Below are positions 1-64,000 of a stretch of 64,000 nucleotides of DNA, piece after piece. A program made the translations under genes and the position numbers. Source of the stretch: Dyella dinghuensis (lineage in GTDB: Bacteria > Pseudomonadota > Gammaproteobacteria > Xanthomonadales > Rhodanobacteraceae); contig NZ_RYZR01000001.1 in the NCBI RefSeq assembly GCF_003977615.1, forward strand, positions 124,001-188,000. The letters run 5' to 3'. Position 1 is the first letter of the stretch; each line of letters starts with the position of its first letter. The notes below the pieces were generated by a model. It worked only from the letters and a program-made list of their open reading frames with translations. It was not told the DNA's origin and did no database searches.

Positions 1-819
1 CAGCACATTCGCATAACTGCCTTGTAGCAATGCGGCCGCAGCATCGGCGTGATGGTTTTGAATGTCATAGTGCGCGACGTCGCGCCGGATCGAGTCGGCG
101 ATCAGACCTTCGCTGGCTTGCAGACACACATCGATACCGCGTTGAAATTCCTGCGCTGCCGCTTTTAAGCCGTCGCTCTCGAATTGAGCGTGCAGCATGA
201 CGTAATAGCCCGCACAGGCATTTCGACCCTGCGGGAAATCGGCAATGATCTGGTGGCCATAATTGACGGCCAGATTGTATTGCCCGGCCTCGGTCAGCAG
301 CTGGGCCGCTTCGGTAAAGACCTGGAAGCGCGCGGTCTTGTCGCTTATTTGCGGCGCGTCATCGAGCGCCTGGTTGAGGATGGAAAACGCTTCCTCATAG
401 TGGCCGCTGATGCCAAGAATGTTGATCAATGTCGCGGTGGCGCGAAACCGTAGGTCATTGTTGCCGGATTGATTCATCAGCGCTTTCAACAGCGGCTCGG
501 CATGTTCGTAGTCGCCGCTGTAAGCGACTTGCCACGCGACCAGGTAGCGCAGGTACGCAAGCTGTTGGTCCGTCATGTGCGATGTATCGTGGCCCAGTTC
601 ATCCAGCAGCCTTACAAATTGATCGTGCTCGGATGTTTTCAGGTTGTCTGCAAGTACAAGCAGTTCCTGTGGATTCTTCGACTCAGGACCTCTGGCAAAT
701 GTTTCGGGTGCAATGGCGTTTGCGGTGGGCACTGCAAATAATGCAGTGCCCACGAATATACCCAGGAGCAACAGCGCTCCCGCCCAGACTTTCCGGCGTG
801 TTGTGCCGGAACCGCCCAT
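1..819 (-). CDS. TPR-repeat sensor protein, N-terminal part (probable diguanylate cyclase)
   Basis: This gene is cut by the left window edge; 273 residues are visible. An N-terminal hydrophobic segment (residues about 10-32) looks like a signal peptide or anchor. It is followed by helical TPR-like repeats, for example around the motifs YSGDYEHAEPLLKAL, GHYEEAFSILNQAL and GQYNLAVNYGHQI. In Xanthomonadales this N-terminal arrangement is typical of TPR-containing diguanylate cyclases whose GGDEF domain is C-terminal, but that part lies outside the window, so the enzyme call is inference. The ATG is 3 bases downstream of the stop of the preceding small gene, so the two are very probably co-transcribed and translationally coupled. 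Confidence 0.6.
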   Translation of the reverse strand, partial: MGGSGTTRRKVWAGALLLLGIFVGTALFAVPTANAIAPETFARGPESKNPQELLVLADNLKTSEHDQFVRLLDELGHDTSHMTDQQLAYLRYLVAWQVAYSGDYEHAEPLLKALMNQSGNNDLRFRATATLINILGISGHYEEAFSILNQALDDAPQISDKTARFQVFTEAAQLLTEAGQYNLAVNYGHQIIADFPQGRNACAGYYVMLHAQFESDGLKAAAQEFQRGIDVCLQASEGLIADSIRRDVAHYDIQNHHADAAAALLQGSYANVL

Positions 820-822
820 GGG

Positions 823-1134
823 TCACTCAGACGTCACGGTGACGAGCTCGCTGGCATTCCGTTGCAGACCTTTTGGTTTAGGTTTGCCTGCATTGTCATC
901 CTCGTCTTCATCCTCGTCTTCTTCTTCCTCTTCATCCGGGGTGGCTTGTATGCCGAAAAGTGGCACCAGTCGCAATAACGCCTGCAGCTCGGATGTATCT
1001 TTATTCAAGATCGCTGTGCGTAGCGGCGCTTCGATCTCGGTTTCGCTCAGTGCAAGTTCCAGTTCTTCCGGCGAAGCGTCACGCAGTTGTGCCTCGCTGC
1101 CCATGCGTTCTAGAAAATCAATAATGCTCGACAT
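823..1134 (-). CDS. Small protein with acidic tail, unknown function
   Basis: This is a 103-residue protein. Residues 1-60 are predicted helical and start with MSSIIDFLERMGSEAQL; the middle carries a pure Glu/Asp stretch (about residues 68-80) and the end is basic then polar. The N-terminal half resembles the short leader-like proteins of Xanthomonadales that share an FLERMG-type start and a hydrophobic helix before a variable tail, but no function is known to me. A GGGGG-rich stretch precedes the ATG. It is the first gene of a two-gene unit with the TPR sensor gene, whose start lies 3 bases after this stop codon. A leader-peptide role is speculative; an unstructured acidic regulatory partner is equally possible. 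Confidence 0.65.
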   Translation of the reverse strand: MSSIIDFLERMGSEAQLRDASPEELELALSETEIEAPLRTAILNKDTSELQALLRLVPLFGIQATPDEEEEEDEDEDEDDNAGKPKPKGLQRNASELVTVTSE

Positions 1135-1792
1135 CGAGCGGCCCCCTGTACATTGTGTGCAACTGCCGTGGCAGTCCCCTAACGATCAACCCTTTGGGAT
1201 GCTCGGTCCACAGAATGGCCGTGGACGACCCCCATCATAACTGGCTAGGCATGCCCCGATGTGATGCATCGCATCGGCTGCCATAGAGCGGTTGTATGGC
1301 CCCAGTCGGCGCGAAAACGATAGGACGCTGGCGTCGACAGTGATGTTCTATCATATTGAATTAACGTGACTTTTAAGACTTTTCCTTCGTGTATCCAACG
1401 CCGTCAGGCGCATGTGTGCTTGCGTCGGCTGAAGGGGGTATACGGCGGAGCAGCTAACCATGTCTGATTGAGGTAGTCCGGAAAGTGCAATTCCTCGATC
1501 CGCGGTGACTGGATGGATAGTGTTGCAGCCTGGTCATTGATCACGTCATGGTCAGCCGAGCAATCGCGTGCGAGCACTACTACCCATACTTGCCATTATG
1601 CGGCGGCAGTGGCGAATGGCTTCTCCAATCGATCACCGACACCTTATTCAACGGTGCGAGCGTCGCTCAGATTCGGCGCAGCATGGCGGGATAATCCATT
1701 GCGCCGCAAGTGAGTAAAACGGTCGCTGAAATTGCCCGGTCCGGCGGGTATTGCGCTACAGTCTGAAGTCTATCCGTGACGGAAGCCGCGCT
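1135..1792. other. Intergenic region, divergent promoters expected
   Basis: No convincing gene is visible between the small acidic-tail gene and the DUF748 gene, which diverge from here. Positions 1340-1395 are clearly richer in A+T than the surroundings and are the most likely place for a promoter; on the minus strand a TATGAT hexamer occurs there, but no good -35 box accompanies it. Short open frames in the region lack a ribosome binding site and recognisable sequence. Confidence 0.4.
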
Positions 1793-2878
1793 GTGAAAGT
1801 CGCGCATGTGCACAAGCTTGGCGGGCTGCTTCTCGCGTTGATCGTTGTGCTGATCATCGTCCGCATCGCGATGCCTTTCATGGTTCGCCATTATCTGAAC
1901 GATCGTATCGAACACATGGGTCCGTATCACGGCTCCATGGAAGCCGTTCATCTGCAAATCTGGCGCGGTAGCTACGCCATCGAGAATCTTCGTATCCAGA
2001 AGGACGGCGCGCCGCCGAGCGAACCCTTTCTGGTGGCGCCTCATACGGAGATCACGCTCAGCTACGGCGCGGCGTTTCATGGCCGTCTTCGCGGCAAAGC
2101 CGGTTTTTACGATCCGGTGGTGAATTTCATCGACGGCAAGACCGACAGCGAGCGGCAAACCGGCAAGGGCGTCAACTGGAGTGACGAACTCAATATTCTG
2201 ATTCCCGCCGAGGTGGACGAAATCAACGTCCACAACGGCACCGTGACATTTCGGAATTTCGTTTCCAGCCCACGTGTCGATCTGAAGATGACCAACGTCA
2301 ACAGCACCGTTACCAATCTCAGCAAGGCGCAACGCGAGAACGGATCGCGCGTCGCCACGCTGCACACTACCGCGATGGTTCTCGGGGATGCACCGCTGGA
2401 AACCAACGCCGACTTCGATCCCACCAATCGCTTTGGCGATTTCAGTTACCACATCCATGTCACGCGTATTCAACTCGTACGCGCGAACGATCTGGCACGC
2501 GCCTACACCGGTCTGGATTTCGCAGGCGGCACGGGCGATTTCACGATGGAGCTCAAAGCCAGAAACGGCGAGCTGGAAGGTTATGCGGAGCCGGTGTTCA
2601 AGGATCTGCAACTTTTCAGCTGGAAGAAAGATGTGGAGCAGGAAAAAAAAGGCCCAGTGAAGCTGCTTTATGAAGCGGCCGCACAAGGTGTGGTCTCACT
2701 GTTGAAGGATCAGTCCACCGATCAGTTCGTTGCCCGGGTGCCGATCAGCGGACGTATCGACGACAGTGAGGCCGGAAAGCCGCAGGCTATTTTCAATGTG
2801 CTGCACACCTCTTTCGTGCAGGCCTATAAGGCACAGCTGGATCATCTGAAGCCCGCGCCGGACGATGCGGGCCACTGA
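1793..2878 (+). CDS. DUF748 (AsmA-like) envelope protein
   Basis: This is a 361-residue protein from the chosen GTG. A single membrane anchor (about residues 8-28, rich in Leu/Ile/Val) is followed by a long periplasmic beta-rich region typical of DUF748, a family related to AsmA/TamB proteins that act in outer-membrane lipid transport or envelope maintenance. The conserved feature visible is the alternating strand pattern with the core around NVHNGTVTFRNF and the later VVSLLKDQSTDQFVARVPISG segment. The start at 1793 is preferred because GGAAG lies 7 bases upstream; an in-frame TTG at 1751 would add 14 residues without such a site. It is transcribed alone. The exact substrate is unknown. Confidence 0.75.
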   Translation: MKVAHVHKLGGLLLALIVVLIIVRIAMPFMVRHYLNDRIEHMGPYHGSMEAVHLQIWRGSYAIENLRIQKDGAPPSEPFLVAPHTEITLSYGAAFHGRLRGKAGFYDPVVNFIDGKTDSERQTGKGVNWSDELNILIPAEVDEINVHNGTVTFRNFVSSPRVDLKMTNVNSTVTNLSKAQRENGSRVATLHTTAMVLGDAPLETNADFDPTNRFGDFSYHIHVTRIQLVRANDLARAYTGLDFAGGTGDFTMELKARNGELEGYAEPVFKDLQLFSWKKDVEQEKKGPVKLLYEAAAQGVVSLLKDQSTDQFVARVPISGRIDDSEAGKPQAIFNVLHTSFVQAYKAQLDHLKPAPDDAGH

Positions 2879-3058
2879 CTGCCGCGGTACCCTGGCTACG
2901 TCGAGATAGCGTGAAATCGGCGATACCTGTCGCCTCAAGCTTTGTCGCCCCGGAAACCTGGTTGTAACCTTGGACTCGGCGGGTTTTGGCCGCATATGGG
3001 TAGTTGCCGGCCGGTGCCATACCCGCCGGATCTACCTTTTTGAAGTGAGGAGGTTCCC

Positions 3059-3322
3059 ATGGCGACGGGTTGGGCAGGCGATGGCGCCGTGCAGGACCAG
3101 ATCGATGCCACGGTCAACGACGCGGTTCAGCGTGCGCGCCGCGAGCTGAAAAAGGGCCCGGGACTTACCCACTGCGAAGAGTGCGATGCCGTCATTCCCG
3201 CCGCACGCCGCAAAGCGGTGCCAGGCGTGCGGCTTTGTGTCGCCTGCCAGGAAGCGCAGGACGCTGAACGTTCCGCAAACCTCTATAACCGGCGCGGGAG
3301 TAAAGACAGTCAGCTACGCTAG
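3059..3322 (+). CDS. DksA/TraR C4-type zinc-finger protein
   Basis: This 87-residue protein has two cysteine pairs, CEEC (about residue 39) and CVAC (about residue 60), spaced as in the C4 zinc finger of the DksA/TraR family; a TRASH-like basic linker lies between them. An N-terminal helix rich in Gln/Asp/Arg precedes the finger. The size fits the short YbiI-type members rather than full-length DksA, which has a longer coiled coil that reaches into the RNA polymerase secondary channel. A strong ribosome binding site (GAGGAGG) stands 6 bases before the ATG. It probably modulates transcription or simply binds nucleic acid; a real DksA role is doubtful because the coiled-coil tip residues are not visible. 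Confidence 0.85.
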   Translation: MATGWAGDGAVQDQIDATVNDAVQRARRELKKGPGLTHCEECDAVIPAARRKAVPGVRLCVACQEAQDAERSANLYNRRGSKDSQLR

Positions 3323-3528
3323 CGATTGCCATGTATCGTATGCAGGATGAATAACGCGCGCGTGCAGCTGCGCAAAAGCGTCTCCACTTTTTATGCACGC
3401 GCAGGATGCGCAGATCGCATCGACCGATGTTCATTGAACCAAGCATTGTGCTTCAACATTTCGAAGACAGAGCTGTACTTGGTTAGAGAGTAGGCTCTGT
3501 TCGTCCCCACTCGAAAAAGGAGCCGCCC

Positions 3529-3846
3529 ATGGAAGTCAGCTTCAAAAATTGGGGTGATGCAGTGACATTTCTTTCGCAGCGCACCGACGTCGCGCTGGAA
3601 GGTCTGATGGCGCTGAGTGCTCAACAGATGGTCGATCAACAAGTGATCGCCGCACTTCTCGCATCCCACTCGCATTTGCGGGCCGCTGCCGATACCTGGC
3701 GGCTCATGGCCTCCGCGACGTTGCCGATCTCCCACGTACGCAGCTTGCAGGACGACCAACCCGAATCGGTCCGAGAAGCCTATTCGGAGCGCGTGGCATA
3801 TTGGGAGGGTGTGTTCCGCAAGGCCATGCCCGAAAACGAAAGCTGA
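3529..3846 (+). CDS. Hypothetical protein, 105 residues
   Basis: I do not recognise this gene. The protein is soluble, largely helical and has no signal peptide; the core repeats Ala/Gln-rich helices (LMALSAQQMVDQQVIAALLASHSHLRAAADTW is split here over residues 28-59) and the C-terminus ends in acidic residues. The ATG is preceded by AAAAAGGAG 5 bases upstream, which makes expression likely. The gene stands alone between the zinc-finger gene and the creatininase-family gene, with about 200 and 160 bases of spacer. Codon use is like its neighbours. Confidence 0.6.
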   Translation: MEVSFKNWGDAVTFLSQRTDVALEGLMALSAQQMVDQQVIAALLASHSHLRAAADTWRLMASATLPISHVRSLQDDQPESVREAYSERVAYWEGVFRKAMPENES

Positions 3847-4010
3847 GCGTGCGCGATCAAGGCATGTCCACCGTGCCTGCGCGGCGATTATTTGTGGCAA
3901 AACGCGGATGATGGGCAGCGAGGGGATGCGCAAGACGCGCGTGCATGTAACCATAGACGGCGTTTGAACATCGCCTTCCACATCACCCATTCGTTTTTTG
4001 CCGGGCAACG

Positions 4011-4829
4011 ATGATGCAACATTCTCTTCGACGCGTGCTCGCGTCTATCGCGTTGATACTTGTCGCGCACGTTTCGTATGCGCAGGCGCCGCAAACGGTC
4101 CAGCTGCAGAACCTCACCTGGACGGAAATACGCGATCAGGTTCGCGCCGGCAAGACCACCATCATCATTCCCATCGGCGGTACCGAACAAAGCGGACCCT
4201 ACGTTGCCGTCGGCAAACACAATGTGCGCGCGGAATATCTTTCCGAGAAGATTGCACAGAAGCTTGGCAATGCGCTCGTTGCGCCGGTGGTCTCGTATGT
4301 ACCCGAAGGTGGCTACGCGCCACCAAGTTCGCACATGCGTTTTCCGGGCACCATTACCATTCCCGACGATGTGTTCGAAAAGATGCTCGAGTCTGCTGCC
4401 AATAGCTTTGCCGTGCACGGTTTCAGGAACATCGTTTTCCTGGGCGATCACGGCGGCTACCAGAATGATCTGAAGCAGGTAGTGGCACACCTCAACAAGA
4501 CCTGGTCTGGCACGAACGCGCACGCTTTCCTCCCGCCGGAGTACTACCAGACCTCGTCGGATGGCTACGCGCAGATCCTTCGCGAGCATGGCATCCGCGA
4601 CGATGAAATCGGTACCCATGCCGGGTTGGCGGATACGTCGCTGCAACTGGCGGTGGCGCCCCAGATGGTCCGGCTGAGCGCGCTGCAAACCGCGCCAAAA
4701 CTCGGCGCCAACGATGGTGTCTATGGTGGCGACCCGCATCGTTCGTCGGCCCAACTGGGTGAGCTGGGCGTGGATGCTATAGTTTCGCGCACGGTCGATG
4801 CCATCCGGAAAGACACCACGGGGCGATAG
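4011..4829 (+). CDS. Secreted creatininase-family amidohydrolase
   Basis: This 272-residue protein has a signal peptide ending near residue 24 (VSYAQA), then a creatininase fold. Family motifs are present but altered: the usual E-Q-H-G-P-H block is GGTEQSGPY (E59 kept, the metal-binding His replaced by S61), the following Asp position is H70 in GKHN, and the usual N-G-H-G-G-N is GDHGGY with H147 kept. Creatininases bind zinc or manganese and hydrolyse cyclic amides or related bonds; the changed ligands suggest a variant metal site and a different substrate. It is followed 55 bases later by a secreted beta-propeller gene in the same direction, so the two probably form one operon working in the periplasm. 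Confidence 0.8.
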   Translation: MMQHSLRRVLASIALILVAHVSYAQAPQTVQLQNLTWTEIRDQVRAGKTTIIIPIGGTEQSGPYVAVGKHNVRAEYLSEKIAQKLGNALVAPVVSYVPEGGYAPPSSHMRFPGTITIPDDVFEKMLESAANSFAVHGFRNIVFLGDHGGYQNDLKQVVAHLNKTWSGTNAHAFLPPEYYQTSSDGYAQILREHGIRDDEIGTHAGLADTSLQLAVAPQMVRLSALQTAPKLGANDGVYGGDPHRSSAQLGELGVDAIVSRTVDAIRKDTTGR

Positions 4830-4884
4830 CGTCGTCCCGGTTTATTCGGCCTACGTTACCTAGTCTCTGATACAGGAATTTGCT

Positions 4885-6048
4885 GTGAAATGTGATCGAT
4901 TTGGGCGTCTTGCATCGTTTGCTGGCGCTGTCCTGGCAAGCCTTTGTGTGACCGGCGTTGCGCTGGCGCAAACGGTGACCACCGTTCCGGGGATGCCTCC
5001 GGTGTCCAATCCCAACAACATGTATAGCGACGCGGGATTGAATAACTTCAGCCCGAACGTGGCGGGCGCCTTGCAGCGCATCTACGTGCCGAACCTGCGT
5101 TCGAACGATATATACGTGATCGATCCGACGACATTCAAAGTCGTCGACCGGTTTCCGGTAGGCCGCAGTCCGCAGCACGTCGTGCCGTCGTGGGATCTCA
5201 AGACGCTTTGGGTGACCAACAATGCCGAAGGCCACAACGACGGCAGCCTCACGCCGATCGATCCGCTGACCGGCAAGCCGGGCAAGGAAGTGATGGTCGA
5301 CGATCCGTACAACATGTACTTCACGCCCAACGGCAAAGAAGCCATCGTTGTCGCCGAAGCCCATGCGCGCCTGGACTTTCGTGATGCGCACACCATGGCA
5401 CTGAAGATGAGCTTGCAGGTGCCCGAGTGCAAAGGCATCAATCACGCGGATTTCTCGATCGACGGCAAGTACGCGATCTTCACCTGCGAATTTGGCGGCA
5501 AAGTTGCCAAGATCGACATGGTCAACCAGAAGGTGGTCGGCTACATCGAACTGCATAAAGGCGGCATGCCGCAGGACATCCGCGTCTCACCCGATGGCAA
5601 GGTGTTCTACGTGGCCGACATGATGGCCAACGGCGTGTATCTGATCGATGGCGACAGCTTCAAGCAGATCGGTTTCCTCAAGACCGGCATCGGTACGCAC
5701 GGTATGTATCCGAGCCGCGACGCGACCAAGCTTTACGTCGCCAATCGCGGTTCCAACAAAGTGCACGGTCCGGCACATGGCCCGGGTAGCGTGTCAGTCA
5801 TCGACTTCGCCACGCGCAAGGTCGTTGCCAACTGGCCGATTCCCGGCGGCGGCAGCCCGGACATGGGCAACGTCACCGCCGACGGCAAGTACCTGTGGCT
5901 GTCCGGCCGCTTCGATGACGTCGTCTATGCGTTCGACACCACCACCGGTGCGGTGAAGATCATCAAGGTCGGCATGGAACCGCACGGTTTGGCCGTATGG
6001 CCGCAACCGGGTCGTTACTCGCTGGGCCACACCGGCATCATGCGTTGA
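4885..6048 (+). CDS. Secreted YVTN/YncE-type beta-propeller protein
   Basis: This 387-residue protein begins at a GTG with AGGAA 7 bases upstream. A signal peptide ends near residue 29 (GVALAQT). The rest consists of repeated blades with the pattern YVPN-D-VIDP-T-VV--FPVG, HVVPSWD-LWVTNN and KLYVANRGSN-VSVID, which is characteristic of seven-bladed YVTN/YncE propellers. Proteins of this class bind ligands or partners in the periplasm; some accompany metal or alcohol oxidation systems. The preceding creatininase-family gene is 55 bases upstream and probably co-transcribed. No catalytic residues can be named, so the role is open. Confidence 0.8.
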   Translation: MKCDRFGRLASFAGAVLASLCVTGVALAQTVTTVPGMPPVSNPNNMYSDAGLNNFSPNVAGALQRIYVPNLRSNDIYVIDPTTFKVVDRFPVGRSPQHVVPSWDLKTLWVTNNAEGHNDGSLTPIDPLTGKPGKEVMVDDPYNMYFTPNGKEAIVVAEAHARLDFRDAHTMALKMSLQVPECKGINHADFSIDGKYAIFTCEFGGKVAKIDMVNQKVVGYIELHKGGMPQDIRVSPDGKVFYVADMMANGVYLIDGDSFKQIGFLKTGIGTHGMYPSRDATKLYVANRGSNKVHGPAHGPGSVSVIDFATRKVVANWPIPGGGSPDMGNVTADGKYLWLSGRFDDVVYAFDTTTGAVKIIKVGMEPHGLAVWPQPGRYSLGHTGIMR

Positions 6049-6055
6049 TTGCCCC

Positions 6056-8038
6056 TCAGTCGGCGATGAATCCAACTTTTGCGTGGCTTCCATCGCAAAA
6101 AGGTTTGTTCTGACTATGTCCGCATCGGCACAAAAACGCGTTGGTCATGCGCGTGACCATGCGTCCCGTTCCACTGGTGATTTCCAGATTGCCGCATACT
6201 TTCAATGGACCGTTGGTTTGCGGATCGATCTGCAGCGGACCATCGCGTGTAGCCAGTGTTTCGGGTGACGTGGACGTTGCTGGTTCGCCGGTGGCATCGA
6301 AGTGGATGTCGTGGTGCGAGCCATCGCAGAACGGTTTGTTCTTCGATGCCCCGCAACGGCACAGCGTGGCGCGATAACCGGCAAAGCTGCCGTTGATACG
6401 CAGGTCGCCGCGAAATGCATAAGGGCCGGCTTCGCGTGTCGCGGCAAGATTCACCGGCGGTGCGGTTTCATCGGGACGTCCGTCTTTGCGCCTGTAACGA
6501 ATCGCGCCAGAGGGGCAGGCGTGGGCGATGTCGACGAGCCGCTCCACATCCATGGTGTCCGGATAAAGCCACGCACCTTTGACGTTGGCCAGAAAGACTG
6601 TCGGTGCACCCGTGACGCAGAATCGCGCGTGGATGCATCGCTTCCCTTCATACAGCAACGTCAGCTTTTCTCCTTCGACCTGTTCAACACCATCCTGCAC
6701 GGATGTCGCTGGCACATCCTTCGGCGCGGGTGGCGCGGCCGTTGCTGGTGCCGCGGCAGCAGCGGCATACGGCGGCGGACGAGAGAGATCGAAGCCTTGC
6801 TCGGCGCGTTGTTGCAGCTTCGCCAAAACGGATGCAGCTTGCGCGGTGCGCGGATCATTCGGATCTCGCGTGCGTTCAGCGGCTTCAGCCAATTGCTTGA
6901 AACGTTCGCAGAAGAAGCGACGCGCAGAAGGGCCTGGCGGCAACGCGGATGCATCGCGCACGGTAATAAAGGACATGCCCGCGTGACAGTTCGGATTCGA
7001 CGGACCTGCCGGCAATCGCGCGGCGCGTTCGGCCAGCGGCACGATGGCGTGCATCAATCCAATGGAGAGATCCAGCGCCAGCGCTTTGTCCGGATCGTGC
7101 GACGGCACGGCATAAACGTACGCAAGCAAGCGTTGCATCAACCCATACGAAGCATTGGCGAGATCGACGGTCGCGATCGCGCGAGGATCTTCCAGCCACA
7201 CGCGGCCTTCCGGTCGTGGGGGTTTGCGCAACACGGGATTGGTCGCTGCAGGGAAAGCAGGGGCAAACGTCGGATCGGCAGCGAGGATGGCCTGGTATTC
7301 GGCGCGTATGCTTTCGAATTTGTGGTAGTGCGAGTCCAGGGTGTTTTCCTGCGCACCTTCACCTTGTCGCACGATGGCATCGAAGGCGGCGAGCGCGGTC
7401 TTGACGCAAATCACGCGCTTGGCACCTGTCAAGGCCACATCGGTTTCGCACAGTTGCAGCGAAGGGTCGCCGCACATGGTCGCCGATTCGCCAAACACCT
7501 CCGCCAAGCGGGTCAGTCCCCAACTCAGCCGCTCATAAAACACACCGACGGTGTCGTAGTCCTTGCCCATCGGCGTCAAATGGATGCCAGCCGTGCTGCG
7601 TGTGAAATAACGCTCCGGCGCAAATCCTTCGCCATCAGGCTCCTTCGAATCCGTCGGACGCTCCAGATAGATGAAGTGTTGCAGTGTCTCCATGTTGAAG
7701 GGGGCAAGCTTCACCACCATGCCTGCCGGCAGATAGCCGGGATCAAGCGGGAAGTTGGATCGCCCGACGCGTGGCGCGCCACCGATGGCCACAGTGATAT
7801 TCCACACCGCCAACAGGTGGCCCATCTCTTCGGTGGCCACTTCCAGAATAAGACGGCGCCAACGTTTTACGGCTTCAAGCTGTTCCGCCGTGAGACCTTC
7901 GTCTACCGAACATTTGAGCGAGAACGCTGCGTACAGATACGTACACATCAAACAATGTTCGAGCTCCGCCGCTTCATATAACGCGTGCAGCGCTATCTCG
8001 CGGGTGGGAGGCGGTGCGATCGATACGGGTTGATCCAT
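6056..8038 (-). CDS. Ferritin-like / ferredoxin / double CDGSH fusion protein
   Basis: This 660-residue protein joins three module types. Residues 1-330 form a ferritin-like diiron domain of the VioB/iminophenyl-pyruvate dimer synthase type, with E--EH near residue 27 and EVATEEMGH near 70. After a Pro/Ala-rich linker, residues about 460-535 resemble a divergent mono-cluster 4Fe-4S domain (CIHARFCV and HACPSGAIRY). Two CDGSH 2Fe-2S motifs follow, CRCGASKNKPFCDGSH and CRCGHSQNKPFCDGSH. The start at 8038 has GGAG 6 bases upstream; an ATG 12 bases further out lacks one. The gene is transcribed towards the propeller gene and converges with it. An oxidoreductase or oxygen-activating enzyme with built-in electron relay is plausible, but the substrate is unknown. 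Confidence 0.85.
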   Translation of the reverse strand: MDQPVSIAPPPTREIALHALYEAAELEHCLMCTYLYAAFSLKCSVDEGLTAEQLEAVKRWRRLILEVATEEMGHLLAVWNITVAIGGAPRVGRSNFPLDPGYLPAGMVVKLAPFNMETLQHFIYLERPTDSKEPDGEGFAPERYFTRSTAGIHLTPMGKDYDTVGVFYERLSWGLTRLAEVFGESATMCGDPSLQLCETDVALTGAKRVICVKTALAAFDAIVRQGEGAQENTLDSHYHKFESIRAEYQAILAADPTFAPAFPAATNPVLRKPPRPEGRVWLEDPRAIATVDLANASYGLMQRLLAYVYAVPSHDPDKALALDLSIGLMHAIVPLAERAARLPAGPSNPNCHAGMSFITVRDASALPPGPSARRFFCERFKQLAEAAERTRDPNDPRTAQAASVLAKLQQRAEQGFDLSRPPPYAAAAAAPATAAPPAPKDVPATSVQDGVEQVEGEKLTLLYEGKRCIHARFCVTGAPTVFLANVKGAWLYPDTMDVERLVDIAHACPSGAIRYRRKDGRPDETAPPVNLAATREAGPYAFRGDLRINGSFAGYRATLCRCGASKNKPFCDGSHHDIHFDATGEPATSTSPETLATRDGPLQIDPQTNGPLKVCGNLEITSGTGRMVTRMTNAFLCRCGHSQNKPFCDGSHAKVGFIAD

Positions 8039-8121
8039 GGCTGGCTCCATGACTGGAGTGGCGGCAACAAAACACGTTACACCCTTCTGGCAGGAACGCG
8101 AATAGGCCGCTATGCCATGTC

Positions 8122-8159
8122 ACACACCCTGCGACGAATGCCTTTCGCGCAGGGCGTGT
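8122..8159 (-). terminator. Hairpin downstream of the SDR gene
   Basis: An inverted repeat pairs ACACACCCTGCG with CGCAGGGCGTGT around a 14-base loop, with one unpaired base. It lies 11 bases past the stop of the SDR gene and before the ferritin-like fusion gene on the same strand. No clear T-run follows, so it may be a weak terminator. Confidence 0.4.
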
Positions 8160-8170
8160 CTCTCACATGG

Positions 8171-8935
8171 TTAGACGAACATGCCGCCCGATGCTTCGAT
8201 GCGCTGGGCGTTGATCCAGCCGCTGTCCTTGGCAAGCAGCGAGGCCACCACGCCGCCAATATCATCCGGCAGTCCGACGCGGCCCAACGCTGTCTGCGAG
8301 GCGACGAAGGCGTTGACGTCGGCGTTGTCGCGAACGACACCGCCGCCGAAATCCGTTTCGATGGCGCCAGGAGCCAGCGTATTGACCGCGATGCGGCGCG
8401 AACCCAGTTCCTTTGCCTGGTAGCGCGTGAGTACCTCGATGGCGCCCTTCATCGCCGCGTACGCCGCGTAGCCCGGCAGCGCGAAACGAGCGAGGCCGCT
8501 GGAGATATTCAGGATGCGGCCGCCATCGTTGATCAGCGGAAGCAGGGTTTGGGTGAGGAAGAAGGCGCCCTTGAAGTGGACGTTCACCAATTCGTCGAAT
8601 TGCGCTTCCGTTGTTTCGGCGAAGCTGGCGTGAACGCCGATGCCGGCGTTATTGATCAGGTAATCGAAACGATCGCGCTGCCAATGTTCCTTCAACACCG
8701 CACGCAACTGATCGGCAAACGCCTTGAAGGTGGATGACTTGCCGACATCCAGCGGCAACGCGACAGCGCGCCGCCCAAGCTTCTGAATGGCCGCCACGAC
8801 CGCTTCCGCCTCGGCTTGGTTGGAGCGATAGGTCAGCACCACATCGGTACCGCTCTCGGCCAGTTTCACGGCCATGCTTTTGCCCAGGCCGCGGTTGCCG
8901 CCGGTGATCAGGGCGATGGGGGTTTGCGTACTCAT
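8171..8935 (-). CDS. SDR-family NAD(P)-dependent oxidoreductase
   Basis: This is a 254-residue classical short-chain dehydrogenase/reductase. The nucleotide-binding TGGNRGLG lies at about residue 12, NNAGIG near 92, the catalytic serine in ISSG near 142 and the YxxxK pair in YAAMK near 155. The start at 8935 has GGAG 8 bases upstream; the open frame extends further but without support. A LysR regulator gene diverges from it across 138 bases, and such pairs commonly have the regulator controlling the oxidoreductase. The substrate cannot be read from the sequence. Confidence 0.9.
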   Translation of the reverse strand: MSTQTPIALITGGNRGLGKSMAVKLAESGTDVVLTYRSNQAEAEAVVAAIQKLGRRAVALPLDVGKSSTFKAFADQLRAVLKEHWQRDRFDYLINNAGIGVHASFAETTEAQFDELVNVHFKGAFFLTQTLLPLINDGGRILNISSGLARFALPGYAAYAAMKGAIEVLTRYQAKELGSRRIAVNTLAPGAIETDFGGGVVRDNADVNAFVASQTALGRVGLPDDIGGVVASLLAKDSGWINAQRIEASGGMFV

Positions 8936-9073
8936 ACGGTCATCTCCGGGTAGGGGTGAAACCAACGGGATAAGCATATTGATCTGTACAGACGGCATAA
9001 ATGTCGCGATCATGAGCGCTGTGTTCGGAAAACATGAACAATCTGGCGGCGCTGATCGATACGCGGAGCGGCT
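8936..9073. promoter_or_regulatory. Divergent SDR/LysR control region
   Basis: The 138-base gap between the SDR gene (minus) and the LysR gene (plus) must hold both promoters. LysR proteins normally bind T-N11-A sites in such gaps; several A+T-rich partial matches exist around 8975-9030 but none is strong enough to name. The ribosome binding sites of both genes lie at its ends. Confidence 0.4.
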
Positions 9074-9979
9074 ATGAATCGCATCGAAGCCATGCATATC
9101 TTTGTTCGAGTGGCCGAGCTGGCCAGCTTCACCAAGGCCGCCGATCACTTGGGGCTGCCCAAGGCAAGCGTCTCCACGGCCGTGCAACAGTTGGAAGCAC
9201 AATTAGGCACGCAGCTGCTGCATCGAACCACGCGCAAAGTACAGATGACGCAAGACGGCCAGCGCTTTTACGAGCGCGCCAAGAGCTTACTCGCCGACAT
9301 GGATGAGCTTGGTGCCATGTTTCAGCATGCGCCGCAGTCCTTGCGTGGACGTTTGCGCGTCGATATGAACAGCAGCATCGCACGGCATCAGGTGATTCCG
9401 CGATTGCCCGAATTCATGCGCGAGCACCCGCAGATCGAAGTGGAATTGAGCTGCTCCGATCGGCGCGTCGATGTTGTCGGTGAAGGTTTCGATTGCGTGG
9501 TACGCGTGGGAACGCTCGAAGATTCCAGTCTTGTCGCACGACCGTTGGGGACGCTGCGCATCGTCAACTGCGCGAGTCCTGCATACATCGAGCGGCACGG
9601 CGCGCCGCTCGAGCTCTGCGATCTGGCCAACCATCACATGATCCACTACGTATCGACGCTGGGTCAGCGGCCGCCGGGCTTTGAGTATCTGGAAGGTTCA
9701 ACCTGCCGATACGAGCCGATGCGCGGCGTATTTACCGTCAACAGCATTGACGCGTATGAAGCGGGTTGCCTGGCCGGGTTGGGCATTATCCAGTCGCCAT
9801 GCACAGGCATGCGGAAATGGCTCCAGCAAGGTGCGCTGGTGGAAGTGCTGCCTCAGTATCACGCCGAACCGATGACGGTGTCGCTGATTTATGCGCAGCG
9901 CCGCAATATTTCCGTGCGCGTGCAGACATTCATGGATTGGCTGGCGCACGTCATCGTGCCGTATCTCGATGAGGTTTGA
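9074..9979 (+). CDS. LysR-family transcriptional regulator
   Basis: This 301-residue protein has the LysR N-terminal winged helix-turn-helix (residues 1-60; AELASFTKAADHLGLPKASVSTAVQQLE split over 15-42) and a periplasmic-binding-like effector domain from about residue 90 to 295, with RLRVDMNSS as the usual entry strand. The subfamily resembles the one that controls neighbouring SDR or quinone-reductase genes (close to DmlR/AaeR-type members). It diverges from the SDR gene, its likely target, and probably represses its own transcription. A terminator follows the stop. The effector is unknown. Confidence 0.9.
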   Translation: MNRIEAMHIFVRVAELASFTKAADHLGLPKASVSTAVQQLEAQLGTQLLHRTTRKVQMTQDGQRFYERAKSLLADMDELGAMFQHAPQSLRGRLRVDMNSSIARHQVIPRLPEFMREHPQIEVELSCSDRRVDVVGEGFDCVVRVGTLEDSSLVARPLGTLRIVNCASPAYIERHGAPLELCDLANHHMIHYVSTLGQRPPGFEYLEGSTCRYEPMRGVFTVNSIDAYEAGCLAGLGIIQSPCTGMRKWLQQGALVEVLPQYHAEPMTVSLIYAQRRNISVRVQTFMDWLAHVIVPYLDEV

Positions 9980-9985
9980 CGAATG

Positions 9986-10022
9986 AGCCGGGTGCAAGCA
10001 GCGATCACGCCCGGCTTTTGCT
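9986..10022 (+). terminator. Intrinsic terminator after the LysR gene
   Basis: AGCCGGG (9986-9992) pairs with CCCGGCT (10010-10016), followed by TTTGCTT. It begins 7 bases after the LysR stop and lies before the convergent DUF2059 gene. Confidence 0.6.
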
Positions 10023-10043
10023 TATCGTCCGGCGGGCATTACT

Positions 10044-10583
10044 TCACTTCGAGCTGCCCTGGCCCTTCTTGCTCGCTTCATACGTCTGAAGCTGGCTGAT
10101 GGTGTCCTGATTGATCTGCTGGATCTGCGGCATGATGTTGGCGATATACGTCTTCATTTGCATCATGCTTTGCTGCATGACTAGCGGCAATTTTTCGATC
10201 ACCGCCTGTCCGGTCGTCGACTTGTAAAACGCGATCATGTCGTTGACTTCTTTTTGGGTAAACGTAGTGCGATAAACATTCATGTACATGGGCGATATCT
10301 TGTCCCATGACAATTCGCGCAGAATCACGCCGTGAACTTTGTCAAGCTGGCTGTCGAGGATTTTTTGTTCCTGGGCATCCAATGTGCGGCCATTCAAAGC
10401 CTGCTGAACGGCGCTGCGGCCGAGCGCATCGCTCTGCCCAATGATCGTGTCCACGATTTTATGCGCCTGCATCACATCAAGCAGTTCACGCACCGACGCA
10501 TCGCTGGGCGGTTGATCGGCGAAGGCAAAAGTTGGGCTCAACGAAAAAAGACAAAGCAGGACGCTCGCTGTCCATACACGCAT
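10044..10583 (-). CDS. DUF2059 periplasmic protein
   Basis: This 179-residue protein has a signal peptide ending near residue 22 (TFAFA), then the all-helical DUF2059 domain. The recognisable family core is YRTTFTQKEVNDMIAFYKS followed by TGQAVIEKLP, in which the family conserves the F-x-x-x-E-x-x-x-x-x-F-Y pattern. DUF2059 proteins are exported and of unknown function, often linked with envelope stress or division genes. The start at 10583 is preferred because GAGGT stands 7 bases upstream; a GTG 9 bases further out overlaps that site. It is a single gene convergent with the LysR gene. Confidence 0.85.
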   Translation of the reverse strand: MRVWTASVLLCLFSLSPTFAFADQPPSDASVRELLDVMQAHKIVDTIIGQSDALGRSAVQQALNGRTLDAQEQKILDSQLDKVHGVILRELSWDKISPMYMNVYRTTFTQKEVNDMIAFYKSTTGQAVIEKLPLVMQQSMMQMKTYIANIMPQIQQINQDTISQLQTYEASKKGQGSSK

Positions 10584-10839
10584 GATGTGCACCTCAGATA
10601 ATGTGATTCCCCAGCCATCGGTTCAGCTTTGGCTGCGATGGTCGTCACAGTAGATCATTACAAGGTCGTCATCTCAATCGCCGGATGCCAGCGCGACGGC
10701 AAAAGAACCGGAAATGTCATGGAGGGCGTCTACCTTAAGCGAGGTCCTGCGCGATCGCAAAAACCTGTCGTTGATCGAATCGCGACATCGAACATGACGT
10801 AATGACAGCCCCGATGCCCAAACCAGAAGGTGACACTGT

Positions 10840-12288
10840 ATGTCTGCAACCGGCGCGAGTCCGCTCTCGGCGATCAACCACATTGTCGTTTTAATGCTGG
10901 AGAACCGATCGTTCGATCACATGCTTGGTTTTCTTTATACGAGCGCCGGCAATGTGTCTCCGGCAGGGCAGGCGTACGAAGGATTGACAGGTAAGGAATC
11001 CAATCCAGGCGTGAGCGGCTCGGCGCCGGTCACGGTGTACAAAATACAAGGCGGTACCACCAGCACGTATTTTATGCCGGGCGCGGACCCTGGCGAGGGA
11101 TATTCCGCCACCAATTCTCAGCTGTTCGGCAGTACCACGGCGCCGACACCGCCGGTGGCTACGAATAACGGCTTTATCAGCGATTTCTCCTACACCCTCG
11201 GGTGGGAGTCGAAAGAAAAAGATTCGGTGCTGCCAGGCACCGTGGCAAACGACATCATGGGCATGCATACGACCGAAACGTTGCCGGTGTTGTCGGCCCT
11301 CGCGCAGGGTTTCGCGGTGTGCGATTACTGGTACGGGTCTGCGCCGACCGAAACACTGCCAAACCGCGCGTTCCTCCATTCCGCGACGTCGCAAGGGCAC
11401 ATGGATGACAAGACCAAAACATTCACGTCACCGACGATTTTTGCGTCGCTGACCAAGCAGAATGTCAGCTGGATGATCTGCGGCTACGATGCCGATCCGC
11501 TGACACGCATGACCTTCACCGATTTGACCAGTGCACCCGATGCCAACTTCGGCGAGTTCGCGGCTTTCCAGGCAGCCGCTGCGAACGGCACGCTTGCGTC
11601 TTACACCTTTCTCGAGCCGAGTTGGGGGTCGAAAGGTAATAGCCAGCATCCCAACTACGACGTCTCGCTTGGCGAGCAGCTGATCCACGATACGTACTAC
11701 GCGTTGCGCAATGGCCCGTTGTGGAATCAGACGCTGTTGATTGTGCTTTACGACGAACACGGTGGCTGCTACGACCACGTTGCCCCGCCGTCGGGTGCGG
11801 TTCCGCCGGATAACTCCGCCGGGGAATATGGATTCGATTTCACTCGCTTCGGGCCACGTGTGCCGGCGTTGCTGATTTCGCCATTGATTCGTGCAGGAAC
11901 GGTGTTTCGCGTGCCCGCAGGTTCCATGCCGCTCGATCACACATCCGTTCTGAAAACGATCGAGTTGCGCTGGAATGTGCCTTCCTTGACAGCACGCGAC
12001 GCAGCTGCACCGGATGTGGGCGCGGTGCTGAGTCTTTCCACGCCGCGTACGGATGATCCCTTGGCTGGTGTGGTCGTGCCGACGTCGACCGGTACAAACC
12101 CATCTGCGAACAAGCCGTCGCATTTGCAGGAAGTGTATGCGGACCTCGTGTCGCGGTTACCTGTGCCCGATGCAGTGAACGGTACGTATCATTCGCTGCC
12201 CAAACTCGTCACCGGCGACGATTACGATCGATACATTCGTGATCGATTGACCGCGTGGAAAGCGAGCCGGCACGATTCGAAGTCGTGA
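10840..12288 (+). CDS. Phosphoesterase family protein (phospholipase C / acid phosphatase type)
   Basis: This 482-residue protein belongs to the phosphoesterase family of bacterial phospholipases C and AcpA-type acid phosphatases. Family motifs are intact: ENRSFDHMLG at about residue 21, PTETLPNRAF around 168 with the probable nucleophile region, and LYDEHGGCYDHV around 305 with metal-binding Asp/Glu/His. It begins directly with the domain and shows no signal peptide or Tat motif, unlike most secreted relatives, so it may be cytosolic or exported by a non-classical route. The C-terminal phospholipase domain of the phosphocholine-specific enzymes is missing. It is a single-gene unit; phospholipid versus phosphomonoester specificity cannot be decided. 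Confidence 0.88.
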   Translation: MSATGASPLSAINHIVVLMLENRSFDHMLGFLYTSAGNVSPAGQAYEGLTGKESNPGVSGSAPVTVYKIQGGTTSTYFMPGADPGEGYSATNSQLFGSTTAPTPPVATNNGFISDFSYTLGWESKEKDSVLPGTVANDIMGMHTTETLPVLSALAQGFAVCDYWYGSAPTETLPNRAFLHSATSQGHMDDKTKTFTSPTIFASLTKQNVSWMICGYDADPLTRMTFTDLTSAPDANFGEFAAFQAAAANGTLASYTFLEPSWGSKGNSQHPNYDVSLGEQLIHDTYYALRNGPLWNQTLLIVLYDEHGGCYDHVAPPSGAVPPDNSAGEYGFDFTRFGPRVPALLISPLIRAGTVFRVPAGSMPLDHTSVLKTIELRWNVPSLTARDAAAPDVGAVLSLSTPRTDDPLAGVVVPTSTGTNPSANKPSHLQEVYADLVSRLPVPDAVNGTYHSLPKLVTGDDYDRYIRDRLTAWKASRHDSKS

Positions 12289-12299
12289 CGCTGCAGGCG

Positions 12300-13034
12300 T
12301 TACGACTTCGCCTTGAACGTCACGACGAGCACGTCACGATGCGCCGGCTCCGAGGGATCAAGCGGCGTGACAGCGGTCACGCCATGAAACACGCGAGGGT
12401 CGTGAATCAGTGCCGCATCGAGAGGGTGCGTCAGCGTGAAATCGCCCAGCGGCTTTCCGTCCGGCGTGTGGATGGTGGTCGTACCGCTTGCGATGTTGTG
12501 CCGGTCGATCAGCAAAACCAACACAAAATCGACGCCATCGCGATGGCTTCCTTCCGGCGTCGGTTCACCCGCGTTTTCGACGCTCGCTTCAATGCGGAAT
12601 TGATGAACTTCCACATGCCAGTTCAGCGTCTGTGGTGCCAGCGAACTGAAGAAGCCGTTGCAGAACGCTAGTATCGTTTGCAGGCTGGCGCCGTTGGCAA
12701 TGGCAGGTTCGACAGGTTCGAACCAGCGCTGGATATCGCCTTGCAGCGTGTTGTATTGCAATGACTGATAGTGCGGCTGGTGCGGTTCCAACTGCACGGT
12801 GCCCTGTGCGTTCGCCGAGAACGTCGCGTGGCGCCGGCGGCGAAATCGCCCCTTGGCCGCAAGATAGGAATCGGGGCCAAGCTGGTTCCAGCTATCGGCG
12901 AAGGCCTGCCAATCGGACAACGCTCCAACCGATTCAAACAGCGGCTGCATGGTCTGGGCCGTTACGAAACAGAAGCCCTCGCGCTGCATGGCATGAAGCA
13001 AAGGGGAAACCAGCGGTTCGGCGTGCTTTTGCAT
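12300..13034 (-). CDS. 2OG-Fe dioxygenase family protein
   Basis: This 244-residue protein matches the small 2OG-Fe dioxygenase family (PF10014 type). The iron-binding HxD is HRDG near residue 172, the distal His is in RVFHGV near 218, and a basic residue for 2-oxoglutarate binding is available in AHRDVLVVTFK at the C-terminus. Members hydroxylate free amino acids or small molecules in several bacteria, including isoleucine dioxygenase-like enzymes. The gene lies downstream of exbD on the same strand, but a terminator sits between them. It converges with the phosphoesterase gene, whose stop is 11 bases away. Confidence 0.82.
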   Translation of the reverse strand: MQKHAEPLVSPLLHAMQREGFCFVTAQTMQPLFESVGALSDWQAFADSWNQLGPDSYLAAKGRFRRRRHATFSANAQGTVQLEPHQPHYQSLQYNTLQGDIQRWFEPVEPAIANGASLQTILAFCNGFFSSLAPQTLNWHVEVHQFRIEASVENAGEPTPEGSHRDGVDFVLVLLIDRHNIASGTTTIHTPDGKPLGDFTLTHPLDAALIHDPRVFHGVTAVTPLDPSEPAHRDVLVVTFKAKS

Positions 13035-13073
13035 CGCTCAATTATACGAGCTATTGCGGGCATTCGTTGGCAT

Positions 13074-13099
13074 GGAAAAGGGCGCCACGCGGGCGCCCT
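13074..13099 (-). terminator. Intrinsic terminator after exbD
   Basis: On the minus strand GGGCGCC pairs with GGCGCCC around a 5-base loop and is followed by TTTTCC. It lies 20 bases after the exbD stop codon. Confidence 0.65.
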
Positions 13100-13118
13100 G
13101 AACTCGTGCACGTGCAGA

Positions 13119-13520
13119 TCAAAACTGACCGAGTATGTTGATGCGTTCGATGCCTTGTGCCTTCGCATTCGCCAGGACGCGAGCCACCGTGTCGTAATCC
13201 ACGCCATCCGCAGCGGCGATATCCAGTGCGGGCTGTTTGGGTAGTGCACCGGCGAGAGCAAGCTGCGTGACCAGTTGATTGTGATCGATCGGCGTGTCGT
13301 TCCAATACATCTGTCCGTCTTCATGGATGGCCAGATGAATCGGCGTTAGCGGGTCTGTCATTGCTTTGGACGAGGACTGCGGCAGATCCATTGCGGTCTT
13401 ATGCGTAACGATCGGCGAGGTGATCATGAAAATGATCAGCAACACCAGCAAGACATCAACCAGCGGTGTGACGTTGATGCTAGCCATGACGTCATTGGAA
13501 ACACGTGCAGAGAAAGCCAT
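13119..13520 (-). CDS. exbD: ExbD/TolR-family biopolymer transport protein
   Basis: This 133-residue protein has one transmembrane helix (about residues 16-38, with the conserved Asp in INVTPLVDVLLVLLI at about residue 22) and a periplasmic domain ending in the family's IERINILGQF-like strand. ExbD works with ExbB to pass proton-motive energy to TonB. No ExbB or TonB gene lies nearby, so this is an orphan ExbD; Xanthomonadales commonly carry extra copies. GGGAGGAAG precedes the ATG. The upstream hydrolase gene on the same strand is 126 bases away. Confidence 0.9.
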   Translation of the reverse strand: MAFSARVSNDVMASINVTPLVDVLLVLLIIFMITSPIVTHKTAMDLPQSSSKAMTDPLTPIHLAIHEDGQMYWNDTPIDHNQLVTQLALAGALPKQPALDIAAADGVDYDTVARVLANAKAQGIERINILGQF

Positions 13521-13646
13521 GATTCTTCCTCCCGGGCATGCGTGCGGTTGTCGATGTTGGTAGGCCCGGCAGATTGCGGGGAACCGGGCGGCTTCAGCTT
13601 ACTGCGGGTTTTTATCGAAGGATAGATAGCTTGGTAAGCGGGGCCG

Positions 13647-14498
13647 CTAAAGCGACTTTGCAATCTCGTCGAAGTGATTGCACAGAGTCGAAATGTGCCC
13701 GTCGTGCGGATAGGTTACGAGCGTAGCCGTGGGCAATGTCGCCAAGGTATCTTTCACCAGGGCGAGCGGCACGTTGGCGTCCCTTGCACCATGAAAAACA
13801 TGGAGCGGCGTGTGGATATCCTGCAGACGAATGTCGAGCTGTTGTGCATACATGCGCATGTCCCACACAACGCCTTTTTTGCCTTGGCGCAATGCTTCGC
13901 GCAAGGTGAAGCCATAGACTTCGTAGCGTCCCGCTACTTCGAAGGTGTCGTAATCCGGTGGCGGTAGATACCGCTTGAGCTGCGCGAGATCTTTGCCCGC
14001 ACCTTTCGCCAGGTTATTGAGCATGACGCCGAGCAACATCGGCGACCGCTTGGTCAGAAACCAGGCTAGACGGTTTATCGCGGGCAGAGTGGCCAGGGAG
14101 GGATGATTATCCATGCGCCACGCACCCGAAACGATCACAGAGCTGCGCAGCCGCTGAGGGATCTGGCTGGCGCAAGCCGCGACGTAAGCGCCGCCGCCCG
14201 AAAACCCAAGCAGAGAGAATGTATCCAGCTTCAGAACTTCTGCGAGTGCCAGCACATCCACGGGCCAGTTGGAAAAGCCTCGATGTGGCTGAAAACTCGA
14301 TCGGCCCATGCCTGGCCGGTCGGGCGCGATGATGCGCAGCCCATGCTGCGCGAAGACCTCATCGCCGATCAGCAACGGTTCCAGTCGCGATGACGGTGAG
14401 CCGTGAAAGTAAAAGACCGGGCGACCTTCTGGCGAACCGTATTCGGCATACGTCATGACCCTGCCATCGGCAAGTACGACATTGCCCTCGATCGCCAT
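13647..14498 (-). CDS. Alpha/beta-fold hydrolase
   Basis: This 283-residue alpha/beta hydrolase has the oxyanion motif HGSPSSRLE near residue 32, DRPGMG near 60, the nucleophile elbow GFSGGG near 96, the acid in HGARDANVP near 230 and the catalytic His in PHDGHIS near 262. The start at 14498 has GGGAGG 5 bases upstream; an open frame continues further without support. The combination FYFHGSP plus GFSGGG is common in generic esterase or proline-iminopeptidase-like hydrolases. The substrate is unknown. The gene stands between exbD and a terminator. Confidence 0.88.
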   Translation of the reverse strand: MAIEGNVVLADGRVMTYAEYGSPEGRPVFYFHGSPSSRLEPLLIGDEVFAQHGLRIIAPDRPGMGRSSFQPHRGFSNWPVDVLALAEVLKLDTFSLLGFSGGGAYVAACASQIPQRLRSSVIVSGAWRMDNHPSLATLPAINRLAWFLTKRSPMLLGVMLNNLAKGAGKDLAQLKRYLPPPDYDTFEVAGRYEVYGFTLREALRQGKKGVVWDMRMYAQQLDIRLQDIHTPLHVFHGARDANVPLALVKDTLATLPTATLVTYPHDGHISTLCNHFDEIAKSL

Positions 14499-14619
14499 CG
14501 TTACCTCCCGTCGTCGGCTATGGATCCGCGTGTGCATTGTGCACGGTGCCGATCTCTCATAAACGGGCATCGGTCCCGTTTCTCTGCGTGTTGTCCCCAT
14601 TTTGCAACAAATACACAGC

Positions 14620-14670
14620 AAAGAGGCCAGCGATATACCCGGTGTGTCTCGGGCACCTGCTGGCCTCTTT
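14620..14670 (-). terminator. Strong hairpin after the LTXXQ gene
   Basis: A perfect 12-bp inverted repeat (AAAGAGGCCAGC at 14620-14631 with GCTGGCCTCTTT at 14659-14670) encloses a smaller CCCG/CGGG hairpin. It lies 30 bases past the LTXXQ gene stop and ends in TTTGCTG on the minus strand. Confidence 0.6.
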
Positions 14671-14699
14671 GTAGCTACTTTCGTGTGCTAATCGCTTCG

Positions 14700-15245
14700 T
14701 CAGGTCCCTGAAGAGGATGCAGCGGACGATGCACTTGCCGGTTTGGCGGTGTGCTTGTGCATGGCCGGGCGCGGATGCAGCGGACGGTTATGGAACAACG
14801 TATCGGCCGTCTGCTTCTGATCGGGGGTCAGCACGGCGTAGAGGTCGCTCCATGCCGATGCCAGCTTCTGCATCTGATCGGCATGCATCTGCGCGAGCTC
14901 CGCATAGGACTTCATGATGTCGTCGGCGTTCATCGTGGCCATCTTCTGTCTGCGGCCGCTCAAGGCATCGGACGTCTTCTGTGCGTTGTCGCGCATGGTC
15001 TGCGCATAGGCATCCCACTGCTTGGATTGCGCATCGGTAATGCTCAGCTGCGAATGCATCGTGGTGATTTGCTGTTCCACATTGTCCATGCGCCGCTGTG
15101 CATGCGATTTGGCGGCAGTGGACGACGAAGACATGGCGGATGTCGAAGATGCAGACACCGGCGCGGTTTGCGCCCACGCCACGCCAGTGAACATGGCAAG
15201 CGATATCAACGCGGGTACGGCAGCCTTACGAATGGGGTTTTTCAT
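14700..15245 (-). CDS. LTXXQ (Spy/CpxP-like) periplasmic protein
   Basis: This 181-residue protein has a signal peptide ending at about residue 25 (GVAWAQ), a Ser/Ala-rich linker, a helical hairpin core and the family signature LTPDQKQTADTLF near residue 141. Spy and CpxP are periplasmic chaperone-like stress proteins that share this motif. A His/Lys-rich tail (MHKHTAK) follows, which could bind metal. The next gene upstream on the same strand encodes another small exported protein, and a strong terminator lies downstream. Confidence 0.8.
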   Translation of the reverse strand: MKNPIRKAAVPALISLAMFTGVAWAQTAPVSASSTSAMSSSSTAAKSHAQRRMDNVEQQITTMHSQLSITDAQSKQWDAYAQTMRDNAQKTSDALSGRRQKMATMNADDIMKSYAELAQMHADQMQKLASAWSDLYAVLTPDQKQTADTLFHNRPLHPRPAMHKHTAKPASASSAASSSGT

Positions 15246-15303
15246 GGTGTGAACTCCAATTCATGAGTGCGGATCGAAGACGGCTTCAAAGCGCGTGTTG
15301 GCT

Positions 15304-15654
15304 TCAATACCCGGGAGGTGGCGGCGCGCCGTTGTCGTAATAGACCACGCCAGGCGGCGGAGGTGGAGGCGGTGACGCATACACCACGCCCGGCGGCGGC
15401 GCGGCGGCAGCCGCATTGGAATTGGCGATGGCAGCGCCCGCGACGACACCCAGCAGGGCACCGGCAATGAGTGCACCGCCGTTGTCTCCTCCTCTGCGGC
15501 GTGGGCCGTAATAACGGGGCGGCGGTGGACGACCGTAACCCGGCCGTGGGCGATGGTATTGCGCATCGACTGAAAACGAGGAAGTCATCACCGTGACGGC
15601 GATGGCCACGCAGGTCAATGTTCGGTGTAACGGAATGCGAGAGGTGCGAGTCAT
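15304..15654 (-). CDS. Small exported Pro/Gly-rich protein
   Basis: This 116-residue protein has a signal peptide (cleavage near residue 31, SVDAQ), a Pro/Arg/Tyr-rich segment, then a glycine-zipper-like hydrophobic stretch (GGALIAGALLGVVAGAA) that could span or associate with the outer membrane, and a Pro-rich tail. The chosen ATG has GAGGG about 8 bases upstream; the longer open frame starts without support. Glycine-zipper proteins of this kind are common in Xanthomonadales envelopes. It may share a transcript with the LTXXQ gene 58 bases downstream. Confidence 0.65.
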   Translation of the reverse strand: MTRTSRIPLHRTLTCVAIAVTVMTSSFSVDAQYHRPRPGYGRPPPPRYYGPRRRGGDNGGALIAGALLGVVAGAAIANSNAAAAAPPPGVVYASPPPPPPPGVVYYDNGAPPPPGY

Positions 15655-16020
15655 CAACTTACCCTCCTCAGTGTGCAGCGTTTGTCGCAGGCATCCGGCC
15701 AGCATTGGCTGCTTGCGAAGATGGAAGTGCTCGGGGCGATATCGAGCGATGAGTACAACGTCTGACTCATCATCACTATTCGCCGTACCCCGGAGTCTAT
15801 GCCAAATCATGTGTAGGTTTATTCAAACCGATCTGCCGCGTGGGGTCCGGTTCATTCAGGTGCCTAGCCTGATGGCGATACGTCGCCTTTAGCCTGAAAA
15901 ACGCACAGGAAGCGTTTGACATCTGTCACTGGCCGCCAAATCGGCTAATCCCACAATAGCCAGGAACGAAGCGGGCCGCATTTCCCGGGCCGCAGGGGTT
16001 CAACCTAAACAGGTGTAATC
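15655..16020. other. Intergenic region, divergent promoters expected
   Basis: These 366 bases separate the Pro/Gly-rich gene (minus) from the FrsA-like hydrolase gene (plus). I see no coding sequence or strong hairpin; an AGGTGT ribosome binding site for the right-hand gene lies at 16010-16016. Confidence 0.4.
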
Positions 16021-17322
16021 ATGCTGAGGCGATTCATTTTTGGCGTGCTGCTGCTCGCAGTGGCTGTCATCGGGTGGCAGGTCCTGGCCAAACCGGAAGA
16101 CCGCGGGAATCCACGCTATTTTGCGGATCAGACGTATAACTTCGAGGCCCTTCGCGTTCTCAACGATATTGCCATCGTTGGCGGCGACACCGCAGATATA
16201 ACGCAAGCCATCGGGCAGATCCGCACAGGCAATGCGAACGATTGGTATACCGCGTGGACCCAGGCGGGCGATCGCGCCATGACATTGGCCGACAACACGA
16301 ACGACGCCGTCTCCAAGGGCAACGCGTTGCTACGCGCGCACAACTACTACCGATCGGCAGAGTTCTTTCTTGCGCCGAACGATTCGCGGCATGCCTTGGT
16401 ATGGAAGAAAAACATCGATGCCTTTTACAAGGGGCTCAATGTGCTTGATGTCAACTACGAACGCATCCAGGTTCCCTATGGCAACCATCATCTGAACGCC
16501 GTTTACTATCCGGGGCCTGCCGGTTCTGAGAACAAACCGTTGCTTGTCGTGGTCGGCGGCTATGACAGCACCATGGAAGAACTGTATTTCCACGTCGCTG
16601 CCGCTGCGCATCAGCGTGGTTATTCCGTGTTGACGTATGAAGGGCCGGGGCAGGGTTCCATCTTGCGCGAACAAGGCCTGGCCTTCACGCCCGAATGGGA
16701 AAAACCCACGGGTGCGGTGCTCGATACCTTTCTTGCGAAACATCCGGTTTCTCAAAAGATCGTGCTGATCGGCGAAAGCATGGGCGGCTATCTCGCGCCA
16801 CGTGCAGCAGCGTTCGATCCGCGCATCAACGGTGTCGTTGCGTACGACGAGTTCTTCGATGGTTATGCGATTGCGACACGACGCGTGCCATCCTTCGTGT
16901 TCTGGTTGCGAGACCATCACTATGATGGAACCTTGCGTTTCCTCAGCGAGCATGGGCCAAAAGATCCGGGTTCGACATGGTCGATGCAGAACGGCATGTG
17001 GGTGTTCGGTGTGAACGATCCCTTTGCAGTCCTGGACGCTTTCAAGCCATATACGCTGGCGTCCGTCGCATCGCGCATCACCGGCGATGTGCTCATTCTC
17101 GCTGGCGCGGACGATCACTTCGTGCCGCTAGATCAGGTCGATGCATTTCAGAAGAGCCTGACGCATGCACGCAGCGTTACCACGAAGGTCTTCGATCGCG
17201 AATCGGGCGGTGGCGAGCATTGCCAGATCGGTGCGGCGAGCCTATGGCACGCGACGCTTTTCGACTGGTTGGCCCAGAAGTATGGCCAGCCCGATCAGGC
17301 GGCTCCGGTCAATCAAAAGTAA
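16021..17322 (+). CDS. FrsA-like alpha/beta hydrolase, membrane-anchored
   Basis: This 433-residue protein begins with a hydrophobic anchor or signal peptide (residues 5-22), a helical N-terminal region (to about 145) and then an alpha/beta hydrolase domain. The nucleophile elbow is GESMGG near residue 245, the acid is in AGADDHFVP near 362 and the catalytic His in GGGEHCQIG near 400. The long helical N-terminus plus this core matches the dienelactone/FrsA and 2,6-dihydroxypseudooxynicotine hydrolase group. It is followed by a DUF3455 gene about 100 bases downstream. The substrate is unknown. Confidence 0.85.
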   Translation: MLRRFIFGVLLLAVAVIGWQVLAKPEDRGNPRYFADQTYNFEALRVLNDIAIVGGDTADITQAIGQIRTGNANDWYTAWTQAGDRAMTLADNTNDAVSKGNALLRAHNYYRSAEFFLAPNDSRHALVWKKNIDAFYKGLNVLDVNYERIQVPYGNHHLNAVYYPGPAGSENKPLLVVVGGYDSTMEELYFHVAAAAHQRGYSVLTYEGPGQGSILREQGLAFTPEWEKPTGAVLDTFLAKHPVSQKIVLIGESMGGYLAPRAAAFDPRINGVVAYDEFFDGYAIATRRVPSFVFWLRDHHYDGTLRFLSEHGPKDPGSTWSMQNGMWVFGVNDPFAVLDAFKPYTLASVASRITGDVLILAGADDHFVPLDQVDAFQKSLTHARSVTTKVFDRESGGGEHCQIGAASLWHATLFDWLAQKYGQPDQAAPVNQK

Positions 17323-17419
17323 GCCGCGACCGGCATAAATGTTTCATCGATCGCCGATAAGATACCGTCACCTGTCGATACAGGTGGCGGTCCCTCGCAT
17401 CGGATTAAGGAGACGTGCT

Positions 17420-17905
17420 GTGCAGAAGTCGTTAATGTGTTGCGCTATCGCGCTTATGACGGTTGGCGGATGGGCCCAGGCTCAAACCGCTCCGAAAAAA
17501 CTGCCGGCCATAGAGGTCCTCGGCAAAGGCGTCCAGATATACACCTGCAAAGCATCCAACGGTGCTTATGCGTGGACCTTGAAGGCACCCGATGCGACCC
17601 TGATCGACGCGAAAGGCAGCGCGATCGGCAAACATTTCGCCGGACCAAGCTGGCAGGCCAACGATGGCAGCACGGTCGTCGGCGAACCCCTGAACGTTTC
17701 AGCCTCGCCTGACGCAGGTGCTGTTGCGTGGCTTGTATTGCATGCCAAGTCCCATACGGGCGACGGTGTCATGGCGAATGTCCAATACATCGTGCGCACA
17801 CATACACAAGGCGGTGTGGCACCCGCTAGCGGCTGCGATGCAAGCCATGCTGGCGCGGAAGTTCGCGTGCCGTACAGCGCCACCTATACCTTCTTCCGCG
17901 GTTGA
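17420..17905 (+). CDS. DUF3455 exported protein
   Basis: This 161-residue protein starts at a GTG with AAGGAG 7 bases upstream. A signal peptide ends at about residue 22 (WAQAQT). The body matches DUF3455: the entry GVQIYTCKASNGAYAWTLKAP region (residues 36-56), GKHFAGPSWQANDGS in the middle, and a C-terminal paired-cysteine segment with the closing PYSATYTFFRG strand. Its function is unknown. It converges with the chaA gene, whose stop is 36 bases away. Confidence 0.82.
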   Translation: MQKSLMCCAIALMTVGGWAQAQTAPKKLPAIEVLGKGVQIYTCKASNGAYAWTLKAPDATLIDAKGSAIGKHFAGPSWQANDGSTVVGEPLNVSASPDAGAVAWLVLHAKSHTGDGVMANVQYIVRTHTQGGVAPASGCDASHAGAEVRVPYSATYTFFRG

Positions 17906-17941
17906 GAGAAGTAGTCCAATCGTGGTGAATGACGGTTGGCG

Positions 17942-19057
17942 CTAGGGACTGAAGACAAGCACGAGGAAAACGATAAACATCGAAAGATGCACCGCACCCT
18001 CGAGCATCGTCGTGCGGGCATTCGAGAACGTCATCGCGCTCAGGACAAGTGTCGCCACCGCCATCACGATTCCCGACGAAGGCAAACCGAGTAACACCGG
18101 GTGTCCGGTGTAGAGGCCGATGGCGAGAACCGCGGGAATTGTAAGACCAAGCGTTGAAGCAACCGCGCCGAGACAAAGGTTGATCGCTCGCGTAAGCCGG
18201 TCGGCACGAATGGCAATCAGCGCGGAAATACCTTCCGGCGCGAATACCAGCATCGCAATGATGATGCCCCCCAGCGCCACCGGCGCGCCCGTTACGGCAA
18301 TGCCGTATTCCAGGATTTTCGCCAGGCTCTTGGACAGGATGACGATCGGCAGAATGTTTATCAGCAGCAGAATGAAGTGCCAAAGCAGCGACTTCTTGTC
18401 GAGCTTGTGCGGCCGTTGATGTTCGATCTCGCGCGGATCGATCGGTTGCGCGTCGGGCGCTACAAAATAGCCGCGGTGCCGCCCGGTTTGCAGCCAGATG
18501 AAAACGCCGTACAGACCGATCGTGAGGATGGAGAACATGATCGCCTGTGGCCGCGCGAGCGAGCCGTCAGACGTGGATGTCGTGAAGTCCGGCAATACAA
18601 GCGCAATGATCGTCAGCGGAACGATCACCGAGAGATACGCTGAAGCACCCTTGAGGTTGAAAGCCTGCTCGTAATGGCGAATACCGCCCATCAGCAGACC
18701 CACGCCCACGACGCCATTGAGCACGATCATCAGCACCGCATACATCGTGTCGCGCGCCAGGGTGGAACTGCCCGGCGAGCTGAGCATCACCGCCGAGATA
18801 AGCGCGACTTCGATGATGACGATGGAAAGGGTCAGCACCAGCGTGCCTAGCGGCTCGCCGAGCATGTCCGCCAGCGTTTCCGCTTCATGCACGACACCAA
18901 AGGCCACCCAGATGATGGCGACGAATAGCCACACGAATAACCCGAGGGTGAACATGTGGTTATCGAGATGCGTCATCCATCCTGATCCGAAGATCAGGAA
19001 TAGTGCGACGCTCAGCCAGCCAAAGACCGGGCGTGCTGCTGTCATGATCGTCCGCAT
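17942..19057 (-). CDS. chaA: Calcium/proton (or sodium-potassium/proton) antiporter ChaA
   Basis: This 371-residue membrane protein has about eleven predicted helices and the two inverted-repeat motifs of the Ca2+/cation antiporter superfamily: GEPLGTLVLTLSIVIIEVAL near residue 67 and APEGISALIAIRADR near 268, each with the conserved acidic residue in a membrane helix. A hydrophilic loop (about residues 203-222) divides the halves. ChaA exchanges cytosolic Ca2+, Na+ or K+ for protons and helps pH and salt tolerance. The start at 19057 has GAGG 5 bases upstream. It is a single gene, reading away from the gene-poor region to its right. Confidence 0.92.
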   Translation of the reverse strand: MRTIMTAARPVFGWLSVALFLIFGSGWMTHLDNHMFTLGLFVWLFVAIIWVAFGVVHEAETLADMLGEPLGTLVLTLSIVIIEVALISAVMLSSPGSSTLARDTMYAVLMIVLNGVVGVGLLMGGIRHYEQAFNLKGASAYLSVIVPLTIIALVLPDFTTSTSDGSLARPQAIMFSILTIGLYGVFIWLQTGRHRGYFVAPDAQPIDPREIEHQRPHKLDKKSLLWHFILLLINILPIVILSKSLAKILEYGIAVTGAPVALGGIIIAMLVFAPEGISALIAIRADRLTRAINLCLGAVASTLGLTIPAVLAIGLYTGHPVLLGLPSSGIVMAVATLVLSAMTFSNARTTMLEGAVHLSMFIVFLVLVFSP

Positions 19058-19949
19058 GATGTCCTCGACCTGTCGCTATGGACCCGTTGTGTGCGGGCGT
19101 TATCGCAATAGTAAGCGTTAAGGTGATGAGGTGGGGAGTGGATTCCCTTGTCGCGACGTGCTTTTCGACAAAAGTACGACCTTCGGACGTCGTGCGAGGC
19201 GGTAAGCGGCCCGTGGACCTGCATTGGCAGCCGCATCGTTATGATAGTGAGATGACTTCAGACCTTCATGCTGGCAGCACACGCTCGATGTGGGTAACGA
19301 AGTCGAAGTCTCATCATCCGACGATGGCGAAACGCGGTTCGTCGACTTTCCATTTTTGCTTGTCATCGGAATAACGCGATGTAAAGGATGGTTAAAAATA
19401 TTTTCCCGCGCATGTCCGTGCAGGGCAGTCAATGCTCACCGATAACGTTATGGTCAATCGCTTCGCTGCTTGCCAATCCGGATGCACACGCCCTTGCTAT
19501 GAATCGTGACACTGGAGCCTTGATTGCCTCGGCCCGATTCCTCGGCAGATCAACCTGTCCCCGTTATTTCACCATCGGGTTTCGATGGATTTAATCGATG
19601 TGGCGTGTCGCCTCGCACACATACAGTCGCACACAGTCATAACGCAATCTGAAAACGTTTCCTCGTCACGCTCTTTGCACGACTGAGCGATATACGCTTG
19701 GAAACCAAGCGGTCTTGGGGCTGCCGCTTGCTAGGGGAAGTGTGCAAATGCCACCCAAAGTATCCGGTGTCTGGGTAGCGACGAATGACGCATGAGTTGT
19801 TTTGATTGTCCGTGTCGTAAGCACGGCCGGCATTTCCCTTCGTATATCCGGCTGCAATCAAGCACACGAAAGTCAGGCAACAACAAAGTCGCACTCTAAG
19901 TAGCTATTGCCTTCCATCGAGCGCTATATCGCCGCACGGAGTTTGCTCT
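19058..19949. other. Gene-poor region next to a REP-associated transposase
   Basis: These 892 bases hold no recognisable gene. The left end carries the chaA promoter region. The short open frames inside have no ribosome binding site and no recognisable sequence. Local features are an A+T-rich patch (19383-19408), the palindrome ATAACGTTAT at about 19442 and a small hairpin CGCTTGG-AAA-CCAAGCG at about 19694. The region looks like decayed or non-coding sequence upstream of the transposase gene. Confidence 0.45.
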
Positions 19950-20660
19950 ATGCCACGATTGCCACGGTTTGATATTGCCGGTGTGCCGCAACATGTGCTG
20001 CAGCGTGGTCGTGGCAGCAATGCCTGCTTTTTTTCCACAGACGATTATCAGTGCTATCTCACGCAACTTCTGCATGCGAGCCAGCGATGGCAATGTGCGG
20101 TGCATGCCTATGTGCTGATGCCAAATCACGTGCATCTGCTCGTAACGCCTTCGCGTCTGGGCGCATTGGCGGGGATGATGCAATCTATCGGACGAAATTA
20201 CGTCAACTACGTCAATATGACGTACCACCGCACCGGGACCTTATGGGAAGGGCGCTACAAATCGTGCCTGGTCGATGCGGAACACTATCTTTTGATGTGC
20301 TACCGCTACATCGAACTGAATCCCATTCGGGCAGGCGTGGCGGTTGAGCCATCGGTCTATCCGTGGTCCAGCTACCGTTGTAACGCCCTGGGGGATATCG
20401 ATGCGCTGATCGAGCCGCACGCGCAGTATCTTTCGCTCGGCTGGGACGATGAAGAGCGTCTGCGGGCGTACAGGGACTTGTTTGCAAACGACATCAGCCG
20501 GGCGAGTCTTGACGAAATTCGCACTTACGTTCAACAGCAGCGTGTACTCGGTTCTCCTGCTTTTCAAATGCAAGTGGAGGCGAGGCTCGGCCGATATGCG
20601 AAGGCGCGTCCGCCGCATCGCCCCCGGCGTGTTCCGGACATGCTGGCGTCGAGGCGCTAG
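19950..20660 (+). CDS. REP-associated tyrosine transposase (RAYT, Y1 family)
   Basis: This 236-residue protein belongs to the HUH/Y1 transposase family of REP-associated transposases. The HUH-type motif is PNHVHLLVTP near residue 56, and the C-terminal part of the core carries the family signature GTLWEGRYKSCLVDAEHYLLMCYRYIELNPIRA (residues about 93-125, quoted in part only for its GRYKS and ELNPVRA-like blocks), with tyrosines around residue 80-86 as the nucleophile candidates. These enzymes mobilise short REP palindromes, not themselves. The gene is complete and stands alone in a gene-poor stretch. It may serve dispersed REP hairpins elsewhere in the genome. Confidence 0.9.
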   Translation: MPRLPRFDIAGVPQHVLQRGRGSNACFFSTDDYQCYLTQLLHASQRWQCAVHAYVLMPNHVHLLVTPSRLGALAGMMQSIGRNYVNYVNMTYHRTGTLWEGRYKSCLVDAEHYLLMCYRYIELNPIRAGVAVEPSVYPWSSYRCNALGDIDALIEPHAQYLSLGWDDEERLRAYRDLFANDISRASLDEIRTYVQQQRVLGSPAFQMQVEARLGRYAKARPPHRPRRVPDMLASRR

Positions 20661-20713
20661 CCGAATAAGAGTGACTATTTCAACGTGCGCAGCTGTGACG
20701 GATAGGGTTACGT

Positions 20714-20727
20714 AGCCCTTGCGGGCT
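20714..20727. repeat. Short hairpin downstream of the RAYT gene
   Basis: AGCCC and GGGCT flank a TTGC loop. It could be a weak terminator of the transposase gene or a half-REP element; a T-run is absent. Confidence 0.3.
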
Positions 20728-20802
20728 TGTTGTGTCGCCATCCGCGCCAAAGTGCTATGGCGTCTGGCAAAATCGAGCCATTGCCCGCAGGAATATCTGG
20801 AC

Positions 20803-22065
20803 ATGCTCGATGCCGTCTCCAAACCGGCCAATTCGCCTGGCCGTGTGCTGTTCGCCAGTTTGATTGGCACGACTATCGAATTCTTCGATTTCTACATCTA
20901 CGCCACCGCAGCGGTGTTGGTCTTCCCGAAGTTGTTCTTTCCGGCGGGGGATGCGGCCTCGGCGACGTTGCAGTCGTTTGCGACTTTCGCGCTGGCGTTC
21001 GTTGCGCGGCCTATCGGCTCGGCCTTGTTCGGGCACTTTGGCGACCGGATCGGCCGCAAGGCAACGCTGGTCGCGGCACTACTGACGATGGGGCTGTCCA
21101 CGGTCGCCATTGGTCTGCTACCCACGTATGCGCACATTGGCTTGATGGCCCCCGCACTGCTGGCCTTGTGTCGCCTTGGTCAGGGCCTTGGCCTGGGTGG
21201 CGAATGGGGTGGTGCAGTATTGCTCGCCATTGAAAACGCGCCGCCCGGAAAACGTGGCTGGTACGGCATGTTTCCACAGCTCGGTGCACCTATTGGATTT
21301 TTCATCGCGACCGGCGTGTTTCTGTGGCTGACGCAAAGTCTTGGAGACGCCGCTTTTTTTGCGTGGGGCTGGCGTGTGCCATTCATTGCTAGCTCCGTGC
21401 TGGTGATTGTTGGCTTGTGGATGCGTCTGCGGCTTACCGAGACGCCCGAATTTGCCCGTGCCGTCGCCAAGCACGAGCGCGTAAAAGTGCCCATGCTGAG
21501 CGTGTTCGCGCATCATTCACGCGCATTGATCTCCGGTACGTTTGCTGCACTGGCCACCTTTGTGATCTTTTATTTGATGACGGTGTTTGCGCTTTTTTGG
21601 GCAACATCGTCGTTGGCCCGTCCGCGCGAAGATTTTCTGATCGTGCAGATGGTCGGTGTGGTTTTCTTCGCATTGACCATTCCGCTTTCAGCATGGCTGG
21701 CGGACAAGCGTGGCGGCCGCTTTGCGATGATCCTTGCCACGGTGCTTATCTTTATCTTTGGTGTGGCCTACGCGCCGTTGTTTGTGCACAGCGATATGGC
21801 GTTCATGATCGTCGGCATGTGCGTCGTCGGCATCACGTACGGCCCTTTGGGCACGGTGCTCGCACAAATTTTTCCAACGACGGTGCGCTATACGGGTTCC
21901 TCATTGGCGTTCAATTTTGCGGGTATTCTCGGTGCCTCGCTCGCGCCATCTATCGCGAAATGGCTTGCTGACCATTACGGGCTCGCATACGTTGGCTATT
22001 ACCTGTCGGCGGCGGCGGTTTTAACGATGATTGCGCTGTTGTTCAAGCCAGAGCCGGAGATGTAA
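20803..22065 (+). CDS. MHS-family MFS transporter (metabolite:proton symporter)
   Basis: This 420-residue protein has twelve predicted membrane helices. The MHS subgroup signatures are present: the first helix with GTTIEFFDFYIY, the loop motif GHFGDRIGRK near residue 78, LGLGGEWGGAVLLAIENAP near 128, and RLTETPEF after helix six. Relatives carry shikimate, alpha-ketoglutarate, proline/betaine or citrate, so the substrate is probably a carboxylate or zwitterion. The start at 20803 follows a CAGGA site; the open frame continues upstream by 28 codons without support. It is a single gene. Confidence 0.9.
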   Translation: MLDAVSKPANSPGRVLFASLIGTTIEFFDFYIYATAAVLVFPKLFFPAGDAASATLQSFATFALAFVARPIGSALFGHFGDRIGRKATLVAALLTMGLSTVAIGLLPTYAHIGLMAPALLALCRLGQGLGLGGEWGGAVLLAIENAPPGKRGWYGMFPQLGAPIGFFIATGVFLWLTQSLGDAAFFAWGWRVPFIASSVLVIVGLWMRLRLTETPEFARAVAKHERVKVPMLSVFAHHSRALISGTFAALATFVIFYLMTVFALFWATSSLARPREDFLIVQMVGVVFFALTIPLSAWLADKRGGRFAMILATVLIFIFGVAYAPLFVHSDMAFMIVGMCVVGITYGPLGTVLAQIFPTTVRYTGSSLAFNFAGILGASLAPSIAKWLADHYGLAYVGYYLSAAAVLTMIALLFKPEPEM

Positions 22066-22110
22066 ATCCTGTGGCATTAAATGTCCGCTTGAATGCATAT
22101 GAGGTATTTC

Positions 22111-22725
22111 ATGCGTCGTGACCGTTACGCCGCAAATGGGGTTGCCGCGATTCTGTTAGCCGGGCTTTTCATGTCCGTCGCCGTGCGGTCGCAGACGGCA
22201 CCCGTGCAGGGTAAGTTCGTCAATATCAGTGCGCCGGCCAATCTTGCGCCGACGCGCAAGCTTTCATGCATCGACCTAACAGACGTAAAAAACACATACA
22301 CGCCACCTGACGTCTACACCGCAATACGAGCCTGCCTTGCGAAAGGTGATTACGATCGTGCGGCCATGCTCTTTCCTTTGGCAGGGGCGTACGCTCATTT
22401 CGACGCATTTCGCATTACGGATCAGACAGCGCGGGATGGCGGACAGATTTTGATCATGCAAACCTTTGCAATGATGCCGCCCGATCAGAAGCAGGCGTTC
22501 AAGCAGGCGCTTACTGTGGTGATTTCAGACCCGAAAAGACATGCCGATTTCTGTTCGGACGTAAGCAAGATCGGACCGCCCGACTATTTTCCGAAATACC
22601 TGATCATGCACGGGATGAATGCTTTTCTGACGCCGCATCCCGAGCAGAATGCGTTGGTGCCGAATTTCGATGCGCAGGGTACTTGGACCAAACTTCAGGC
22701 GGAATACTTGAAGTGCGTTAACTGA
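22111..22725 (+). CDS. Exported hypothetical protein
   Basis: This 204-residue protein has a signal peptide ending near residue 28 (VRSQT). I do not recognise the family. The mature part has a cysteine pair (CIDLTDV near residue 50 and IRACLAKGDYDRAAMLF near 72), a helical middle region and another pair near FCSDVSK and the C-terminal LKCVN; the pattern suggests disulfide bonds and a TPR-like helical fold. The ATG at 22111 has GAGG 7 bases upstream; two nearby in-frame ATGs are less well placed. A strong terminator follows. Confidence 0.65.
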   Translation: MRRDRYAANGVAAILLAGLFMSVAVRSQTAPVQGKFVNISAPANLAPTRKLSCIDLTDVKNTYTPPDVYTAIRACLAKGDYDRAAMLFPLAGAYAHFDAFRITDQTARDGGQILIMQTFAMMPPDQKQAFKQALTVVISDPKRHADFCSDVSKIGPPDYFPKYLIMHGMNAFLTPHPEQNALVPNFDAQGTWTKLQAEYLKCVN

Positions 22726-22742
22726 GCCCCGTTTTAGAGAAA

Positions 22743-22770
22743 AAAGCCGCGCCATAGGCGCGGCTTTCTT
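22743..22770. terminator. Bidirectional intrinsic terminator
   Basis: AAAGCCGCGCC (22743-22753) pairs with GGCGCGGCTTT (22757-22767) around ATA, with A-rich and T-rich flanks on both sides. It separates the convergent exported-protein and Mrr-like genes and can serve both. Confidence 0.85.
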
Positions 22771-22787
22771 ATTCGTTTCCGACAGCG

Positions 22788-23459
22788 TCAATGCGCAGCG
22801 GTTCGCGCGCGATGGTGCATGGGTGGCGGTGACGCCGGTGCACGGAAGGGCACGACCGTGCTGTCCTGTGCGAGCGGTGCGTCGCCGAGCATGGCGAGCA
22901 GGGTCTCGCCATAAATCAGCTCGAAAGGTTTGCCGACGACGAACTTCCATGCGTCGGGCGTGTAATCCCCGCATGCGACAATTTTCACGGCAGAGGCATG
23001 ATGGTGTTTCATCAGGCTGTACATCTCGCGTACGTCCTTTACGTCGACGTTGCGACTGTGCCAATGCCTGCATTGAACCAGCGTTGTCAATCCATGTTTG
23101 TGGACGGTCAGGTCGATGCCTGCGTCGATATCCGAATGTCCGGCGTGCTCCACCGTGTAACCGCGATAGCGAAAGGCCTGGGCGATACGGTTCTCGAATT
23201 CACGCCAATGCATCATGCGCAGCTGATCGAGTTCGTCGCGAAGGACTAGGCGCCGCGTGCGTTGGCGATAGCCCAGACAGCAAAGGAAAGCGGCGAACCA
23301 ACACGCGCTTATCAAAAGCCCGACTAGGGTGAGTTGTACGGCGCTGTGCTCTCCCATGCCGTAGCGCACGAAGACGTACGCACTCGCGCCGAGCAAGATG
23401 CCGGCTGGCCAGTGCACCGATACGAATCGTTCGATGCGTTGTGTTCCGTGCTTCGCCAT
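22788..23459 (-). CDS. Membrane-anchored Mrr-like restriction-endonuclease-fold protein
   Basis: This 223-residue protein has two N-terminal membrane helices (about residues 18-34 and 41-62), then an Mrr-type nuclease fold (about residues 80-195). The core reads MHWREFENRIAQAFRYRGYTVE followed by DIDAGIDLTV and LVQCRHW. In active Mrr proteins the equivalent end is Q-C-K; here Lys is Arg, so the catalytic lysine is replaced. The family cleaves or binds modified DNA; a membrane-bound member with this change may only bind DNA or be inactive. The ATG at 23459 has a GGGAG just upstream. It is convergent with the exported-protein gene. Confidence 0.78.
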   Translation of the reverse strand: MAKHGTQRIERFVSVHWPAGILLGASAYVFVRYGMGEHSAVQLTLVGLLISACWFAAFLCCLGYRQRTRRLVLRDELDQLRMMHWREFENRIAQAFRYRGYTVEHAGHSDIDAGIDLTVHKHGLTTLVQCRHWHSRNVDVKDVREMYSLMKHHHASAVKIVACGDYTPDAWKFVVGKPFELIYGETLLAMLGDAPLAQDSTVVPFRAPASPPPMHHRARTAAH

Positions 23460-23705
23460 CAACTCCCCCGAGCTGTGAACGTTGCTTACTGAAACGTCTG
23501 TTGACCTTAGCGCGGACGATTGGGGAGATCAGCGTGCACTGCGGCATACGGCCGCAGCGCGGATTTGACGCGTTTGCAGGGCGTTCCGTGGCGACCGTTT
23601 TGTGCGCTGCGGCGACGCTTTGTTACAGATCTTAGGGAGGTAGAGGACAAAAAGCCGGGCGCTGGCACGCCCCCTGGTCGGGGATGCCCCTATAGCGAGT
23701 CGAGT

Positions 23706-24248
23706 TCACGGCTGCTGCCATTCCGGAACCAGCATGGACAGATCCGTCACGCCGACATCGACGCCGGACTGAGTCAGCAAGGTAGTGATCTGCCCACGAT
23801 GGTGCGTTTGATGATTGAAAAAGTGCTGCAGCAAAGGGCCAAACTGACGAACGTAGGGCTCGCCTTTGGTGTTCTTGTAGGACAGCGGTTGCTCGAAGTC
23901 GTTGTCGGTCGTTTCGCCGATGAACGTGATGATCATCTCATCCATGCCTACCCTCGCCTTATGCAAGGACGGCAGTTCGGAGTGCAGTGGTTCATTCAGT
24001 GCACGAGGCATAGGCAGCGCGTGCGCAGGTCCCAGCGCGGCAAAACGTGCAGGGTGATCGGCAAAGCGCCTCAGCCAGATGGTGTCGGCCACCATCAGAT
24101 GATTGAGCGTGCCGAACACCGAGCCGAAAAATGCACCCTTGTTAGCGTGCAGCGTTTCGTTATCGAGCTTGGAGGCCGCGTCATAAACTTTGGCGTTCAT
24201 CCATTGGTTGTAACGGGCCATCAGTTCGAAGTGGCTTTTTTGCGACAT
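23706..24248 (-). CDS. DinB-family protein
   Basis: This 180-residue protein is a four-helix-bundle DinB family member (not the DNA polymerase). The metal ligands are visible in TLNHLMVADTIWLRR near residue 48 and HQTHHRGQIT near 146, which supply three histidines as in bacillithiol/mycothiol-dependent relatives. Such proteins are often metal-dependent thiol transferases or stress-induced proteins of unknown substrate. The start at 24248 has GGAG 6 bases upstream; the longer frame is unsupported. A second DinB protein is encoded at 38964. Confidence 0.88.
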   Translation of the reverse strand: MSQKSHFELMARYNQWMNAKVYDAASKLDNETLHANKGAFFGSVFGTLNHLMVADTIWLRRFADHPARFAALGPAHALPMPRALNEPLHSELPSLHKARVGMDEMIITFIGETTDNDFEQPLSYKNTKGEPYVRQFGPLLQHFFNHQTHHRGQITTLLTQSGVDVGVTDLSMLVPEWQQP

Positions 24249-24423
24249 GGCTGCTCCGGCGTTCGTGCGCGTTGTCCGAGAGGAAACATGTTGGCGCACG
24301 CTAAACGGCCCGGCAACGGCGAGAGGTCATACGTGTCGACGGGCCCTTCACGCGACAGCGGCACAATCATCCTGCCTACGCCGAATCATCCGGTTTAGCC
24401 GCCGCCACTTGCCGGAGTGCCCC

Positions 24424-24807
24424 ATGAACCACAGGACGCCAACCCACGTATCTCATGTTCCCGTCAATTGGAGCGATCCGGAGCTGGCGTCGCTGCTGAA
24501 TCGAAGTGACGGCTGGCAATTGGACAACCGGGGCGGGTATGCACCCCAAAACGTCGACGTTTTTGTCGGCTGGAGCTCAGCAGCGGGCCGTCCCGCCACA
24601 TTGGTGTGGGAGCGTGGCCAATCCGCCGTGGTTGCGGCCGCTTTTCCGATCGGGCAGGGCGAGCATGTGCGCGTCGAGCGGCATATGGGCGGCAACGTGC
24701 GCATCCTTTTTGGCGTGGTGATCGAGGGCCGCGAGGGCTTTCGCGAAGATGACGTTCAGCGAGGCATTCGCCTCTACTGGCTGCGGGTCAACACGCAAAA
24801 ATCCTGA
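24424..24807 (+). CDS. Hypothetical protein, member of a tandem paralogous pair
   Basis: This 127-residue protein has no signal peptide and no family that I recognise. It contains a conserved block DGWQLDNRGGYAPQNV (about residues 28-43), GQGEHVRVERH in the middle and VIEGREGFREDDVQ near the end. A second gene 236 bases downstream encodes a clearly related protein with the same blocks, so the two come from a duplication. GGAG lies 5 bases before the ATG. The beta-rich pattern suggests a compact domain; the role is unknown. Confidence 0.6.
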   Translation: MNHRTPTHVSHVPVNWSDPELASLLNRSDGWQLDNRGGYAPQNVDVFVGWSSAAGRPATLVWERGQSAVVAAAFPIGQGEHVRVERHMGGNVRILFGVVIEGREGFREDDVQRGIRLYWLRVNTQKS

Positions 24808-25043
24808 CCTGCACAGCTGTGGCTATCGGGGCTTAAGGAAAACTCCAGTCCGGTCGATAACACACGTAAGCGCGTAAACCATCCAGATTCAGCCTGCTTT
24901 TAGCGGTTTCGGTCGTGGGCACGATCATTGCAAGCCACCTGTTGAGCTTGCACGGATCCGAACCGCAGAGGTCGGGACGAATCGCAAGTGGTGAATGTGC
25001 AGAAGAAGTGCCGCGTGTGGATTTGAGTGGATTGAACCCGAAA

Positions 25044-25418
25044 ATGACTCATTACAAGCCTAGCTCGAAGCTGTCGAAGCAGCAGGTGGATTGGAACGAT
25101 CCACACCTGCAATCGCTGCTGCAAAAAACCGAGCACTGGCGGCTGGACAATCGTGGCGCATTTTCGGCACAAGAAGTCCGGATTTTCGTCGGACTGGGTG
25201 ACGAAGCGGGTCAGTCCGCTTTCCTGGTCTGGGAAGGCGAGCAGGTCGTCGTGCTGGAGACGCTGTTCTCCATCCGCAAGGGCGAGCACGTGCGCCTGGA
25301 CCGTTTGACGCCAGGTGTTTCGCGGACTGCGTGGGGCGTCGTCGTCGACGGTCGCGAAGGCAGCCGGGAAGAAGACCGTTTGCACGGCGTGCACGTGCAT
25401 TGGCTGCACATGTGTTGA
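25044..25418 (+). CDS. Hypothetical protein, paralogue of the preceding gene
   Basis: This 124-residue protein aligns with the 24424 gene product along its whole length: EHWRLDNRGAFSAQEV, RKGEHVRLDRL and VVDGREGSREEDR correspond to the same blocks. The chosen ATG gives an identical distance (14 residues) to the conserved VDW start of the domain, although its ribosome binding site is weak; the frame stays open upstream to 24915. It converges with the EAL-CBS-GGDEF gene, whose stop is 7 bases from this stop. The function is unknown. Confidence 0.58.
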   Translation: MTHYKPSSKLSKQQVDWNDPHLQSLLQKTEHWRLDNRGAFSAQEVRIFVGLGDEAGQSAFLVWEGEQVVVLETLFSIRKGEHVRLDRLTPGVSRTAWGVVVDGREGSREEDRLHGVHVHWLHMC

Positions 25419-25425
25419 GTCTTCC

Positions 25426-27231
25426 TCAGGCGGTTGCCGCATCCGCCTGGTTCGGCCAGGGCACATCGCCCGATAGCAGATAGAAACCCACTTGTGCGCG
25501 TTTGGCGTGGCGCTTGGCGCGTGCGGCCAGCGTCGCCAGCGTTTCCGGGCGCCCCGGGAAAGGCGGAAGCACACGCACGGCGCCGATGGCGACAGTGGTG
25601 AGGGGAAAGAACTGCGTGTTCCCGTGCCGGTCTTCTCCGACGATGCCCTGGCGAGCAATGTCTTCGGCCGCAAACAGACTGCGTGCGCCCTGATTGAACA
25701 AGGCCACCATCTCCTTGCAGCGGATTTCCCAGTCGTCGCTTTGGAGTACGAGCAGGAAATCGTCTCCGCCGATGTGGCCGACAAAGTCCGAACGCGGATT
25801 CACGTGAGCGGTGAGAATGCCCGCCAGCAGGCGAATCATTTCATCGCCGCGGAAGTAGCCGTATTGGTCGTTGAACGGCTTGAAATGGTTGAGATCCACA
25901 TAGGCCACCGTAAAAGACACCTCGGCACGAAGTAGCCGCGCCACATGTTCGGTGACGGGAATATTGCCGGGCAAGAAGGTGAGCGGATTGGCGTAGCGCG
26001 CAGCTTCGATCCTCAGTTCGGTGACACGGCGCACCAGCGATTCGCCGGTGCCCAGTCCCAGGTAGTTCCCGTCGCGTGTGATGACGAAGCCATCGCTCAA
26101 ATAGCGCTGATCCTGTCCGCGCAGGATATCGGCCATGTTTTCCAGCGATTCCCACACGTCACACGTCAATGGTGCCTCGTGCATGAAAGCGGTGCAGCTT
26201 TTGCGCCCGTAAAGTTCGCGCGTGTACGGCTGGGCCATGCGCTCGCTGAAAATACGGCGATTGATGATGCCGACAGGACGGTCCGCTTCAACCACAGCCA
26301 GTGCGTGCAGCTCCGGAAACCGGGAAAACAAAGCGATGACATCGCTATTGGTGTTTTGTGCGGTCATCGCCGGCGCATCGATGACAAGATGCCCCAGGTG
26401 CATCGGCCGCTGTGTGACGGGGCCACGTAAACGGGGCGGCACGAAGATCGTGTGGTGGTTCAGCGCATCGAGTGCTGCATCGCTGATGCTTGCGCAGACG
26501 TTCATTGCGGGACGACCGAGCAGGAATCCTTGCGCATAGGGAATGCCGAGTTCTCGCAACATGCGCAAATCGTCGGCCTCTTCAACGCCTTCGCCGACCA
26601 GATCCGCGCCCAGTGTTTCGGCGACCTGACACAGTGCGCGCACGATCGCCAGACGTTCGGCGCTCTTGGCCAAGCCGTGAATCAGATAGCGGTCGATCTT
26701 GACGACTTCGGGATGAATTTCGTTCCACATCTCGAAGTTGGAGTGGCCGTTGCCAAAGTCGTCCAGGGCGAAGCGGACACCGTGCGCGCGAAGGTAACCC
26801 AATGCGTCAGCCAGGCGTGCTGGTTCGTCGACGATATCGCGCTCGGTCAACTCGATAGTGACGCGGCTGAGATCCATGCCGCCGGCACCCAGCGCAGCAA
26901 GCAGATCGTGGGGTTTGACCGATTCGTGCATGAACGCTTGTGCGCTCATATTGACCAGCAAACGTCCGGGCGCCCGCTGCGCCATGAAGGCGCTGCATAC
27001 GGTACGCGCGGCCGCGAGTTCGAATTCGCCCAGGCGCCCTTCGACACGCGCAATGTTCAGCAGCTCCGGTGTGCTGATACCGCCGAGTTCCGGCGGAGAT
27101 CGCACCAAGCCCTCATGCGCGACGATTTCCATCTTGTCCAGCCGAACAATGGGCTGGAACACCGCATGCAAACCATTCTGCGCGCGATCGAGCAGACTGG
27201 ATAAGCGGACGGAGTCGCGAGGAAAGGCCAT
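25426..27231 (-). CDS. EAL-CBS-GGDEF cyclic-di-GMP protein
   Basis: This 601-residue protein has an N-terminal EAL phosphodiesterase domain (about residues 15-245), a central CBS pair (about 275-400) and a C-terminal GGDEF domain (about 425-590). The EAL catalytic set is complete: EGLVR, NMSAQAF, ELTERD, DDFGNGHS, VKIDRYL, GEGVEE and QGFLLGR. The GGDEF signature is GGDDF, and the RxxD inhibitory site is not present, so diguanylate cyclase activity is doubtful while hydrolysis of cyclic-di-GMP is likely. CBS pairs usually bind adenine nucleotides. The start lies 8 bases after the chemoreceptor stop, so the two are almost certainly one transcript. Confidence 0.92.
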   Translation of the reverse strand: MAFPRDSVRLSSLLDRAQNGLHAVFQPIVRLDKMEIVAHEGLVRSPPELGGISTPELLNIARVEGRLGEFELAAARTVCSAFMAQRAPGRLLVNMSAQAFMHESVKPHDLLAALGAGGMDLSRVTIELTERDIVDEPARLADALGYLRAHGVRFALDDFGNGHSNFEMWNEIHPEVVKIDRYLIHGLAKSAERLAIVRALCQVAETLGADLVGEGVEEADDLRMLRELGIPYAQGFLLGRPAMNVCASISDAALDALNHHTIFVPPRLRGPVTQRPMHLGHLVIDAPAMTAQNTNSDVIALFSRFPELHALAVVEADRPVGIINRRIFSERMAQPYTRELYGRKSCTAFMHEAPLTCDVWESLENMADILRGQDQRYLSDGFVITRDGNYLGLGTGESLVRRVTELRIEAARYANPLTFLPGNIPVTEHVARLLRAEVSFTVAYVDLNHFKPFNDQYGYFRGDEMIRLLAGILTAHVNPRSDFVGHIGGDDFLLVLQSDDWEIRCKEMVALFNQGARSLFAAEDIARQGIVGEDRHGNTQFFPLTTVAIGAVRVLPPFPGRPETLATLAARAKRHAKRAQVGFYLLSGDVPWPNQADAATA

Positions 27232-27239
27232 GAGACAGG

Positions 27240-28907
27240 TCAGGCGGCTTCGTCAAAAGCGGGCGGTGTGGCGTGCCGGGTCATCACTTGACGCACGAAC
27301 GCGCTTGCGTCGGTTCCATGAGTGGGTACGTCTGCATCGCCAGCCGTTTCATCGATGTGGAAAAAATCCATCTGCTGCAGAAGCGCCTCGGCATTGCCGC
27401 GCATGGCGTGACTCATCATCGCTGTGCGTTCCACGAGGGTGGCGTTTTCCTGCGTCATGGTGTCCATGCCCATGACGGCGAGATTGACCTGATCGATACC
27501 TGCTTTCTGCTCGCGGCCCGACAACGCCATGCCTGCGACTTTCTCGGAAACCTGCACGGCACTGGAGACGATGCCGATCAACGCTTCGCCCGAGCGCTTC
27601 GCAAAGGTGCGGCCGTCCAGTACAGCGTCGTTGCTTTCTTCGATGGATCGGCGGACATCGCGTGCGGCGCCAGCGCAGCGTTGTGCAAGCTGGCGCACTT
27701 CGGCGGCGACCACCGCAAATCCACGGCCGTGCTCGCCAGCGCGCGCGGCTTCGACGGCCGCGTTGAGCGCGAGCAGGTTGGTCTGAAAGGCGACATCATT
27801 GATCAGGCCGGCATACTCGGCGATGCGTTGACCCGACTGGTCGATGGCATCCATCGCCGTGACCGTTTGCTCGACAATCTGCCTGCCTTGTTCGGCCAGC
27901 TGACGCGAGGTGGTGGCAACGCGATCGGCCTGTTCGGCCATCATGGTTGCTTCAGCAACGCTCGCTGCCATTTCCTCCATCGACGCAGAACTTTCTTCAA
28001 GACTCGCCGCCTGGGCTTGCGTACGCTGGCTCAGCGCATGCGTACTTTGCGCAAGAGCATGCGCGCCATCGCGCACGCTGGCGGCGCCAGCGCGAACTTT
28101 TCGCACGACATCGGCAAGCTGCGTATCCATCACGGCCAGTGCGCGCAGCAGGTCACCGATTTCATCGGGACGGCCGACGTCGACGGATTGGCCCAGTTCG
28201 CCACGGGCGATGCGTTGGGCCACGCCCGAAGCCAGACGCAGACGTGCGCCAAGTGCACGAATCAGAATGCCGTCGGTCAAGCATGCCAATAGAAGGGCGC
28301 TGGCAAACACGGCCAGTAGCATCATTACATCCTTCCGATTGGCAGCGTGTTGCGAGAGCGCTTGCGTCTCGCCCGACTTCAGCGCGTTTTCGAAGAGATT
28401 GTTGACATCACTCTGCAGCGGGACGAGATCCGGTTGTACATCGGTAGCAAGTTTCAACTGAGCGATATCGAATTGTCCGGCCTGCAGCAACGTCAGTGTG
28501 TCGTCCATGGCCTGTTCGGCGTCTTTGCGATGATCCGCGGCAATCGTGAGCAGCTGTTTCTGTTGTATGCCGAGTCCACTTTGCAAGAGCGGTTTCCAAT
28601 AGCGATCAATGTCGACGCGGTTGCTTTTGATCGCCGTGGCGGCTTCATCTACAGCCGATGGCAAGCGCATCAGCACAGCGTGAGAGAGCACCTGATAGTC
28701 GTTGTTGAAATCGCTCTGGATGCGGCCAACGTCCGAAATGGGGGCGAGTGTGTCGTCTACGACGGATTGGATCCGCGTGTCTGCGTGCATCAGTGCCATG
28801 GTGCACAACGTTCCGATCGCGATCAGCAGAACGAGGATGCCAGCGAGACGGAGCAGCAGAATTCGGCGAAGGGTGATACGGAATAAACCGGAAGTCAGAC
28901 GAGGCAT
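27240..28907 (-). CDS. Methyl-accepting chemotaxis protein
   Basis: This 555-residue chemoreceptor has two membrane helices (about residues 13-33 and 196-218) flanking a periplasmic four-helix-bundle ligand domain, a HAMP linker, and a cytoplasmic signalling domain with the hairpin tip [42 protein letters not shown] (about residues 370-412, quoted only by its key blocks DVAFQTN, EAARAGE and GRGFAVVA). No C-terminal NWETF-like tether is present. It probably signals to CheA/CheW elsewhere. The ATG at 28907 has no clear ribosome binding site. A candidate sigma-28 promoter lies upstream, and an EAL-CBS-GGDEF gene follows 8 bases after the stop. Confidence 0.92.
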
Positions 28908-28936
28908 GACGCACCAACGGGGGAGGGGATGCCTCC

Positions 28937-28963
28937 TAGTCGGCAATGATGACGTCGACTTGA
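28937..28963 (-). promoter_or_regulatory. Candidate sigma-28 (FliA) promoter for the chemoreceptor gene
   Basis: On the minus strand TCAAGTCG, an 11-base spacer and GCCGACTA match the FliA consensus TAAAGTTT-N11-GCCGATAA at 5 of 8 and 6 of 8 positions with exact spacing. Transcription would begin about 23 bases before the ATG. Motility-linked receptors are often controlled this way. Confidence 0.5.
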
Positions 28964-29050
28964 GCCTGATGCAAAAATAAAATCTTTTGTTTCAAATGGT
29001 TGACGAAGGCGTGACGGTTTCATCGCAACGCGCATTCATCGTCATGTGCG

Positions 29051-30286
29051 TTACGGATCGGCGGGCGCTGCGATGAGGGAAGGCACATCGCGTGCAGCCT
29101 GTGCATGCAGCACGAGCGTGAGCACGATCGACAGCATGGCCGCGACGGCGGCAAATCCATAAATCGCGTTGTAACCCATGCCACTGGCAATCCATCCGCC
29201 GAGCGGCCCGGTGACCGCCATGGCGACGTCCATGAAAACCGAATACACACCGAGCGCCGATCCACGACTGTTTGGTGGCACGCGATGCACCGCTTCGACT
29301 CCGAGCGCGGGAAAGACGAGCGAAAAACCAAGGCCTGCGATGGCTGCGCCTGCGATGGCCACCCAAGCGTGACTCGCCACGCAGAGCGTGATGAGACCGA
29401 TCGCCTCAACCGCTAGCGACACCATGGCGACGCGATAACCGCCGAACCAGTTGATGGTGCGCGCCAGCACAAAGCGTACGCCGACGAAGACGCCGCCGAA
29501 TACGGTGAGCGTGAGCGCTGCGTTGTCCCAGCCGTGCGATGCGTAGAAAAGCGTGATGAACGTGGCGATGCAGCCGAAGCCGATGGATCCGAGCGCGAGT
29601 CCGATACCGTAAGGTACGACACGCGTTGCGACGGTGCGGAACGGCGAGCGCTCACCGTGCTCGACCGTGGTGGCGCGTTTCAATCGCGCGAGCGGCAGCG
29701 CGATGGTTGGCAACAGCAGCGAGACGATACCGATGGCGGCAAAGCCGAAGTGCTGTTGAATCAGCACGCCCAATGGTGCGCCGGCTGCGAGCGCACCGTA
29801 GGTCGCCACGCCATTCCACGATATCACGCGTGCCGTGTGCTGGTGTCCGACCTGTCCCATGCCCCAGGCGATGGCGCCGGTGCCGACGCAACTCTCCGCA
29901 CAGCCAAGTGCGAGACGCGCAATGAAAATCAGCGCGAGACTTAAAACGGGCCAGTGACTGCACAGCGCGCCTAACGCAAGCAATGCACCGCTGACGGCAC
30001 ACATCGCCAATCCGGTCATCACTGTGCGTTTCGGGCCTTTCGAATCGGCCATGCGGCCTGCATGCGGGCGGCTGAGCAGCGTCGCCACGTACTGCATGCT
30101 GATCGCCAATCCCGCGAGCATCGCGCCATAGCCGAGATTGGAATGCACGAAACCGGGCAACACCGCCAGCGATAAGCCGATGGTGAGGTACGCGATAAAC
30201 GTGAAAGCGACGGTGCTGAGGATGGAGATCAGCACGCGGGAGCTGCGACTATCGGGAGTCGCGGGGACGCGGGAGGCATCGGCCAT
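29051..30286 (-). CDS. MFS transporter, YhhS/YfcJ-like
   Basis: This 411-residue protein has twelve predicted membrane helices and the MFS loop motif RPHAGRMADSKGPKR near residue 77; the second half carries the corresponding VPPNSRGSALGVYSVFMDVAMAVTGP segment near 345, which marks the YhhS/YfcJ family of putative drug or sugar efflux proteins. It is a single gene with a recognisable -10 box 55 bases upstream. The substrate is unknown; members of this group have been linked to glyphosate or arabinose export, but that cannot be assigned here. Confidence 0.88.
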   Translation of the reverse strand: MADASRVPATPDSRSSRVLISILSTVAFTFIAYLTIGLSLAVLPGFVHSNLGYGAMLAGLAISMQYVATLLSRPHAGRMADSKGPKRTVMTGLAMCAVSGALLALGALCSHWPVLSLALIFIARLALGCAESCVGTGAIAWGMGQVGHQHTARVISWNGVATYGALAAGAPLGVLIQQHFGFAAIGIVSLLLPTIALPLARLKRATTVEHGERSPFRTVATRVVPYGIGLALGSIGFGCIATFITLFYASHGWDNAALTLTVFGGVFVGVRFVLARTINWFGGYRVAMVSLAVEAIGLITLCVASHAWVAIAGAAIAGLGFSLVFPALGVEAVHRVPPNSRGSALGVYSVFMDVAMAVTGPLGGWIASGMGYNAIYGFAAVAAMLSIVLTLVLHAQAARDVPSLIAAPADP

Positions 30287-30340
30287 GGGAATCGGGAGCT
30301 ACCAGACAACTGTACCGGTTCGGGGTGACCGGCGATACCG

Positions 30341-30346
30341 ATTATA
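30341..30346 (-). promoter_or_regulatory. -10 box for the MFS transporter gene
   Basis: A perfect TATAAT on the minus strand lies 55 bases before the ATG. No good -35 hexamer stands 17 bases upstream, so the promoter may need an activator. Confidence 0.5.
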
Positions 30347-30387
30347 CATCAGCATGCTGCGTTGCGACATTCCGGGATGTCATGACA

Positions 30388-30407
30388 CCTCCCGCCAATG
30401 CGGGAGG
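30388..30407 (-). terminator. Hairpin after the VOC gene
   Basis: CCTCCCGC (30388-30395) pairs with GCGGGAGG (30400-30407) around CAAT. It lies 24 bases past the VOC gene stop, without a T-run. Confidence 0.4.
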
Positions 30408-30430
30408 CGGGCAGGGTGCGCCGCTGAAGG

Positions 30431-30928
30431 TTATGCCGCCACGTTTTCCAGTGCTGCGATATCGATCTTCTTCATGGTCAGCATGGCTTGCATGACCTTA
30501 CCTGCCTTGGTGCGATCAGGGCCACTCAACAGCTCGATCAATCGCGCCGGCACGATTTGCCACGACAATCCGTAACGATCCTTCAGCCAGCCACATGCTT
30601 GCGCGGAGGGATCGCCATCTTTCGAAAGATGGTTCCAGAAATGGTCGACTTCATCCTGGTTGTTGCAATGGACGACGAGCGATAGCGCCGGATTGAAGGT
30701 GAATAGCGGGCCGCCATTCAGTGCACCGAATTCCACCCCGTCCAGCTCGAACGCGATGGTCATGACGGAACCTTCGGGCTTGCCGGTCGTCTTCGCCGCT
30801 TCCTTCCCGTAGCGATTGACGGTGAGGATGCGGGAGTTCTCGAAGATCGATACGTAATAGTCGGCCGCTTCCTCAGCTTGATCGTCGAACCAGAGGAAGG
30901 GAGTGATGCGTTGGAAGCGTGTGTTCAC
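30431..30928 (-). CDS. VOC/PhnB-like protein
   Basis: This 165-residue protein starts at a GTG with GGAG 8 bases upstream. It is a PhnB/3-demethylubiquinone-methyltransferase-like member of the vicinal oxygen chelate superfamily: ITPFLWFDDQAEEAADYYVSIF at the start, FELDGVEFGALNGGP in the middle and DRYGLSWQIVPARLIELL at the end are its usual blocks. Metal ligands are not obvious. Many genomes carry several such proteins of unknown activity. Transcription runs towards the MFS gene, with a hairpin between them. Confidence 0.85.
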   Translation of the reverse strand: MNTRFQRITPFLWFDDQAEEAADYYVSIFENSRILTVNRYGKEAAKTTGKPEGSVMTIAFELDGVEFGALNGGPLFTFNPALSLVVHCNNQDEVDHFWNHLSKDGDPSAQACGWLKDRYGLSWQIVPARLIELLSGPDRTKAGKVMQAMLTMKKIDIAALENVAA

Positions 30929-31462
30929 GGCGGATCTCCTTTGGCGATATCGAAATGATGACCACCCATGCGACGAATAGCGTTGCGTGAGTTCGACACA
31001 TCTTTCATGTCGACGTATCACGCAGACATGCAACCGCTTTGATGCAGAGCGGCCTGTGCTTTGTCTTCCCGAGCAATATGGCCTTCGTTGTCATGAATGT
31101 CTGAATCAAAGCTCTCGTCGTCGATGCCTTTTCCTTCGCGATAGAAGGTGTGAACCCCGTCACGTTAATCATCGGGCAGACGTCCAAATGACGATACGAC
31201 ATGTACTTGGCCTACACACAATGTGCACATTTGTGTTGTTGCAAAGCAACGTGAAAATAGGCTGTTTTTGCTTGTTTTTGCGAGTAATGCTTGTGCACGA
31301 TTCGTGAAAATGCATCGCAAAAAAATACCTTTTGATTCTTTGCCAAATGAATCACGTTTCGCCGGGGGCATAGCGGCCAATTGGACTAGACAACGTTGTC
31401 AGAAGAGGCAGATACTCGCCGCGCTTTTTAGTTGTTGCTAGTTCATTACACGTTGGAACGTG
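30929..31462. other. A+T-rich regulatory region before the chitinase pair
   Basis: No gene is visible in these 534 bases. Positions about 31200-31345 are strongly A+T-rich compared with the surroundings. Two perfect palindromes occur: AATGTGCACATT (31220-31231) and GACAACGTTGTC (31389-31400). A hairpin GTTG-CAAAG-CAAC lies near 31240. The layout suggests transcriptional control of the GH18 gene to the right. Confidence 0.5.
31389..31400. promoter_or_regulatory. Palindrome resembling a LacI-family operator
   Basis: GACAACGTTGTC is a perfect 12-bp palindrome with a central CG, the form typical of LacI/GalR-family operators, some of which control N-acetylglucosamine and chitin genes in gammaproteobacteria. 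It lies about 180 bases before a secreted GH18 gene. Confidence 0.45.
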
Positions 31463-31570
31463 CATGGACGCGTGATGGCGACTGTCCCCACATGACTGAC
31501 TGGATTGCGGTCGTGAAATCGCCGATGTAGCTCACCCGTTGCGCTTCAACTCATTCCTGGAGACAGAACC
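31463..31570 (+). promoter_or_regulatory. 5' leader of the first GH18 gene, duplicated at 33105
   Basis: The 108 bases before the ATG align without gaps to those at 33105-33212 before the second GH18 gene. Shared blocks include GGCGACTGTCCCC, ATCGCCGATGTA, GTTGCG-TTCAAC and the ribosome binding site TGGAGACAG. Retention of the whole leader suggests that it carries the promoter. Confidence 0.55.
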
Positions 31571-32938
31571 ATGCAATTAAAAAGAACCACGAAATTGTCC
31601 ACTTTGACACTGAGCACGTTGAGCACCGCTGTCGGTGCGGCCTTTGCCACGACGTTGCTGACAGTTGCGCCGGTACAAACCGTGCACGCGCAAACCACCT
31701 GTGCTGCGGCATGGAGTTCGACGGCGATCTATACCGCGGGAAATGTCGCCAGCGAAAACGGTATCAATTACGAAGCGAACTGGTGGACGCAGGGCAATAA
31801 CCCGGCCACCAATAACGGCGGTGCGGGCAGTGGCGAGCCATGGACGTCGCAAGGCGCATGTAGCAGTTCGCCGACTCCAACGCCGACCCCCACGCCGACT
31901 CCTACCCCGACTCCTACCCCGACACCGACACCGACACCTACCCCAACGCCCACACCAACACCCACACCAACACCCACACCCGCGCCGAGTGGTTTTGTGT
32001 TCAGTCCTTACAAGGACATCACGATCAACCTCAACTGGAACACGAACGTCATGCAGACGGCCGTGACCGGTACCACGCTCCCACTCGTGGGCAGCGGCAG
32101 TTTCTATTCGACGGCTGAACCAAACCTCGGTGCGATTTCGCTAGCGTTCGCCACCGGCGAATGCGGCGGCGAAAGCTGGGGCGGCGTGACATCGTCCGAG
32201 TTCATTTCCGGCAATATCAGTGCGCTCTCCAGTGCCGGATTGAACTATGTCGTCTCCACGGGCGGTCAGGCAGGCGTATTCACCTGTTCGTCGCCATCCG
32301 CGTTCGAGAGCTTCATTGCCAGCTACTACACGCCGCATATGGTCGGCGTCGATTTCGACATCGAAGGTGGACAGACGCAGGCAGATATCCAGCAGCTCGT
32401 GGCCGATGCCGCGGCCGCGCAATCGCAATATCCGAATCTGCGCTTCTCGTTCACGATCGCCACGCTCGCAGCGTCGGACGGAAGTTACGGCGGCGTCAAT
32501 TCGCTCGGCGCGGAAGTCGTTCAAGCCATCCAGGCATCGAGCCCGGCGCTCAACAACTACACCGTCAATCTGATGACGATGGACTACGGTGGCACCAGTA
32601 CCGCGAATTGCGTTGTGGTGAGCGGTGCGTGCGAAATGGGGCAGTCGGCGATTCAAGCTGTAGAGAATCTGGAACACACCTACGGCATTCCGGCCAGCCA
32701 TATCGAACTGACGCCGATGATCGGTCAGAACGATTCGCAAGGTGAAATCACCACTATCGCGGATGTCGACACCATCACTAACTATGCGACTGCCAACGGT
32801 TTGGCTGGGTTGCATTTCTGGTCGCTGGATCGCGATACGCCGTGCGCTTCCGGCTCGGCTTCCTCGACGTGCAACTCGATTCCGACGTCGACATCGTTGC
32901 AATACACCAACGAGTTCCTCAAGGACCTCGGCAAGTAA
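31571..32938 (+). CDS. Secreted GH18 chitinase with one CBM5/12 module
   Basis: This 455-residue protein has a signal peptide ending near residue 41 (TVHAQ), a CBM5/12 chitin-binding module (about 43-97, with the aromatic platform [13 protein letters not shown]), a Thr-Pro repeat linker (about 101-137) and a GH18 catalytic domain (about 140-450). The catalytic motif reads VGVDFDIE, keeping D261, D263 and the acid E265 of the usual DxxDxDxE but with Val in place of the first Asp; QNDS-like and WSLDRD blocks follow. GH18 enzymes cleave chitin by substrate-assisted catalysis. A second, longer copy follows 274 bases downstream, so both arose by tandem duplication. Confidence 0.9.
31871..31986 (+). 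repeat. Thr-Pro linker-encoding tandem repeat
   Basis: A six-base unit coding for Pro-Thr repeats about 18 times between the chitin-binding and catalytic modules. Such a repeat can change length by slippage. Confidence 0.85.
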
Positions 32939-32955
32939 TTCAGGGGTAGGGGAGC

Positions 32956-32994
32956 GCTGATGCGGCACAGGGCCATTGCCGGTGCCGCATCAGC
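32956..32994 (+). terminator. Hairpin after the first GH18 gene
   Basis: GCTGATGCGGCAC (32956-32968) pairs perfectly with GTGCCGCATCAGC (32982-32994). It begins 18 bases after the stop codon; a T-run is absent. Confidence 0.5.
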
Positions 32995-33011
32995 CAGGTT
33001 GAAGAATCACA

Positions 33012-33043
33012 GACGACATCGGCGCCTAAGCGCCGGTGTCGTC
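33012..33043 (+). terminator. Second hairpin after the first GH18 gene
   Basis: GACGACATCGGCGC (33012-33025) pairs with GCGCCGGTGTCGTC (33030-33043), 14 pairs with one wobble, around CTAA. The two hairpins in tandem probably end or stabilise the transcript. Confidence 0.5.
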
Positions 33044-33104
33044 ACAAGCACACAAAGATGCCGCCCATCCATTTCAAGCAGAACCCATCACACGCAGTAC
33101 GGTG

Positions 33105-33212
33105 CACGGATGCGTAAGGGCGACTGTCCCCGCACGGCTGCCCGGAATGCAGCTGTGACATCGCCGATGTAACTCATCTGTTGCGGTTCAACCCAACCTT
33201 GGAGACAGTCCT
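33105..33212 (+). promoter_or_regulatory. 5' leader of the second GH18 gene
   Basis: This is the gapless counterpart of 31463-31570, with the ribosome binding site TTGGAGACAG. No copy of the GACAACGTTGTC palindrome precedes it, so regulation of the two copies may differ. Confidence 0.5.
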
Positions 33213-34811
33213 ATGCAAGTGAAGCGATCAACAAAGTGGTCCACCTTGACATTGAGCTCGTTGAGTACCGCAGTGTGCGCGGCGCTCTCCACGACGTTGC
33301 TGACGGTTGCACCCGTCCAGGCAGTGCATGCGCAGACGACGTGCGCTGCCGCGTGGAATGCGAGCACGGCTTATACGCAAGGCAATGTTGTCAGCGAGAG
33401 CGGCGTCAATTACGTCGCGAACTGGTGGACGCAAGGTAATAACCCGGCGACCAACAACGGTGGATCGGGCACCGGTGAACCGTGGACGTCGGAAGGGTCG
33501 TGTAGCGGCGGCTCACCCACGCCAACCCCGACGCCCGCTCCAACGCCGACACCCACTCCAGCTCCCACTCCGACGCCTTCTGGCTCGTGTGATCCGGCAT
33601 GGAATGCTTCCACCGCGTATAACGGCGGCGCACTCGTAAGCGAGAACGGCATCAACTACGAAGCAAACTGGTGGACGCAAGGCAACAATCCTGCAACCAA
33701 CAACGGCGGTTCCGGCACGGGTGAGCCATGGACCGAAGTCGGCACCTGCAGCGGCTCGCCGACGCCAACACCCACCCCTACGCCGACTCCAACGCCAACA
33801 CCTACCCCAACGCCGACTCCCACACCGACGCCTACTCCAGCGCCAGGTGGATTCGTGTTCAGTCCGTACAAGGACATGAGCATCAACATGAACTGGAATA
33901 CGTACGCGATGGCCACGGAAGTGACCGGTACGGCCATTCCCGTGGTGGGCAGCGGCGGTCTGTATGAAACCCAGGTGCCGAATCTTCCGGCGATTTCGTT
34001 GGCCTTTGCCACGGGCGAGTGCGGTAGCGAAAGCTGGGCCGGTGTGACGCCATCTGAATTTATTTCGGCCAACATCACGCCAGGCGCGGCCAATTCGCTT
34101 TCCAGTGCCGGTTTGAATTACATCGTCTCCACCGGCGGTCAGGATGGTGTCTTTACCTGTTCGTCGCCGTCGGCGTTCGAAAGCTTCATCGCGAAGTACT
34201 ACACGGCGCAGATGATTGGTGTGGACTTCGATATCGAAGGCGGACAGACGCAAGCTGAGATCCAGCAACTGGTGGCCGATGTGGCAGCGGCGCAATCGGA
34301 ATACCCGAATATGCGTTTCTCCTTCACACTGGCAACGCTGGGAGCATCGGATGGCAGCTACGGTGGTGTGAACTCGCTCGGTGCGGAAGTCGTTCAAGCG
34401 ATTCAGGCATCGAGTCCGGCGCTCAAGAACTACACCATCAATCTGATGACGATGGACTACGGTGGCACCAGTGCATCCAACTGTGTCGTGGTGAACGGTG
34501 CGTGCGAGATGGGCCAGTCCGCAATTCAAGCGGTAGTAAATCTGCAGCACACCTACGGTATCCCGGCCAGTCACATCGAGCTGACGCCGATGATTGGACA
34601 GAACGATAGCGGTGGTGAGATCACCACGTTGGCCGACATCGACACCATCACCAACTACGCGACCGCCAATGGGCTTGTCGGTGTGCATTTCTGGTCGCTG
34701 GATCGCGATACGCCGTGTGCGGCAGGTTCGGCCTCGTCGACCTGCAACTCGTACCCGAGCGTGGGCATCCTGGGTTACACCAATGAGGTTCTGAAAGACA
34801 TCGGGAAGTAA
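33213..34811 (+). CDS. Secreted GH18 chitinase with two CBM5/12 modules
   Basis: This 532-residue protein is a paralogue of the 31571 gene product. After a signal peptide (to about residue 41) it carries two CBM5/12 modules (about 43-97 and 125-180), each with a [21 protein letters not shown] block, separated by Pro-Thr linkers, then the GH18 domain (about 212-530). The catalytic segment is [10 protein letters not shown], again with a hydrophobic residue at the first Asp position of the family motif and the acid Glu kept. The extra module should tighten binding to insoluble chitin. Codon use and leader are like those of the first copy; a strong terminator follows. Confidence 0.9.
   Translation: MQVKRSTKWSTLTLSSLSTAVCAALSTTLLTVAPVQAVHAQTTCAAAWNASTAYTQGNVVSESGVNYVANWWTQGNNPATNNGGSGTGEPWTSEGSCSGGSPTPTPTPAPTPTPTPAPTPTPSGSCDPAWNASTAYNGGALVSENGINYEANWWTQGNNPATNNGGSGTGEPWTEVGTCSGSPTPTPTPTPTPTPTPTPTPTPTPTPTPAPGGFVFSPYKDMSINMNWNTYAMATEVTGTAIPVVGSGGLYETQVPNLPAISLAFATGECGSESWAGVTPSEFISANITPGAANSLSSAGLNYIVSTGGQDGVFTCSSPSAFESFIAKYYTAQMIGVDFDIEGGQTQAEIQQLVADVAAAQSEYPNMRFSFTLATLGASDGSYGGVNSLGAEVVQAIQASSPALKNYTINLMTMDYGGTSASNCVVVNGACEMGQSAIQAVVNLQHTYGIPASHIELTPMIGQNDSGGEITTLADIDTITNYATANGLVGVHFWSLDRDTPCAAGSASSTCNSYPSVGILGYTNEVLKDIGK
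33516..33846 (+). repeat. Two Pro-Thr/Pro-Ala linker repeats
   Basis: Runs of six-base units at about 33516-33582 and 33760-33846 encode Pro-Thr and Pro-Ala linkers before the second chitin-binding module and before the catalytic domain. They differ in length from the linker of the first copy. Confidence 0.8.
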
Positions 34812-34882
34812 ACGGAGCAGGGGATCCTGCCGCGGGTTCGCAGGCATGCCGGACCCGCAGCAGGTGGAGGATGTGACAAGCG

Positions 34883-34914
34883 AACCACCGGTACGAAAGT
34901 GCCGGTGGTTTCGT
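34883..34914 (+). terminator. Intrinsic terminator after the second GH18 gene
   Basis: AACCACCGG (34883-34891) pairs with CCGGTGGTT (34902-34910); the stem continues through TAC/GTG to a GAAA loop. The tail is TTCGTTCGTTT. Confidence 0.7.
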
Positions 34915-34959
34915 TCGTTTGGCGCAGGCGACGCAGGCGCTATTTCACAATTCAGTTCG

Positions 34960-34971
34960 CGTAAATTTACG
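34960..34971. promoter_or_regulatory. 12-bp A+T-rich palindrome
   Basis: CGTAAATTTACG is perfectly palindromic and is followed directly by a partial copy, TAAATGTTCCG. It may be a regulator binding site. Confidence 0.35.
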
Positions 34972-35177
34972 TAAATGTTCCGTGATTTCACCCCAAAACA
35001 ACAACCGGTCACGGAAATGGTGATATCAAGCGTGCACCATGGGGACGTTGGTTGGTCCGGCTTAACAAGGACGGGGGAAGCTGAATCAGATTGCTGCCCT
35101 GCAGCACGCGGGCACGGCGTTGCTTAACCTAAGTTACGGAAAAGCAAACTTTTTCTAGACAGGGACCGCACGAATTG

Positions 35178-35198
35178 TGTAAGTTGTGTCAACTTACA
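35178..35198. promoter_or_regulatory. Inverted repeat, candidate operator of the sulfotransferase gene
   Basis: TGTAAGTTG and CAACTTACA, perfect 9-bp arms around TGT, lie 92 bases before the ATG of the sulfotransferase gene. The 21-bp size and symmetry fit TetR- or MarR-type operators. A half-copy (AAGTTAC) lies near 35131. Confidence 0.5.
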
Positions 35199-35289
35199 AG
35201 AAGCTGACACGTTTGGTAATTCGAGTTGCGCCGTAGTGGTCCGACGCAGGTAATTAAAAAAGTCCAGAAAACGGGGGCGGCAGCTGCTC

Positions 35290-36276
35290 ATGCAACGAAC
35301 CTTTGTAGTCGGGTGTCCCAGATCGGGCACCACCATCGTGCAGGCCATGCTGGCCAGACATCCCGAAGTTTTCACTCTTCCTGAAACCGGATTCTTTCCG
35401 CGCTTGTTAGGCGGTCTTCATTATCGTCTCGGTGATGAAGGCGCACGGCCAGCGCGACGTAGTCTTGCGCGTCGCCTCGGATTGACGCGCCGCTACGGGC
35501 GCCGTGAATTTCTGGCACTGCAGCGCTCGTTGCTTGGCGACGAAAATCAATCCAAGCGCGCACCGTTGTTTCTGGAAACCTGTGTCGAGCATTTTGGCGA
35601 CATGCTGGATGGCTTGGCCGCAAAGGCCGGTCGTTCGGCGTGGATCGAGAAGACGCCGCATCATCTCCTGTATTTGTTCGAAATCGAACAGCACATGCCG
35701 GATGCGCGTTTCATCCACGTGATTCGTCCCGGCATGGACGTGCTTGCGTCGATCACCGACGCCGAATTGCGGTACGACAACAAGTCCTTCGGTGGCGGTT
35801 TGATGCAGTGGATTCGCCGCTGGAATCGTGCGGCCGAGATTCATCGGTCGTGTATCGGCGCGCGCAATCATCATCTCGTCTTTCTGGAAGATCTCACGCG
35901 CAATCCGGCTGACGAATGGCATCGCCTTTGCCGTTTCCTTGGCCTGTCGACAAGCGTCGAGCTCGATCAAACCTGCCATCAGAACATCGCTGACCCTAAG
36001 GTCGAGCCCTGGAAGCGCGACGCACTCAGCGGTTTGCCGCAGCAGTCGGACAGCAAGGTGGAAAATCTGTTTGGCCCGCAGTTGCGCGAATGGTTGCGCG
36101 AACGGCTTTCATCGTACGAAGAGCTCTACGCGGCAAGCAGTCTGGCGTATAACCGCGAGGACTACTTCCTTACCCCCGATCAGATGCCCAAGATGCTTCC
36201 GGTGGAAACGGCGGATACCGAGGCAGATGCCGCTGCGGGTCATACCGCCACGGGTGGACGTTATCGCGTCGCCTGA
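35290..36276 (+). CDS. Sulfotransferase family protein
   Basis: This 328-residue protein is a PAPS-dependent sulfotransferase. The 5'-phosphosulfate loop is CPRSGTT at about residue 9, the 3'-phosphate-binding block is RPGMDVLAS near 147, and W-R-N-A helices follow (MQWIRRWNRAAEIH near 175). It is cytosolic and slightly longer than minimal members because of a charged C-terminal tail. Bacterial relatives sulfate lipids, glycans or small molecules; no glycan or Nod-like cluster is nearby, so the acceptor is unknown. It stands alone behind an A+T-rich control region with a palindrome. Confidence 0.87.
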   Translation: MQRTFVVGCPRSGTTIVQAMLARHPEVFTLPETGFFPRLLGGLHYRLGDEGARPARRSLARRLGLTRRYGRREFLALQRSLLGDENQSKRAPLFLETCVEHFGDMLDGLAAKAGRSAWIEKTPHHLLYLFEIEQHMPDARFIHVIRPGMDVLASITDAELRYDNKSFGGGLMQWIRRWNRAAEIHRSCIGARNHHLVFLEDLTRNPADEWHRLCRFLGLSTSVELDQTCHQNIADPKVEPWKRDALSGLPQQSDSKVENLFGPQLREWLRERLSSYEELYAASSLAYNREDYFLTPDQMPKMLPVETADTEADAAAGHTATGGRYRVA

Positions 36277-36434
36277 CGCGATCGTCAATTCCATATAGGT
36301 CGCATCAAGCAAGATATTTTTCGTTGCGCATGACAACCGTCGTGCGTAACGCATGTTTCTGCGATACGCCTCGAACGAACAAATTCAGCCTCTGCCTGTC
36401 ACAATAAGAGCGTCATTGTGAAACAGGTAGAACC

Positions 36435-37286
36435 GTGAATCGCAGAGCAACTAGAAAGAAGCAGGCATCGTACGGCAGCTGGATTCTGGCGATTGCTGTC
36501 CTGGCCGCCATCGCGGTCGCTAGCGTGTATCTCGTACGCAAGGCCATGAACCCGGAAACATCGGCGAGCACACCCGGCACGTCCACGACGTCGGCAGCGC
36601 CGATGGCGCCGGCAAGTGCTGCAACAGCCATTCAACATCCGATTTCGCAGGCCTCGGCAGGCCCAGCGCCGGCATCCACGGCAGCGCTTCCCGCGCTGGT
36701 CGATAGCGATGCGAGCGTGCTCGATGCGTTGTCGAGCCTGGTGACCGGTGGCGATCTACGCGCATTGCTGGTGCCTAGCCAGATCATTTCTCGCGTCGTG
36801 GCAACGGTCGATGCATTGCCGCGGTCGAGCATCGGCAGCACCAACATTCTTCCCTTGCGCACGCCCAAAGGCACGATGCAGACGCAACAGGCTAACGGCG
36901 TCACCTTGATCGGCGCGCAGAATGCGGATCGTTATCAGCCCTATATGACAGTGCTGGAGAATATCGATCCGCACACGCTGGTGGCCTGGTACAAGCACAA
37001 CTATCCGTTATTCCAGGAGGCTTACCGCGAGCTTGGCTATCCGCGCGGTTACTTCAACGATCGTGTCGTCGTCGCCATCGACGACATGCTTGCCGCGCCC
37101 GATCTGCACGATCCGGTAGCGGTCACGCAGGTTGGGCCGCGCTACATCTTTGTCGATCAGCGCTTGCAGTCGCTGTCGGCAGGACAAAAGCTGATGATCC
37201 GATTGGGTCCCGCCAACGAAGCGCAGCTCAAGGCAAAACTGCGCATGATTCGGGAGTTGGTAGTCGGTGGACAGGTGGCGCACTAA
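36435..37286 (+). CDS. DUF3014 membrane-anchored protein
   Basis: This 283-residue protein starts at a GTG, has one N-terminal membrane helix (about residues 15-36), an Ala/Ser/Pro/Thr-rich linker (to about 85) and then the DUF3014 domain. The domain contains ALSSLVTGGDLRALLVPSQIISRVVATVDALPR (blocks near residue 96-128), YMTVLENIDPHTLVAWYKHNYPLFQEAYRELGYP near 170-205 and VGPRYIFVDQRLQSLS. DUF3014 is common in Xanthomonadales and related groups and has no known function; the periplasmic helical domain suggests an envelope role. A strong terminator follows. Confidence 0.85.
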   Translation: MNRRATRKKQASYGSWILAIAVLAAIAVASVYLVRKAMNPETSASTPGTSTTSAAPMAPASAATAIQHPISQASAGPAPASTAALPALVDSDASVLDALSSLVTGGDLRALLVPSQIISRVVATVDALPRSSIGSTNILPLRTPKGTMQTQQANGVTLIGAQNADRYQPYMTVLENIDPHTLVAWYKHNYPLFQEAYRELGYPRGYFNDRVVVAIDDMLAAPDLHDPVAVTQVGPRYIFVDQRLQSLSAGQKLMIRLGPANEAQLKAKLRMIRELVVGGQVAH

Positions 37287-37322
37287 GCGCCATTCGGGCG
37301 ACTGGCGTATATCGCAAAAAAG

Positions 37323-37347
37323 AGGCCCGCCTTTCGGCGGGCCTTTT
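37323..37347. terminator. Intrinsic terminator between convergent genes
   Basis: AGGCCCGCC pairs with GGCGGGCCT around TTTC, followed by TTTT. A-rich sequence on the left also makes it usable from the minus strand, for the YXWGXW gene. Confidence 0.85.
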
Positions 37348-37370
37348 CGTTGAATCAAACACTCGCTACA

Positions 37371-38615
37371 TCAACCATGATCGTGATGGTTGCCGCCACC
37401 GCCATTCGAGCGCGGTGCGCCGCCTCCATGTGGTGCAGGAGCGGACCGTGGTGCGGCCTGAGCGTGATACTGCTGAGCAGGCGCGTGGTACTGCGGAGCT
37501 GCCGCTGGGCGATAGCTGCTTGCCTGCGGGTGATACGCCGTCTGTGACGCGTGCGATGGCGTATAGGCCGTATGACTTACGCTCGCCGGGTGATAAGCCG
37601 CACCGTTGCTGGCGCTATGCGGCGCGTAATTCGCCGAACGCATGGCCGTGTTAGCCGTAGGCGCAGCGTGCGGAGCGAAGTTTGCCGAGCGCATGGCCGT
37701 GTTGCCAGCCGGGGTTGCTGCATGCGGAGCAAAGTTCGCCGAATGCATCGCCGCCGTATTGCCACCTGGACGCATGGCTGCTGCATTCGCTGCGGCAGGT
37801 GTAAATCGACCTGCACCGGCTGCTGCTACGGCCGAGGCGGGAACACCGCGAGCACCCACGACGCCGGCACCCGTAAAGGCACCTGGACGCGATGTCGCTG
37901 CAATCGGCGGCGCACCATGGTTCACCGATGCAAGCATCGCGTGATTCTGGCTGGCCATCTGCATCTGGTGCTGTTGCGCTTCAACCGCGCCGACGTGTTG
38001 CTCGTGCGAAAACGCCTCTTCTTGCGGAGTCGCCCGCGCCATCAGGCCGCCCTGGCCACCGTTGTAGCTGGTGCGGTTGATGTACGTGTTGTTGACGACG
38101 GTCTGGTTGTAGACGTTGGTGACATGCACGCCACCGAACTGATTGACGGAGCGGTTGTAGTAGAAGCCGCCCGGTCCCCAGTGACCGCCCACGTAACCCA
38201 CACCGCCATAACCGTAGCCGTAGTTCACGCCACCGTAGAAGCCAACGTGAGGGCCCCAATAGCCGGTGTGCCAACTGTAAACGCCGCCCACCCAACCCCA
38301 GTAGCCAGGCGTCCACAACAAACCGTAAGACGGCGGCATCACCCAAGTGCCAGGCACCCAGTAATAAGCCGCGCCGTTCCATGCCCAATAACCAGGTGTC
38401 CAGATGTAACCCACTTCAGGCATGGGCGGCTGCACATAAACCGGCAACACCGGCGGTGGGAAACCCACAGAAATACCCACGCCGATAAAGACGCCGGCAT
38501 TGGCTTTCTGCGGAAGTGCGGCAAGGGCAGCGGTTGCCGCGAGCAGTGCAGCGGCCGAACGCATGAGCCATACGCGCTTGGTCGAAAAAGTCTGCGTTTT
38601 ACTAGTTTGTTTCAT
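37371..38615 (-). CDS. YXWGXW-repeat exported protein
   Basis: This 414-residue protein has a signal peptide ending near residue 40 (ANAGVF), then repeats of the YXWGXW type: WTPGYWAWNGAAYYW, WVPGTW, LWTPGYWGW and WHTGYWGPHVGFYGG. A Gly/Tyr-rich and Asn-rich middle follows, then a long low-complexity His/Ala/Pro tail in which a 12-14 residue unit (SANFAPHAA, SANYAPHSA) recurs. Function is unknown; such proteins are exported and probably associate with the cell surface. AGGAGG lies 8 bases before the ATG at 38615. The DinB gene diverges from it. Confidence 0.8.
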   Translation of the reverse strand: MKQTSKTQTFSTKRVWLMRSAAALLAATAALAALPQKANAGVFIGVGISVGFPPPVLPVYVQPPMPEVGYIWTPGYWAWNGAAYYWVPGTWVMPPSYGLLWTPGYWGWVGGVYSWHTGYWGPHVGFYGGVNYGYGYGGVGYVGGHWGPGGFYYNRSVNQFGGVHVTNVYNQTVVNNTYINRTSYNGGQGGLMARATPQEEAFSHEQHVGAVEAQQHQMQMASQNHAMLASVNHGAPPIAATSRPGAFTGAGVVGARGVPASAVAAAGAGRFTPAAANAAAMRPGGNTAAMHSANFAPHAATPAGNTAMRSANFAPHAAPTANTAMRSANYAPHSASNGAAYHPASVSHTAYTPSHASQTAYHPQASSYRPAAAPQYHAPAQQYHAQAAPRSAPAPHGGGAPRSNGGGGNHHDHG

Positions 38616-38963
38616 GGTGTGTCCTCCTGGGCGTGCACCGTACAGCAGAAAACGCGAGAAAACTTTCGACGGGTTACCGGTGTTTGACGACAAGTTCACT
38701 GGTGTTCAGCGGGTAGTCTGGGTATCGATTCGCGTATGTGCCGCAAAGCCTTGTACTGATTGACATTGTGGCTAGCAAAATCGTAGGTAAACGAGATTCT
38801 GCGCCGTGCCTGCTTTGTGATCGACGGCTGTTTCTTGATGGAGGCTTGCGTCAGGGGTTCGCAAGGAAACGCGAGTGGACAGGGCGGCCACCAAACGTTG
38901 TATACGTGACGTCGGGTCTTAAATGTTTACCATGGCGCATCGCTCGTTACCGGCCAGTCTCTT
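38616..38963. other. Divergent promoter region
   Basis: These 348 bases hold the promoters of the YXWGXW and DinB genes. I see no coding sequence, strong palindrome or terminator. Confidence 0.4.
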
Positions 38964-39467
38964 ATGTCGCACTTGCAGCATCTGCGCACGCTCACGCGTT
39001 ACAAGACGTGGGCCGACCGCTTGTTCTTTCAGTCGTTAGCCGCGTTGCCGGAAGCGGTTTTGAACGAGCACCAGCCGATTGTCTTCGGCAGCATGCTACG
39101 CACGCTCAATCACGTGTACTGCATGGATCAGGTCTGGAAAGCGCATCTGGAAGGCGTGCCGCACGGCTTCAAGTCGCGCAATCCGGAAGATTGTCCGGCA
39201 TTCGAAACGCTGCGCGCGGCGCAGGAAAACATCGACGACTGGTATGTGCAGTACGCGCAATCACTCGATGAGGCATCGTTGAGCGAGACGGTGCATTTCA
39301 CGTTCATCGGTGGCGGGGAGGGCGCCATGTCGCGTGGCGACATCCTGATGCATGTGGTCAACCACACCACGTATCACCGCGGGCATGTGGCGACGATGAT
39401 GTACAACATCTCCGCTTATCCGCCCACGACCGACTTGCCCGTCTTTCTGCGCGAAGCGGCCGGTTAA
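38964..39467 (+). CDS. DinB-family protein
   Basis: This 167-residue four-helix protein belongs to the DinB/DUF664 family. Metal ligand candidates are TLNHVYCMDQVW near residue 47 and HVVNHTTYHRGHVATMM near 131. It is a different subfamily from the DinB protein at 23706: the spacing of the last two histidines and the overall length differ. The closest well-known relatives are the DinB proteins induced by DNA damage in Bacillus, whose function is still uncertain. It is convergent with the SDR gene, 6 bases between stops. Confidence 0.87.
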   Translation: MSHLQHLRTLTRYKTWADRLFFQSLAALPEAVLNEHQPIVFGSMLRTLNHVYCMDQVWKAHLEGVPHGFKSRNPEDCPAFETLRAAQENIDDWYVQYAQSLDEASLSETVHFTFIGGGEGAMSRGDILMHVVNHTTYHRGHVATMMYNISAYPPTTDLPVFLREAAG

Positions 39468-39473
39468 TCGCCG

Positions 39474-40274
39474 TCAGACGTATTGCATCTTGATCGTCAT
39501 GCCGCCATCGACGACAAAATGCTGGCCGGTGACGAAACCTGACGCACCGCTTAGCAGGTAAACGGCCAGAGCACCGATATCTTCCGGCGTGCCGACGCGC
39601 CCCGCTGGATGTTGAATATGGTCACGCTTGCTGAGTTTAGGCTGGTGACGCGCCTGGGGTTTTTTCCACGCGTCCGTAGCGATCCATCCCGGCAGAATGG
39701 CGTTGACACGCACGGCAGGTCCCGCACTCACCGCCATGGCATGCGTGAGCGCAACAAGGCCACCTTTGCTTGCAGCGTAAGCTTCGGTGTCTGGTTCCGA
39801 TTGCAAGGCACGCGTGGACGCGATGTTGACAATGGCGCCGCCCGCATTCTTTATCGATGGCAGCGCGTATTTGCTGCACAGGAATGCGCCCGTGAGATTG
39901 GTGCCGATGTACCGGTTCCATGTATCCAGCGAGAGTTCGTGCAGCGGCTGCCGGTGGGGATCTGCGATGCCAGCGTTGTTGACCAGTCCATCGATTCGAT
40001 CAAAGTGCGCGAGTGCAGCATTGATCCAGCGCCGCACGCTTGCTTCACGCGATACATCGAGCTGCCTGAAAGCAGCGCGCTTGCCGACGTTCCATTCGTG
40101 CAGGCATGCGTGTCCCGCTTCGACATCCAGATCGCCGATCATCACCGAGCCGCCGGCGCCAAGAACCGCTTGTGCAATGCCGCGACCGATACCTTGCGCA
40201 CCGCCCGTGATGGCAACAACACGATCTTGTAGAGGCAGCGCATCGTGCGCAGTGATGATAGGTGCGATGGACAT
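39474..40274 (-). CDS. SDR-family oxidoreductase
   Basis: This 266-residue short-chain dehydrogenase has TGGAQGIGRG near residue 23, an Asp after the second strand (IGDLDVE) that favours NAD over NADP, NNAGIA near 98, the catalytic Ser in NIASTRA near 150 and YAASKGG near 165. The C-terminal block SGASGFVTGQHFVVDGGMT is typical of the 3-oxoacyl-ACP-reductase-like group. The substrate is unknown. It converges with the DinB gene and diverges from thpR across 76 bases. Confidence 0.9.
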   Translation of the reverse strand: MSIAPIITAHDALPLQDRVVAITGGAQGIGRGIAQAVLGAGGSVMIGDLDVEAGHACLHEWNVGKRAAFRQLDVSREASVRRWINAALAHFDRIDGLVNNAGIADPHRQPLHELSLDTWNRYIGTNLTGAFLCSKYALPSIKNAGGAIVNIASTRALQSEPDTEAYAASKGGLVALTHAMAVSAGPAVRVNAILPGWIATDAWKKPQARHQPKLSKRDHIQHPAGRVGTPEDIGALAVYLLSGASGFVTGQHFVVDGGMTIKMQYV

Positions 40275-40337
40275 AATGGATTCGTCCGTTTGTGACCGAG
40301 GCTGGGAAGACTAGCGCACCCTCATGGAGTGAGGGAG

Positions 40338-40343
40338 TACAAT
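40338..40343 (+). promoter_or_regulatory. -10 box placed to start a leaderless thpR transcript
   Basis: TACAAT lies 7 bases before the thpR ATG, so transcription would begin on or next to the start codon. No ribosome binding site is present. A hairpin CCCTCA/TGAGGG overlaps the upstream side. Confidence 0.4.
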
Positions 40344-40350
40344 TCGCCGT

Positions 40351-40941
40351 ATGCCTGATGTCCAGACAGATCTCTTTGGCCCGCCATCGGGAGAACCGCC
40401 CGGCAGGCATCGCCTGTTTTTTGCGGTGATGCCGGATGAGAACGCACGCCATGGCATCAGCCGTGCGGCGGGATTGGTCGAACAGCAACACGCCGATATT
40501 CATCCGCGCTGGATCAACGCGAAGCGCTATCACGCCACGCTGAATTTCCTCGGTGAGTTTCCCATCTTCCCGGAAGATATCGTCAGGAAGGCCAAGGCTG
40601 CGGGTGAAAACCTGAAAGCGCCGTCTTTCAGCTGGACATTGGATTACGTTGCGAGTTTTCGCGGTCATCAACCGCCCTGCGTACTGCGCAGCACGGTTGT
40701 GCCCAAACCGTTCACGACGCTTTTAGAGGCGTTGAATACGGCACTCGTCTATGCGGGATTGCAACGCCATGTCGACCATAAGGTCGTACCGCATGTGACG
40801 TTGGCGTACGGGCGTCGCGAACTGCCGGCCATTACTCCGGTTGTGCCCATCACCTGGCACGTCGAACGCGTTCTGTTGATATACAACGGTATCGGCAAAG
40901 GTGGTTATCAGATTCTAGGCAGTTGGCCGTTGTTGACCTAA
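40351..40941 (+). CDS. thpR: RNA 2',3'-cyclic phosphodiesterase (LigT-like)
   Basis: This 196-residue protein is a 2H phosphoesterase. Its two catalytic HxTx motifs are HATLNFLG near residue 60 and HVTLAYG near 148, with the usual WINAKRY segment before the first and CVLRST in the middle. ThpR hydrolyses RNA 2',3'-cyclic phosphate ends and was first known as a 2'-5' RNA ligase. The ATG has no ribosome binding site, and a -10 box sits immediately upstream, which suggests leaderless translation. It is a single gene. Confidence 0.92.
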   Translation: MPDVQTDLFGPPSGEPPGRHRLFFAVMPDENARHGISRAAGLVEQQHADIHPRWINAKRYHATLNFLGEFPIFPEDIVRKAKAAGENLKAPSFSWTLDYVASFRGHQPPCVLRSTVVPKPFTTLLEALNTALVYAGLQRHVDHKVVPHVTLAYGRRELPAITPVVPITWHVERVLLIYNGIGKGGYQILGSWPLLT

Positions 40942-41058
40942 GCGCTCGATCGCCGACAGGCGCATATGGGCCAAAGGTCAGATAGGCGGCAGCACAGGGC
41001 CGGCGCACAATCATGCGGCTCGTCCCCCTCAGGCCCGCACCCAAATCAGGAGATCGTC

Positions 41059-41841
41059 ATGCGTCCGTTATCGATCGCGCTACTGGTAGCGCTTGCTGCG
41101 TCAGGTGCTGCTCTGGCGCAAGCGCCCGAGCAGAACAGCATGCACGCCGTGTATTACGTGCCGCCGTATGTAAGAGCCGCCGTCAACGATCCCGCTCGTG
41201 CGCAAGACGCAACCGTCGACGCGCGCCGCAAGATTACCGACGTGATGGTTTTTAGCCAGGTAAAACCCGGGCAGAAAGTACTGGAGCTGATTCCGGGCAG
41301 TGGTTATTTCACGCGCGTGTTCAGCGGCATTGTCGGTTCGAAAGGGCATGTCTATGCGCTGTGGCCGAATGAATACGGTGCGGAAGCGGTGGACGATGTC
41401 GCGGGTTCCGACAAGCTGGCCGCCGATCCGCATTACGCGAATGTATCGGTGCTCAAGCAACCCGCTGCGCAATTGAGCGTGCCCGAGCAGGTCGATGTGG
41501 TTTTCACCTCGCAGAACTATCACGACTATCCGGATCAGTTCATGGGGCATGTCGATCCGGTGGCCTTCGACAAACAGGTTTACGCGGCGCTGAAACCTGG
41601 CGGCCTGTTTGTGGTGATCGATCATGTTGCGCCCGCCGGCTCGGGCATGGCCGACACCGACACTTTGCACCGCATCGATCCGGAGATCGTGAAGAAGCAG
41701 GTGGAGTCGGTGGGATTTGTCTTCGCCGGCGAGAGCAATGCGCTGCGTAATCCGAAGGATTCGCACACCATCAAGGTGTTCGATTCATCGATACGCGGCC
41801 ATACCGATCAGTTCATGTTCCGCTTCCGCAAGCCGGGTTGA
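41059..41841 (+). CDS. Exported SAM-dependent methyltransferase-fold protein
   Basis: This 260-residue protein has a signal peptide ending near residue 21 (GAALAQ) and then a class I methyltransferase fold. The motif I region is VLELIPGSGYFTRVF near residue 78, motif II-like acidic turn is VYALWPNEYGAE near 100 and motif IV is FTSQNYHDYP near 152. An exported enzyme would lack cytosolic SAM, which makes true methyltransferase activity doubtful; relatives with a signal peptide are nevertheless widespread in proteobacteria. AGGAG precedes the ATG by 6 bases; the open frame extends upstream without support. Confidence 0.82.
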   Translation: MRPLSIALLVALAASGAALAQAPEQNSMHAVYYVPPYVRAAVNDPARAQDATVDARRKITDVMVFSQVKPGQKVLELIPGSGYFTRVFSGIVGSKGHVYALWPNEYGAEAVDDVAGSDKLAADPHYANVSVLKQPAAQLSVPEQVDVVFTSQNYHDYPDQFMGHVDPVAFDKQVYAALKPGGLFVVIDHVAPAGSGMADTDTLHRIDPEIVKKQVESVGFVFAGESNALRNPKDSHTIKVFDSSIRGHTDQFMFRFRKPG

Positions 41842-41864
41842 TGAACCATTGGTGCGGGCTGCCG

Positions 41865-43016
41865 TTACTGCAGCCCGCGCCACATGTCGTTGAGCAGTTC
41901 GTCGCCTGAGTCAAGCGTCTGCTCCCAATACATGATGCCGCCCAGGTGCTGCGCCTTTACGTAGGCGGCTTTCGCGGCAATCGATTGCGGATCATCGTAG
42001 GTAATGAAGTGATGCGTCTTCGGGTTCCATAACCATGGCGCCTGGGCTGCATCGTCCCAATAGCGTATGTAACCCCGCTTGTTGATGACGTCGTGCTTCA
42101 AATCGGGCCAATTGTGCCCGCCTACGTACGTGCCGTAAGTCTGGTAAAGACCGTTGTGCTCCGGTTTCACATCGGCAAATTCGCGACCGTAGAGTGCAGC
42201 GCCAATGACTAGTTTTTGCGGCGGAACTCCCGCTGCCAGGAACTGCTGTACGGCGCGATCCGTGGTGCGTCCATCGCCAGTGATCAGTGCAGATGCATGC
42301 AAGCCGGTGTGATGGCCGGTTGTTGGCGTCGCGCTGTTGACGAAGTCGTACGTCATCAGATTGAACCAATCCAGATATGGATTGATCGCAGCAATGTCCA
42401 CACCGCTGACAAACGGGCCATCGGCAATCGCGACACTGAGCATGTAGTGATTCGCACCGGTACGACCGTTTGCGGCACCGGCTCGATCGAGACTCGCGCG
42501 GACTGCCTTCAACAACAGCGTGAAGTTGGTTTTATCCTCGGGGCTGGATTTGATGCCCGACTCGTGATGGCCCGGGTATTCCCAATCCACATCAAGTCCA
42601 TCGGCATGTTGCGCGGCGATAAGCTGCGCGGCGCTGTCCGCAAATTGTTCGCGCCCGGCGGGCGTACTGGCGGCTTCGGAAAAACCGCCAACGGTCCATC
42701 CACCCACAGAAATCGTCACTTTAAGTCTCGGGTTCTTCGATTTCAGCGCGATCAGATCCTGCAGTCGCTTCGCGCCGTTGTCGTCGAGAACCACGCTGCC
42801 GTTTTTCAGCTGGGCGAAGGCGAAAATCAGCGTGTCGATCTTCCCTGCGTCTTTGGTCTGCAGCGGGTTCCAGCCGGACGCGTAGCCGACGATGCGATAC
42901 GGCGCGGGCGATGCTGCCGCCGCAACGGCATCCGTTTGGATCGCAAGCATCAGGATGGGCAACAGCAAGCTTGAAATGATGCGTGCCGGACGAAGGAAGG
43001 AACTGCCACGCATCAT
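41865..43016 (-). CDS. Secreted GH18 chitinase
   Basis: This 383-residue protein has a signal peptide (to about residue 33) and a complete GH18 barrel. SVGGW near residue 104 and the full catalytic DxxDxDxE as DGLDVDWEYPG near 140 are intact; NLMTYDF near 217 and GGIMYWEQTLD near 360 are the usual substrate-binding blocks. Unlike the two enzymes at 31571 and 33213 it has no chitin-binding module or Pro-Thr linker, so it probably acts on soluble or partly degraded chitin. GGAG lies 5 bases before the ATG. No relation by recent duplication to the other two is visible. Confidence 0.92.
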   Translation of the reverse strand: MMRGSSFLRPARIISSLLLPILMLAIQTDAVAAAASPAPYRIVGYASGWNPLQTKDAGKIDTLIFAFAQLKNGSVVLDDNGAKRLQDLIALKSKNPRLKVTISVGGWTVGGFSEAASTPAGREQFADSAAQLIAAQHADGLDVDWEYPGHHESGIKSSPEDKTNFTLLLKAVRASLDRAGAANGRTGANHYMLSVAIADGPFVSGVDIAAINPYLDWFNLMTYDFVNSATPTTGHHTGLHASALITGDGRTTDRAVQQFLAAGVPPQKLVIGAALYGREFADVKPEHNGLYQTYGTYVGGHNWPDLKHDVINKRGYIRYWDDAAQAPWLWNPKTHHFITYDDPQSIAAKAAYVKAQHLGGIMYWEQTLDSGDELLNDMWRGLQ

Positions 43017-43138
43017 CTGCGCTCCGTGGGTAGGGCTCTCGATCTTCGCAGCATGTCCTCGCGCCGCAAAGTACCCTTCCTCATATTGACCGCTTGAAGT
43101 CGGCCCACGACAGCGCCATCGTGGTGCCGAAGAACCTG

Positions 43139-43348
43139 ATGCGACCCATGACCGACGACACGCCTAACGATGCTCTCCTGCGCGACGACCCGCCGCCGCG
43201 GCCTCCCGTCGAGCCCGATATGGCAGACTGCTGCGGAAATGGTTGCGATCCGTGCATCTTCGATCTTTACGAGGAAGCGCGGCAGCACTATCGCGAAGCG
43301 TTGGCGGCGTGGCGCGTGCGTCACCCTGGCGTCGATGCGGGCGTTTGA
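43139..43348 (+). CDS. Oxidoreductase-like domain small protein
   Basis: This is a 69-residue protein (66 if the next ATG at 43148 is used). It contains the oxidoreductase-like domain pattern: a Pro-rich start (PPPRPPVEP), then DCCGNGCDPCIFDLYEEARQ, with four cysteines in CC-x3-C-x2-C arrangement, and a C-terminal helix YREALAAW. The cysteine cluster could bind a metal or iron-sulfur centre. The family is known from short bacterial proteins and from N-terminal extensions of eukaryotic oxidoreductases; its function is unknown. Neither start has a good ribosome binding site. Confidence 0.75.
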   Translation: MRPMTDDTPNDALLRDDPPPRPPVEPDMADCCGNGCDPCIFDLYEEARQHYREALAAWRVRHPGVDAGV

Positions 43349-43526
43349 GCTGACAGCTTTGCTCAAAAGCGGCTTTGTCGGGACGCGCCAAGCAGTCATC
43401 ACCCACGGTTTAGCATGGCCAAACACCGGCCCGGATGGCGACGCACGTCGCACCGCGCATGTCCAGACATTGAACGTGTTGCTGCGCTGCATTAGATTCA
43501 TGCGTGTATGTAGGGGGAATCCAAAA

Positions 43527-44045
43527 ATGAAACGTTTTCTAATCATCGCCGCGACGGCGCTGCTTTCTGCGTGCGGCGGTCAAGAGATGGTCGCGCATGC
43601 TCCGATAGGCACACTGGTCACGCCGGGCGCTGCGCCATGGCTTACCGTCAAGGGTGGCGAGCCTCAACTGGAAGTACGCGGGCTGGATCACAAGTTGACG
43701 CTGCAGCCGTCGCCCGACCTGTCGGCTGCGGTGCAATCCCAGCTGGGTTCTCGGTTGAATGGCGACTATTTCACCAATCTCGTGGTGACCTGCACAGCTT
43801 TGACCGCCACGTTGCGTGTCGATCAGGACAAGGCACCGGGCGATGTGGCCATGGACATGGGATTGCACTGCTCGTTCTGGGCGCGCGGTTTCGACACGGC
43901 ACACGATTACAAGACCCACGTTTCGACGGCCGTGGCCGGCGGGGCTGGCGACCAGGGTTATGCCGATGCGCTGGCGAAACTGGTGGCCGATGGATCTGCA
44001 GATATCGCCGGGCAGGTTGGCGGCGACTTGCGGCATCTCAAATAA
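43527..44045 (+). CDS. Hypothetical lipoprotein
   Basis: This 172-residue protein has a lipoprotein signal peptide with the lipobox LLSAC (Cys16). The mature part has alternating strands, a VTCTALTATLRV core near residue 92 and an acidic/helical C-terminus with the block GYADALAKLVADGSADIAGQ. I do not recognise the family. AGGGGGA lies about 9 bases before the ATG. It precedes the OPT transporter gene, but a hairpin lies between them. Confidence 0.7.
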   Translation: MKRFLIIAATALLSACGGQEMVAHAPIGTLVTPGAAPWLTVKGGEPQLEVRGLDHKLTLQPSPDLSAAVQSQLGSRLNGDYFTNLVVTCTALTATLRVDQDKAPGDVAMDMGLHCSFWARGFDTAHDYKTHVSTAVAGGAGDQGYADALAKLVADGSADIAGQVGGDLRHLK

Positions 44046-44065
44046 AGCCGCTGAAATAAGGCAAT

Positions 44066-44092
44066 GTGGGGCGCCCCGCAGTGGGCGCCCAC
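44066..44092 (+). terminator. Hairpin after the lipoprotein gene
   Basis: GTGGGGCGCCC and GGGCGCCCAC pair with one bulged base around CGCAGT. It lies 21 bases past the stop; a T-run is absent. Confidence 0.45.
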
Positions 44093-44174
44093 GATGATTC
44101 GGGCAAGCTCCACCAACATCCTGCGAGCGATCCACGCTATCTTGTTAGCTGGACAGTTTTGGGGAGAACCGCCC

Positions 44175-46175
44175 GTGAATGCAGTACCTGGACCTGGCGC
44201 GACACCGCGTGCCGAACTTACGCTCCGTGGCCTGATCATCGGCATCGTGATCACGCTGGTGTTCACGGCCGCCAACGTTTTCTTTGGCCTGAAGGCCGGC
44301 CTGACGTTTGCCACGTCGATTCCTGCGGCGGTTATCTCCATGGCGATCCTGCGCGCCATGAAGAACGCGACGATGCAAGAAAACAATATCGTGCAGACGG
44401 TGGCTTCGGCCGCGGGCACGCTCTCATCGATCATCTTCGTGTTGCCGGGCCTGATCATGGTCGGCTGGTGGACGGGCTTCCCGTTCTGGGTTTCCTTCGG
44501 CATCTGCGCGTCGGGCGGCATTCTCGGTGTGATGTACACCATTCCCCTGCGCCGCGCGCTGGTCACCGATTCGGATCTGCCGTATCCGGAAGGTGTGGCC
44601 TGTGCCGAGGTGCTGAAGGTCGGCTCGGGTGAAGTCGTTGAAGCGTCCGACTCGGCGTCGGTCGAAGGCGGTACGGCCGGACTGATGGCGGTCGTGGTCG
44701 GCACGGTCGTGTCAGCGGTTTTTTACATCATCGTGCAGACACAGATTTTCGCCAGCGACGTTGCCAAGTATTTCCGCATCGGCGATCGCGGTTCGGCGAG
44801 CGGCTACGATTTCAGTCTGTCATTCGCCCTGTTCGCCGTCGGCCATCTGGTGGGACTGTGGGTGGGTGTCGCTATGTTGGTCGGTGCATTGATCGGCTGG
44901 GGCTGGGCGGTGCCGCACTTCACGCTGCTTCATCCCGCGGCGGGCGACGTATCGGATGTCGCGCAAGGCGCGTGGAACCACTACGTGCGGTTCGTCGGCG
45001 CAGGCACCATTGGCGTTGCGGCGATCTGGACGCTTGCGAAACTCGTCAAGCCTGTCTTCAGTGGTCTGAGTTCGGCGATGGCTGCGTCGCGTGTGCGCAA
45101 GGCGGGCAAGGGCGACACGCTGCCGCGTACCGAACAGGATATTCCCATCGGCATCGTGGGTTTGATCGTGCTGATCTGCATGCTGCCGATTGCGTGGCTG
45201 CTGGGCAACTTCAGCGTCGTCAGCGGTCTGGGCTCACACACGACATTGCTGGTCATCGGCGGCGTCTTGTTCGTGCTGATTCTTAGCTTCCTGGTGTCGA
45301 CCGTATGCGGCTACATGGCCGGACTTATCGGCTCGTCCAACAGTCCGCTATCGGGTATCGGCATTCTGGTGGTGATCATCGCGGCGCTACTGCTGGTGAT
45401 CGGCGTAAAGTCGGATCTGCCGGCCGATTCAGGTAAGGCGCTGGTGGCTTTTGCGCTGTTCATAACGTCTGTCGTGTTCGCCGTCGCGGCGATTGCCAAC
45501 AACAATCTGCAAGATCTCAAGACCGGCCAGTTGGTGGACGCGACACCGTGGAGACAGCAGGTCGCGTTGGTTATCGGTGTGATCGCCGGCGCCATTGTCA
45601 TTCCGCCGGTGCTCGATCTGCTCAATCACGCGTACGGGTTCCTCGGCGCGCCAGGTGTCGATCCCGCGCATGCACTGCCAGCGCCACAGGCCGGTCTCAT
45701 TTCTGCGTTGGCGCAAGGCGTGATTCAGAACAATATCGATTGGAACCTGATCATCACCGGCGGCCTTATCGGTGCGGGCATCATTATTCTCGACGAGGTG
45801 CTGGGGCTGGCCAAAACATCGATGCGCTTGCCGCCGCTTGCGGTTGGACTGGGTATCTATCTGCCGACATCGACCACGTTGATGATCGTGGTCGGCGCGG
45901 TCGTCGGCTGGTATTTCGACAAGCGCGCCGATCGCACGCCGAAGGCCGAAGCGACCAAGCAGCTTGGGGTGTTGCTTGCCTCGGGCATGATCGTCGGCGA
46001 GAGCATCATCGGTGTAGTGGTCGCTGCCATCGTCGTGTTCTCCGGCAAAGCCACGCCGCTGGCGCTGGTGGGCGACAGCTTCCAGAACGCTTCGATCTGG
46101 ATCGGCGGGGTCGCTTTTGCCGCCGTGATTTTCGCCATGTATCGCTGGATTGCGCGAGTGGGTCAGAAGAGCTAA
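44175..46175 (+). CDS. OPT-family oligopeptide transporter
   Basis: This 666-residue membrane protein starts at a GTG with GGGGAG 8 bases upstream. It has about 15-16 predicted helices. OPT blocks visible are TLRGLIIGIVITLVFTAANVFFGLKAGLTFATSIPAAV (from residue 16; key part FGLKAGLTFATSIP), MQENNIVQTVASAAG near 70, DLPYPEGVACAEVLK near 133 and LIGSSNSPLSGIGI near 390. OPT proteins import peptides or metal chelates with protons; bacterial members of this form are poorly characterised, and some transport iron-chelate or glutathione-like compounds. It is a single gene. Confidence 0.9.
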   Translation: MNAVPGPGATPRAELTLRGLIIGIVITLVFTAANVFFGLKAGLTFATSIPAAVISMAILRAMKNATMQENNIVQTVASAAGTLSSIIFVLPGLIMVGWWTGFPFWVSFGICASGGILGVMYTIPLRRALVTDSDLPYPEGVACAEVLKVGSGEVVEASDSASVEGGTAGLMAVVVGTVVSAVFYIIVQTQIFASDVAKYFRIGDRGSASGYDFSLSFALFAVGHLVGLWVGVAMLVGALIGWGWAVPHFTLLHPAAGDVSDVAQGAWNHYVRFVGAGTIGVAAIWTLAKLVKPVFSGLSSAMAASRVRKAGKGDTLPRTEQDIPIGIVGLIVLICMLPIAWLLGNFSVVSGLGSHTTLLVIGGVLFVLILSFLVSTVCGYMAGLIGSSNSPLSGIGILVVIIAALLLVIGVKSDLPADSGKALVAFALFITSVVFAVAAIANNNLQDLKTGQLVDATPWRQQVALVIGVIAGAIVIPPVLDLLNHAYGFLGAPGVDPAHALPAPQAGLISALAQGVIQNNIDWNLIITGGLIGAGIIILDEVLGLAKTSMRLPPLAVGLGIYLPTSTTLMIVVGAVVGWYFDKRADRTPKAEATKQLGVLLASGMIVGESIIGVVVAAIVVFSGKATPLALVGDSFQNASIWIGGVAFAAVIFAMYRWIARVGQKS

Positions 46176-46183
46176 GTCGTTAG

Positions 46184-46212
46184 GGAGCGGCGGCTGCCGA
46201 AGCCGCCGCTCC
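46184..46212. repeat. GC-rich hairpin, terminator or REP-like element
   Basis: GGAGCGGCGGC and GCCGCCGCTCC form an 11-bp perfect stem around TGCCGAA. It lies 8 bases after the OPT stop. The composition resembles REP elements mobilised by RAYT transposases, one of which is encoded at 19950, but only this single copy is apparent here. Confidence 0.45.
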
Positions 46213-46276
46213 TGTGCTTCCGTGCGGGCGCGCGTACAATGTGCGCATTCAATCCACCGGATGCATCCGCTTGACC

Positions 46277-47341
46277 ATGGTCGGTATCCATGCGTCCACG
46301 CCCGATGCGGTGCTGGATGCGCTCTTTCTGCCTCTTTCCGACGGCTCGCTGCTCTTGTCCAGCGATGCTCGTGTGTTGTTTCTTCGTGCGCGCGACGGAT
46401 TCCGGTTACGCGAAGTCGCTAAGCGCGACTGGTTGTGCGAACAGAGTTTCAAGCCATTCGCAGAGGCGTTGACACGCAGTGGCCTGACTGTCGGCGAGGC
46501 TGCCGATGATGGGCGTTTCGATCTGGTGCTTGTACTGCCGCCTCGGCAACGTGACGAGGCACGCGCGTTCTTTGCACGGGCTGCGCATCATGCTGATGGT
46601 GGTGGCATCGTCCTGGCATGCGTGCCGAATGCCGAAGGCGCAAAATCGGCACAAGCGGATTTGACGGCGTTGATCGGCACCGTCAGTCATGTGTCCAAGC
46701 ACAAGTGCCGCGTATTTTGGGGTGTGTCGCAATCGTCCGCGCGTGATGCATCGTTGCAGTCGTCGTGGCTCGCGCTCGATCGATTGCAGCCGAATGCAGC
46801 CGGTTATCTAAGCCGTCCGGGATTGTTCGCCTGGGATCGAGTGGATAGCGCATCGGCACTTCTTGCGATGCATCTGCCCGACGATCTGCGAGGGCATGTC
46901 GCAGATTTCGGCGCAGGCTACGGTTATCTCGCGTCGCAGATCGTCGCACGATGTCCGCATGTGTCTTCCATCGATCTTTACGAGGCTGAAGCGCGTGCCC
47001 TGGAGCCCGCGCGGCTCAATCTGCAGCAGGCGATCCGCGCAAGCGGACGAGACATTGCATTCGACGTGCATTGGCACGACATCACGACCGGCATCGATCA
47101 GCGATATGACGCGGTCGTCAGCAATCCACCGTTCCACCAGGGCAGGGCAGATCTGCCCGATCTCGGACGTGCATTCATTGCGCGGGCAGCGAATGCGCTG
47201 GTTTCGCGCGGGCGTTTTTTGCTTGTCGCCAACCGCCATTTACCATATGAATCCACACTCTCCGCACATTTCGAACAAGTACATACCGTGATTGAACAAG
47301 ATGGTTTCAAAGTGATTGAGGCGAGAGGCGTGCGCGCATGA
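46277..47341 (+). CDS. rsmC: RsmC-like 16S rRNA (guanine) methyltransferase
   Basis: This 354-residue protein has the two-domain build of RsmC: an N-terminal pseudo-methyltransferase half (to about 185) and a C-terminal SAM-binding half with VADFGAGYGYLASQI near residue 209 and the catalytic NPPFHQGR near 277. RsmC makes m2G1207 in the 30S subunit; RlmG is a close relative, so the exact position is inferred. The start is weakly supported, and an upstream frame from 46214 stays open. The stop overlaps the start of the RsuA-like gene (ATGA), indicating translational coupling of two 16S modification enzymes. Confidence 0.85.
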   Translation: MVGIHASTPDAVLDALFLPLSDGSLLLSSDARVLFLRARDGFRLREVAKRDWLCEQSFKPFAEALTRSGLTVGEAADDGRFDLVLVLPPRQRDEARAFFARAAHHADGGGIVLACVPNAEGAKSAQADLTALIGTVSHVSKHKCRVFWGVSQSSARDASLQSSWLALDRLQPNAAGYLSRPGLFAWDRVDSASALLAMHLPDDLRGHVADFGAGYGYLASQIVARCPHVSSIDLYEAEARALEPARLNLQQAIRASGRDIAFDVHWHDITTGIDQRYDAVVSNPPFHQGRADLPDLGRAFIARAANALVSRGRFLLVANRHLPYESTLSAHFEQVHTVIEQDGFKVIEARGVRA

Positions 47342-48054
47342 GGCTGGTCAGGTTGATTGCCAATCTCGGTTACGGCACGCGCAAAGATGTTGCGTGGATG
47401 TTTCGCGAAGGGCGCATTACCGATCCGGATGGCGACGTGCTGTACGCCGACGATAAGGTCGAGCACGCGCAGATTCGCATCGATGGTGAACCGTTGGATC
47501 CTCCCGCGGGGATCGTGTTAATGATGCACAAACCGTTGGGCGTCACGTGTTCGCGCAAGGATACCGGTCGCGTAGTCTACGATCTTCTTCCGCCGCGATA
47601 TCGTGCACGAACGCCAGCGTTGTCCACTGTTGGACGACTGGATCGCGACACATCCGGCTTGCTTCTGTTTACCGATGACGGCGCACTACTGCACCGAATC
47701 ATCTCGCCACGCGCGCAAATCGCCAAAGTCTACGAGGCTACGCTGGCGCAAGATCTCCGCGGTGACGAACAAGCCTTGTTTGCAAGCGGCACGTTGATGC
47801 TCGAGTCGGAAACAACACCATTGTTGCCAGCGCAATTGGATGTGCTTGGGCCACGTCATGCGCGCTTGATTCTCACGGAAGGTCGCTATCACCAGGCGCG
47901 CAGGATGTTTGCGGCCACAGGTAATCATGTCGAAACGTTGCAGCGCACGGCTGTCGGCGACTTGAATCTGAAAGGATTGGATGCTGGCGCGTGGCGACAG
48001 CTCGCTTCAAGCGAGATTTCGCTGATCTTTGGAAGCCAGCCGGCAGATCGCTAG
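47338..48054 (+). CDS. rsuA: RsuA-like 16S rRNA pseudouridine synthase
   Basis: This 238-residue protein is a pseudouridine synthase of the RsuA/RluB/E/F group. An S4-like N-terminus (MRLVRLIANLGYGTRKDV) is followed by the catalytic GRLDRDTSGLLLFT near residue 97, where the Asp attacks uridine, and EGRYHQARRM near 178. The length and coupling to an RsmC-like gene make RsuA (Psi516 in 16S rRNA) the best guess; RluE or RluF cannot be excluded. Translation starts within the stop codon of the previous gene. A terminator overlaps the end. Confidence 0.85.
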   Translation: MRLVRLIANLGYGTRKDVAWMFREGRITDPDGDVLYADDKVEHAQIRIDGEPLDPPAGIVLMMHKPLGVTCSRKDTGRVVYDLLPPRYRARTPALSTVGRLDRDTSGLLLFTDDGALLHRIISPRAQIAKVYEATLAQDLRGDEQALFASGTLMLESETTPLLPAQLDVLGPRHARLILTEGRYHQARRMFAATGNHVETLQRTAVGDLNLKGLDAGAWRQLASSEISLIFGSQPADR

Positions 48055-48066
48055 GATTGCCGGCTG
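48037..48066. terminator. Hairpin spanning the rsuA stop, shared by a convergent frame
   Basis: CAGCCGGCA (48037-48045) pairs with TGCCGGCTG (48058-48066). It overlaps the rsuA-like stop codon and lies at the end of the small minus-strand frame at 48072, so it may serve both. Confidence 0.55.
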
Positions 48067-48071
48067 TTCAA

Positions 48072-48275
48072 TTACGATCCGATTTGCGAAAGGCGACTGC
48101 GAGCCAATTCGTCTTCGCGGCGAGAACGTGCTTGGGAAGTCCAGGAAACCAGATTGAACTCCGGAGCACTTTCTTTTGTTGTTGTTTTGGCGTCCTGCAA
48201 AGCCACTACTGAGAGCATCCCTGCTACCAGCTGCATTCCGCGCACCAAGGCGGAACGAGCAAGAAGCATGTGCAT
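48072..48275 (-). CDS. Possible small exported protein, 67 residues
   Basis: This frame is not homologous to anything I recognise. It begins with a hydrophobic segment (MHMLLARSALVRGMQLVAGMLSVVA, blocks within residues 1-25) that could be a signal peptide or anchor, then a polar Arg/Ser/Glu tail (ARSRREDELARSRL near residue 48). GGAG lies 7 bases before the ATG, and a hairpin follows the stop. These signs suggest a real small gene, but without homologues the call stays tentative. Confidence 0.4.
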   Translation of the reverse strand: MHMLLARSALVRGMQLVAGMLSVVALQDAKTTTKESAPEFNLVSWTSQARSRREDELARSRLSQIGS

Positions 48276-48410
48276 TTCTTCACTCCACCGGCCGCCCCTG
48301 TGCGACCGTGATCGAACTCTAGCAAGCTTTTACGAGAGATGTATAGAGATCGTGAAGAGATATTTTTGAGCTGACTTGATGTAACCGCTTTCGGCCGGAT
48401 ATCCACATTC

Positions 48411-49976
48411 ATGCCTTTGACAAAACTGAACTTCGACAACGCTTTCGTACGGGATCTTCCGGGCGACCCCGACGGCGGCCGCGGGTCCCGGCAGGTACAG
48501 GGCGCGGTGTATTCCAGAGTCGATCCCGCTCCGGTGACTGCGCCACGCACCGTGGCTTGGTCACGCGAGATGGCGGAGACGCTTGGCTTCACCCCGGCGG
48601 ACATTGCCAGTCCCTTTTTTGCGCAGGTCTTCGGTGGAAACGGTGTTTTGGAGGGCATGCAGCCGTGGGCATCCAACTACGGCGGCCATCAATTCGGGGT
48701 GTGGGCCGGGCAGCTGGGCGATGGACGCGCCATTTCGCTGGGCGAAGTGCTCACGCCGCAGGGCAAGCGCTGGGAGCTACAACTAAAAGGGGCCGGTACG
48801 ACGCCATATTCGCGCGGTGCGGACGGTAGGGCCGTCTTGCGCTCGTCGGTCCGTGAATTCCTTTGCAGCGAAGCCATGCACCACCTGGGTGTTCCGACCA
48901 CGCGCGCGCTCAGTCTCGTCGTGACGGGCGACAGCGTGGAGCGCGATATGTTTTACGACGGACATCCCCAGGACGAACCGGGCGCGATTGTCTGCCGCGT
49001 CGCACCATCCTTTATCCGGTTCGGCCACTTCGAATTACCGGCATCCCGCGGGGAGATTGCCCTACTGCAGCAGCTCGTCGATTTCACAATCAAGCGCGAT
49101 TTCCCGGATCTAAGCGGATCCGATGAAACGCGTTATGCCGACTGGTTCGCCGACGTTTGCGCACGCACCGCGCGCATGGTCGCGCACTGGATGCGCGTAG
49201 GTTTTGTGCACGGTGTGATGAATACCGACAACATGTCGATTCTCGGCCTCACCATCGATTACGGCCCTTATGGCTGGATCGACGATTTCGATCTGGACTG
49301 GACGCCCAATACCACGGACGCGATGCGCCGCCGTTACCGTTTCGGCCAACAGCCGAATGTTGCGTGGTGGAATCTCAGCCGTCTTGCCGCGGCCATCTCG
49401 CCGTTGTTCGGGGACGTCGCTCCGCTGCAGGCGGGGCTGGATCGTTACGCTGCGGAATACGTGTTGCAGGACAAGCGCAACGTCGCGGCCAAGCTCGGTT
49501 TGGCTGAATGCCGCGACGATGATCTATCCCGCATGGAACGACTGCATCAATGGATGCAAGCAAGCGAAGTGGATATGACGCTGTTCTTCCGTGCGTTGAG
49601 CGATATCGATCTTCATGCGCCAAGCATTGAACCGTTGCAGCACGCGTTTTATGACGATGCAAGGCGGGCCGCTGGTGAAGTGTATCTACGCAACTGGCTG
49701 GACGATTACGCCAATCGATTGCGCGAGGACGCACTAACGCCGGAGCAGCGCAAGCAGCGCATGCACGGCGCCAATCCTCTCTACGTATTGCGCAATTACC
49801 TCGCGCAGGAAGCGATCGATCGCGCTACGGAAGGTGACTACGAAGGCATCAACACCTTGCTCGAGGTGTTGCGTCATCCCTACGACGAACAGCCCGGCCG
49901 CGAGCACTACGCGCAAAAGCGGCCTGAGTGGGCGAAGTCGCGCGCGGGTTGTTCGATGCTTTCCTGCAGCTCTTAA
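48411..49976 (+). CDS. selO: Protein adenylyltransferase SelO
   Basis: This 521-residue protein is SelO (YdiU), a pseudokinase-fold enzyme that transfers AMP to Ser/Thr/Tyr of target proteins. The usual segments are present: [24 protein letters not shown] near residue 89 (nucleotide-binding region), [28 protein letters not shown] (blocks near 124-150), [27 protein letters not shown] near 266-292 with the metal-binding DNM and DYG, and the C-terminal Cys-rich end CSMLSCSS that replaces the selenocysteine of eukaryotic members. No ribosome binding site is visible; a weak promoter ending at the ATG suggests a leaderless message. A strong hairpin follows. Confidence 0.95.
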
Positions 49977-49996
49977 ATCGTCGCGTAAAAACGATT

Positions 49997-50026
49997 GCGC
50001 CCCGGTGCCTGAGGGCATCGGGGCGC
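49997..50026. terminator. Intrinsic terminator between convergent genes
   Basis: GCGCCCCGGTGCC pairs with GGGCATCGGGGCGC (12 pairs, one wobble) between selO and the SH3 gene. T-rich sequence is present on the minus-strand side, which may favour the SH3 gene. Confidence 0.6.
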
Positions 50027-50051
50027 AGCGTAAGCATTTACCGGTCCGAAG

Positions 50052-50855
50052 TCAGTTGCCGTTGTTATTGTTGTTTCCGTTGTTGCCCTGTGGATTCGGA
50101 CGAGGCGCAGGCCGTGTGTTCTGCGGGGGCCGGTTGTTATTGCCACCCTGCGGAGGCGGCCGATTGCCGCCACCACCCGGAGGCTGCGGCCGGTTGCCAC
50201 CACCTGGCGGTTGCGGGCGATTGCCGTTGCCCGGGGGCTGCGGCCGGTTGCCGCCACCTGGCGGTTGAGGGCGATTGCCGCCGCCCGGAGGCTGGGGGCG
50301 ATTGCCACCACCTGGCGGCTGTGGGCGGTTTCCACCCGGCGGTTGCGGCCGGTTTCCACCGCCCGGCGGTTGTGGGCGATTACCACCTGGCGGCGGCGGT
50401 CTGCCACCCGGCGGACGCACGGGCGGACGCGGTGGCCGCGGCGGCGGACGAATCGGAATCGGCCGCGAGTACCAGCGCTGCCGATCGCGATAGAACGGCC
50501 GGTTGGCGTAATAGTTTCCCCAGTAAGTGCCAATCACGAACGACACAATCGGAATGCCGATCTGCGCGCCGTAGTCGGCCACATACACAGGTTGACTGTT
50601 ATACATATATTGGATGTACGTTCCCGCCACCCATCCGCGATTCGGACCGACAATCACGTCGCACCACTGCCATCCCGCCGTGCAGCCTTGGATGGAAATA
50701 GGCGCACCCACGGGGATCACCTGGATGACGGGATATTGGGAATCCGGACCGGCACGCAGATTGACGTTGCCGGTGACATAACCGTCCGCGGCAAACGCCA
50801 TGGCAGGGAACAGCACTAACAGGGCGGTCACGAGCGACCATAGCGTTCGCTTCAT
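50052..50855 (-). CDS. Exported SH3-domain protein with Pro-Gly-rich repeats
   Basis: This 267-residue protein has a signal peptide ending near residue 23 (AMAFA), a bacterial SH3 domain (about residues 25-90; GNVNLRAGPDSQYPVIQVIPVGAPISIQGCT in part, with WQWCDV and GWVAGTY), then a low-complexity tail. The tail repeats a unit of the form GGGNRPQPP about ten times (about residues 140-245) and ends in an Asn/Gly tract. SH3b domains often bind cell-wall peptides. GGAGG lies about 9 bases before the ATG. The function is unknown; the repeat tail may be unstructured and could bind polysaccharide or protein. Confidence 0.75.
   Translation of the reverse strand: MKRTLWSLVTALLVLFPAMAFAADGYVTGNVNLRAGPDSQYPVIQVIPVGAPISIQGCTAGWQWCDVIVGPNRGWVAGTYIQYMYNSQPVYVADYGAQIGIPIVSFVIGTYWGNYYANRPFYRDRQRWYSRPIPIRPPPRPPRPPVRPPGGRPPPPGGNRPQPPGGGNRPQPPGGNRPQPPGGGNRPQPPGGGNRPQPPGGGNRPQPPGNGNRPQPPGGGNRPQPPGGGGNRPPPQGGNNNRPPQNTRPAPRPNPQGNNGNNNNNGN
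50115..50425 (-). repeat. In-gene repeat coding for GNRPQPPGG units
   Basis: About ten imperfect copies of an 21-27 base unit encode the Pro-Gly-rich tail of the SH3 protein. Copy number is likely to vary between strains. Confidence 0.8.
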
Positions 50856-50962
50856 CGAGCAATCCTCCAAGCGTTACAGCGGTGGTGGACGTACGACGTT
50901 AATGCCCGCGCATCATGGCTCAATTCCCGAAAGAATGCATCGCACTCCGTTCGGGATGGCGG

Positions 50963-51391
50963 TCAGTGCACTTCCATCAGCTCGATATCGAATATCAGCG
51001 CGCTGTTGGGCGGAATATCGCCGCCCGCGCCGCGGCGTCCGTAACCGAGACTGGAGGGAATGATCACCTCGCGCTTGCCGCCGACGCGCATACCCTTGAC
51101 CCCTTTATCCATGCCGGGCACGACCTGATCGGCGCCAATGGTAAAAGTCAGCGGATGCCCACTGTCGTATGAACTATCGAACTTCGCACCGTGGTGATCC
51201 GGGGCCTTCGCGTCGTAGAGCCAACCGGTGTAGTTGATCTCGACTTCCGAGTCATCGCGCGCTGTATCGCCCGTGCCTACTTTCTGGTCCGTAATCGTGA
51301 GCTTGGCGACGTCGTCGGCCTGCGCAGTACGCAGTCCGAAACCGCCTAGGACCAGAGTGGCCGCAACCAGAAAGACCAACCGACGAGCCAT
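50963..51391 (-). CDS. FKBP-type peptidyl-prolyl isomerase, exported
   Basis: This 142-residue protein has a signal peptide ending near residue 25 (RTAQA) and one FKBP domain. The active-site residues are present: NYTGWLYD near 55, FDSSYDSGHPLTFTIGADQVVPGMDKGVKGMRVGGKRE around 72-108 (blocks FDSS, VIPGMD-like VVPGMD, GGKRE), and GYGRRGAGGDIPPNSALIFDIELMEV at the end. It should speed proline isomerisation of exported proteins. The ATG at 51391 is preceded by GGGGG; the frame continues 6 bases upstream to a TTG. Its gene diverges from the aroG leader. Confidence 0.9.
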   Translation of the reverse strand: MARRLVFLVAATLVLGGFGLRTAQADDVAKLTITDQKVGTGDTARDDSEVEINYTGWLYDAKAPDHHGAKFDSSYDSGHPLTFTIGADQVVPGMDKGVKGMRVGGKREVIIPSSLGYGRRGAGGDIPPNSALIFDIELMEVH

Positions 51392-51456
51392 GTACAACCC
51401 CCAGAAATCGAATGAATAACGCGACGTTAGCGCATTGTTTTATGCCGTGCAGCTGT

Positions 51457-51485
51457 TTGGCTTCGGCACTGTGATGTGGTATCAC
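51457..51485 (+). promoter_or_regulatory. Promoter of the aroG leader transcript
   Basis: TTGGCT (51457-51462), a 17-base spacer and TATCAC (51480-51485), preceded by TGG so that the -10 is extended (TGn). Four of six positions match in each box. Transcription would begin at about 51492-51493, that is, on the leader peptide ATG. Confidence 0.5.
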
Positions 51486-51492
51486 TTACCCC

Positions 51493-51573
51493 ATGATCAT
51501 CGCCTCCCACCGCTATTACTTCTGGTTTTATGGCTATCCGAAGCCGGCGGCGGAGCATGGTGCGCGATCGTAA
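51493..51573 (+). CDS. Aromatic amino acid leader peptide of aroG
   Basis: This 26-codon frame encodes a peptide with the run RYYFWFYGY at residues 7-15: four Tyr, two Phe and one Trp in nine residues. It lies 91 bases before aroG and is followed by a terminator hairpin. Such runs are the hallmark of attenuation leader peptides (trpL, pheL type): when charged aromatic tRNAs are scarce the ribosome stalls on these codons and the terminator fails to form. No ribosome binding site precedes the ATG; a promoter placed to start on the ATG suggests leaderless translation. The frame is too short to be found by length alone. The call rests on codon content plus the following RNA structure. Confidence 0.75.
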   Translation: MIIASHRYYFWFYGYPKPAAEHGARS

Positions 51574-51630
51574 CTAACCAGATCACCCACTTTCCTCGAA
51601 AAAGCCGCCAGCCAACCTGGCGGCTTTTTT
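51504..51630 (+). promoter_or_regulatory. Transcription attenuator of aroG (protector, antiterminator, terminator)
   Basis: Three alternative pairings are visible. Protector: CTCC-CA-CCGC (51504-51513), just before the Tyr codons, pairs with GCGG-C-GGAG (51547-51555). Antiterminator: GGCGGC (51546-51551) pairs with GCCGCC (51604-51609), extendable by two more pairs after one mismatch. Terminator: 51599-51611 with 51617-51629. A ribosome stalled on the aromatic codons would cover the first strand of the protector, free the second to form the antiterminator and let transcription reach aroG; a ribosome that finishes would leave the terminator free. Confidence 0.7.
51599..51630 (+). terminator. 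Attenuator terminator upstream of aroG
   Basis: A 13-bp stem (AAAAAGCCGCCAG with CTGGCGGCTTTTT) around a CCAAC loop ends in a run of six T. It stands 33 bases before the aroG ATG and inside its own transcript, so it must be regulated rather than terminate an upstream gene; the preceding plus-strand coding unit is only the leader peptide. Confidence 0.85.
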
Positions 51631-51663
51631 GTTGGTCGCCGGTTACGTCCAAAGGAGTTTCCC

Positions 51664-52740
51664 ATGACCAGCCTCACCGACGATTTACGCATACGTGAAA
51701 TAAAAGAGCTCGCCAGTCCCGCCGATGTCATGCGGGATTGCCAGCCGCATCCCCTGGCGCTGAGCACAGTCGCTGCGTCGCGCAGCGCGTTGCATCGCAT
51801 TTTGAAGGGTGAAGACGATCGCCTCGCCGTCGTCATTGGTCCGTGCTCGATTCACGACACCGACGCCGCGATGGAATACGCCCGCCGTCTCGTCGCCGAG
51901 CGCGAGAGACACGCCGACGCATTGGAAATCGTCATGCGCGTGTACTTCGAAAAGCCGCGCACCACGGTGGGCTGGAAAGGTTTGATCAACGACCCGGATC
52001 TCGATGAGAGTTATCACATCGACAAAGGGCTGCATCTGGCGCGCCGGTTGCTGTGCGACATCAACGCGCTTGGTCTGCCGGCCGGTTGCGAATTTCTAGA
52101 TCTCATCACGCCGCAATACATCGCCGATCTCGTAGCGTGGGGCGCGATCGGTGCACGCACGACTGAGAGTCAATCGCACCGCGAACTGGCGTCAGGTTTG
52201 TCATGCCCCGTCGGTTTCAAGAACGGAACGGATGGCAATATCAAGATTGCGGTAGATGCTGTGCTTGCTGCCGCGCAACCGCATCATTTCATGGCCGTCA
52301 CCAAGAGCGGCCGCACCGCCATTGCCAGTACGCACGGCAATGAGGATTGCCACGTGATCCTGCGCGGCGGCAAATTGCCGAACTACGATGCCGCCAACGT
52401 TGCCGCTGCATGCAGCGCGTTGGCCAAGGCCGGCGTGGCGGAGCGCTTGATGATCGACGCCAGCCACGCCAACAGCGGCAAGCAACCGGACAACCAGCCG
52501 CGCGTCGTCGCCGACATTGCCGCGCAACTCGAAGCTGGCGATACGCGGATACAGGGCGTGATGGTGGAAAGCCACTTGGTCGCGGGACGGCAGGATCTCG
52601 TCCCGGGATGCGAACTCACGTACGGTCAGAGCATCACCGACGGCTGCATCGGCTGGGAAGCCTCGGTGCAGGTGCTGGATCGCTTGGCCGAGGCCGTGCG
52701 CCGCCGTCGTAAAAACCTTGCAGCGCAGGCAGCCGCCTGA
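51664..52740 (+). CDS. aroG: 3-deoxy-7-phosphoheptulonate (DAHP) synthase, class I
   Basis: This 358-residue enzyme joins phosphoenolpyruvate and erythrose 4-phosphate to DAHP, the first step of the shikimate pathway to Phe, Tyr and Trp. AroF/G/H-type motifs are complete: GPCSIHD near residue 58, KPRTTVGWKGLINDPDLD near 96, ARTTESQSHRELASGLSCPVGFKNGTDG around 166-192 and DASHANSGK near 264. The metal ligands Cys, His, Glu and Asp are in these blocks. AAAGGAG lies 6 bases before the ATG. Upstream stand an aromatic leader peptide and an attenuator, so this isozyme is probably controlled by supply of all three aromatic amino acids; which one inhibits the enzyme cannot be read with certainty. Confidence 0.96.
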   Translation: MTSLTDDLRIREIKELASPADVMRDCQPHPLALSTVAASRSALHRILKGEDDRLAVVIGPCSIHDTDAAMEYARRLVAERERHADALEIVMRVYFEKPRTTVGWKGLINDPDLDESYHIDKGLHLARRLLCDINALGLPAGCEFLDLITPQYIADLVAWGAIGARTTESQSHRELASGLSCPVGFKNGTDGNIKIAVDAVLAAAQPHHFMAVTKSGRTAIASTHGNEDCHVILRGGKLPNYDAANVAAACSALAKAGVAERLMIDASHANSGKQPDNQPRVVADIAAQLEAGDTRIQGVMVESHLVAGRQDLVPGCELTYGQSITDGCIGWEASVQVLDRLAEAVRRRRKNLAAQAAA

Positions 52741-52826
52741 GTCAACCGAGGGTGTCGAAGCGAAGGGCTCTGCGGGCGACGGCGATGCGTTCTATGCTTG
52801 TGCTTGGCGACGAGCGGAAACGCACC

Positions 52827-53102
52827 ATGACAGTGAACATCCAGCACCTGGCTTCGGCACACCGTTTTGAAACAACGGTGGAAGGCTTCACCTGCGAGCT
52901 CGATTACACCTTGCAGGGGCAGGTGATGACTATTATCCACACCGGTGTGCCGCCTGAAGTGGGCGGCCGTGGTATTGCCGGAGAGCTGGTGCGCGCCGCC
53001 TATGAGCAGGCGCGGCGAGAGGGTTGGAAAGTGGTGCCGGCTTGCAGTTATGCACGCGTGTGGAGCGAGCGTCATCCCGAATACGCGGATCTGCGTGCAT
53101 GA
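52827..53102 (+). CDS. GNAT-family (YjdJ-like) N-acetyltransferase
   Basis: This 91-residue protein is a small GNAT of the YjdJ/GCN5-related type. It keeps the acetyl-CoA-binding strand and loop in VMTIIHTGVPPEVGGRGIAGELVRAAYEQAR (blocks TGVPPEVGGRGIAG, near residue 41), followed by a helix and the closing CSYARVW. The domain is only the core half of a usual GNAT, as in human NATD1. ATG at 52827 has a weak ribosome binding site; the frame is open further upstream. Its stop overlaps the start of the DUF1345 gene (ATGA), so the two are translationally coupled. Confidence 0.85.
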   Translation: MTVNIQHLASAHRFETTVEGFTCELDYTLQGQVMTIIHTGVPPEVGGRGIAGELVRAAYEQARREGWKVVPACSYARVWSERHPEYADLRA

Positions 53103-53788
53103 ATGCGTCCAGCGACGGAAAGATGCCGGCGCGATCGGCGCGTCGACGGTGGGCACCTATCCGTTTTGTGCGCGCTCGTCCCTGGTTGGCGATTTCCACG
53201 GTCGTCTTTCTGACGGTATTTGTCGTGCTGATACTGTCGCGCGTGAAACCTGCCTCGGCGCTTCTGCTCAGCTTCGATGTCGGTGTGTTGCTCTATCTCA
53301 CCATGTTGGCGCGCATGTTCAATCGCGTCACGGCGGAACACATGTGCCGGCAAGCGTCGGGTCAGGATACCGGGCGTCGCAGCACACTCTGGATTGCTGT
53401 TGCGCTTTCGGTGGTCGTGCTGGTGGCACTATCCACCGAACTGCATGCCGCCAAGGGCGGCGGCGCGAAGGCCATGGGCATGGCCGCGCTCAGCATCGTG
53501 CTGTCTTGGCTTTTCATGAACACGATGTATGCCTTGCACTACGCACACGGCTACTACGGCGATTTCGGCAAGCAACACGAAGGCCTGGATTTTCCGGGCA
53601 CGAAGCAGCCCGATTACTGGGATTTTGTGTATTTCGCCTTCGTGATCGGCATGTGCTTTCAGGTGTCCGACGTGCAGATCACCAGTCACACGCTGCGGCG
53701 AACGGCATTGCTGCATAGCGTGGTGGCGTTCTTCTTCAATGTGTTCATTATTGCCATCAGCGTGAATATCGCTGCGGGGCTTGCGTAG
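53099..53788 (+). CDS. DUF1345 membrane protein
   Basis: This 229-residue protein has five to six predicted membrane helices and the DUF1345 signatures: NTMYALHYAHGYYG near residue 140, DFPGTKQPDYWDFVYFAFVIGMCFQVSDVQITS around 158-190 (key part PDYWDFVYFAF and SDVQ), and RRTALLHSVVAFFFN near 200. Family members are integral membrane proteins of unknown function; a distant link to voltage-sensor-like helices has been suggested but is not certain. It overlaps the GNAT stop by four bases and converges with yajQ. Confidence 0.87.
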   Translation: MNASSDGKMPARSARRRWAPIRFVRARPWLAISTVVFLTVFVVLILSRVKPASALLLSFDVGVLLYLTMLARMFNRVTAEHMCRQASGQDTGRRSTLWIAVALSVVVLVALSTELHAAKGGGAKAMGMAALSIVLSWLFMNTMYALHYAHGYYGDFGKQHEGLDFPGTKQPDYWDFVYFAFVIGMCFQVSDVQITSHTLRRTALLHSVVAFFFNVFIIAISVNIAAGLA

Positions 53789-53835
53789 TCGAAAGTCTTT
53801 CATCCCGGCGCAAGCCACGATGAAAGTATGCCGAC

Positions 53836-54318
53836 TTAGTCGCGAAAGTTGTCGAACTGAAGCGGAAGTTCGACCTCGGCTTTACGCAATACGGCCATCG
53901 CCAGTTGCAGGTCATCGCGTTTCTTTCCGGTCACGCGCAGTTTGTCGCCATTGATCTGCGCTTCCACCTTCAACTTGGCTTCTTTCAAGGTCGCTACCAG
54001 CTTCTTGGCGACGGGCTGTTCGATGCCTTGTTTCACGGTGATCTTCTGCCGTGCGCCGGCCAGGTTCACTTCCGGATCGGCCACGTCCAGCGCGCGGCCA
54101 TCAATTTTCCGCGATGCCAGGCGGCTGCGCAGAATGTCCATCATCTGCTGCAGCTGAAACTCGCTGGGGGCGATTTGCGTGATGACGAATTTGTCGAGCT
54201 CGAACTTGGCGTCGGTGCCCTTGAAATCGAAGCGGGTGGCGAGCTCGCGATTGGCCTGATCGACCGCGTTGGTCAATTCGTGCTTGTCGACCTCGGAGAT
54301 GACATCGAAGGAAGGCAT
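53836..54318 (-). CDS. yajQ: YajQ-family nucleotide-binding protein
   Basis: This 160-residue protein matches YajQ over its full length: the start MPSFDVISEVDKHELTNAV, the RFDFKGTDAKFEL block near residue 30, EFQLQQMMDILRSRLASRKID near 57-77 and KVEAQINGDKLRVTGKKRDDLQ near 120-140. It has two ferredoxin-like domains. YajQ homologues bind cyclic-di-GMP and control virulence genes in Xanthomonas, and also bind nucleic acids. Start 54318 has AAAGGA 9 bases upstream; the frame extends 14 codons further. It converges with DUF1345 and diverges from the flavoprotein gene. Confidence 0.94.
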   Translation of the reverse strand: MPSFDVISEVDKHELTNAVDQANRELATRFDFKGTDAKFELDKFVITQIAPSEFQLQQMMDILRSRLASRKIDGRALDVADPEVNLAGARQKITVKQGIEQPVAKKLVATLKEAKLKVEAQINGDKLRVTGKKRDDLQLAMAVLRKAEVELPLQFDNFRD

Positions 54319-54416
54319 GGCCAGTGTCCTTTGCTGGGGTAGGCGATAAGTGTAAGGCATGCATCTGTTGGATAATGCATGGATGTGCAGTCCGGCGGCG
54401 AAGAGGCGGTGATCGC

Positions 54417-55595
54417 GTGAAAGTGGATGTCCTGGTCATCGGCGCCGGTGCAGCGGGCTTGATGTGCGCCATCACGGCCGGGCAGCGCGGGCGCAGCGTA
54501 TTGGTGCTCGATCATGCCAACAAGCCCGGCAAAAAGATCCTGATGTCCGGCGGCGGCCGTTGCAATTTCACCAATCTCGGCGTTACGCCAGCCCAATACG
54601 TCTCGGGAAATCCGCACTTCGCCAAGTCGGCGCTGGCGCGTTACACGCCGTCCGATTTCATCGCCTTGGTGGAAAAGCATCGCATCGCCTACCACGAAAA
54701 AGAACTTGGACAACTGTTCTGCGAGGAATCATCGAAATTAATTCTGCGCATGTTGCTGGATGAATGCGCGGCGGTGCATGTGCGCGTCGAAGTCGACTGC
54801 GGCGTGCAAAAAGTACGCAAGAACGAAGAAGGTTTCAGTGTGCTGACAGCCCGGGGCGAAGTGCATGCCGATTCACTGGTCGTTGCCAGCGGTGGCTTGT
54901 CGATTCCCAGCATGGGCGCGAGCGGATTCGGTTATGAACTCGCGCGGCAGTTCGGCCACAACATACTGGCGACACGCGCGGGGTTGGTGCCGCTGACGTT
55001 GAGCGGCAAGCATCAAGAACATTATGCAGATCTCGCCGGTGTTGCATTGCCGGTTGCCGAAGCGCGCGTAGGTAAGCGAAGTTTTCGCGCAGGTTTGTTG
55101 TTTACGCATCGCGGAATAAGCGGGCCGTGCATTCTGCAGATATCGTCTTACTGGCAGCCGGGCGACGACCTGCGCGTGAATCTTTCGCCTCAGCAATCCA
55201 TTGGCGATTGGCTGGTCGATCAGCGCGCCGCACGACCAGCAGCGGAATTTCGCAATGTACTGGGCGATTTGCTTCCGAAGCGTCTCGCGCAACGTCTTAG
55301 CGAGTTGCGGTTCGCCAGCCGCCCCATGCGTCAGTATCGCGATGCGGAGCTGCGTGACATCGGCGATCAGCTGCACGACTGGCCCATCGTCGCCAGCGGT
55401 ACGGAAGGCTATCGCACCGCAGAGGTGACACTGGGCGGCGTGGATACCGACGGCCTTTCATCGGCCACCATGCAATCCAAGATCGTGCCTGGTCTTTATT
55501 TCATTGGCGAAGTGGTCGATGTCACCGGCTGGCTGGGCGGCTACAACTTTCAGTGGGCGTGGGCATCCGGTCATGCCGCAGGCGAGGTTGTCTAG
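54417..55595 (+). CDS. HI0933-family NAD(P)/FAD-dependent oxidoreductase
   Basis: This 392-residue flavoprotein has the FAD-binding GAGAAGLMCA near residue 9, the family hallmark KKILMSGGGRCNFTNLG around 42-58, GASGFGYELARQFGH near 165, and the C-terminal GGVDTDGLSSATMQSKIVPGLYFIGEVVDVTGWLGGYNFQWAWASG segment (key GGV, LYFIGEVVDV and GGYNFQWAW). It is the HI0933/YhiN family, whose activity is unknown; a few members reduce tRNA or small aromatic substrates by inference only. It begins at a GTG with GAGG about 9 bases upstream. It is likely followed in the same direction by the hydroxyacid dehydrogenase gene. Confidence 0.9.
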   Translation: MKVDVLVIGAGAAGLMCAITAGQRGRSVLVLDHANKPGKKILMSGGGRCNFTNLGVTPAQYVSGNPHFAKSALARYTPSDFIALVEKHRIAYHEKELGQLFCEESSKLILRMLLDECAAVHVRVEVDCGVQKVRKNEEGFSVLTARGEVHADSLVVASGGLSIPSMGASGFGYELARQFGHNILATRAGLVPLTLSGKHQEHYADLAGVALPVAEARVGKRSFRAGLLFTHRGISGPCILQISSYWQPGDDLRVNLSPQQSIGDWLVDQRAARPAAEFRNVLGDLLPKRLAQRLSELRFASRPMRQYRDAELRDIGDQLHDWPIVASGTEGYRTAEVTLGGVDTDGLSSATMQSKIVPGLYFIGEVVDVTGWLGGYNFQWAWASGHAAGEVV

Positions 55596-55659
55596 ACGTT
55601 TCGCGGCGGCTGAACATCTGTCGTGCTGAAGTGCACGCTTGCGGTGTGGAGATGTGATC

Positions 55660-56553
55660 ATGAAAGTAGGTTTTATCGGGCTTGGCGCGATGGGCAGTGC
55701 GATGGCCAGCAATCTTGTTGCGGCTGGGCATCAGGTCACCGTCTGGAATAGATCGCAGGCCGCGTCGGAAAAGCTGGCGTCGCTGGGCGCCAAGGTGGCG
55801 AGTACGCCCGATCGCGCTGTACAGGGTGAAGTCGTTCACAGCATGCTGTCGAACGATCAGGCCGTGCGTGAACTATTTCTCGACGGCGGTTTGCTCGGCG
55901 CCATGGACCCGGGCACCGTGCATGTCAATCACGCCACGATTTCCATCGCGCTCGCACGGCAGCTTGCCGAAGAACACGCCAAGCACGGACTGAGCTACGT
56001 GGCAGCGCCAGTGTTTGGCCGGCCTGACGTGGCTGCAGCGGGGAAGCTCAATATCCTCGTTGCCGGACAGGCGAGTGCGATCGAAAAAGCCCGGCCGTTA
56101 CTTGAGCTGATGGCCGGAAAAATCTGGCCGATGGGCGAATTGCCCGAGCGCGCCAACGTGGTGAAGCTTGCGGGTAACTTCATGATCGTCACCGCTATCG
56201 AAAGCATGGCCGAGGCATCGACGCTTGCCAAGGCGTACGGCGTCAGTACGCACGACTTTCTTGAGCTGATGACAAGCACCTTGTTTGCGTCGCCTGTTTA
56301 TCAGGTTTACGGTAAGTCGATCGCAGAGCAGCGCTTTCAACCGCCGGGCTTCGCACTGCCTTTGGGATTGAAAGACGTGATGCTGGCGCAGGATGCCGGC
56401 CACGCTGCGAAGGTGCCCATGCCGCTGGCTGGTGTCTTGCGCGACAGCTTGCTGGAAGCTTTGGCGGATGGCGCCGAATCGATGGATTTGTCGGCGCTTG
56501 CGCGGGTGTCGGAACGTCGCGCCAATCTGGATAAACGCAAAAAGGACGGCTAG
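55660..56553 (+). CDS. NAD(P)-dependent beta-hydroxyacid dehydrogenase / imine-reductase-like
   Basis: This 297-residue enzyme belongs to the 3-hydroxyisobutyrate/tartronate-semialdehyde reductase family. GLGAMGSAMASNL near residue 7 is the nucleotide site, VWNRS after strand two favours NADP(H), APVFGRPD near 117 is the substrate loop, and the catalytic Lys is in VKLAGNFMI near 170. The pattern with PVFGRP is closest to GLYR1-like glyoxylate/succinic semialdehyde reductases and imine reductases. GGAG lies 8 bases before the ATG. The flavoprotein gene ends 64 bases upstream. Confidence 0.9.
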   Translation: MKVGFIGLGAMGSAMASNLVAAGHQVTVWNRSQAASEKLASLGAKVASTPDRAVQGEVVHSMLSNDQAVRELFLDGGLLGAMDPGTVHVNHATISIALARQLAEEHAKHGLSYVAAPVFGRPDVAAAGKLNILVAGQASAIEKARPLLELMAGKIWPMGELPERANVVKLAGNFMIVTAIESMAEASTLAKAYGVSTHDFLELMTSTLFASPVYQVYGKSIAEQRFQPPGFALPLGLKDVMLAQDAGHAAKVPMPLAGVLRDSLLEALADGAESMDLSALARVSERRANLDKRKKDG

Positions 56554-56566
56554 AAAAGTTTAGCCG

Positions 56567-57448
56567 CTAAACGCCGTTCCACTGCAGCGTGCCATCGATA
56601 ACGGTGTTGGTTCGCCCGCCAATCCAGATGTTGCCATCGCTGATGCGCGCGATCAGCAGCGCATCGTGACCCATTTCGCGTCCCTGGCTTACCGAATAAC
56701 CCTGCGCAAGAGAACCGTTGGGTTCGGCATGGGCGAGGTAAGCAGCGATCAATCCATTGGCTGCACCCGATGCGGGATCTTCGACGATACCCACACCCGA
56801 GGGAAATGCGCGCACGACGAGCTGATAGTCTGGATGTTTGCTGCGCGCGAACGCACATAAGCCCATGCTGCCGCTCGCTACGGCGAGCGCGCCAATCGCA
56901 CTATGGTCTGGCTTCCAGGTGCGCAGGCTTGCTTCATCCACGCATTCGGCCAACCACCAGCGGCGACCGCCATCGACCAGCGCGGGCGGCAACGTACCAA
57001 GGCTGATGCCGTTGAGCGTCGGCGCCAGTAGCGGATGCGCATGCAAGCCTGTTTTCACCACGCGTGCGGCGGGCGATTGCAATAACAGCGTTCGTTGCGC
57101 ACCACTGCCTTCCACACGTATCGGTAGTACGCCGGCACCGCATTCCTGCCAAAGCAGATCGTCTTTCGGCGTAGCCAGCCCGCATTCGAGCACCGCGTGC
57201 GCACTACCTACGCTGGGATGGCCTGCAAAGGCGATCTCTTTCTGCGGCGTAAAGATGCGTACGCGGTAACTGGCTTTGGGGTCGTCGGGTGGAAGAAGGA
57301 AGGTGGTTTCCACCAGATCCGTCCAGCGCGCGTAGCGCTGCATCTGCGCGTCGCTCCAACCCGCGGCATCCGTGACCACGCCAAGGTGATTGCCACCGCC
57401 GGGACTGGCGGCGAAGACATCCAGGTGCATATAGCGAACAGGGTTCAT
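56567..57448 (-). CDS. PhzF-family isomerase
   Basis: This 293-residue protein matches the PhzF (phenazine/YddE/epimerase) family: MHLDVFAASPGGGNHLGVV near residue 8, TDLVETTFLLPP with the catalytic Glu near 46, RIFTPQKEIAFAGHPSVGSAHAV around 62-85, and EDPASGAANGLIAAYL near 225. No phenazine genes are near, so a general isomerase role is more likely. The start is uncertain: neither this ATG nor one 36 bases further upstream has a ribosome binding site; the inner one fits the family N-terminus best. It converges with the hydroxyacid dehydrogenase gene (13 bases between stops). Confidence 0.88.
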   Translation of the reverse strand: MNPVRYMHLDVFAASPGGGNHLGVVTDAAGWSDAQMQRYARWTDLVETTFLLPPDDPKASYRVRIFTPQKEIAFAGHPSVGSAHAVLECGLATPKDDLLWQECGAGVLPIRVEGSGAQRTLLLQSPAARVVKTGLHAHPLLAPTLNGISLGTLPPALVDGGRRWWLAECVDEASLRTWKPDHSAIGALAVASGSMGLCAFARSKHPDYQLVVRAFPSGVGIVEDPASGAANGLIAAYLAHAEPNGSLAQGYSVSQGREMGHDALLIARISDGNIWIGGRTNTVIDGTLQWNGV

Positions 57449-57554
57449 GGGGTAGAGACGTGCGGGCGAGGCGTGATCGTGCATTCTAGCCGTCGACAAC
57501 TTGGCCCGTGAACGTCAAGATGGCGGAATTCCAAAACATTGTCGGAATCGTCAT

Positions 57555-58160
57555 ATGCTGTTTACGCTCCTTATCCTGGCCGTCACGAGCATTGTCTCGT
57601 TCGTGGCTTTCAGCAACCGAAGCCTGATCGATGATCTGATCCTCTGGCCGCCGGCTATCGAGCGGAAAAAACAGTATTGGCGCCTGATTACCTACGGACT
57701 GATTCACGCCGATTTCTCGCACCTGCTTTTCAACATGATCACGCTGTTTTTCTTCGGCCGAGTCATGGAGCCGCGCATCAATGAATCGCTGGGCGAGTTC
57801 GGCTTCGTGTTGTTTTACGTCGGCGGCCTGATCATTTCGATTCTGCCCACGTATCTGAAAAATCGGCACAACTCTACCTATCGCAGCCTGGGGGCTTCGG
57901 GCGCGGTGTCTGCCGTGCTGTTCGCATTCATTCTGTATGCGCCCTGGGCCAGGATCTACGTGTACTTTTTGCCTGTGCCGGCCATCATTTATGCGGTGCT
58001 TTATGTGGGCTATTCGGTCTACATGGACCATCAAGGGCGCGGCAATATCAATCACAGTGCGCATCTGTGGGGTGCAGCGTACGGCGTGGTGTTTACCGTC
58101 GTGGTGAATCCAGGTGTGCTGTCGACTTTCCTGGAGCAGCTGTCGCAGCCGGGCATGTGA
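57555..58160 (+). CDS. Rhomboid-family intramembrane protein
   Basis: This 201-residue membrane protein has about six helices. The rhomboid blocks are WRLITYGLIHADFSHLLFNMITLFFFG around residues 42-68 (key HADFSHLLFNM), the catalytic Ser in GASGAVSAV near 123 and the His in NHSAHLWGAAYG near 172. Rhomboids cut membrane helices of other proteins. The catalytic Ser-His pair is intact, so activity is plausible. No partner is suggested by the neighbours: PhzF diverges, and a histone-like gene follows about 80 bases downstream. Confidence 0.9.
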   Translation: MLFTLLILAVTSIVSFVAFSNRSLIDDLILWPPAIERKKQYWRLITYGLIHADFSHLLFNMITLFFFGRVMEPRINESLGEFGFVLFYVGGLIISILPTYLKNRHNSTYRSLGASGAVSAVLFAFILYAPWARIYVYFLPVPAIIYAVLYVGYSVYMDHQGRGNINHSAHLWGAAYGVVFTVVVNPGVLSTFLEQLSQPGM

Positions 58161-58238
58161 TTTTCGGCACTTGCTCATTGCGTATACATCTTGAAGATGA
58201 GACTGTGATCTTACTCATTACCGCCGGAGTACCCACGC

Positions 58239-58970
58239 ATGGCAACGACCCGCAAGTTTGCCGCGAAGAAGTCCGCGGCCCGCAAGGCATCCAAACGCGC
58301 CAGCTCAACTGGAAAGAAGACGGCCCGTAAGTCAGCAGCGGCTAAAAAGACCGTAAAAAAAGTAGCGGCCAGCAAGAAGGCCGCGAAGAAAACAGCACGC
58401 AAGGCGGCAAAAAAGGTCACCTGGAAAGCCGTAAAAAAGGTCGTAAAAAAGACTCCGGCCAGCAAGGCCGTAAAGAAGACGGCGAAAAAAGCTCCCGCCC
58501 GCAAATCCGCTTCCCCCGCACCCAAGACAAAGAGTGCGGTGAAGAAATCGCCCGCAAAGAAGGCACTCGCGAAGAAAGTAGCGGCGCCCAAACCAGCCGC
58601 GGTCGAGAAGAAGGTAGTCAGCCAGCCGGCGGCTCCTGCCGTCGCGAAGCCAGCCGCTGTGGCGCCGGCAAAACCGGTCGCGCCCAAAAAGGCGAAGCCC
58701 AGCAAGCCCAAAGAATCCGTTTCAACTGCCTCCACGACGGCTGAGAGTCACAATCACATCAGTCCCGAAGAAGCGGTTGCGCACATTCAGGCATTGCTCA
58801 AAGCCAAGCAGGATCGCGTCAAGCAGGGACCAACGTGGCCGGGAGCCACGTCAGTGCCTCAGGGCGAAAATGGCGATCTGCATGGCAATGCCGGCAAGCC
58901 ATCTGCGGAAGCCGTGCATAACCACGTCGCGCATGCGCGTGGCGATCAAGGCAAGAACGGCAAAAGCTGA
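58239..58970 (+). CDS. Histone H1-like Lys/Ala-rich DNA-binding protein
   Basis: This 243-residue protein is dominated in residues 1-165 by Lys, Ala, Pro and Ser arranged in AAKK-, KKTA- and KKAP-type repeats like eukaryotic histone H1 tails and the AlgP/HctB proteins of bacteria. The last 70 residues are different: a helix with ISPEEAVAHIQALLKAKQDRVKQG and a His/Gly-rich end. Such proteins bind DNA non-specifically and may compact the nucleoid. A GGAG lies 9 bases before the ATG. A strong terminator follows. The repeat region may vary in length. Confidence 0.82.
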   Translation: MATTRKFAAKKSAARKASKRASSTGKKTARKSAAAKKTVKKVAASKKAAKKTARKAAKKVTWKAVKKVVKKTPASKAVKKTAKKAPARKSASPAPKTKSAVKKSPAKKALAKKVAAPKPAAVEKKVVSQPAAPAVAKPAAVAPAKPVAPKKAKPSKPKESVSTASTTAESHNHISPEEAVAHIQALLKAKQDRVKQGPTWPGATSVPQGENGDLHGNAGKPSAEAVHNHVAHARGDQGKNGKS

Positions 58971-59003
58971 TCGAATTTTCGTTTTGCGTTTGATATTTCG
59001 ACC

Positions 59004-59040
59004 CAGAGCCGGCCTGAAAAGCCGGCTCTGTTGCTTTTTT
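59004..59040 (+). terminator. Intrinsic terminator after the histone-like gene
   Basis: CAGAGCCGGC pairs with GCCGGCTCTG around CTGAAAA, followed by TTGCTTTTTT. It lies 33 bases after the stop. Confidence 0.9.
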
Positions 59041-59107
59041 GCTCAGGGCTGATTCAACGGTGCAGGATTAACGTACTAATCAGCATCAGTCGGACGGAGC
59101 CCGCGCT

Positions 59108-59506
59108 ATGAAAACCTCAATCACCAAACGCCTGCTTGCAGCCCTTGCTTTGGTTCTGCTTACGGGTGCGCTTTCCGGTTGTTACGTCGCCCCGGGCTAT
59201 AGCTACGTACAAGGCAACGGTTATGGAGGCGATGTCTATTACGGCAGCGCTCCCGCGGCCGGCTATTACAGTTACTACCCCGGCTACGGCTATTACCCCT
59301 ACGGATATGGATACGGTTGGGGCTGCTGTTACGGGCCGACCGTTGTAGGCGGCTGGTGGGGTGGTGGTTATTACGGGGGCAGATATTACGGGCGGGGTTA
59401 CTACGGCCGCGGATATTACGGTGGCCATGGTGGATGGTCTGGCCACGCTGCATCGCACGGGTCGTACGGTGGCGGACATTCCGGCGGCGGTGGCTATCAT
59501 CACTGA
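59108..59506 (+). CDS. Gly/Tyr-rich lipoprotein
   Basis: This 132-residue lipoprotein has the lipobox LSGC (Cys25), followed by a region almost entirely made of Gly and Tyr (for example YGYYPYGYGYGWGCCYGP and repeats of GRGYYG) and a His-tailed end. Low complexity prevents a family call. Gly/Tyr-rich surface lipoproteins occur in many proteobacteria with unknown roles. It lies 32 bases upstream of a metallopeptidase gene in the same direction, also a lipoprotein, so the two probably form one transcript. Confidence 0.65.
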   Translation: MKTSITKRLLAALALVLLTGALSGCYVAPGYSYVQGNGYGGDVYYGSAPAAGYYSYYPGYGYYPYGYGYGWGCCYGPTVVGGWWGGGYYGGRYYGRGYYGRGYYGGHGGWSGHAASHGSYGGGHSGGGGYHH

Positions 59507-59537
59507 CCGGAGTTAAGTCTTCCGCCAGAATGCGGGG

Positions 59538-60635
59538 ATGACGTTTCGAACCCGCATTTTCATTTCCGGCACCCGACTGATTATCTACATCGTGGTGGCT
59601 GTCGTGCTCGGTGCCTGCGCCGATCTTCGTTACTACGCCCATGTGACGCACGGCGAAAGTGCGTTGCTGTTGCAGCGGCGTTCCGTCAGCAAGGTTATTG
59701 CCGACCCGGCGACTGATCCGAAACTTGCCGCGCGTTTGAAGCTTTCGCAGGAGGCGCGGCAATTCGCATCGCAGAAGCTCGATCTGCCGGATAACCGCAG
59801 CTACACCTACTACGTGCAGCTCAATCGACCCTATGTGGTGTGGAACGTCTTTGCGACGCCACGTTTCTCCGTAGATGCCGTGCCCCAATGTTTCCCCATT
59901 GCCGGTTGCGTCGCCTATCGTGGATGGTTCGATGAGCAGAAGGCGAAGGAAAGCGCCGAAAAGCTGAAAGCCGGCGGCTACGACGTCTATATTGGCGGCG
60001 TACCTGCGTATTCCACCCTGGGCTGGTTCTCGGATCCCATCATCAGCAGCATGATGCGTTGGAATAACGACGAACTCATTGGCACGATCTTTCACGAGCT
60101 GGCTCACCAGCTTATCTACGTCAAAGACGACACACCGTTCAACGAAAGCTACGCCATGTTCGTGGAAGACGAAGGTGTGCGCGAATGGCATCGTTCGCGT
60201 GGTGAAGCCGTGGCGGATGATCACGATCAAGTCATGGATGACGGCTTCACCCAGCTGGTGCTCGATCTGCGCGAACGCTTGAAAAAGCTCTACAAAAGCG
60301 GTGTGGACCAGGAAGCGATGGCCGCTGGTAAACAGCGCGAGATTGAAGACTTTCGCACGCGCTACGCCGCGTGGCGCGATAAAAACTACCCGAACGATCA
60401 CCGCTATGACACCTGGGTCGCTCGACCGATCAACAATGCGACCCTTCTGCCTTTCGGCTTGTACGATCAATGGACGCAGTCGTTCGCGGCGCTGTTCAAG
60501 CAAGCTGATGGTCGATGGCCGGATTTCTATGCACGGGTGCGCGAGCTGGCGAAGCAGCCAAAAGCCGAGCGCGAGGACAGCTTGCGTGCAATGATGAAAT
60601 CGCAGGAACCGTCGACGACTACGGCAGCGGATTAA
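59538..60635 (+). CDS. Predicted aminopeptidase lipoprotein
   Basis: This 365-residue protein matches the predicted aminopeptidase family PF10023. It has a lipoprotein signal (VVLGAC, Cys27), the family start block LRYYAHVTHGESALLLQR near residue 31, and the zinc site HELAHQ near 187 followed by NESYAMFVEDEGV with the third ligand Glu near 208. The fold is gluzincin-like. The substrate is unknown, but the enzyme would face the periplasm. A Gly/Tyr-rich lipoprotein gene precedes it by 32 bases. Convergent with the cytochrome c gene, with a four-base overlap of the stops. Confidence 0.87.
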   Translation: MTFRTRIFISGTRLIIYIVVAVVLGACADLRYYAHVTHGESALLLQRRSVSKVIADPATDPKLAARLKLSQEARQFASQKLDLPDNRSYTYYVQLNRPYVVWNVFATPRFSVDAVPQCFPIAGCVAYRGWFDEQKAKESAEKLKAGGYDVYIGGVPAYSTLGWFSDPIISSMMRWNNDELIGTIFHELAHQLIYVKDDTPFNESYAMFVEDEGVREWHRSRGEAVADDHDQVMDDGFTQLVLDLRERLKKLYKSGVDQEAMAAGKQREIEDFRTRYAAWRDKNYPNDHRYDTWVARPINNATLLPFGLYDQWTQSFAALFKQADGRWPDFYARVRELAKQPKAEREDSLRAMMKSQEPSTTTAAD

Positions 60636-61444
60636 TGAGCAACCTTGTGCTGCGCCATGTCATGTAGGTACGCGATCACGGCATCCAGATCGTCATCCGA
60701 AAGGGATTCCTGCGTCGGGAAACCCAACATTTTCCCTTCAGGCCAACGCCGCAGTGACTGCGGATTGCGGATGAATTCGCGCAATAGGGCATCGCTCAGA
60801 TAATCCGTCGGATTGTGCGGAATGTTGAGATCGGGTCCCATCCGCGCATCGCCTTGGCCATTGAGCGTGTGGCAAGCAAAGCACGTGCGCTGAAACACGG
60901 CATAACCACGTCGAATCTCACTGTCTGCCGGTACGGACGCCGCTGGTGCGGTGGCCGGGAAGCGCGCCGCAGCATCCTGAGTGCGTTGAATGCGTACGAG
61001 TTGATAGGGCCATTGCTCCGTCCCGATGCCCGCGGCTGCAGGGCGTGTCCACACGACGTAGAAGGGGCCCGCATAGCCCTTGTTGTCGGGCAACGCCGGC
61101 CACGGTTGTTTGGGATCTTCAATGGCAAGCCATGCCTCGGCACCTTGCTGGTTGAGCAGGGTGGTCGCGGGAATGGTGGCGGAGAAACCGTCGCTCGCGA
61201 CGAATTGCAGCTGATCGCCCGGCTGCAATCCATCAAGCAGCGCGCGCAATGGCACCGCGCGATAATGCATGGTGCGGCGAAACGCCACGTCGATCGGAAT
61301 GGTTACGTTTTGTAAATCCGGACGCGCCAGCAACTGCGCCGTTGTCACGGTGCGCGTGCCGTGTCCGGTGTCGATCATCAAATCGGCAGCATGCAAAGGT
61401 AATGCAAGCATTAAGACGACAAGACAAAGACTACGCAGATGCAT
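60632..61444 (-). CDS. Exported cytochrome c with molybdopterin-oxidoreductase-like N-domain
   Basis: This 270-residue protein has a signal peptide ending near residue 20, then a domain (about 25-165) that resembles the sulfite oxidase/YedY-associated or SoxA-like fold: VPLRALLDGLQPGD and FVASDGFSATIP are its best blocks. The C-terminal c-type cytochrome domain has the heme site CFACH near residue 192 and the axial Met in GKMLGFPTQ near 247. It should carry one electron in the periplasm. AGGGAA lies 7 bases before the ATG. The partner enzyme is not encoded here. Stops overlap with the aminopeptidase gene by four bases. Confidence 0.85.
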   Translation of the reverse strand: MHLRSLCLVVLMLALPLHAADLMIDTGHGTRTVTTAQLLARPDLQNVTIPIDVAFRRTMHYRAVPLRALLDGLQPGDQLQFVASDGFSATIPATTLLNQQGAEAWLAIEDPKQPWPALPDNKGYAGPFYVVWTRPAAAGIGTEQWPYQLVRIQRTQDAAARFPATAPAASVPADSEIRRGYAVFQRTCFACHTLNGQGDARMGPDLNIPHNPTDYLSDALLREFIRNPQSLRRWPEGKMLGFPTQESLSDDDLDAVIAYLHDMAQHKVAH

Positions 61445-61579
61445 GGCGATTCCCTGTAGTAGCAAGCACTTGGATATGCGGAAATACAAACCGTATGGTT
61501 GCCGCGTAGTGTAGCTATCGATTAGCTGAACGAAACCGAATGCGGTCTTGAACTTCATTCGCGGCGGCCACACTAAGTA

Positions 61580-61713
61580 GACGAATCGCCGTGAGGCGAC
61601 AACCTAGATGGTTCAGAGCATCGAGCCATCAAGGGGCCGGTTCCTATTTACCCTCCCCCCGGAACGCGACCTAACAAACCCCGACAGTTATTCCCCTGGC
61701 TGTCGGGGTTTTC
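61580..61713 (+). ncRNA. Candidate structured RNA upstream of pncB
   Basis: Three stem-loops occur in a row: TCGCC/GGCGA with a GTGA loop (61586-61599), GATGGTTC with GAGCCATC (61607-61630), and an intrinsic terminator of AAACCCCGACAG with CTGTCGGGGTTT (61676-61711) plus T-run. A fourth short pairing GTTCC/GGAAC is possible between. The segment has no credible coding frame, and no plus-strand gene lies upstream, so the terminator must end an RNA that starts after about 61550. It could be a stand-alone small RNA or a riboswitch or attenuator for pncB. A TTGAAC box (61548-61553) exists but no good -10 follows. Confidence 0.5.
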
Positions 61714-61725
61714 ATTTGTCTGCTG

Positions 61726-61753
61726 TTCACGGCAGCAATTTACGCATGATAAT
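61726..61753 (+). promoter_or_regulatory. Candidate promoter of pncB downstream of the terminator
   Basis: TTCACG, a 16-base spacer and GATAAT (5 of 6) would start transcription near 61760, about 49 bases before the pncB ATG. This position favours a separate small RNA upstream rather than a pncB leader. Confidence 0.4.
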
Positions 61754-61808
61754 GCGCAGGCATCGCACCATAGTGGGGTGCACCTCTCCCCCGACATGGA
61801 AGTGATCC

Positions 61809-62996
61809 ATGATCGTCAGCTCGCTGCTCGACACCGATCTCTACAAGTTCTCGATGATGCAGGTGGTATTGCATCAATACCCTGGCGCACACGCCGAGTA
61901 CCGGTTCAAATGCCGCAACCCCGGCGTGAATCTGGTCCCCTACATCGACGAAATCCGCGAGGAGTTGCACGCGCTATGCAGCCTGCGATTCACCGAGGAT
62001 GAACTCAGCTACCTGCGCCAATGGCGTTTCATCAAAAGCGACTTTGTCGACTTCCTCGGGTTGTTTCAACTCAACGCCAAATACATCGACATTGCACCAT
62101 CGCCGGAGGACAACGGCGAGATCGAGATACGCATTGTCGGCCCGTGGTTGCACACCATCTTGTACGAAGTGCCGCTGCTGGCCATCGTCAACGAAGTGTA
62201 TTTCCGCAATACCGCACCGGATATGGATTTCACCGAAGGGCGCCGCCGTTTGCAGGCGAAAATAGCGCTGCTTAGGGATACCCCTGGTTATGCAGACTGC
62301 CGCATTGCCGACTACGGTACGCGTCGCCGCTTCTCACGCGATTGGCAGAAAGAAGTAGTGACTACCTTGCATCAGGGTCTGGGCGCTCAGCTGACTGGCA
62401 CGAGCAATGTGTGGCTGGCGCGCGAAGTAGGTTTGCGTCCGCTGGGCACGCTTGCCCATGAATACCTGCAGGCTCATCAGGCACTCGGGCCGCGTTTGCG
62501 CGATTCGCAGGTTGCCGCGCTTGAAGCGTGGGCAAAGGAATATCGCGGCGACCTCGGCATCGCGCTATCGGACGTCTATGGACTCACCGCGTTCCTGCGC
62601 GACTTCGACATGTACTTCTGCAAACTCTTCGACGGAACGCGGCACGATTCCGGCGATCCGTTCGCCTGGGGCGAGCGCGTGCTCGCACACTACGAAGCCA
62701 ATCGTGTCGATCCCCGCAGCAAAGTGCTTGTCTTCAGCGATGGGTTGGACATCCCCAAAGTGATGGAGCTCTACAAGCATTTTCATGGGCGGTGCCAGCT
62801 CGCCTTTGGCGTGGGCACCAACCTGACGAACGACGTTGGGCCTACGCCGTTGAATATCGTGATCAAGATGGTCCGCTGCAACGGGCAACCCGTGGCCAAG
62901 CTCAGCGACTCGCCCGGCAAGAACATGTGCGACGACAAGGCGTATATCGCGTATCTGCGGCAGGTATTCGATATTCCTGAAACGGCGGAAATTTAA
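61809..62996 (+). CDS. pncB: Nicotinate phosphoribosyltransferase
   Basis: This 395-residue enzyme makes nicotinate mononucleotide from nicotinate, PRPP and ATP in the NAD salvage pathway. Conserved blocks are [13 protein letters not shown] near residue 6, [12 protein letters not shown] near 168, [11 protein letters not shown] near 197, the autophosphorylated His in GTLAHEY near 220, and SDVYG...[16 protein letters not shown] around 257-292. The length fits the PncB family of gammaproteobacteria. GGAAG lies 6 bases before the ATG. A structured, terminated RNA lies upstream, and a strong terminator follows. Confidence 0.96.
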
Positions 62997-63011
62997 GCGA
63001 TTGCAGATTGA

Positions 63012-63039
63012 AAAGCCCGCGCGAACGCGGGCTTTTTTA
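63012..63039. terminator. Bidirectional intrinsic terminator
   Basis: AAAGCCCGCG pairs with CGCGGGCTTT around CGAA, with A-run and T-run flanks. It separates the convergent pncB and metQ genes. Confidence 0.9.
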
Positions 63040-63049
63040 CTTGGTTCGA

Positions 63050-63847
63050 CTAGAACGCTGGCAGCACCGCGCCTTTGTACTTGTCTTCGATAAATGCTTT
63101 TATCTCAGGACTCGTCAGCGCCTGTGCCAATTTCTGCACACGCGGATCGTTCTGATTGTCCGGGCGTCCCACCAGATAATTCACATACGGCGAATTCTTG
63201 TCTTCGATCAGCAACGCATCTTTGGTCGGGTTGAGTCCGGCGGAGAGTGCGTAGTTGGTGTTGATCAAAGCCAGGTCCACTTCGTCCAGCGTACGCGGAA
63301 GCATGGCGGCTTCCAACGGTTTGAAGACCAGGTTCTTTGGGTTGCCAACCACGTCTTTGGGGGTGGACAGTTCGTTGCTCGGGTCCTTTAAGGTGATCAA
63401 GCCGTTCTTGGCGAGTAGTAGCAGGGCGCGGCCTTGATTGGCCGGATCATTGGGCAACGTTACGGTCGCGCCATTGGGCAATTGATCGATGGACTTGTAT
63501 TTGTGCGAGTACGCGCCGAACGGTTCGATGTGCACGCCGGTGACGATCACCAGGTCCGTCTTGTGCTCGCGATTGAAGCTGTCCAGATACGGCTTGGTCT
63601 GGAAGTAGTTCAGATCGATGTTCTTTTCTGCAACCTGGGTGTTGGGTTGCACATAGTCGGCAAATACCTTGATATCCAGGTTGATGCCTTCCTTCGCGAG
63701 GATAGGCTTCACCTGCTTCAGGATTTCCGCGTGCGGCACGGCGGTGGCGGCCACGGTGAGCGTCTGGCTGTCGGAGCCACTTGAGCCGTGCGATGAGCAG
63801 CCTGCCAGCAGCAGCGTGGCGGCCAGGAAAGCCAATAGCTTTTTCAT
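63050..63847 (-). CDS. metQ: Methionine ABC transporter substrate-binding lipoprotein
   Basis: This 265-residue protein is MetQ (NlpA family). A lipoprotein signal with LLAGC (Cys16) is followed by the ligand domain: VAATAVPHAEILKQVKP near residue 32, QPNTQVAEKNIDLNYFQTKPYLDSFN near 68-93, VTLPNDPANQGRALLLL near 128-144 and ALINTNYALSAGLNPTKDAL near 200. It binds methionine in the periplasm for MetI/MetN. The start at 63847 is the family-fitting one; the open frame extends a further 19 codons. It lies downstream of metI, with 89 bases between, as in a metNIQ operon. Confidence 0.93.
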   Translation of the reverse strand: MKKLLAFLAATLLLAGCSSHGSSGSDSQTLTVAATAVPHAEILKQVKPILAKEGINLDIKVFADYVQPNTQVAEKNIDLNYFQTKPYLDSFNREHKTDLVIVTGVHIEPFGAYSHKYKSIDQLPNGATVTLPNDPANQGRALLLLAKNGLITLKDPSNELSTPKDVVGNPKNLVFKPLEAAMLPRTLDEVDLALINTNYALSAGLNPTKDALLIEDKNSPYVNYLVGRPDNQNDPRVQKLAQALTSPEIKAFIEDKYKGAVLPAF

Positions 63848-63936
63848 GGGGAAGTGGATCCTTGTGCGATGCACAAGAATAGCCGTCCAGACGGCCGTAT
63901 GCAAAGAAGCTGTCTGGAGCCGTTCAGATCGCCGTG

Positions 63937-64000
63937 TCAGCGGCGGCTGTAATGCGTCACGATCCGGTCGCCGAGCATCTGCAGGAGCTGTACCAGCACG
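63937..64000 (-). CDS. metI: Methionine ABC transporter permease, C-terminal end
   Basis: Only the last 20 codons and the stop are inside the window; the gene continues to the right. The visible end, VLVQLLQMLGDRIVTHYSRR, is the typical MetI C-terminus, whose family end is LVQLLQ-GD-LV-RL-R. Its position directly before metQ on the same strand supports the call. MetN should lie further right. Confidence 0.8.
   Translation of the reverse strand, partial: VLVQLLQMLGDRIVTHYSRR

Follow-up and report, generated by a model that had tools for sequence, protein, structure and literature searches.

A predicted ribosome-mediated attenuator with mixed aromatic codons upstream of the DAHP synthase gene aroG in Xanthomonadales and other proteobacteria

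3-Deoxy-7-phosphoheptulonate (DAHP) synthase catalyzes the first step of aromatic amino acid synthesis and is the point at which the pathway is controlled. The textbook mode of transcriptional control of its genes in Escherichia coli is repression by TyrR and TrpR. The E. coli attenuators pheL-pheA, pheM-pheST, and trpL-trpE each have a leader peptide with regulatory codons and follow the logic of protector, antiterminator, and terminator. In the E. coli thr and ilv leaders, a single peptide combines codons for more than one end product of a branched pathway. Neshat et al. are said to have described in 2014 that the aroR leader transcript of Corynebacterium glutamicum is leaderless. According to the accessible portions of the respective papers, the C. 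glutamicum aroR leader precedes aroF and constitutes a ribosome-mediated attenuator with the residues Phe-Tyr-Phe (PMC11802643, PMC4046766), and this aroF leader responds to Phe, not to Tyr (PMC11802643). Elsewhere, the uORFC-13-1 motif before aroF of Acholeplasma is presented as a candidate uORF attenuator with at least one Phe residue and a ribosome-binding site (PMC8632094), and attenuators are predicted before aroA(Y)-tyrA in Vibrio (PMC1173090, Table 7) and before aroF/aroH in Shewanella (PMC2659441).

We analyzed a 64,000-nucleotide stretch, hereafter called the window, from the 4.2-Mb genome of Dyella dinghuensis (Rhodanobacteraceae), in which a leader ORF is followed by a 13-bp intrinsic terminator and then by aroG (Table 1). 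The first-pass annotation of the window had proposed a leader frame with the motif RYYFWFYGY and a set of pairings before aroG, and both were found in place, in the sequence (the motif at 51511–51537) and in its predicted folds. The evidence considered here consists of the anatomy of the locus, its conservation, the pairing computed for successive positions of the ribosome, and the constraint on both RNA arms beyond that imposed by the peptide. We are fairly confident that the element is a ribosome-mediated attenuator of aroG that would read charged tRNA-Tyr, tRNA-Phe, and tRNA-Trp together as an OR-gate. Expression of aroG is probably turned up when any of the three aromatic amino acids runs short. 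We infer that the leader is translated, that its start is leaderless, and that it responds to each amino acid, with read-through caused by each of uncharged tRNA-Tyr, tRNA-Phe, and tRNA-Trp. A gene for an FKBP-type peptidyl-prolyl isomerase (50963–51391, minus strand; PF00254) is divergent from the aroG leader. The minus strand at 50052–50855 encodes a protein with a long run of PPGGGNRPQ-like repeats and a weak SH3-type match.

Table 1 Features of the aroG leader region in the window
Feature	Position	Strand	Basis or detail
Predicted promoter	51457–51485	+	-35-like TTGGCT 51457–51462; extended -10 TGG-TATCAC 51477–51485, ending 7 nt before leader ATG
Leader peptide ORF, 26 codons + stop, MIIASHRYYFWFYGYPKPAAEHGARS, probably leaderless	51493–51573	+	Sequence (ATG at 51493, stop at 51571–51573); kept at 111/112 aroG loci
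Regulatory codons Y Y F W F Y G Y	51514–51537	+	Conserved aromatic run; F, Y, W all in 110/111
Strand 1, protector 5′ arm, pairs with 51546–51555	51504–51514	+	Full-length fold; synonymous recoding 71/75
Strand 2, common to protector and antiterminator	51543–51555	+	Folds; synonymous recoding 74/75
Strand 3, terminator 5′ arm; its 51604–51609 pair with 51546–51551 in antiterminator	51599–51611	+	Folds
Strand 4, intrinsic terminator 3′ arm, T-run 51625–51630	51617–51630	+	Sequence, fold energy, full-length fold
aroG, class I (AroFGH-type) DAHP synthase, regulated gene	51664–52740	+	TIGR00034, 514 bits vs cut-off 173

The terminator pairing proposed in the first-pass annotation, 51599–51611 with 51617–51629, is exact, with thirteen pairs and a loop at 51612–51616. 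The proposed antiterminator, 51546–51551 with 51604–51609, is reproduced as the predicted fold of the stretch that a ribosome at the Trp codon leaves free before the second terminator arm emerges; this fold has extra pairs between 51543–51544 and 51611–51612. The protector, originally placed at 51504–51513 with 51547–51555, appears in the full-length fold in a nearly identical register (51510–51514 with 51546–51550, and 51505–51507 with 51552–51554). The full-length fold is more stable than all 200 shuffled sequences (z -3.56), and the antiterminator stretch alone exceeds its shuffles in stability only weakly (z -1.65, with 13 of 200 shuffles as stable). The evidence on the protector is divided: the full-length fold and the recoding of its codons (71 of 75 loci, see below) favor it, whereas the truncated window transcript without a ribosome prefers the antiterminator form (z -0.62). 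A generic scan for sigma-70 promoters and terminators returned zero sites, probably because the T-run was counted into the stem. Matching GATC/GATC-like arms in several relatives suggested that the stop codon of the leader might lie in a conserved hairpin, but this was rejected as evidence. Although 91 of the 96 folds enclose the stop, the stretch is no more stable than shuffled sequence (mean z -0.02 for 96 distinct stretches).

Homologues of AroG were sought in 41 genomes of mixed kinship (23 matched), 147 genomes of the window's own family (73 matched, including a fragment of 56 residues), and 149 from a sister family (36 matched); the sets overlap. The sister family groups with Pseudoxanthomonas in the AroG tree. 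The upstream sequence was read at 112 distinct aroG loci, 76 from Rhodanobacteraceae and 36 from the sister family. A leader of 22–28 codons with an aromatic run is present together with a terminator at 111 of these loci, which are related orthologues and not independent events; when more than one start could apply, the ATG or GTG nearest to the run on its 5′ side was taken. The occurrence of leader plus terminator is beyond chance. In all 75 own-family and in 35 of 36 sister-family leaders, the first eight run codons include Phe, Tyr, and Trp; the lone exception (L108) has Gly where the others have Trp. The position of Trp in the run varies (positions 0, 1, 2, and 3 in 5, 6, 39, and 63 loci, respectively), and Phe and Tyr swap freely. 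Because Trp is retained despite its shifting position while Phe and Tyr interchange, it is kept as Trp. The terminator stretch has a mean fold energy of -19.8 kcal/mol (range -24.8 to -12.3, 111 loci). The first-pass annotation had expected the aromatic codons and the stems to be conserved upstream of aroG in relatives, and they are, with leader and terminator at all but one of the 112 loci and the full set of F, Y, and W in all but one of the 111 leaders. The sole locus without a leader (L036, G157:C14) contains unrelated DNA in place of the leader and terminator, and only the tail before aroG is left. It is a natural leader-minus allele.

The two families were compared with aroFGH loci of other gammaproteobacteria by a shared measure, the highest count of F, Y, and W in eight residues of any upstream ORF of 8–45 codons. 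The count is five or more at 110 of 112 two-family loci vs 3 of 69 control loci, and exactly four at 5 of the 69. The controls are loci, not genomes, and were the 30 best-scoring and 39 hand-picked among the matches listed, with L176 left out; some genomes contributed two or three of them. Of the three control loci with five or more, one from another gammaproteobacterial family (L175, G419) contains the leader MQSRNFFAFYFWFSVPGGREARL and by eye shares promoter spacing, strand 2, and type of terminator with the two-family loci. In another of the three, L191 (G451), the aroFGH gene is preceded by a Tyr-rich ORF, MRPTYFSYYRYYRYTYFM, with no evident terminator, which is possibly a different, Tyr-sensing leader.

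RNAalifold applied to an alignment of 107 sequences retained the terminator alone (9 pairs), and the protector by eye shifts register between clades. Because of this shift, column-wise covariation was replaced by ribosome-position and recoding tests. The transcript up to the terminator loop was folded with the ribosome at each codon, and the energy of sequestration of strand 3 was computed for the 111 loci. Mean sequestration is 9.4–12.4 kcal/mol when the ribosome A site is at run codons 0 to +7, 6.3 at +8, 3.1 at +9, and about 2 beyond, and 3.6 without a ribosome. In the model, the antitermination window falls on the aromatic run, and also takes in the codons just upstream of it (Arg, Ala, Ser). 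Antitermination is predicted for the ribosome at 100 of 117 Trp, 324 of 341 Tyr, and 231 of 244 Phe codons. The stalled mean exceeds the value without a ribosome in 110 of 111 loci. The corresponding values in the window are 10.7 at Y514, 10.1 at F520, 7.6 at W523, 10.4 at Y535, and 0.9 at K541, and 4.7 without a ribosome. Three of the 111 loci (L107, L061, L111) gain little or no sequestration on stalling, three more (L018, L057, L106) gain only about 3 kcal/mol, and in L050 and L044 sequestration is already high in the absence of a ribosome (9.8 and 10.6).

For the recoding tests, twelve random synonymous versions were generated for each of the 75 own-family loci, using the codon usage of nine own-family aroG genes. 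Recoding of the codons 3′ of the run, scored with the ribosome at the fourth run codon, reduced sequestration from 9.39 to 4.32 (n = 75). The real sequestration is above the mean of the recoded versions in 74 of the 75 loci and above their 90th percentile in 66. Recoding of the codons 5′ of the run, scored without a ribosome, raised the value from 2.69 to 5.29 (n = 75). Here, the real value is below the mean in 71 loci and below the 10th percentile in 50, the loci in both tests being related and so not independent trials. Since synonymous recoding of either arm weakens the switch, both arms are shaped at the RNA level, and the pairings put forward in the first-pass annotation are favored in the window's own family beyond the needs of the peptide.

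An extended -10 element of the form TGnTA, with the end of the hexamer 2–14 nt before the start codon, is present in 111 of 111 relatives. Its distance from the start codon is 6–10 nt in all but one of them, in which it is 2 nt, vs one of 329 control stretches. The predicted -35 hexamer of the window matches TTGACA at four of six positions. No leader among the 111 is preceded by a Shine-Dalgarno sequence, defined as four contiguous bases of AGGAGG at -18 to -4, in contrast to 95 of 111 aroG starts; among control stretches the figure is 38 of 332. When the measure is extended to 43 nt, the counts are 6 of 111 leaders and 95 of 111 aroG starts. Because the Shine-Dalgarno sequence is missing and the extended -10 element is only 6–10 nt upstream, the leader is probably leaderless and translated from a 5′-terminal AUG. 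A precedent for such a start is rnTrpL of Sinorhizobium meliloti, which begins at the trpL ATG according to the available text of PMC7298713. The regulatory codons of the leaders also differ from those of aroG genes in the same 63 genomes. TTT accounts for 122 of 153 Phe codons in the leaders (80%) vs 22 of 320 in aroG (7%), and TAT for 100 of 202 Tyr codons (50%) vs 69 of 329 (21%), at a similar GC3 of the other codons (0.82 in the leader and 0.85 in aroG). Codons ending in U may heighten the sensitivity of the stall or keep the loop unstructured.

The following mechanism of aroG control is proposed. Transcription would start at or beside the leader ATG, and a ribosome would load on the 5′ AUG. 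If any one of the three charged tRNAs were short, the ribosome would pause within the regulatory codons, where it would cover strand 1 and free strand 2. The pairing of strand 2 with strand 3 would then block the terminator, and aroG would be transcribed. If all three charged tRNAs were plentiful, the ribosome would run on, and strand 2 would be masked or would re-pair with strand 1. Strand 3 would then pair with strand 4, and transcription would end before aroG. The net effect would be an OR-gate at the entry to the shikimate pathway. The idea of a mixed aromatic attenuator gating aroG, put forward in the first-pass annotation, is supported by the conservation of the element, the retained residues, and the recoding tests.

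The first-pass annotation had looked to related Xanthomonadales genomes for conservation. The leader is indeed present there, but this setting is too narrow, since similar leaders precede aroG in Beta- and Alphaproteobacteria. A covariance model built from 107 leaders matched 92 of 299 genomes of the order, once in each, at E up to 1e-6. Two matches from a third family precede aroG and belong to the leaders ...SFYWYYFPSPRAVEG and ...TYFYWYYFPSPRAVEG. The match in genome G203 spans model positions 90–137 only, and the 2.8 kb examined there contains no aroG homologue. Two weak full-length matches in the window genome (G000:C1:58270-58392, E 7.6e-6, and G000:C11:352133-352257, E 1.8e-4) may be similar terminators only. 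Many of the weak matches in that genome, of which the best has E 7.6e-6, extend over just the model's terminator end.

An upstream ORF with at least four F, Y, or W in eight residues was found for 69 of 80 AroG relatives from named genomes among the matches listed; one of the 69 (L279) is distant and has no T-run, and one of the misses (L229) has only 48 nt of upstream sequence. Typical leaders are MKFASPAFYFYFYGFLKPLAEEGTRSI in Achromobacter and Bordetella and MIHLSASYWYFYFSSSLAAGGFRAI in Rhodopseudomonas. The terminator core GCCGCCAG...CTGGCGGC is found again in, among others, L206, L230, L244, L264, and L277. Folding with a stalled ribosome gave a profile of the same shape as in the two families for 33 betaproteobacterial and 11 alphaproteobacterial loci; these 44 of the 80 were chosen for having a leader, and the grouping by class is our own, the titles of L253 and L259 giving no class.

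In a tree of 70 AroG proteins, the presence of the leader requires 5 changes, vs a mean of 17.6 in shuffles. The 50 rows with a leader are 38 of 48 named rows called by an automatic criterion, which in L252 and L260 caught an ORF other than the aromatic one, and 12 two-family rows entered as such; the 10 rows of other gammaproteobacteria were entered as without a leader. All leader rows are on one side of a supported branch (99/96) that comprises 61 rows, and nine of the ten other-gammaproteobacterial rows are on the opposite side. The tree is rooted at the midpoint. Its rows come from top matches, so it is no census. The pattern fits an old cassette with a few losses. On balance, we favor the view that the leaderless three-input OR-gate is a cassette of one aroG clade that extends through Gamma-, Beta-, and Alphaproteobacteria, with inputs retuned by lineage, so that the Xanthomonadales families and alphaproteobacteria keep Trp and most betaproteobacterial leaders lack it.

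The Trp input is the least certain part of the proposed gate and the main uncertainty, because a leader usually contains a single Trp codon. The first eight run codons include about one Trp codon, vs 2.0–2.6 for Phe and 2.9–3.2 for Tyr. It is conceivable, although we regard it as unlikely, that the attenuator is real but answers only Phe and/or Tyr, the Trp codon being a passenger or too weak to hold up enough ribosomes. Such a device would be in line with the 33 betaproteobacterial leaders, 30 of which have no Trp in their densest eight residues (FY 30, FWY 2, FW 1), and with the C. glutamicum aroF leader, in which FYF answers Phe and not Tyr in the available part of PMC11802643. However, Trp is kept in 110 of 111 two-family leaders even though it moves position, it is present in 10 of 11 alphaproteobacterial leaders (FWY 10, FY 1), and most Trp codons (100 of 117) are themselves predicted sites of antitermination. 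These observations argue for Trp as a third input.

Control in trans is far less probable. The terminated leader transcript or peptide would then act like peTrpL and rnTrpL of Sinorhizobium, control in cis would be minor, and the conservation of the C-terminal half of the peptide would reflect this function. Both families conserve that half, as P-x-P-x-AEEG-x-RS or a similar sequence, and a leaderless trp leader with trans-acting products is known from the accessible portion of PMC7298713. However, strand 2 lies within the C-terminal codons, whose choice is under constraint at the level of the RNA, so base-pairing can explain much of the conservation. The element also stays with aroG: the covariance model matched once in each of 92 of the 299 genomes. 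It is hardly credible that the leader is a chance ORF that happens to precede an ordinary upstream terminator and plays no part in regulation. The 5 of 69 control loci with exactly four aromatic residues might speak for such an ORF, but it is already contradicted by the conservation (110 of 112 vs 3 of 69), the recoding tests, and the near-fixed distance of the promoter element in 110 of 111 relatives.

The three-input attenuator would act on one of at least two DAHP synthases. The possibility that AroG is the sole such enzyme, so that one leader senses everything, proved wrong. All 18 Xanthomonadales and all 5 alphaproteobacterial genomes of the panel encode a class II DAHP synthase (TIGR01358), vs none of the 10 betaproteobacterial ones. 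Two class I enzymes are encoded in seven of eight Alcaligenaceae genomes and one in each of ten Xanthomonadales genomes. None of 20 stretches before class II genes contains a comparable leader (best 4 of 8), and the best scores are mostly inside apparent ends of membrane protein genes. Since the class II enzyme is present and its gene has no comparable leader, AroG is the sensor-bearing one of at least two DAHP synthases. In a genome of the window's genus (G003), there is no AroG match, and two full-length and two partial class II matches were found. The absence of E. coli-type repressors, which was also considered, is unsupported for TrpR. A TrpR-family protein (PF01371) was matched in 12 of 12 genomes, so extra repression at the promoter is possible. 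The TyrR HTH_50 match is below the cut-off in the window genome and above it in 2 of the 12.

A conserved RNA element seems to do the job of repressors in many proteobacteria, from the pooled supply of three products. It offers a natural system for studying how one ribosome-stall sensor weighs several amino acids, and a practical handle for aromatic overproduction. It also allows one to ask what makes a lineage keep or lose Trp and how a leaderless ORF is used for attenuation.

Searches of catalogues and literature bear on how far the element has been described. At gathering scores, Rfam has zero matches in the whole window and zero in ten aroG loci from other groups, and the best score at 51566–51633 of the window is 24.2 bits, vs a gathering score of 55 for Phe_leader. 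Pfam and NCBIfam returned zero families for four leader peptides at E up to 10, which is a weak test for such short queries. No report of a mixed aromatic aroG leader was found in the accessible portions of the open-access literature. The main text of PMC2965389 does not mention aroG, and the element is undescribed in the available parts of PMC1262725, PMC1273637, and PMC3937554.

The mechanism class is already known, namely ribosome-mediated attenuation as in the trp, phe, thr, and ilv leaders. The E. coli pheL-pheA, pheM-pheST, and trpL-trpE attenuators (Rfam Phe_leader and Trp_leader) mainly sense one amino acid and control different genes. The E. coli thr and ilv leaders combine amino acids, but these are Thr/Ile or Ile/Val/Leu, vs the aromatic set here. 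As far as the accessible portions of the cited papers describe them, the other systems are related to the present one as follows. The C. glutamicum aroR leader shares a ribosome-mediated attenuator with aromatic codons before a DAHP synthase gene, but it is actinobacterial, is without Trp, and responds to Phe but not to Tyr. The Acholeplasma uORFC-13-1 motif is likewise a candidate DAHP synthase attenuator with Phe codons; it differs in belonging to another phylum and in its ribosome-binding site, and the available text describes no mixed aromatic run (PMC8632094). The Vibrio and Shewanella predictions share RNA control of gammaproteobacterial DAHP synthase genes, but come from other lineages, and no mixed Tyr/Phe/Trp leader is described in the accessible parts of these sources. 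The trpL of S. meliloti shares a leader ORF at the 5′ end of the transcript (PMC7298713), but senses Trp only and controls trpE(G). So far as our searches go, the new aspects of the aroG element are the combination of amino acids that it would sense, the lineage in which it occurs and how widely, and the likely leaderless start in this group.
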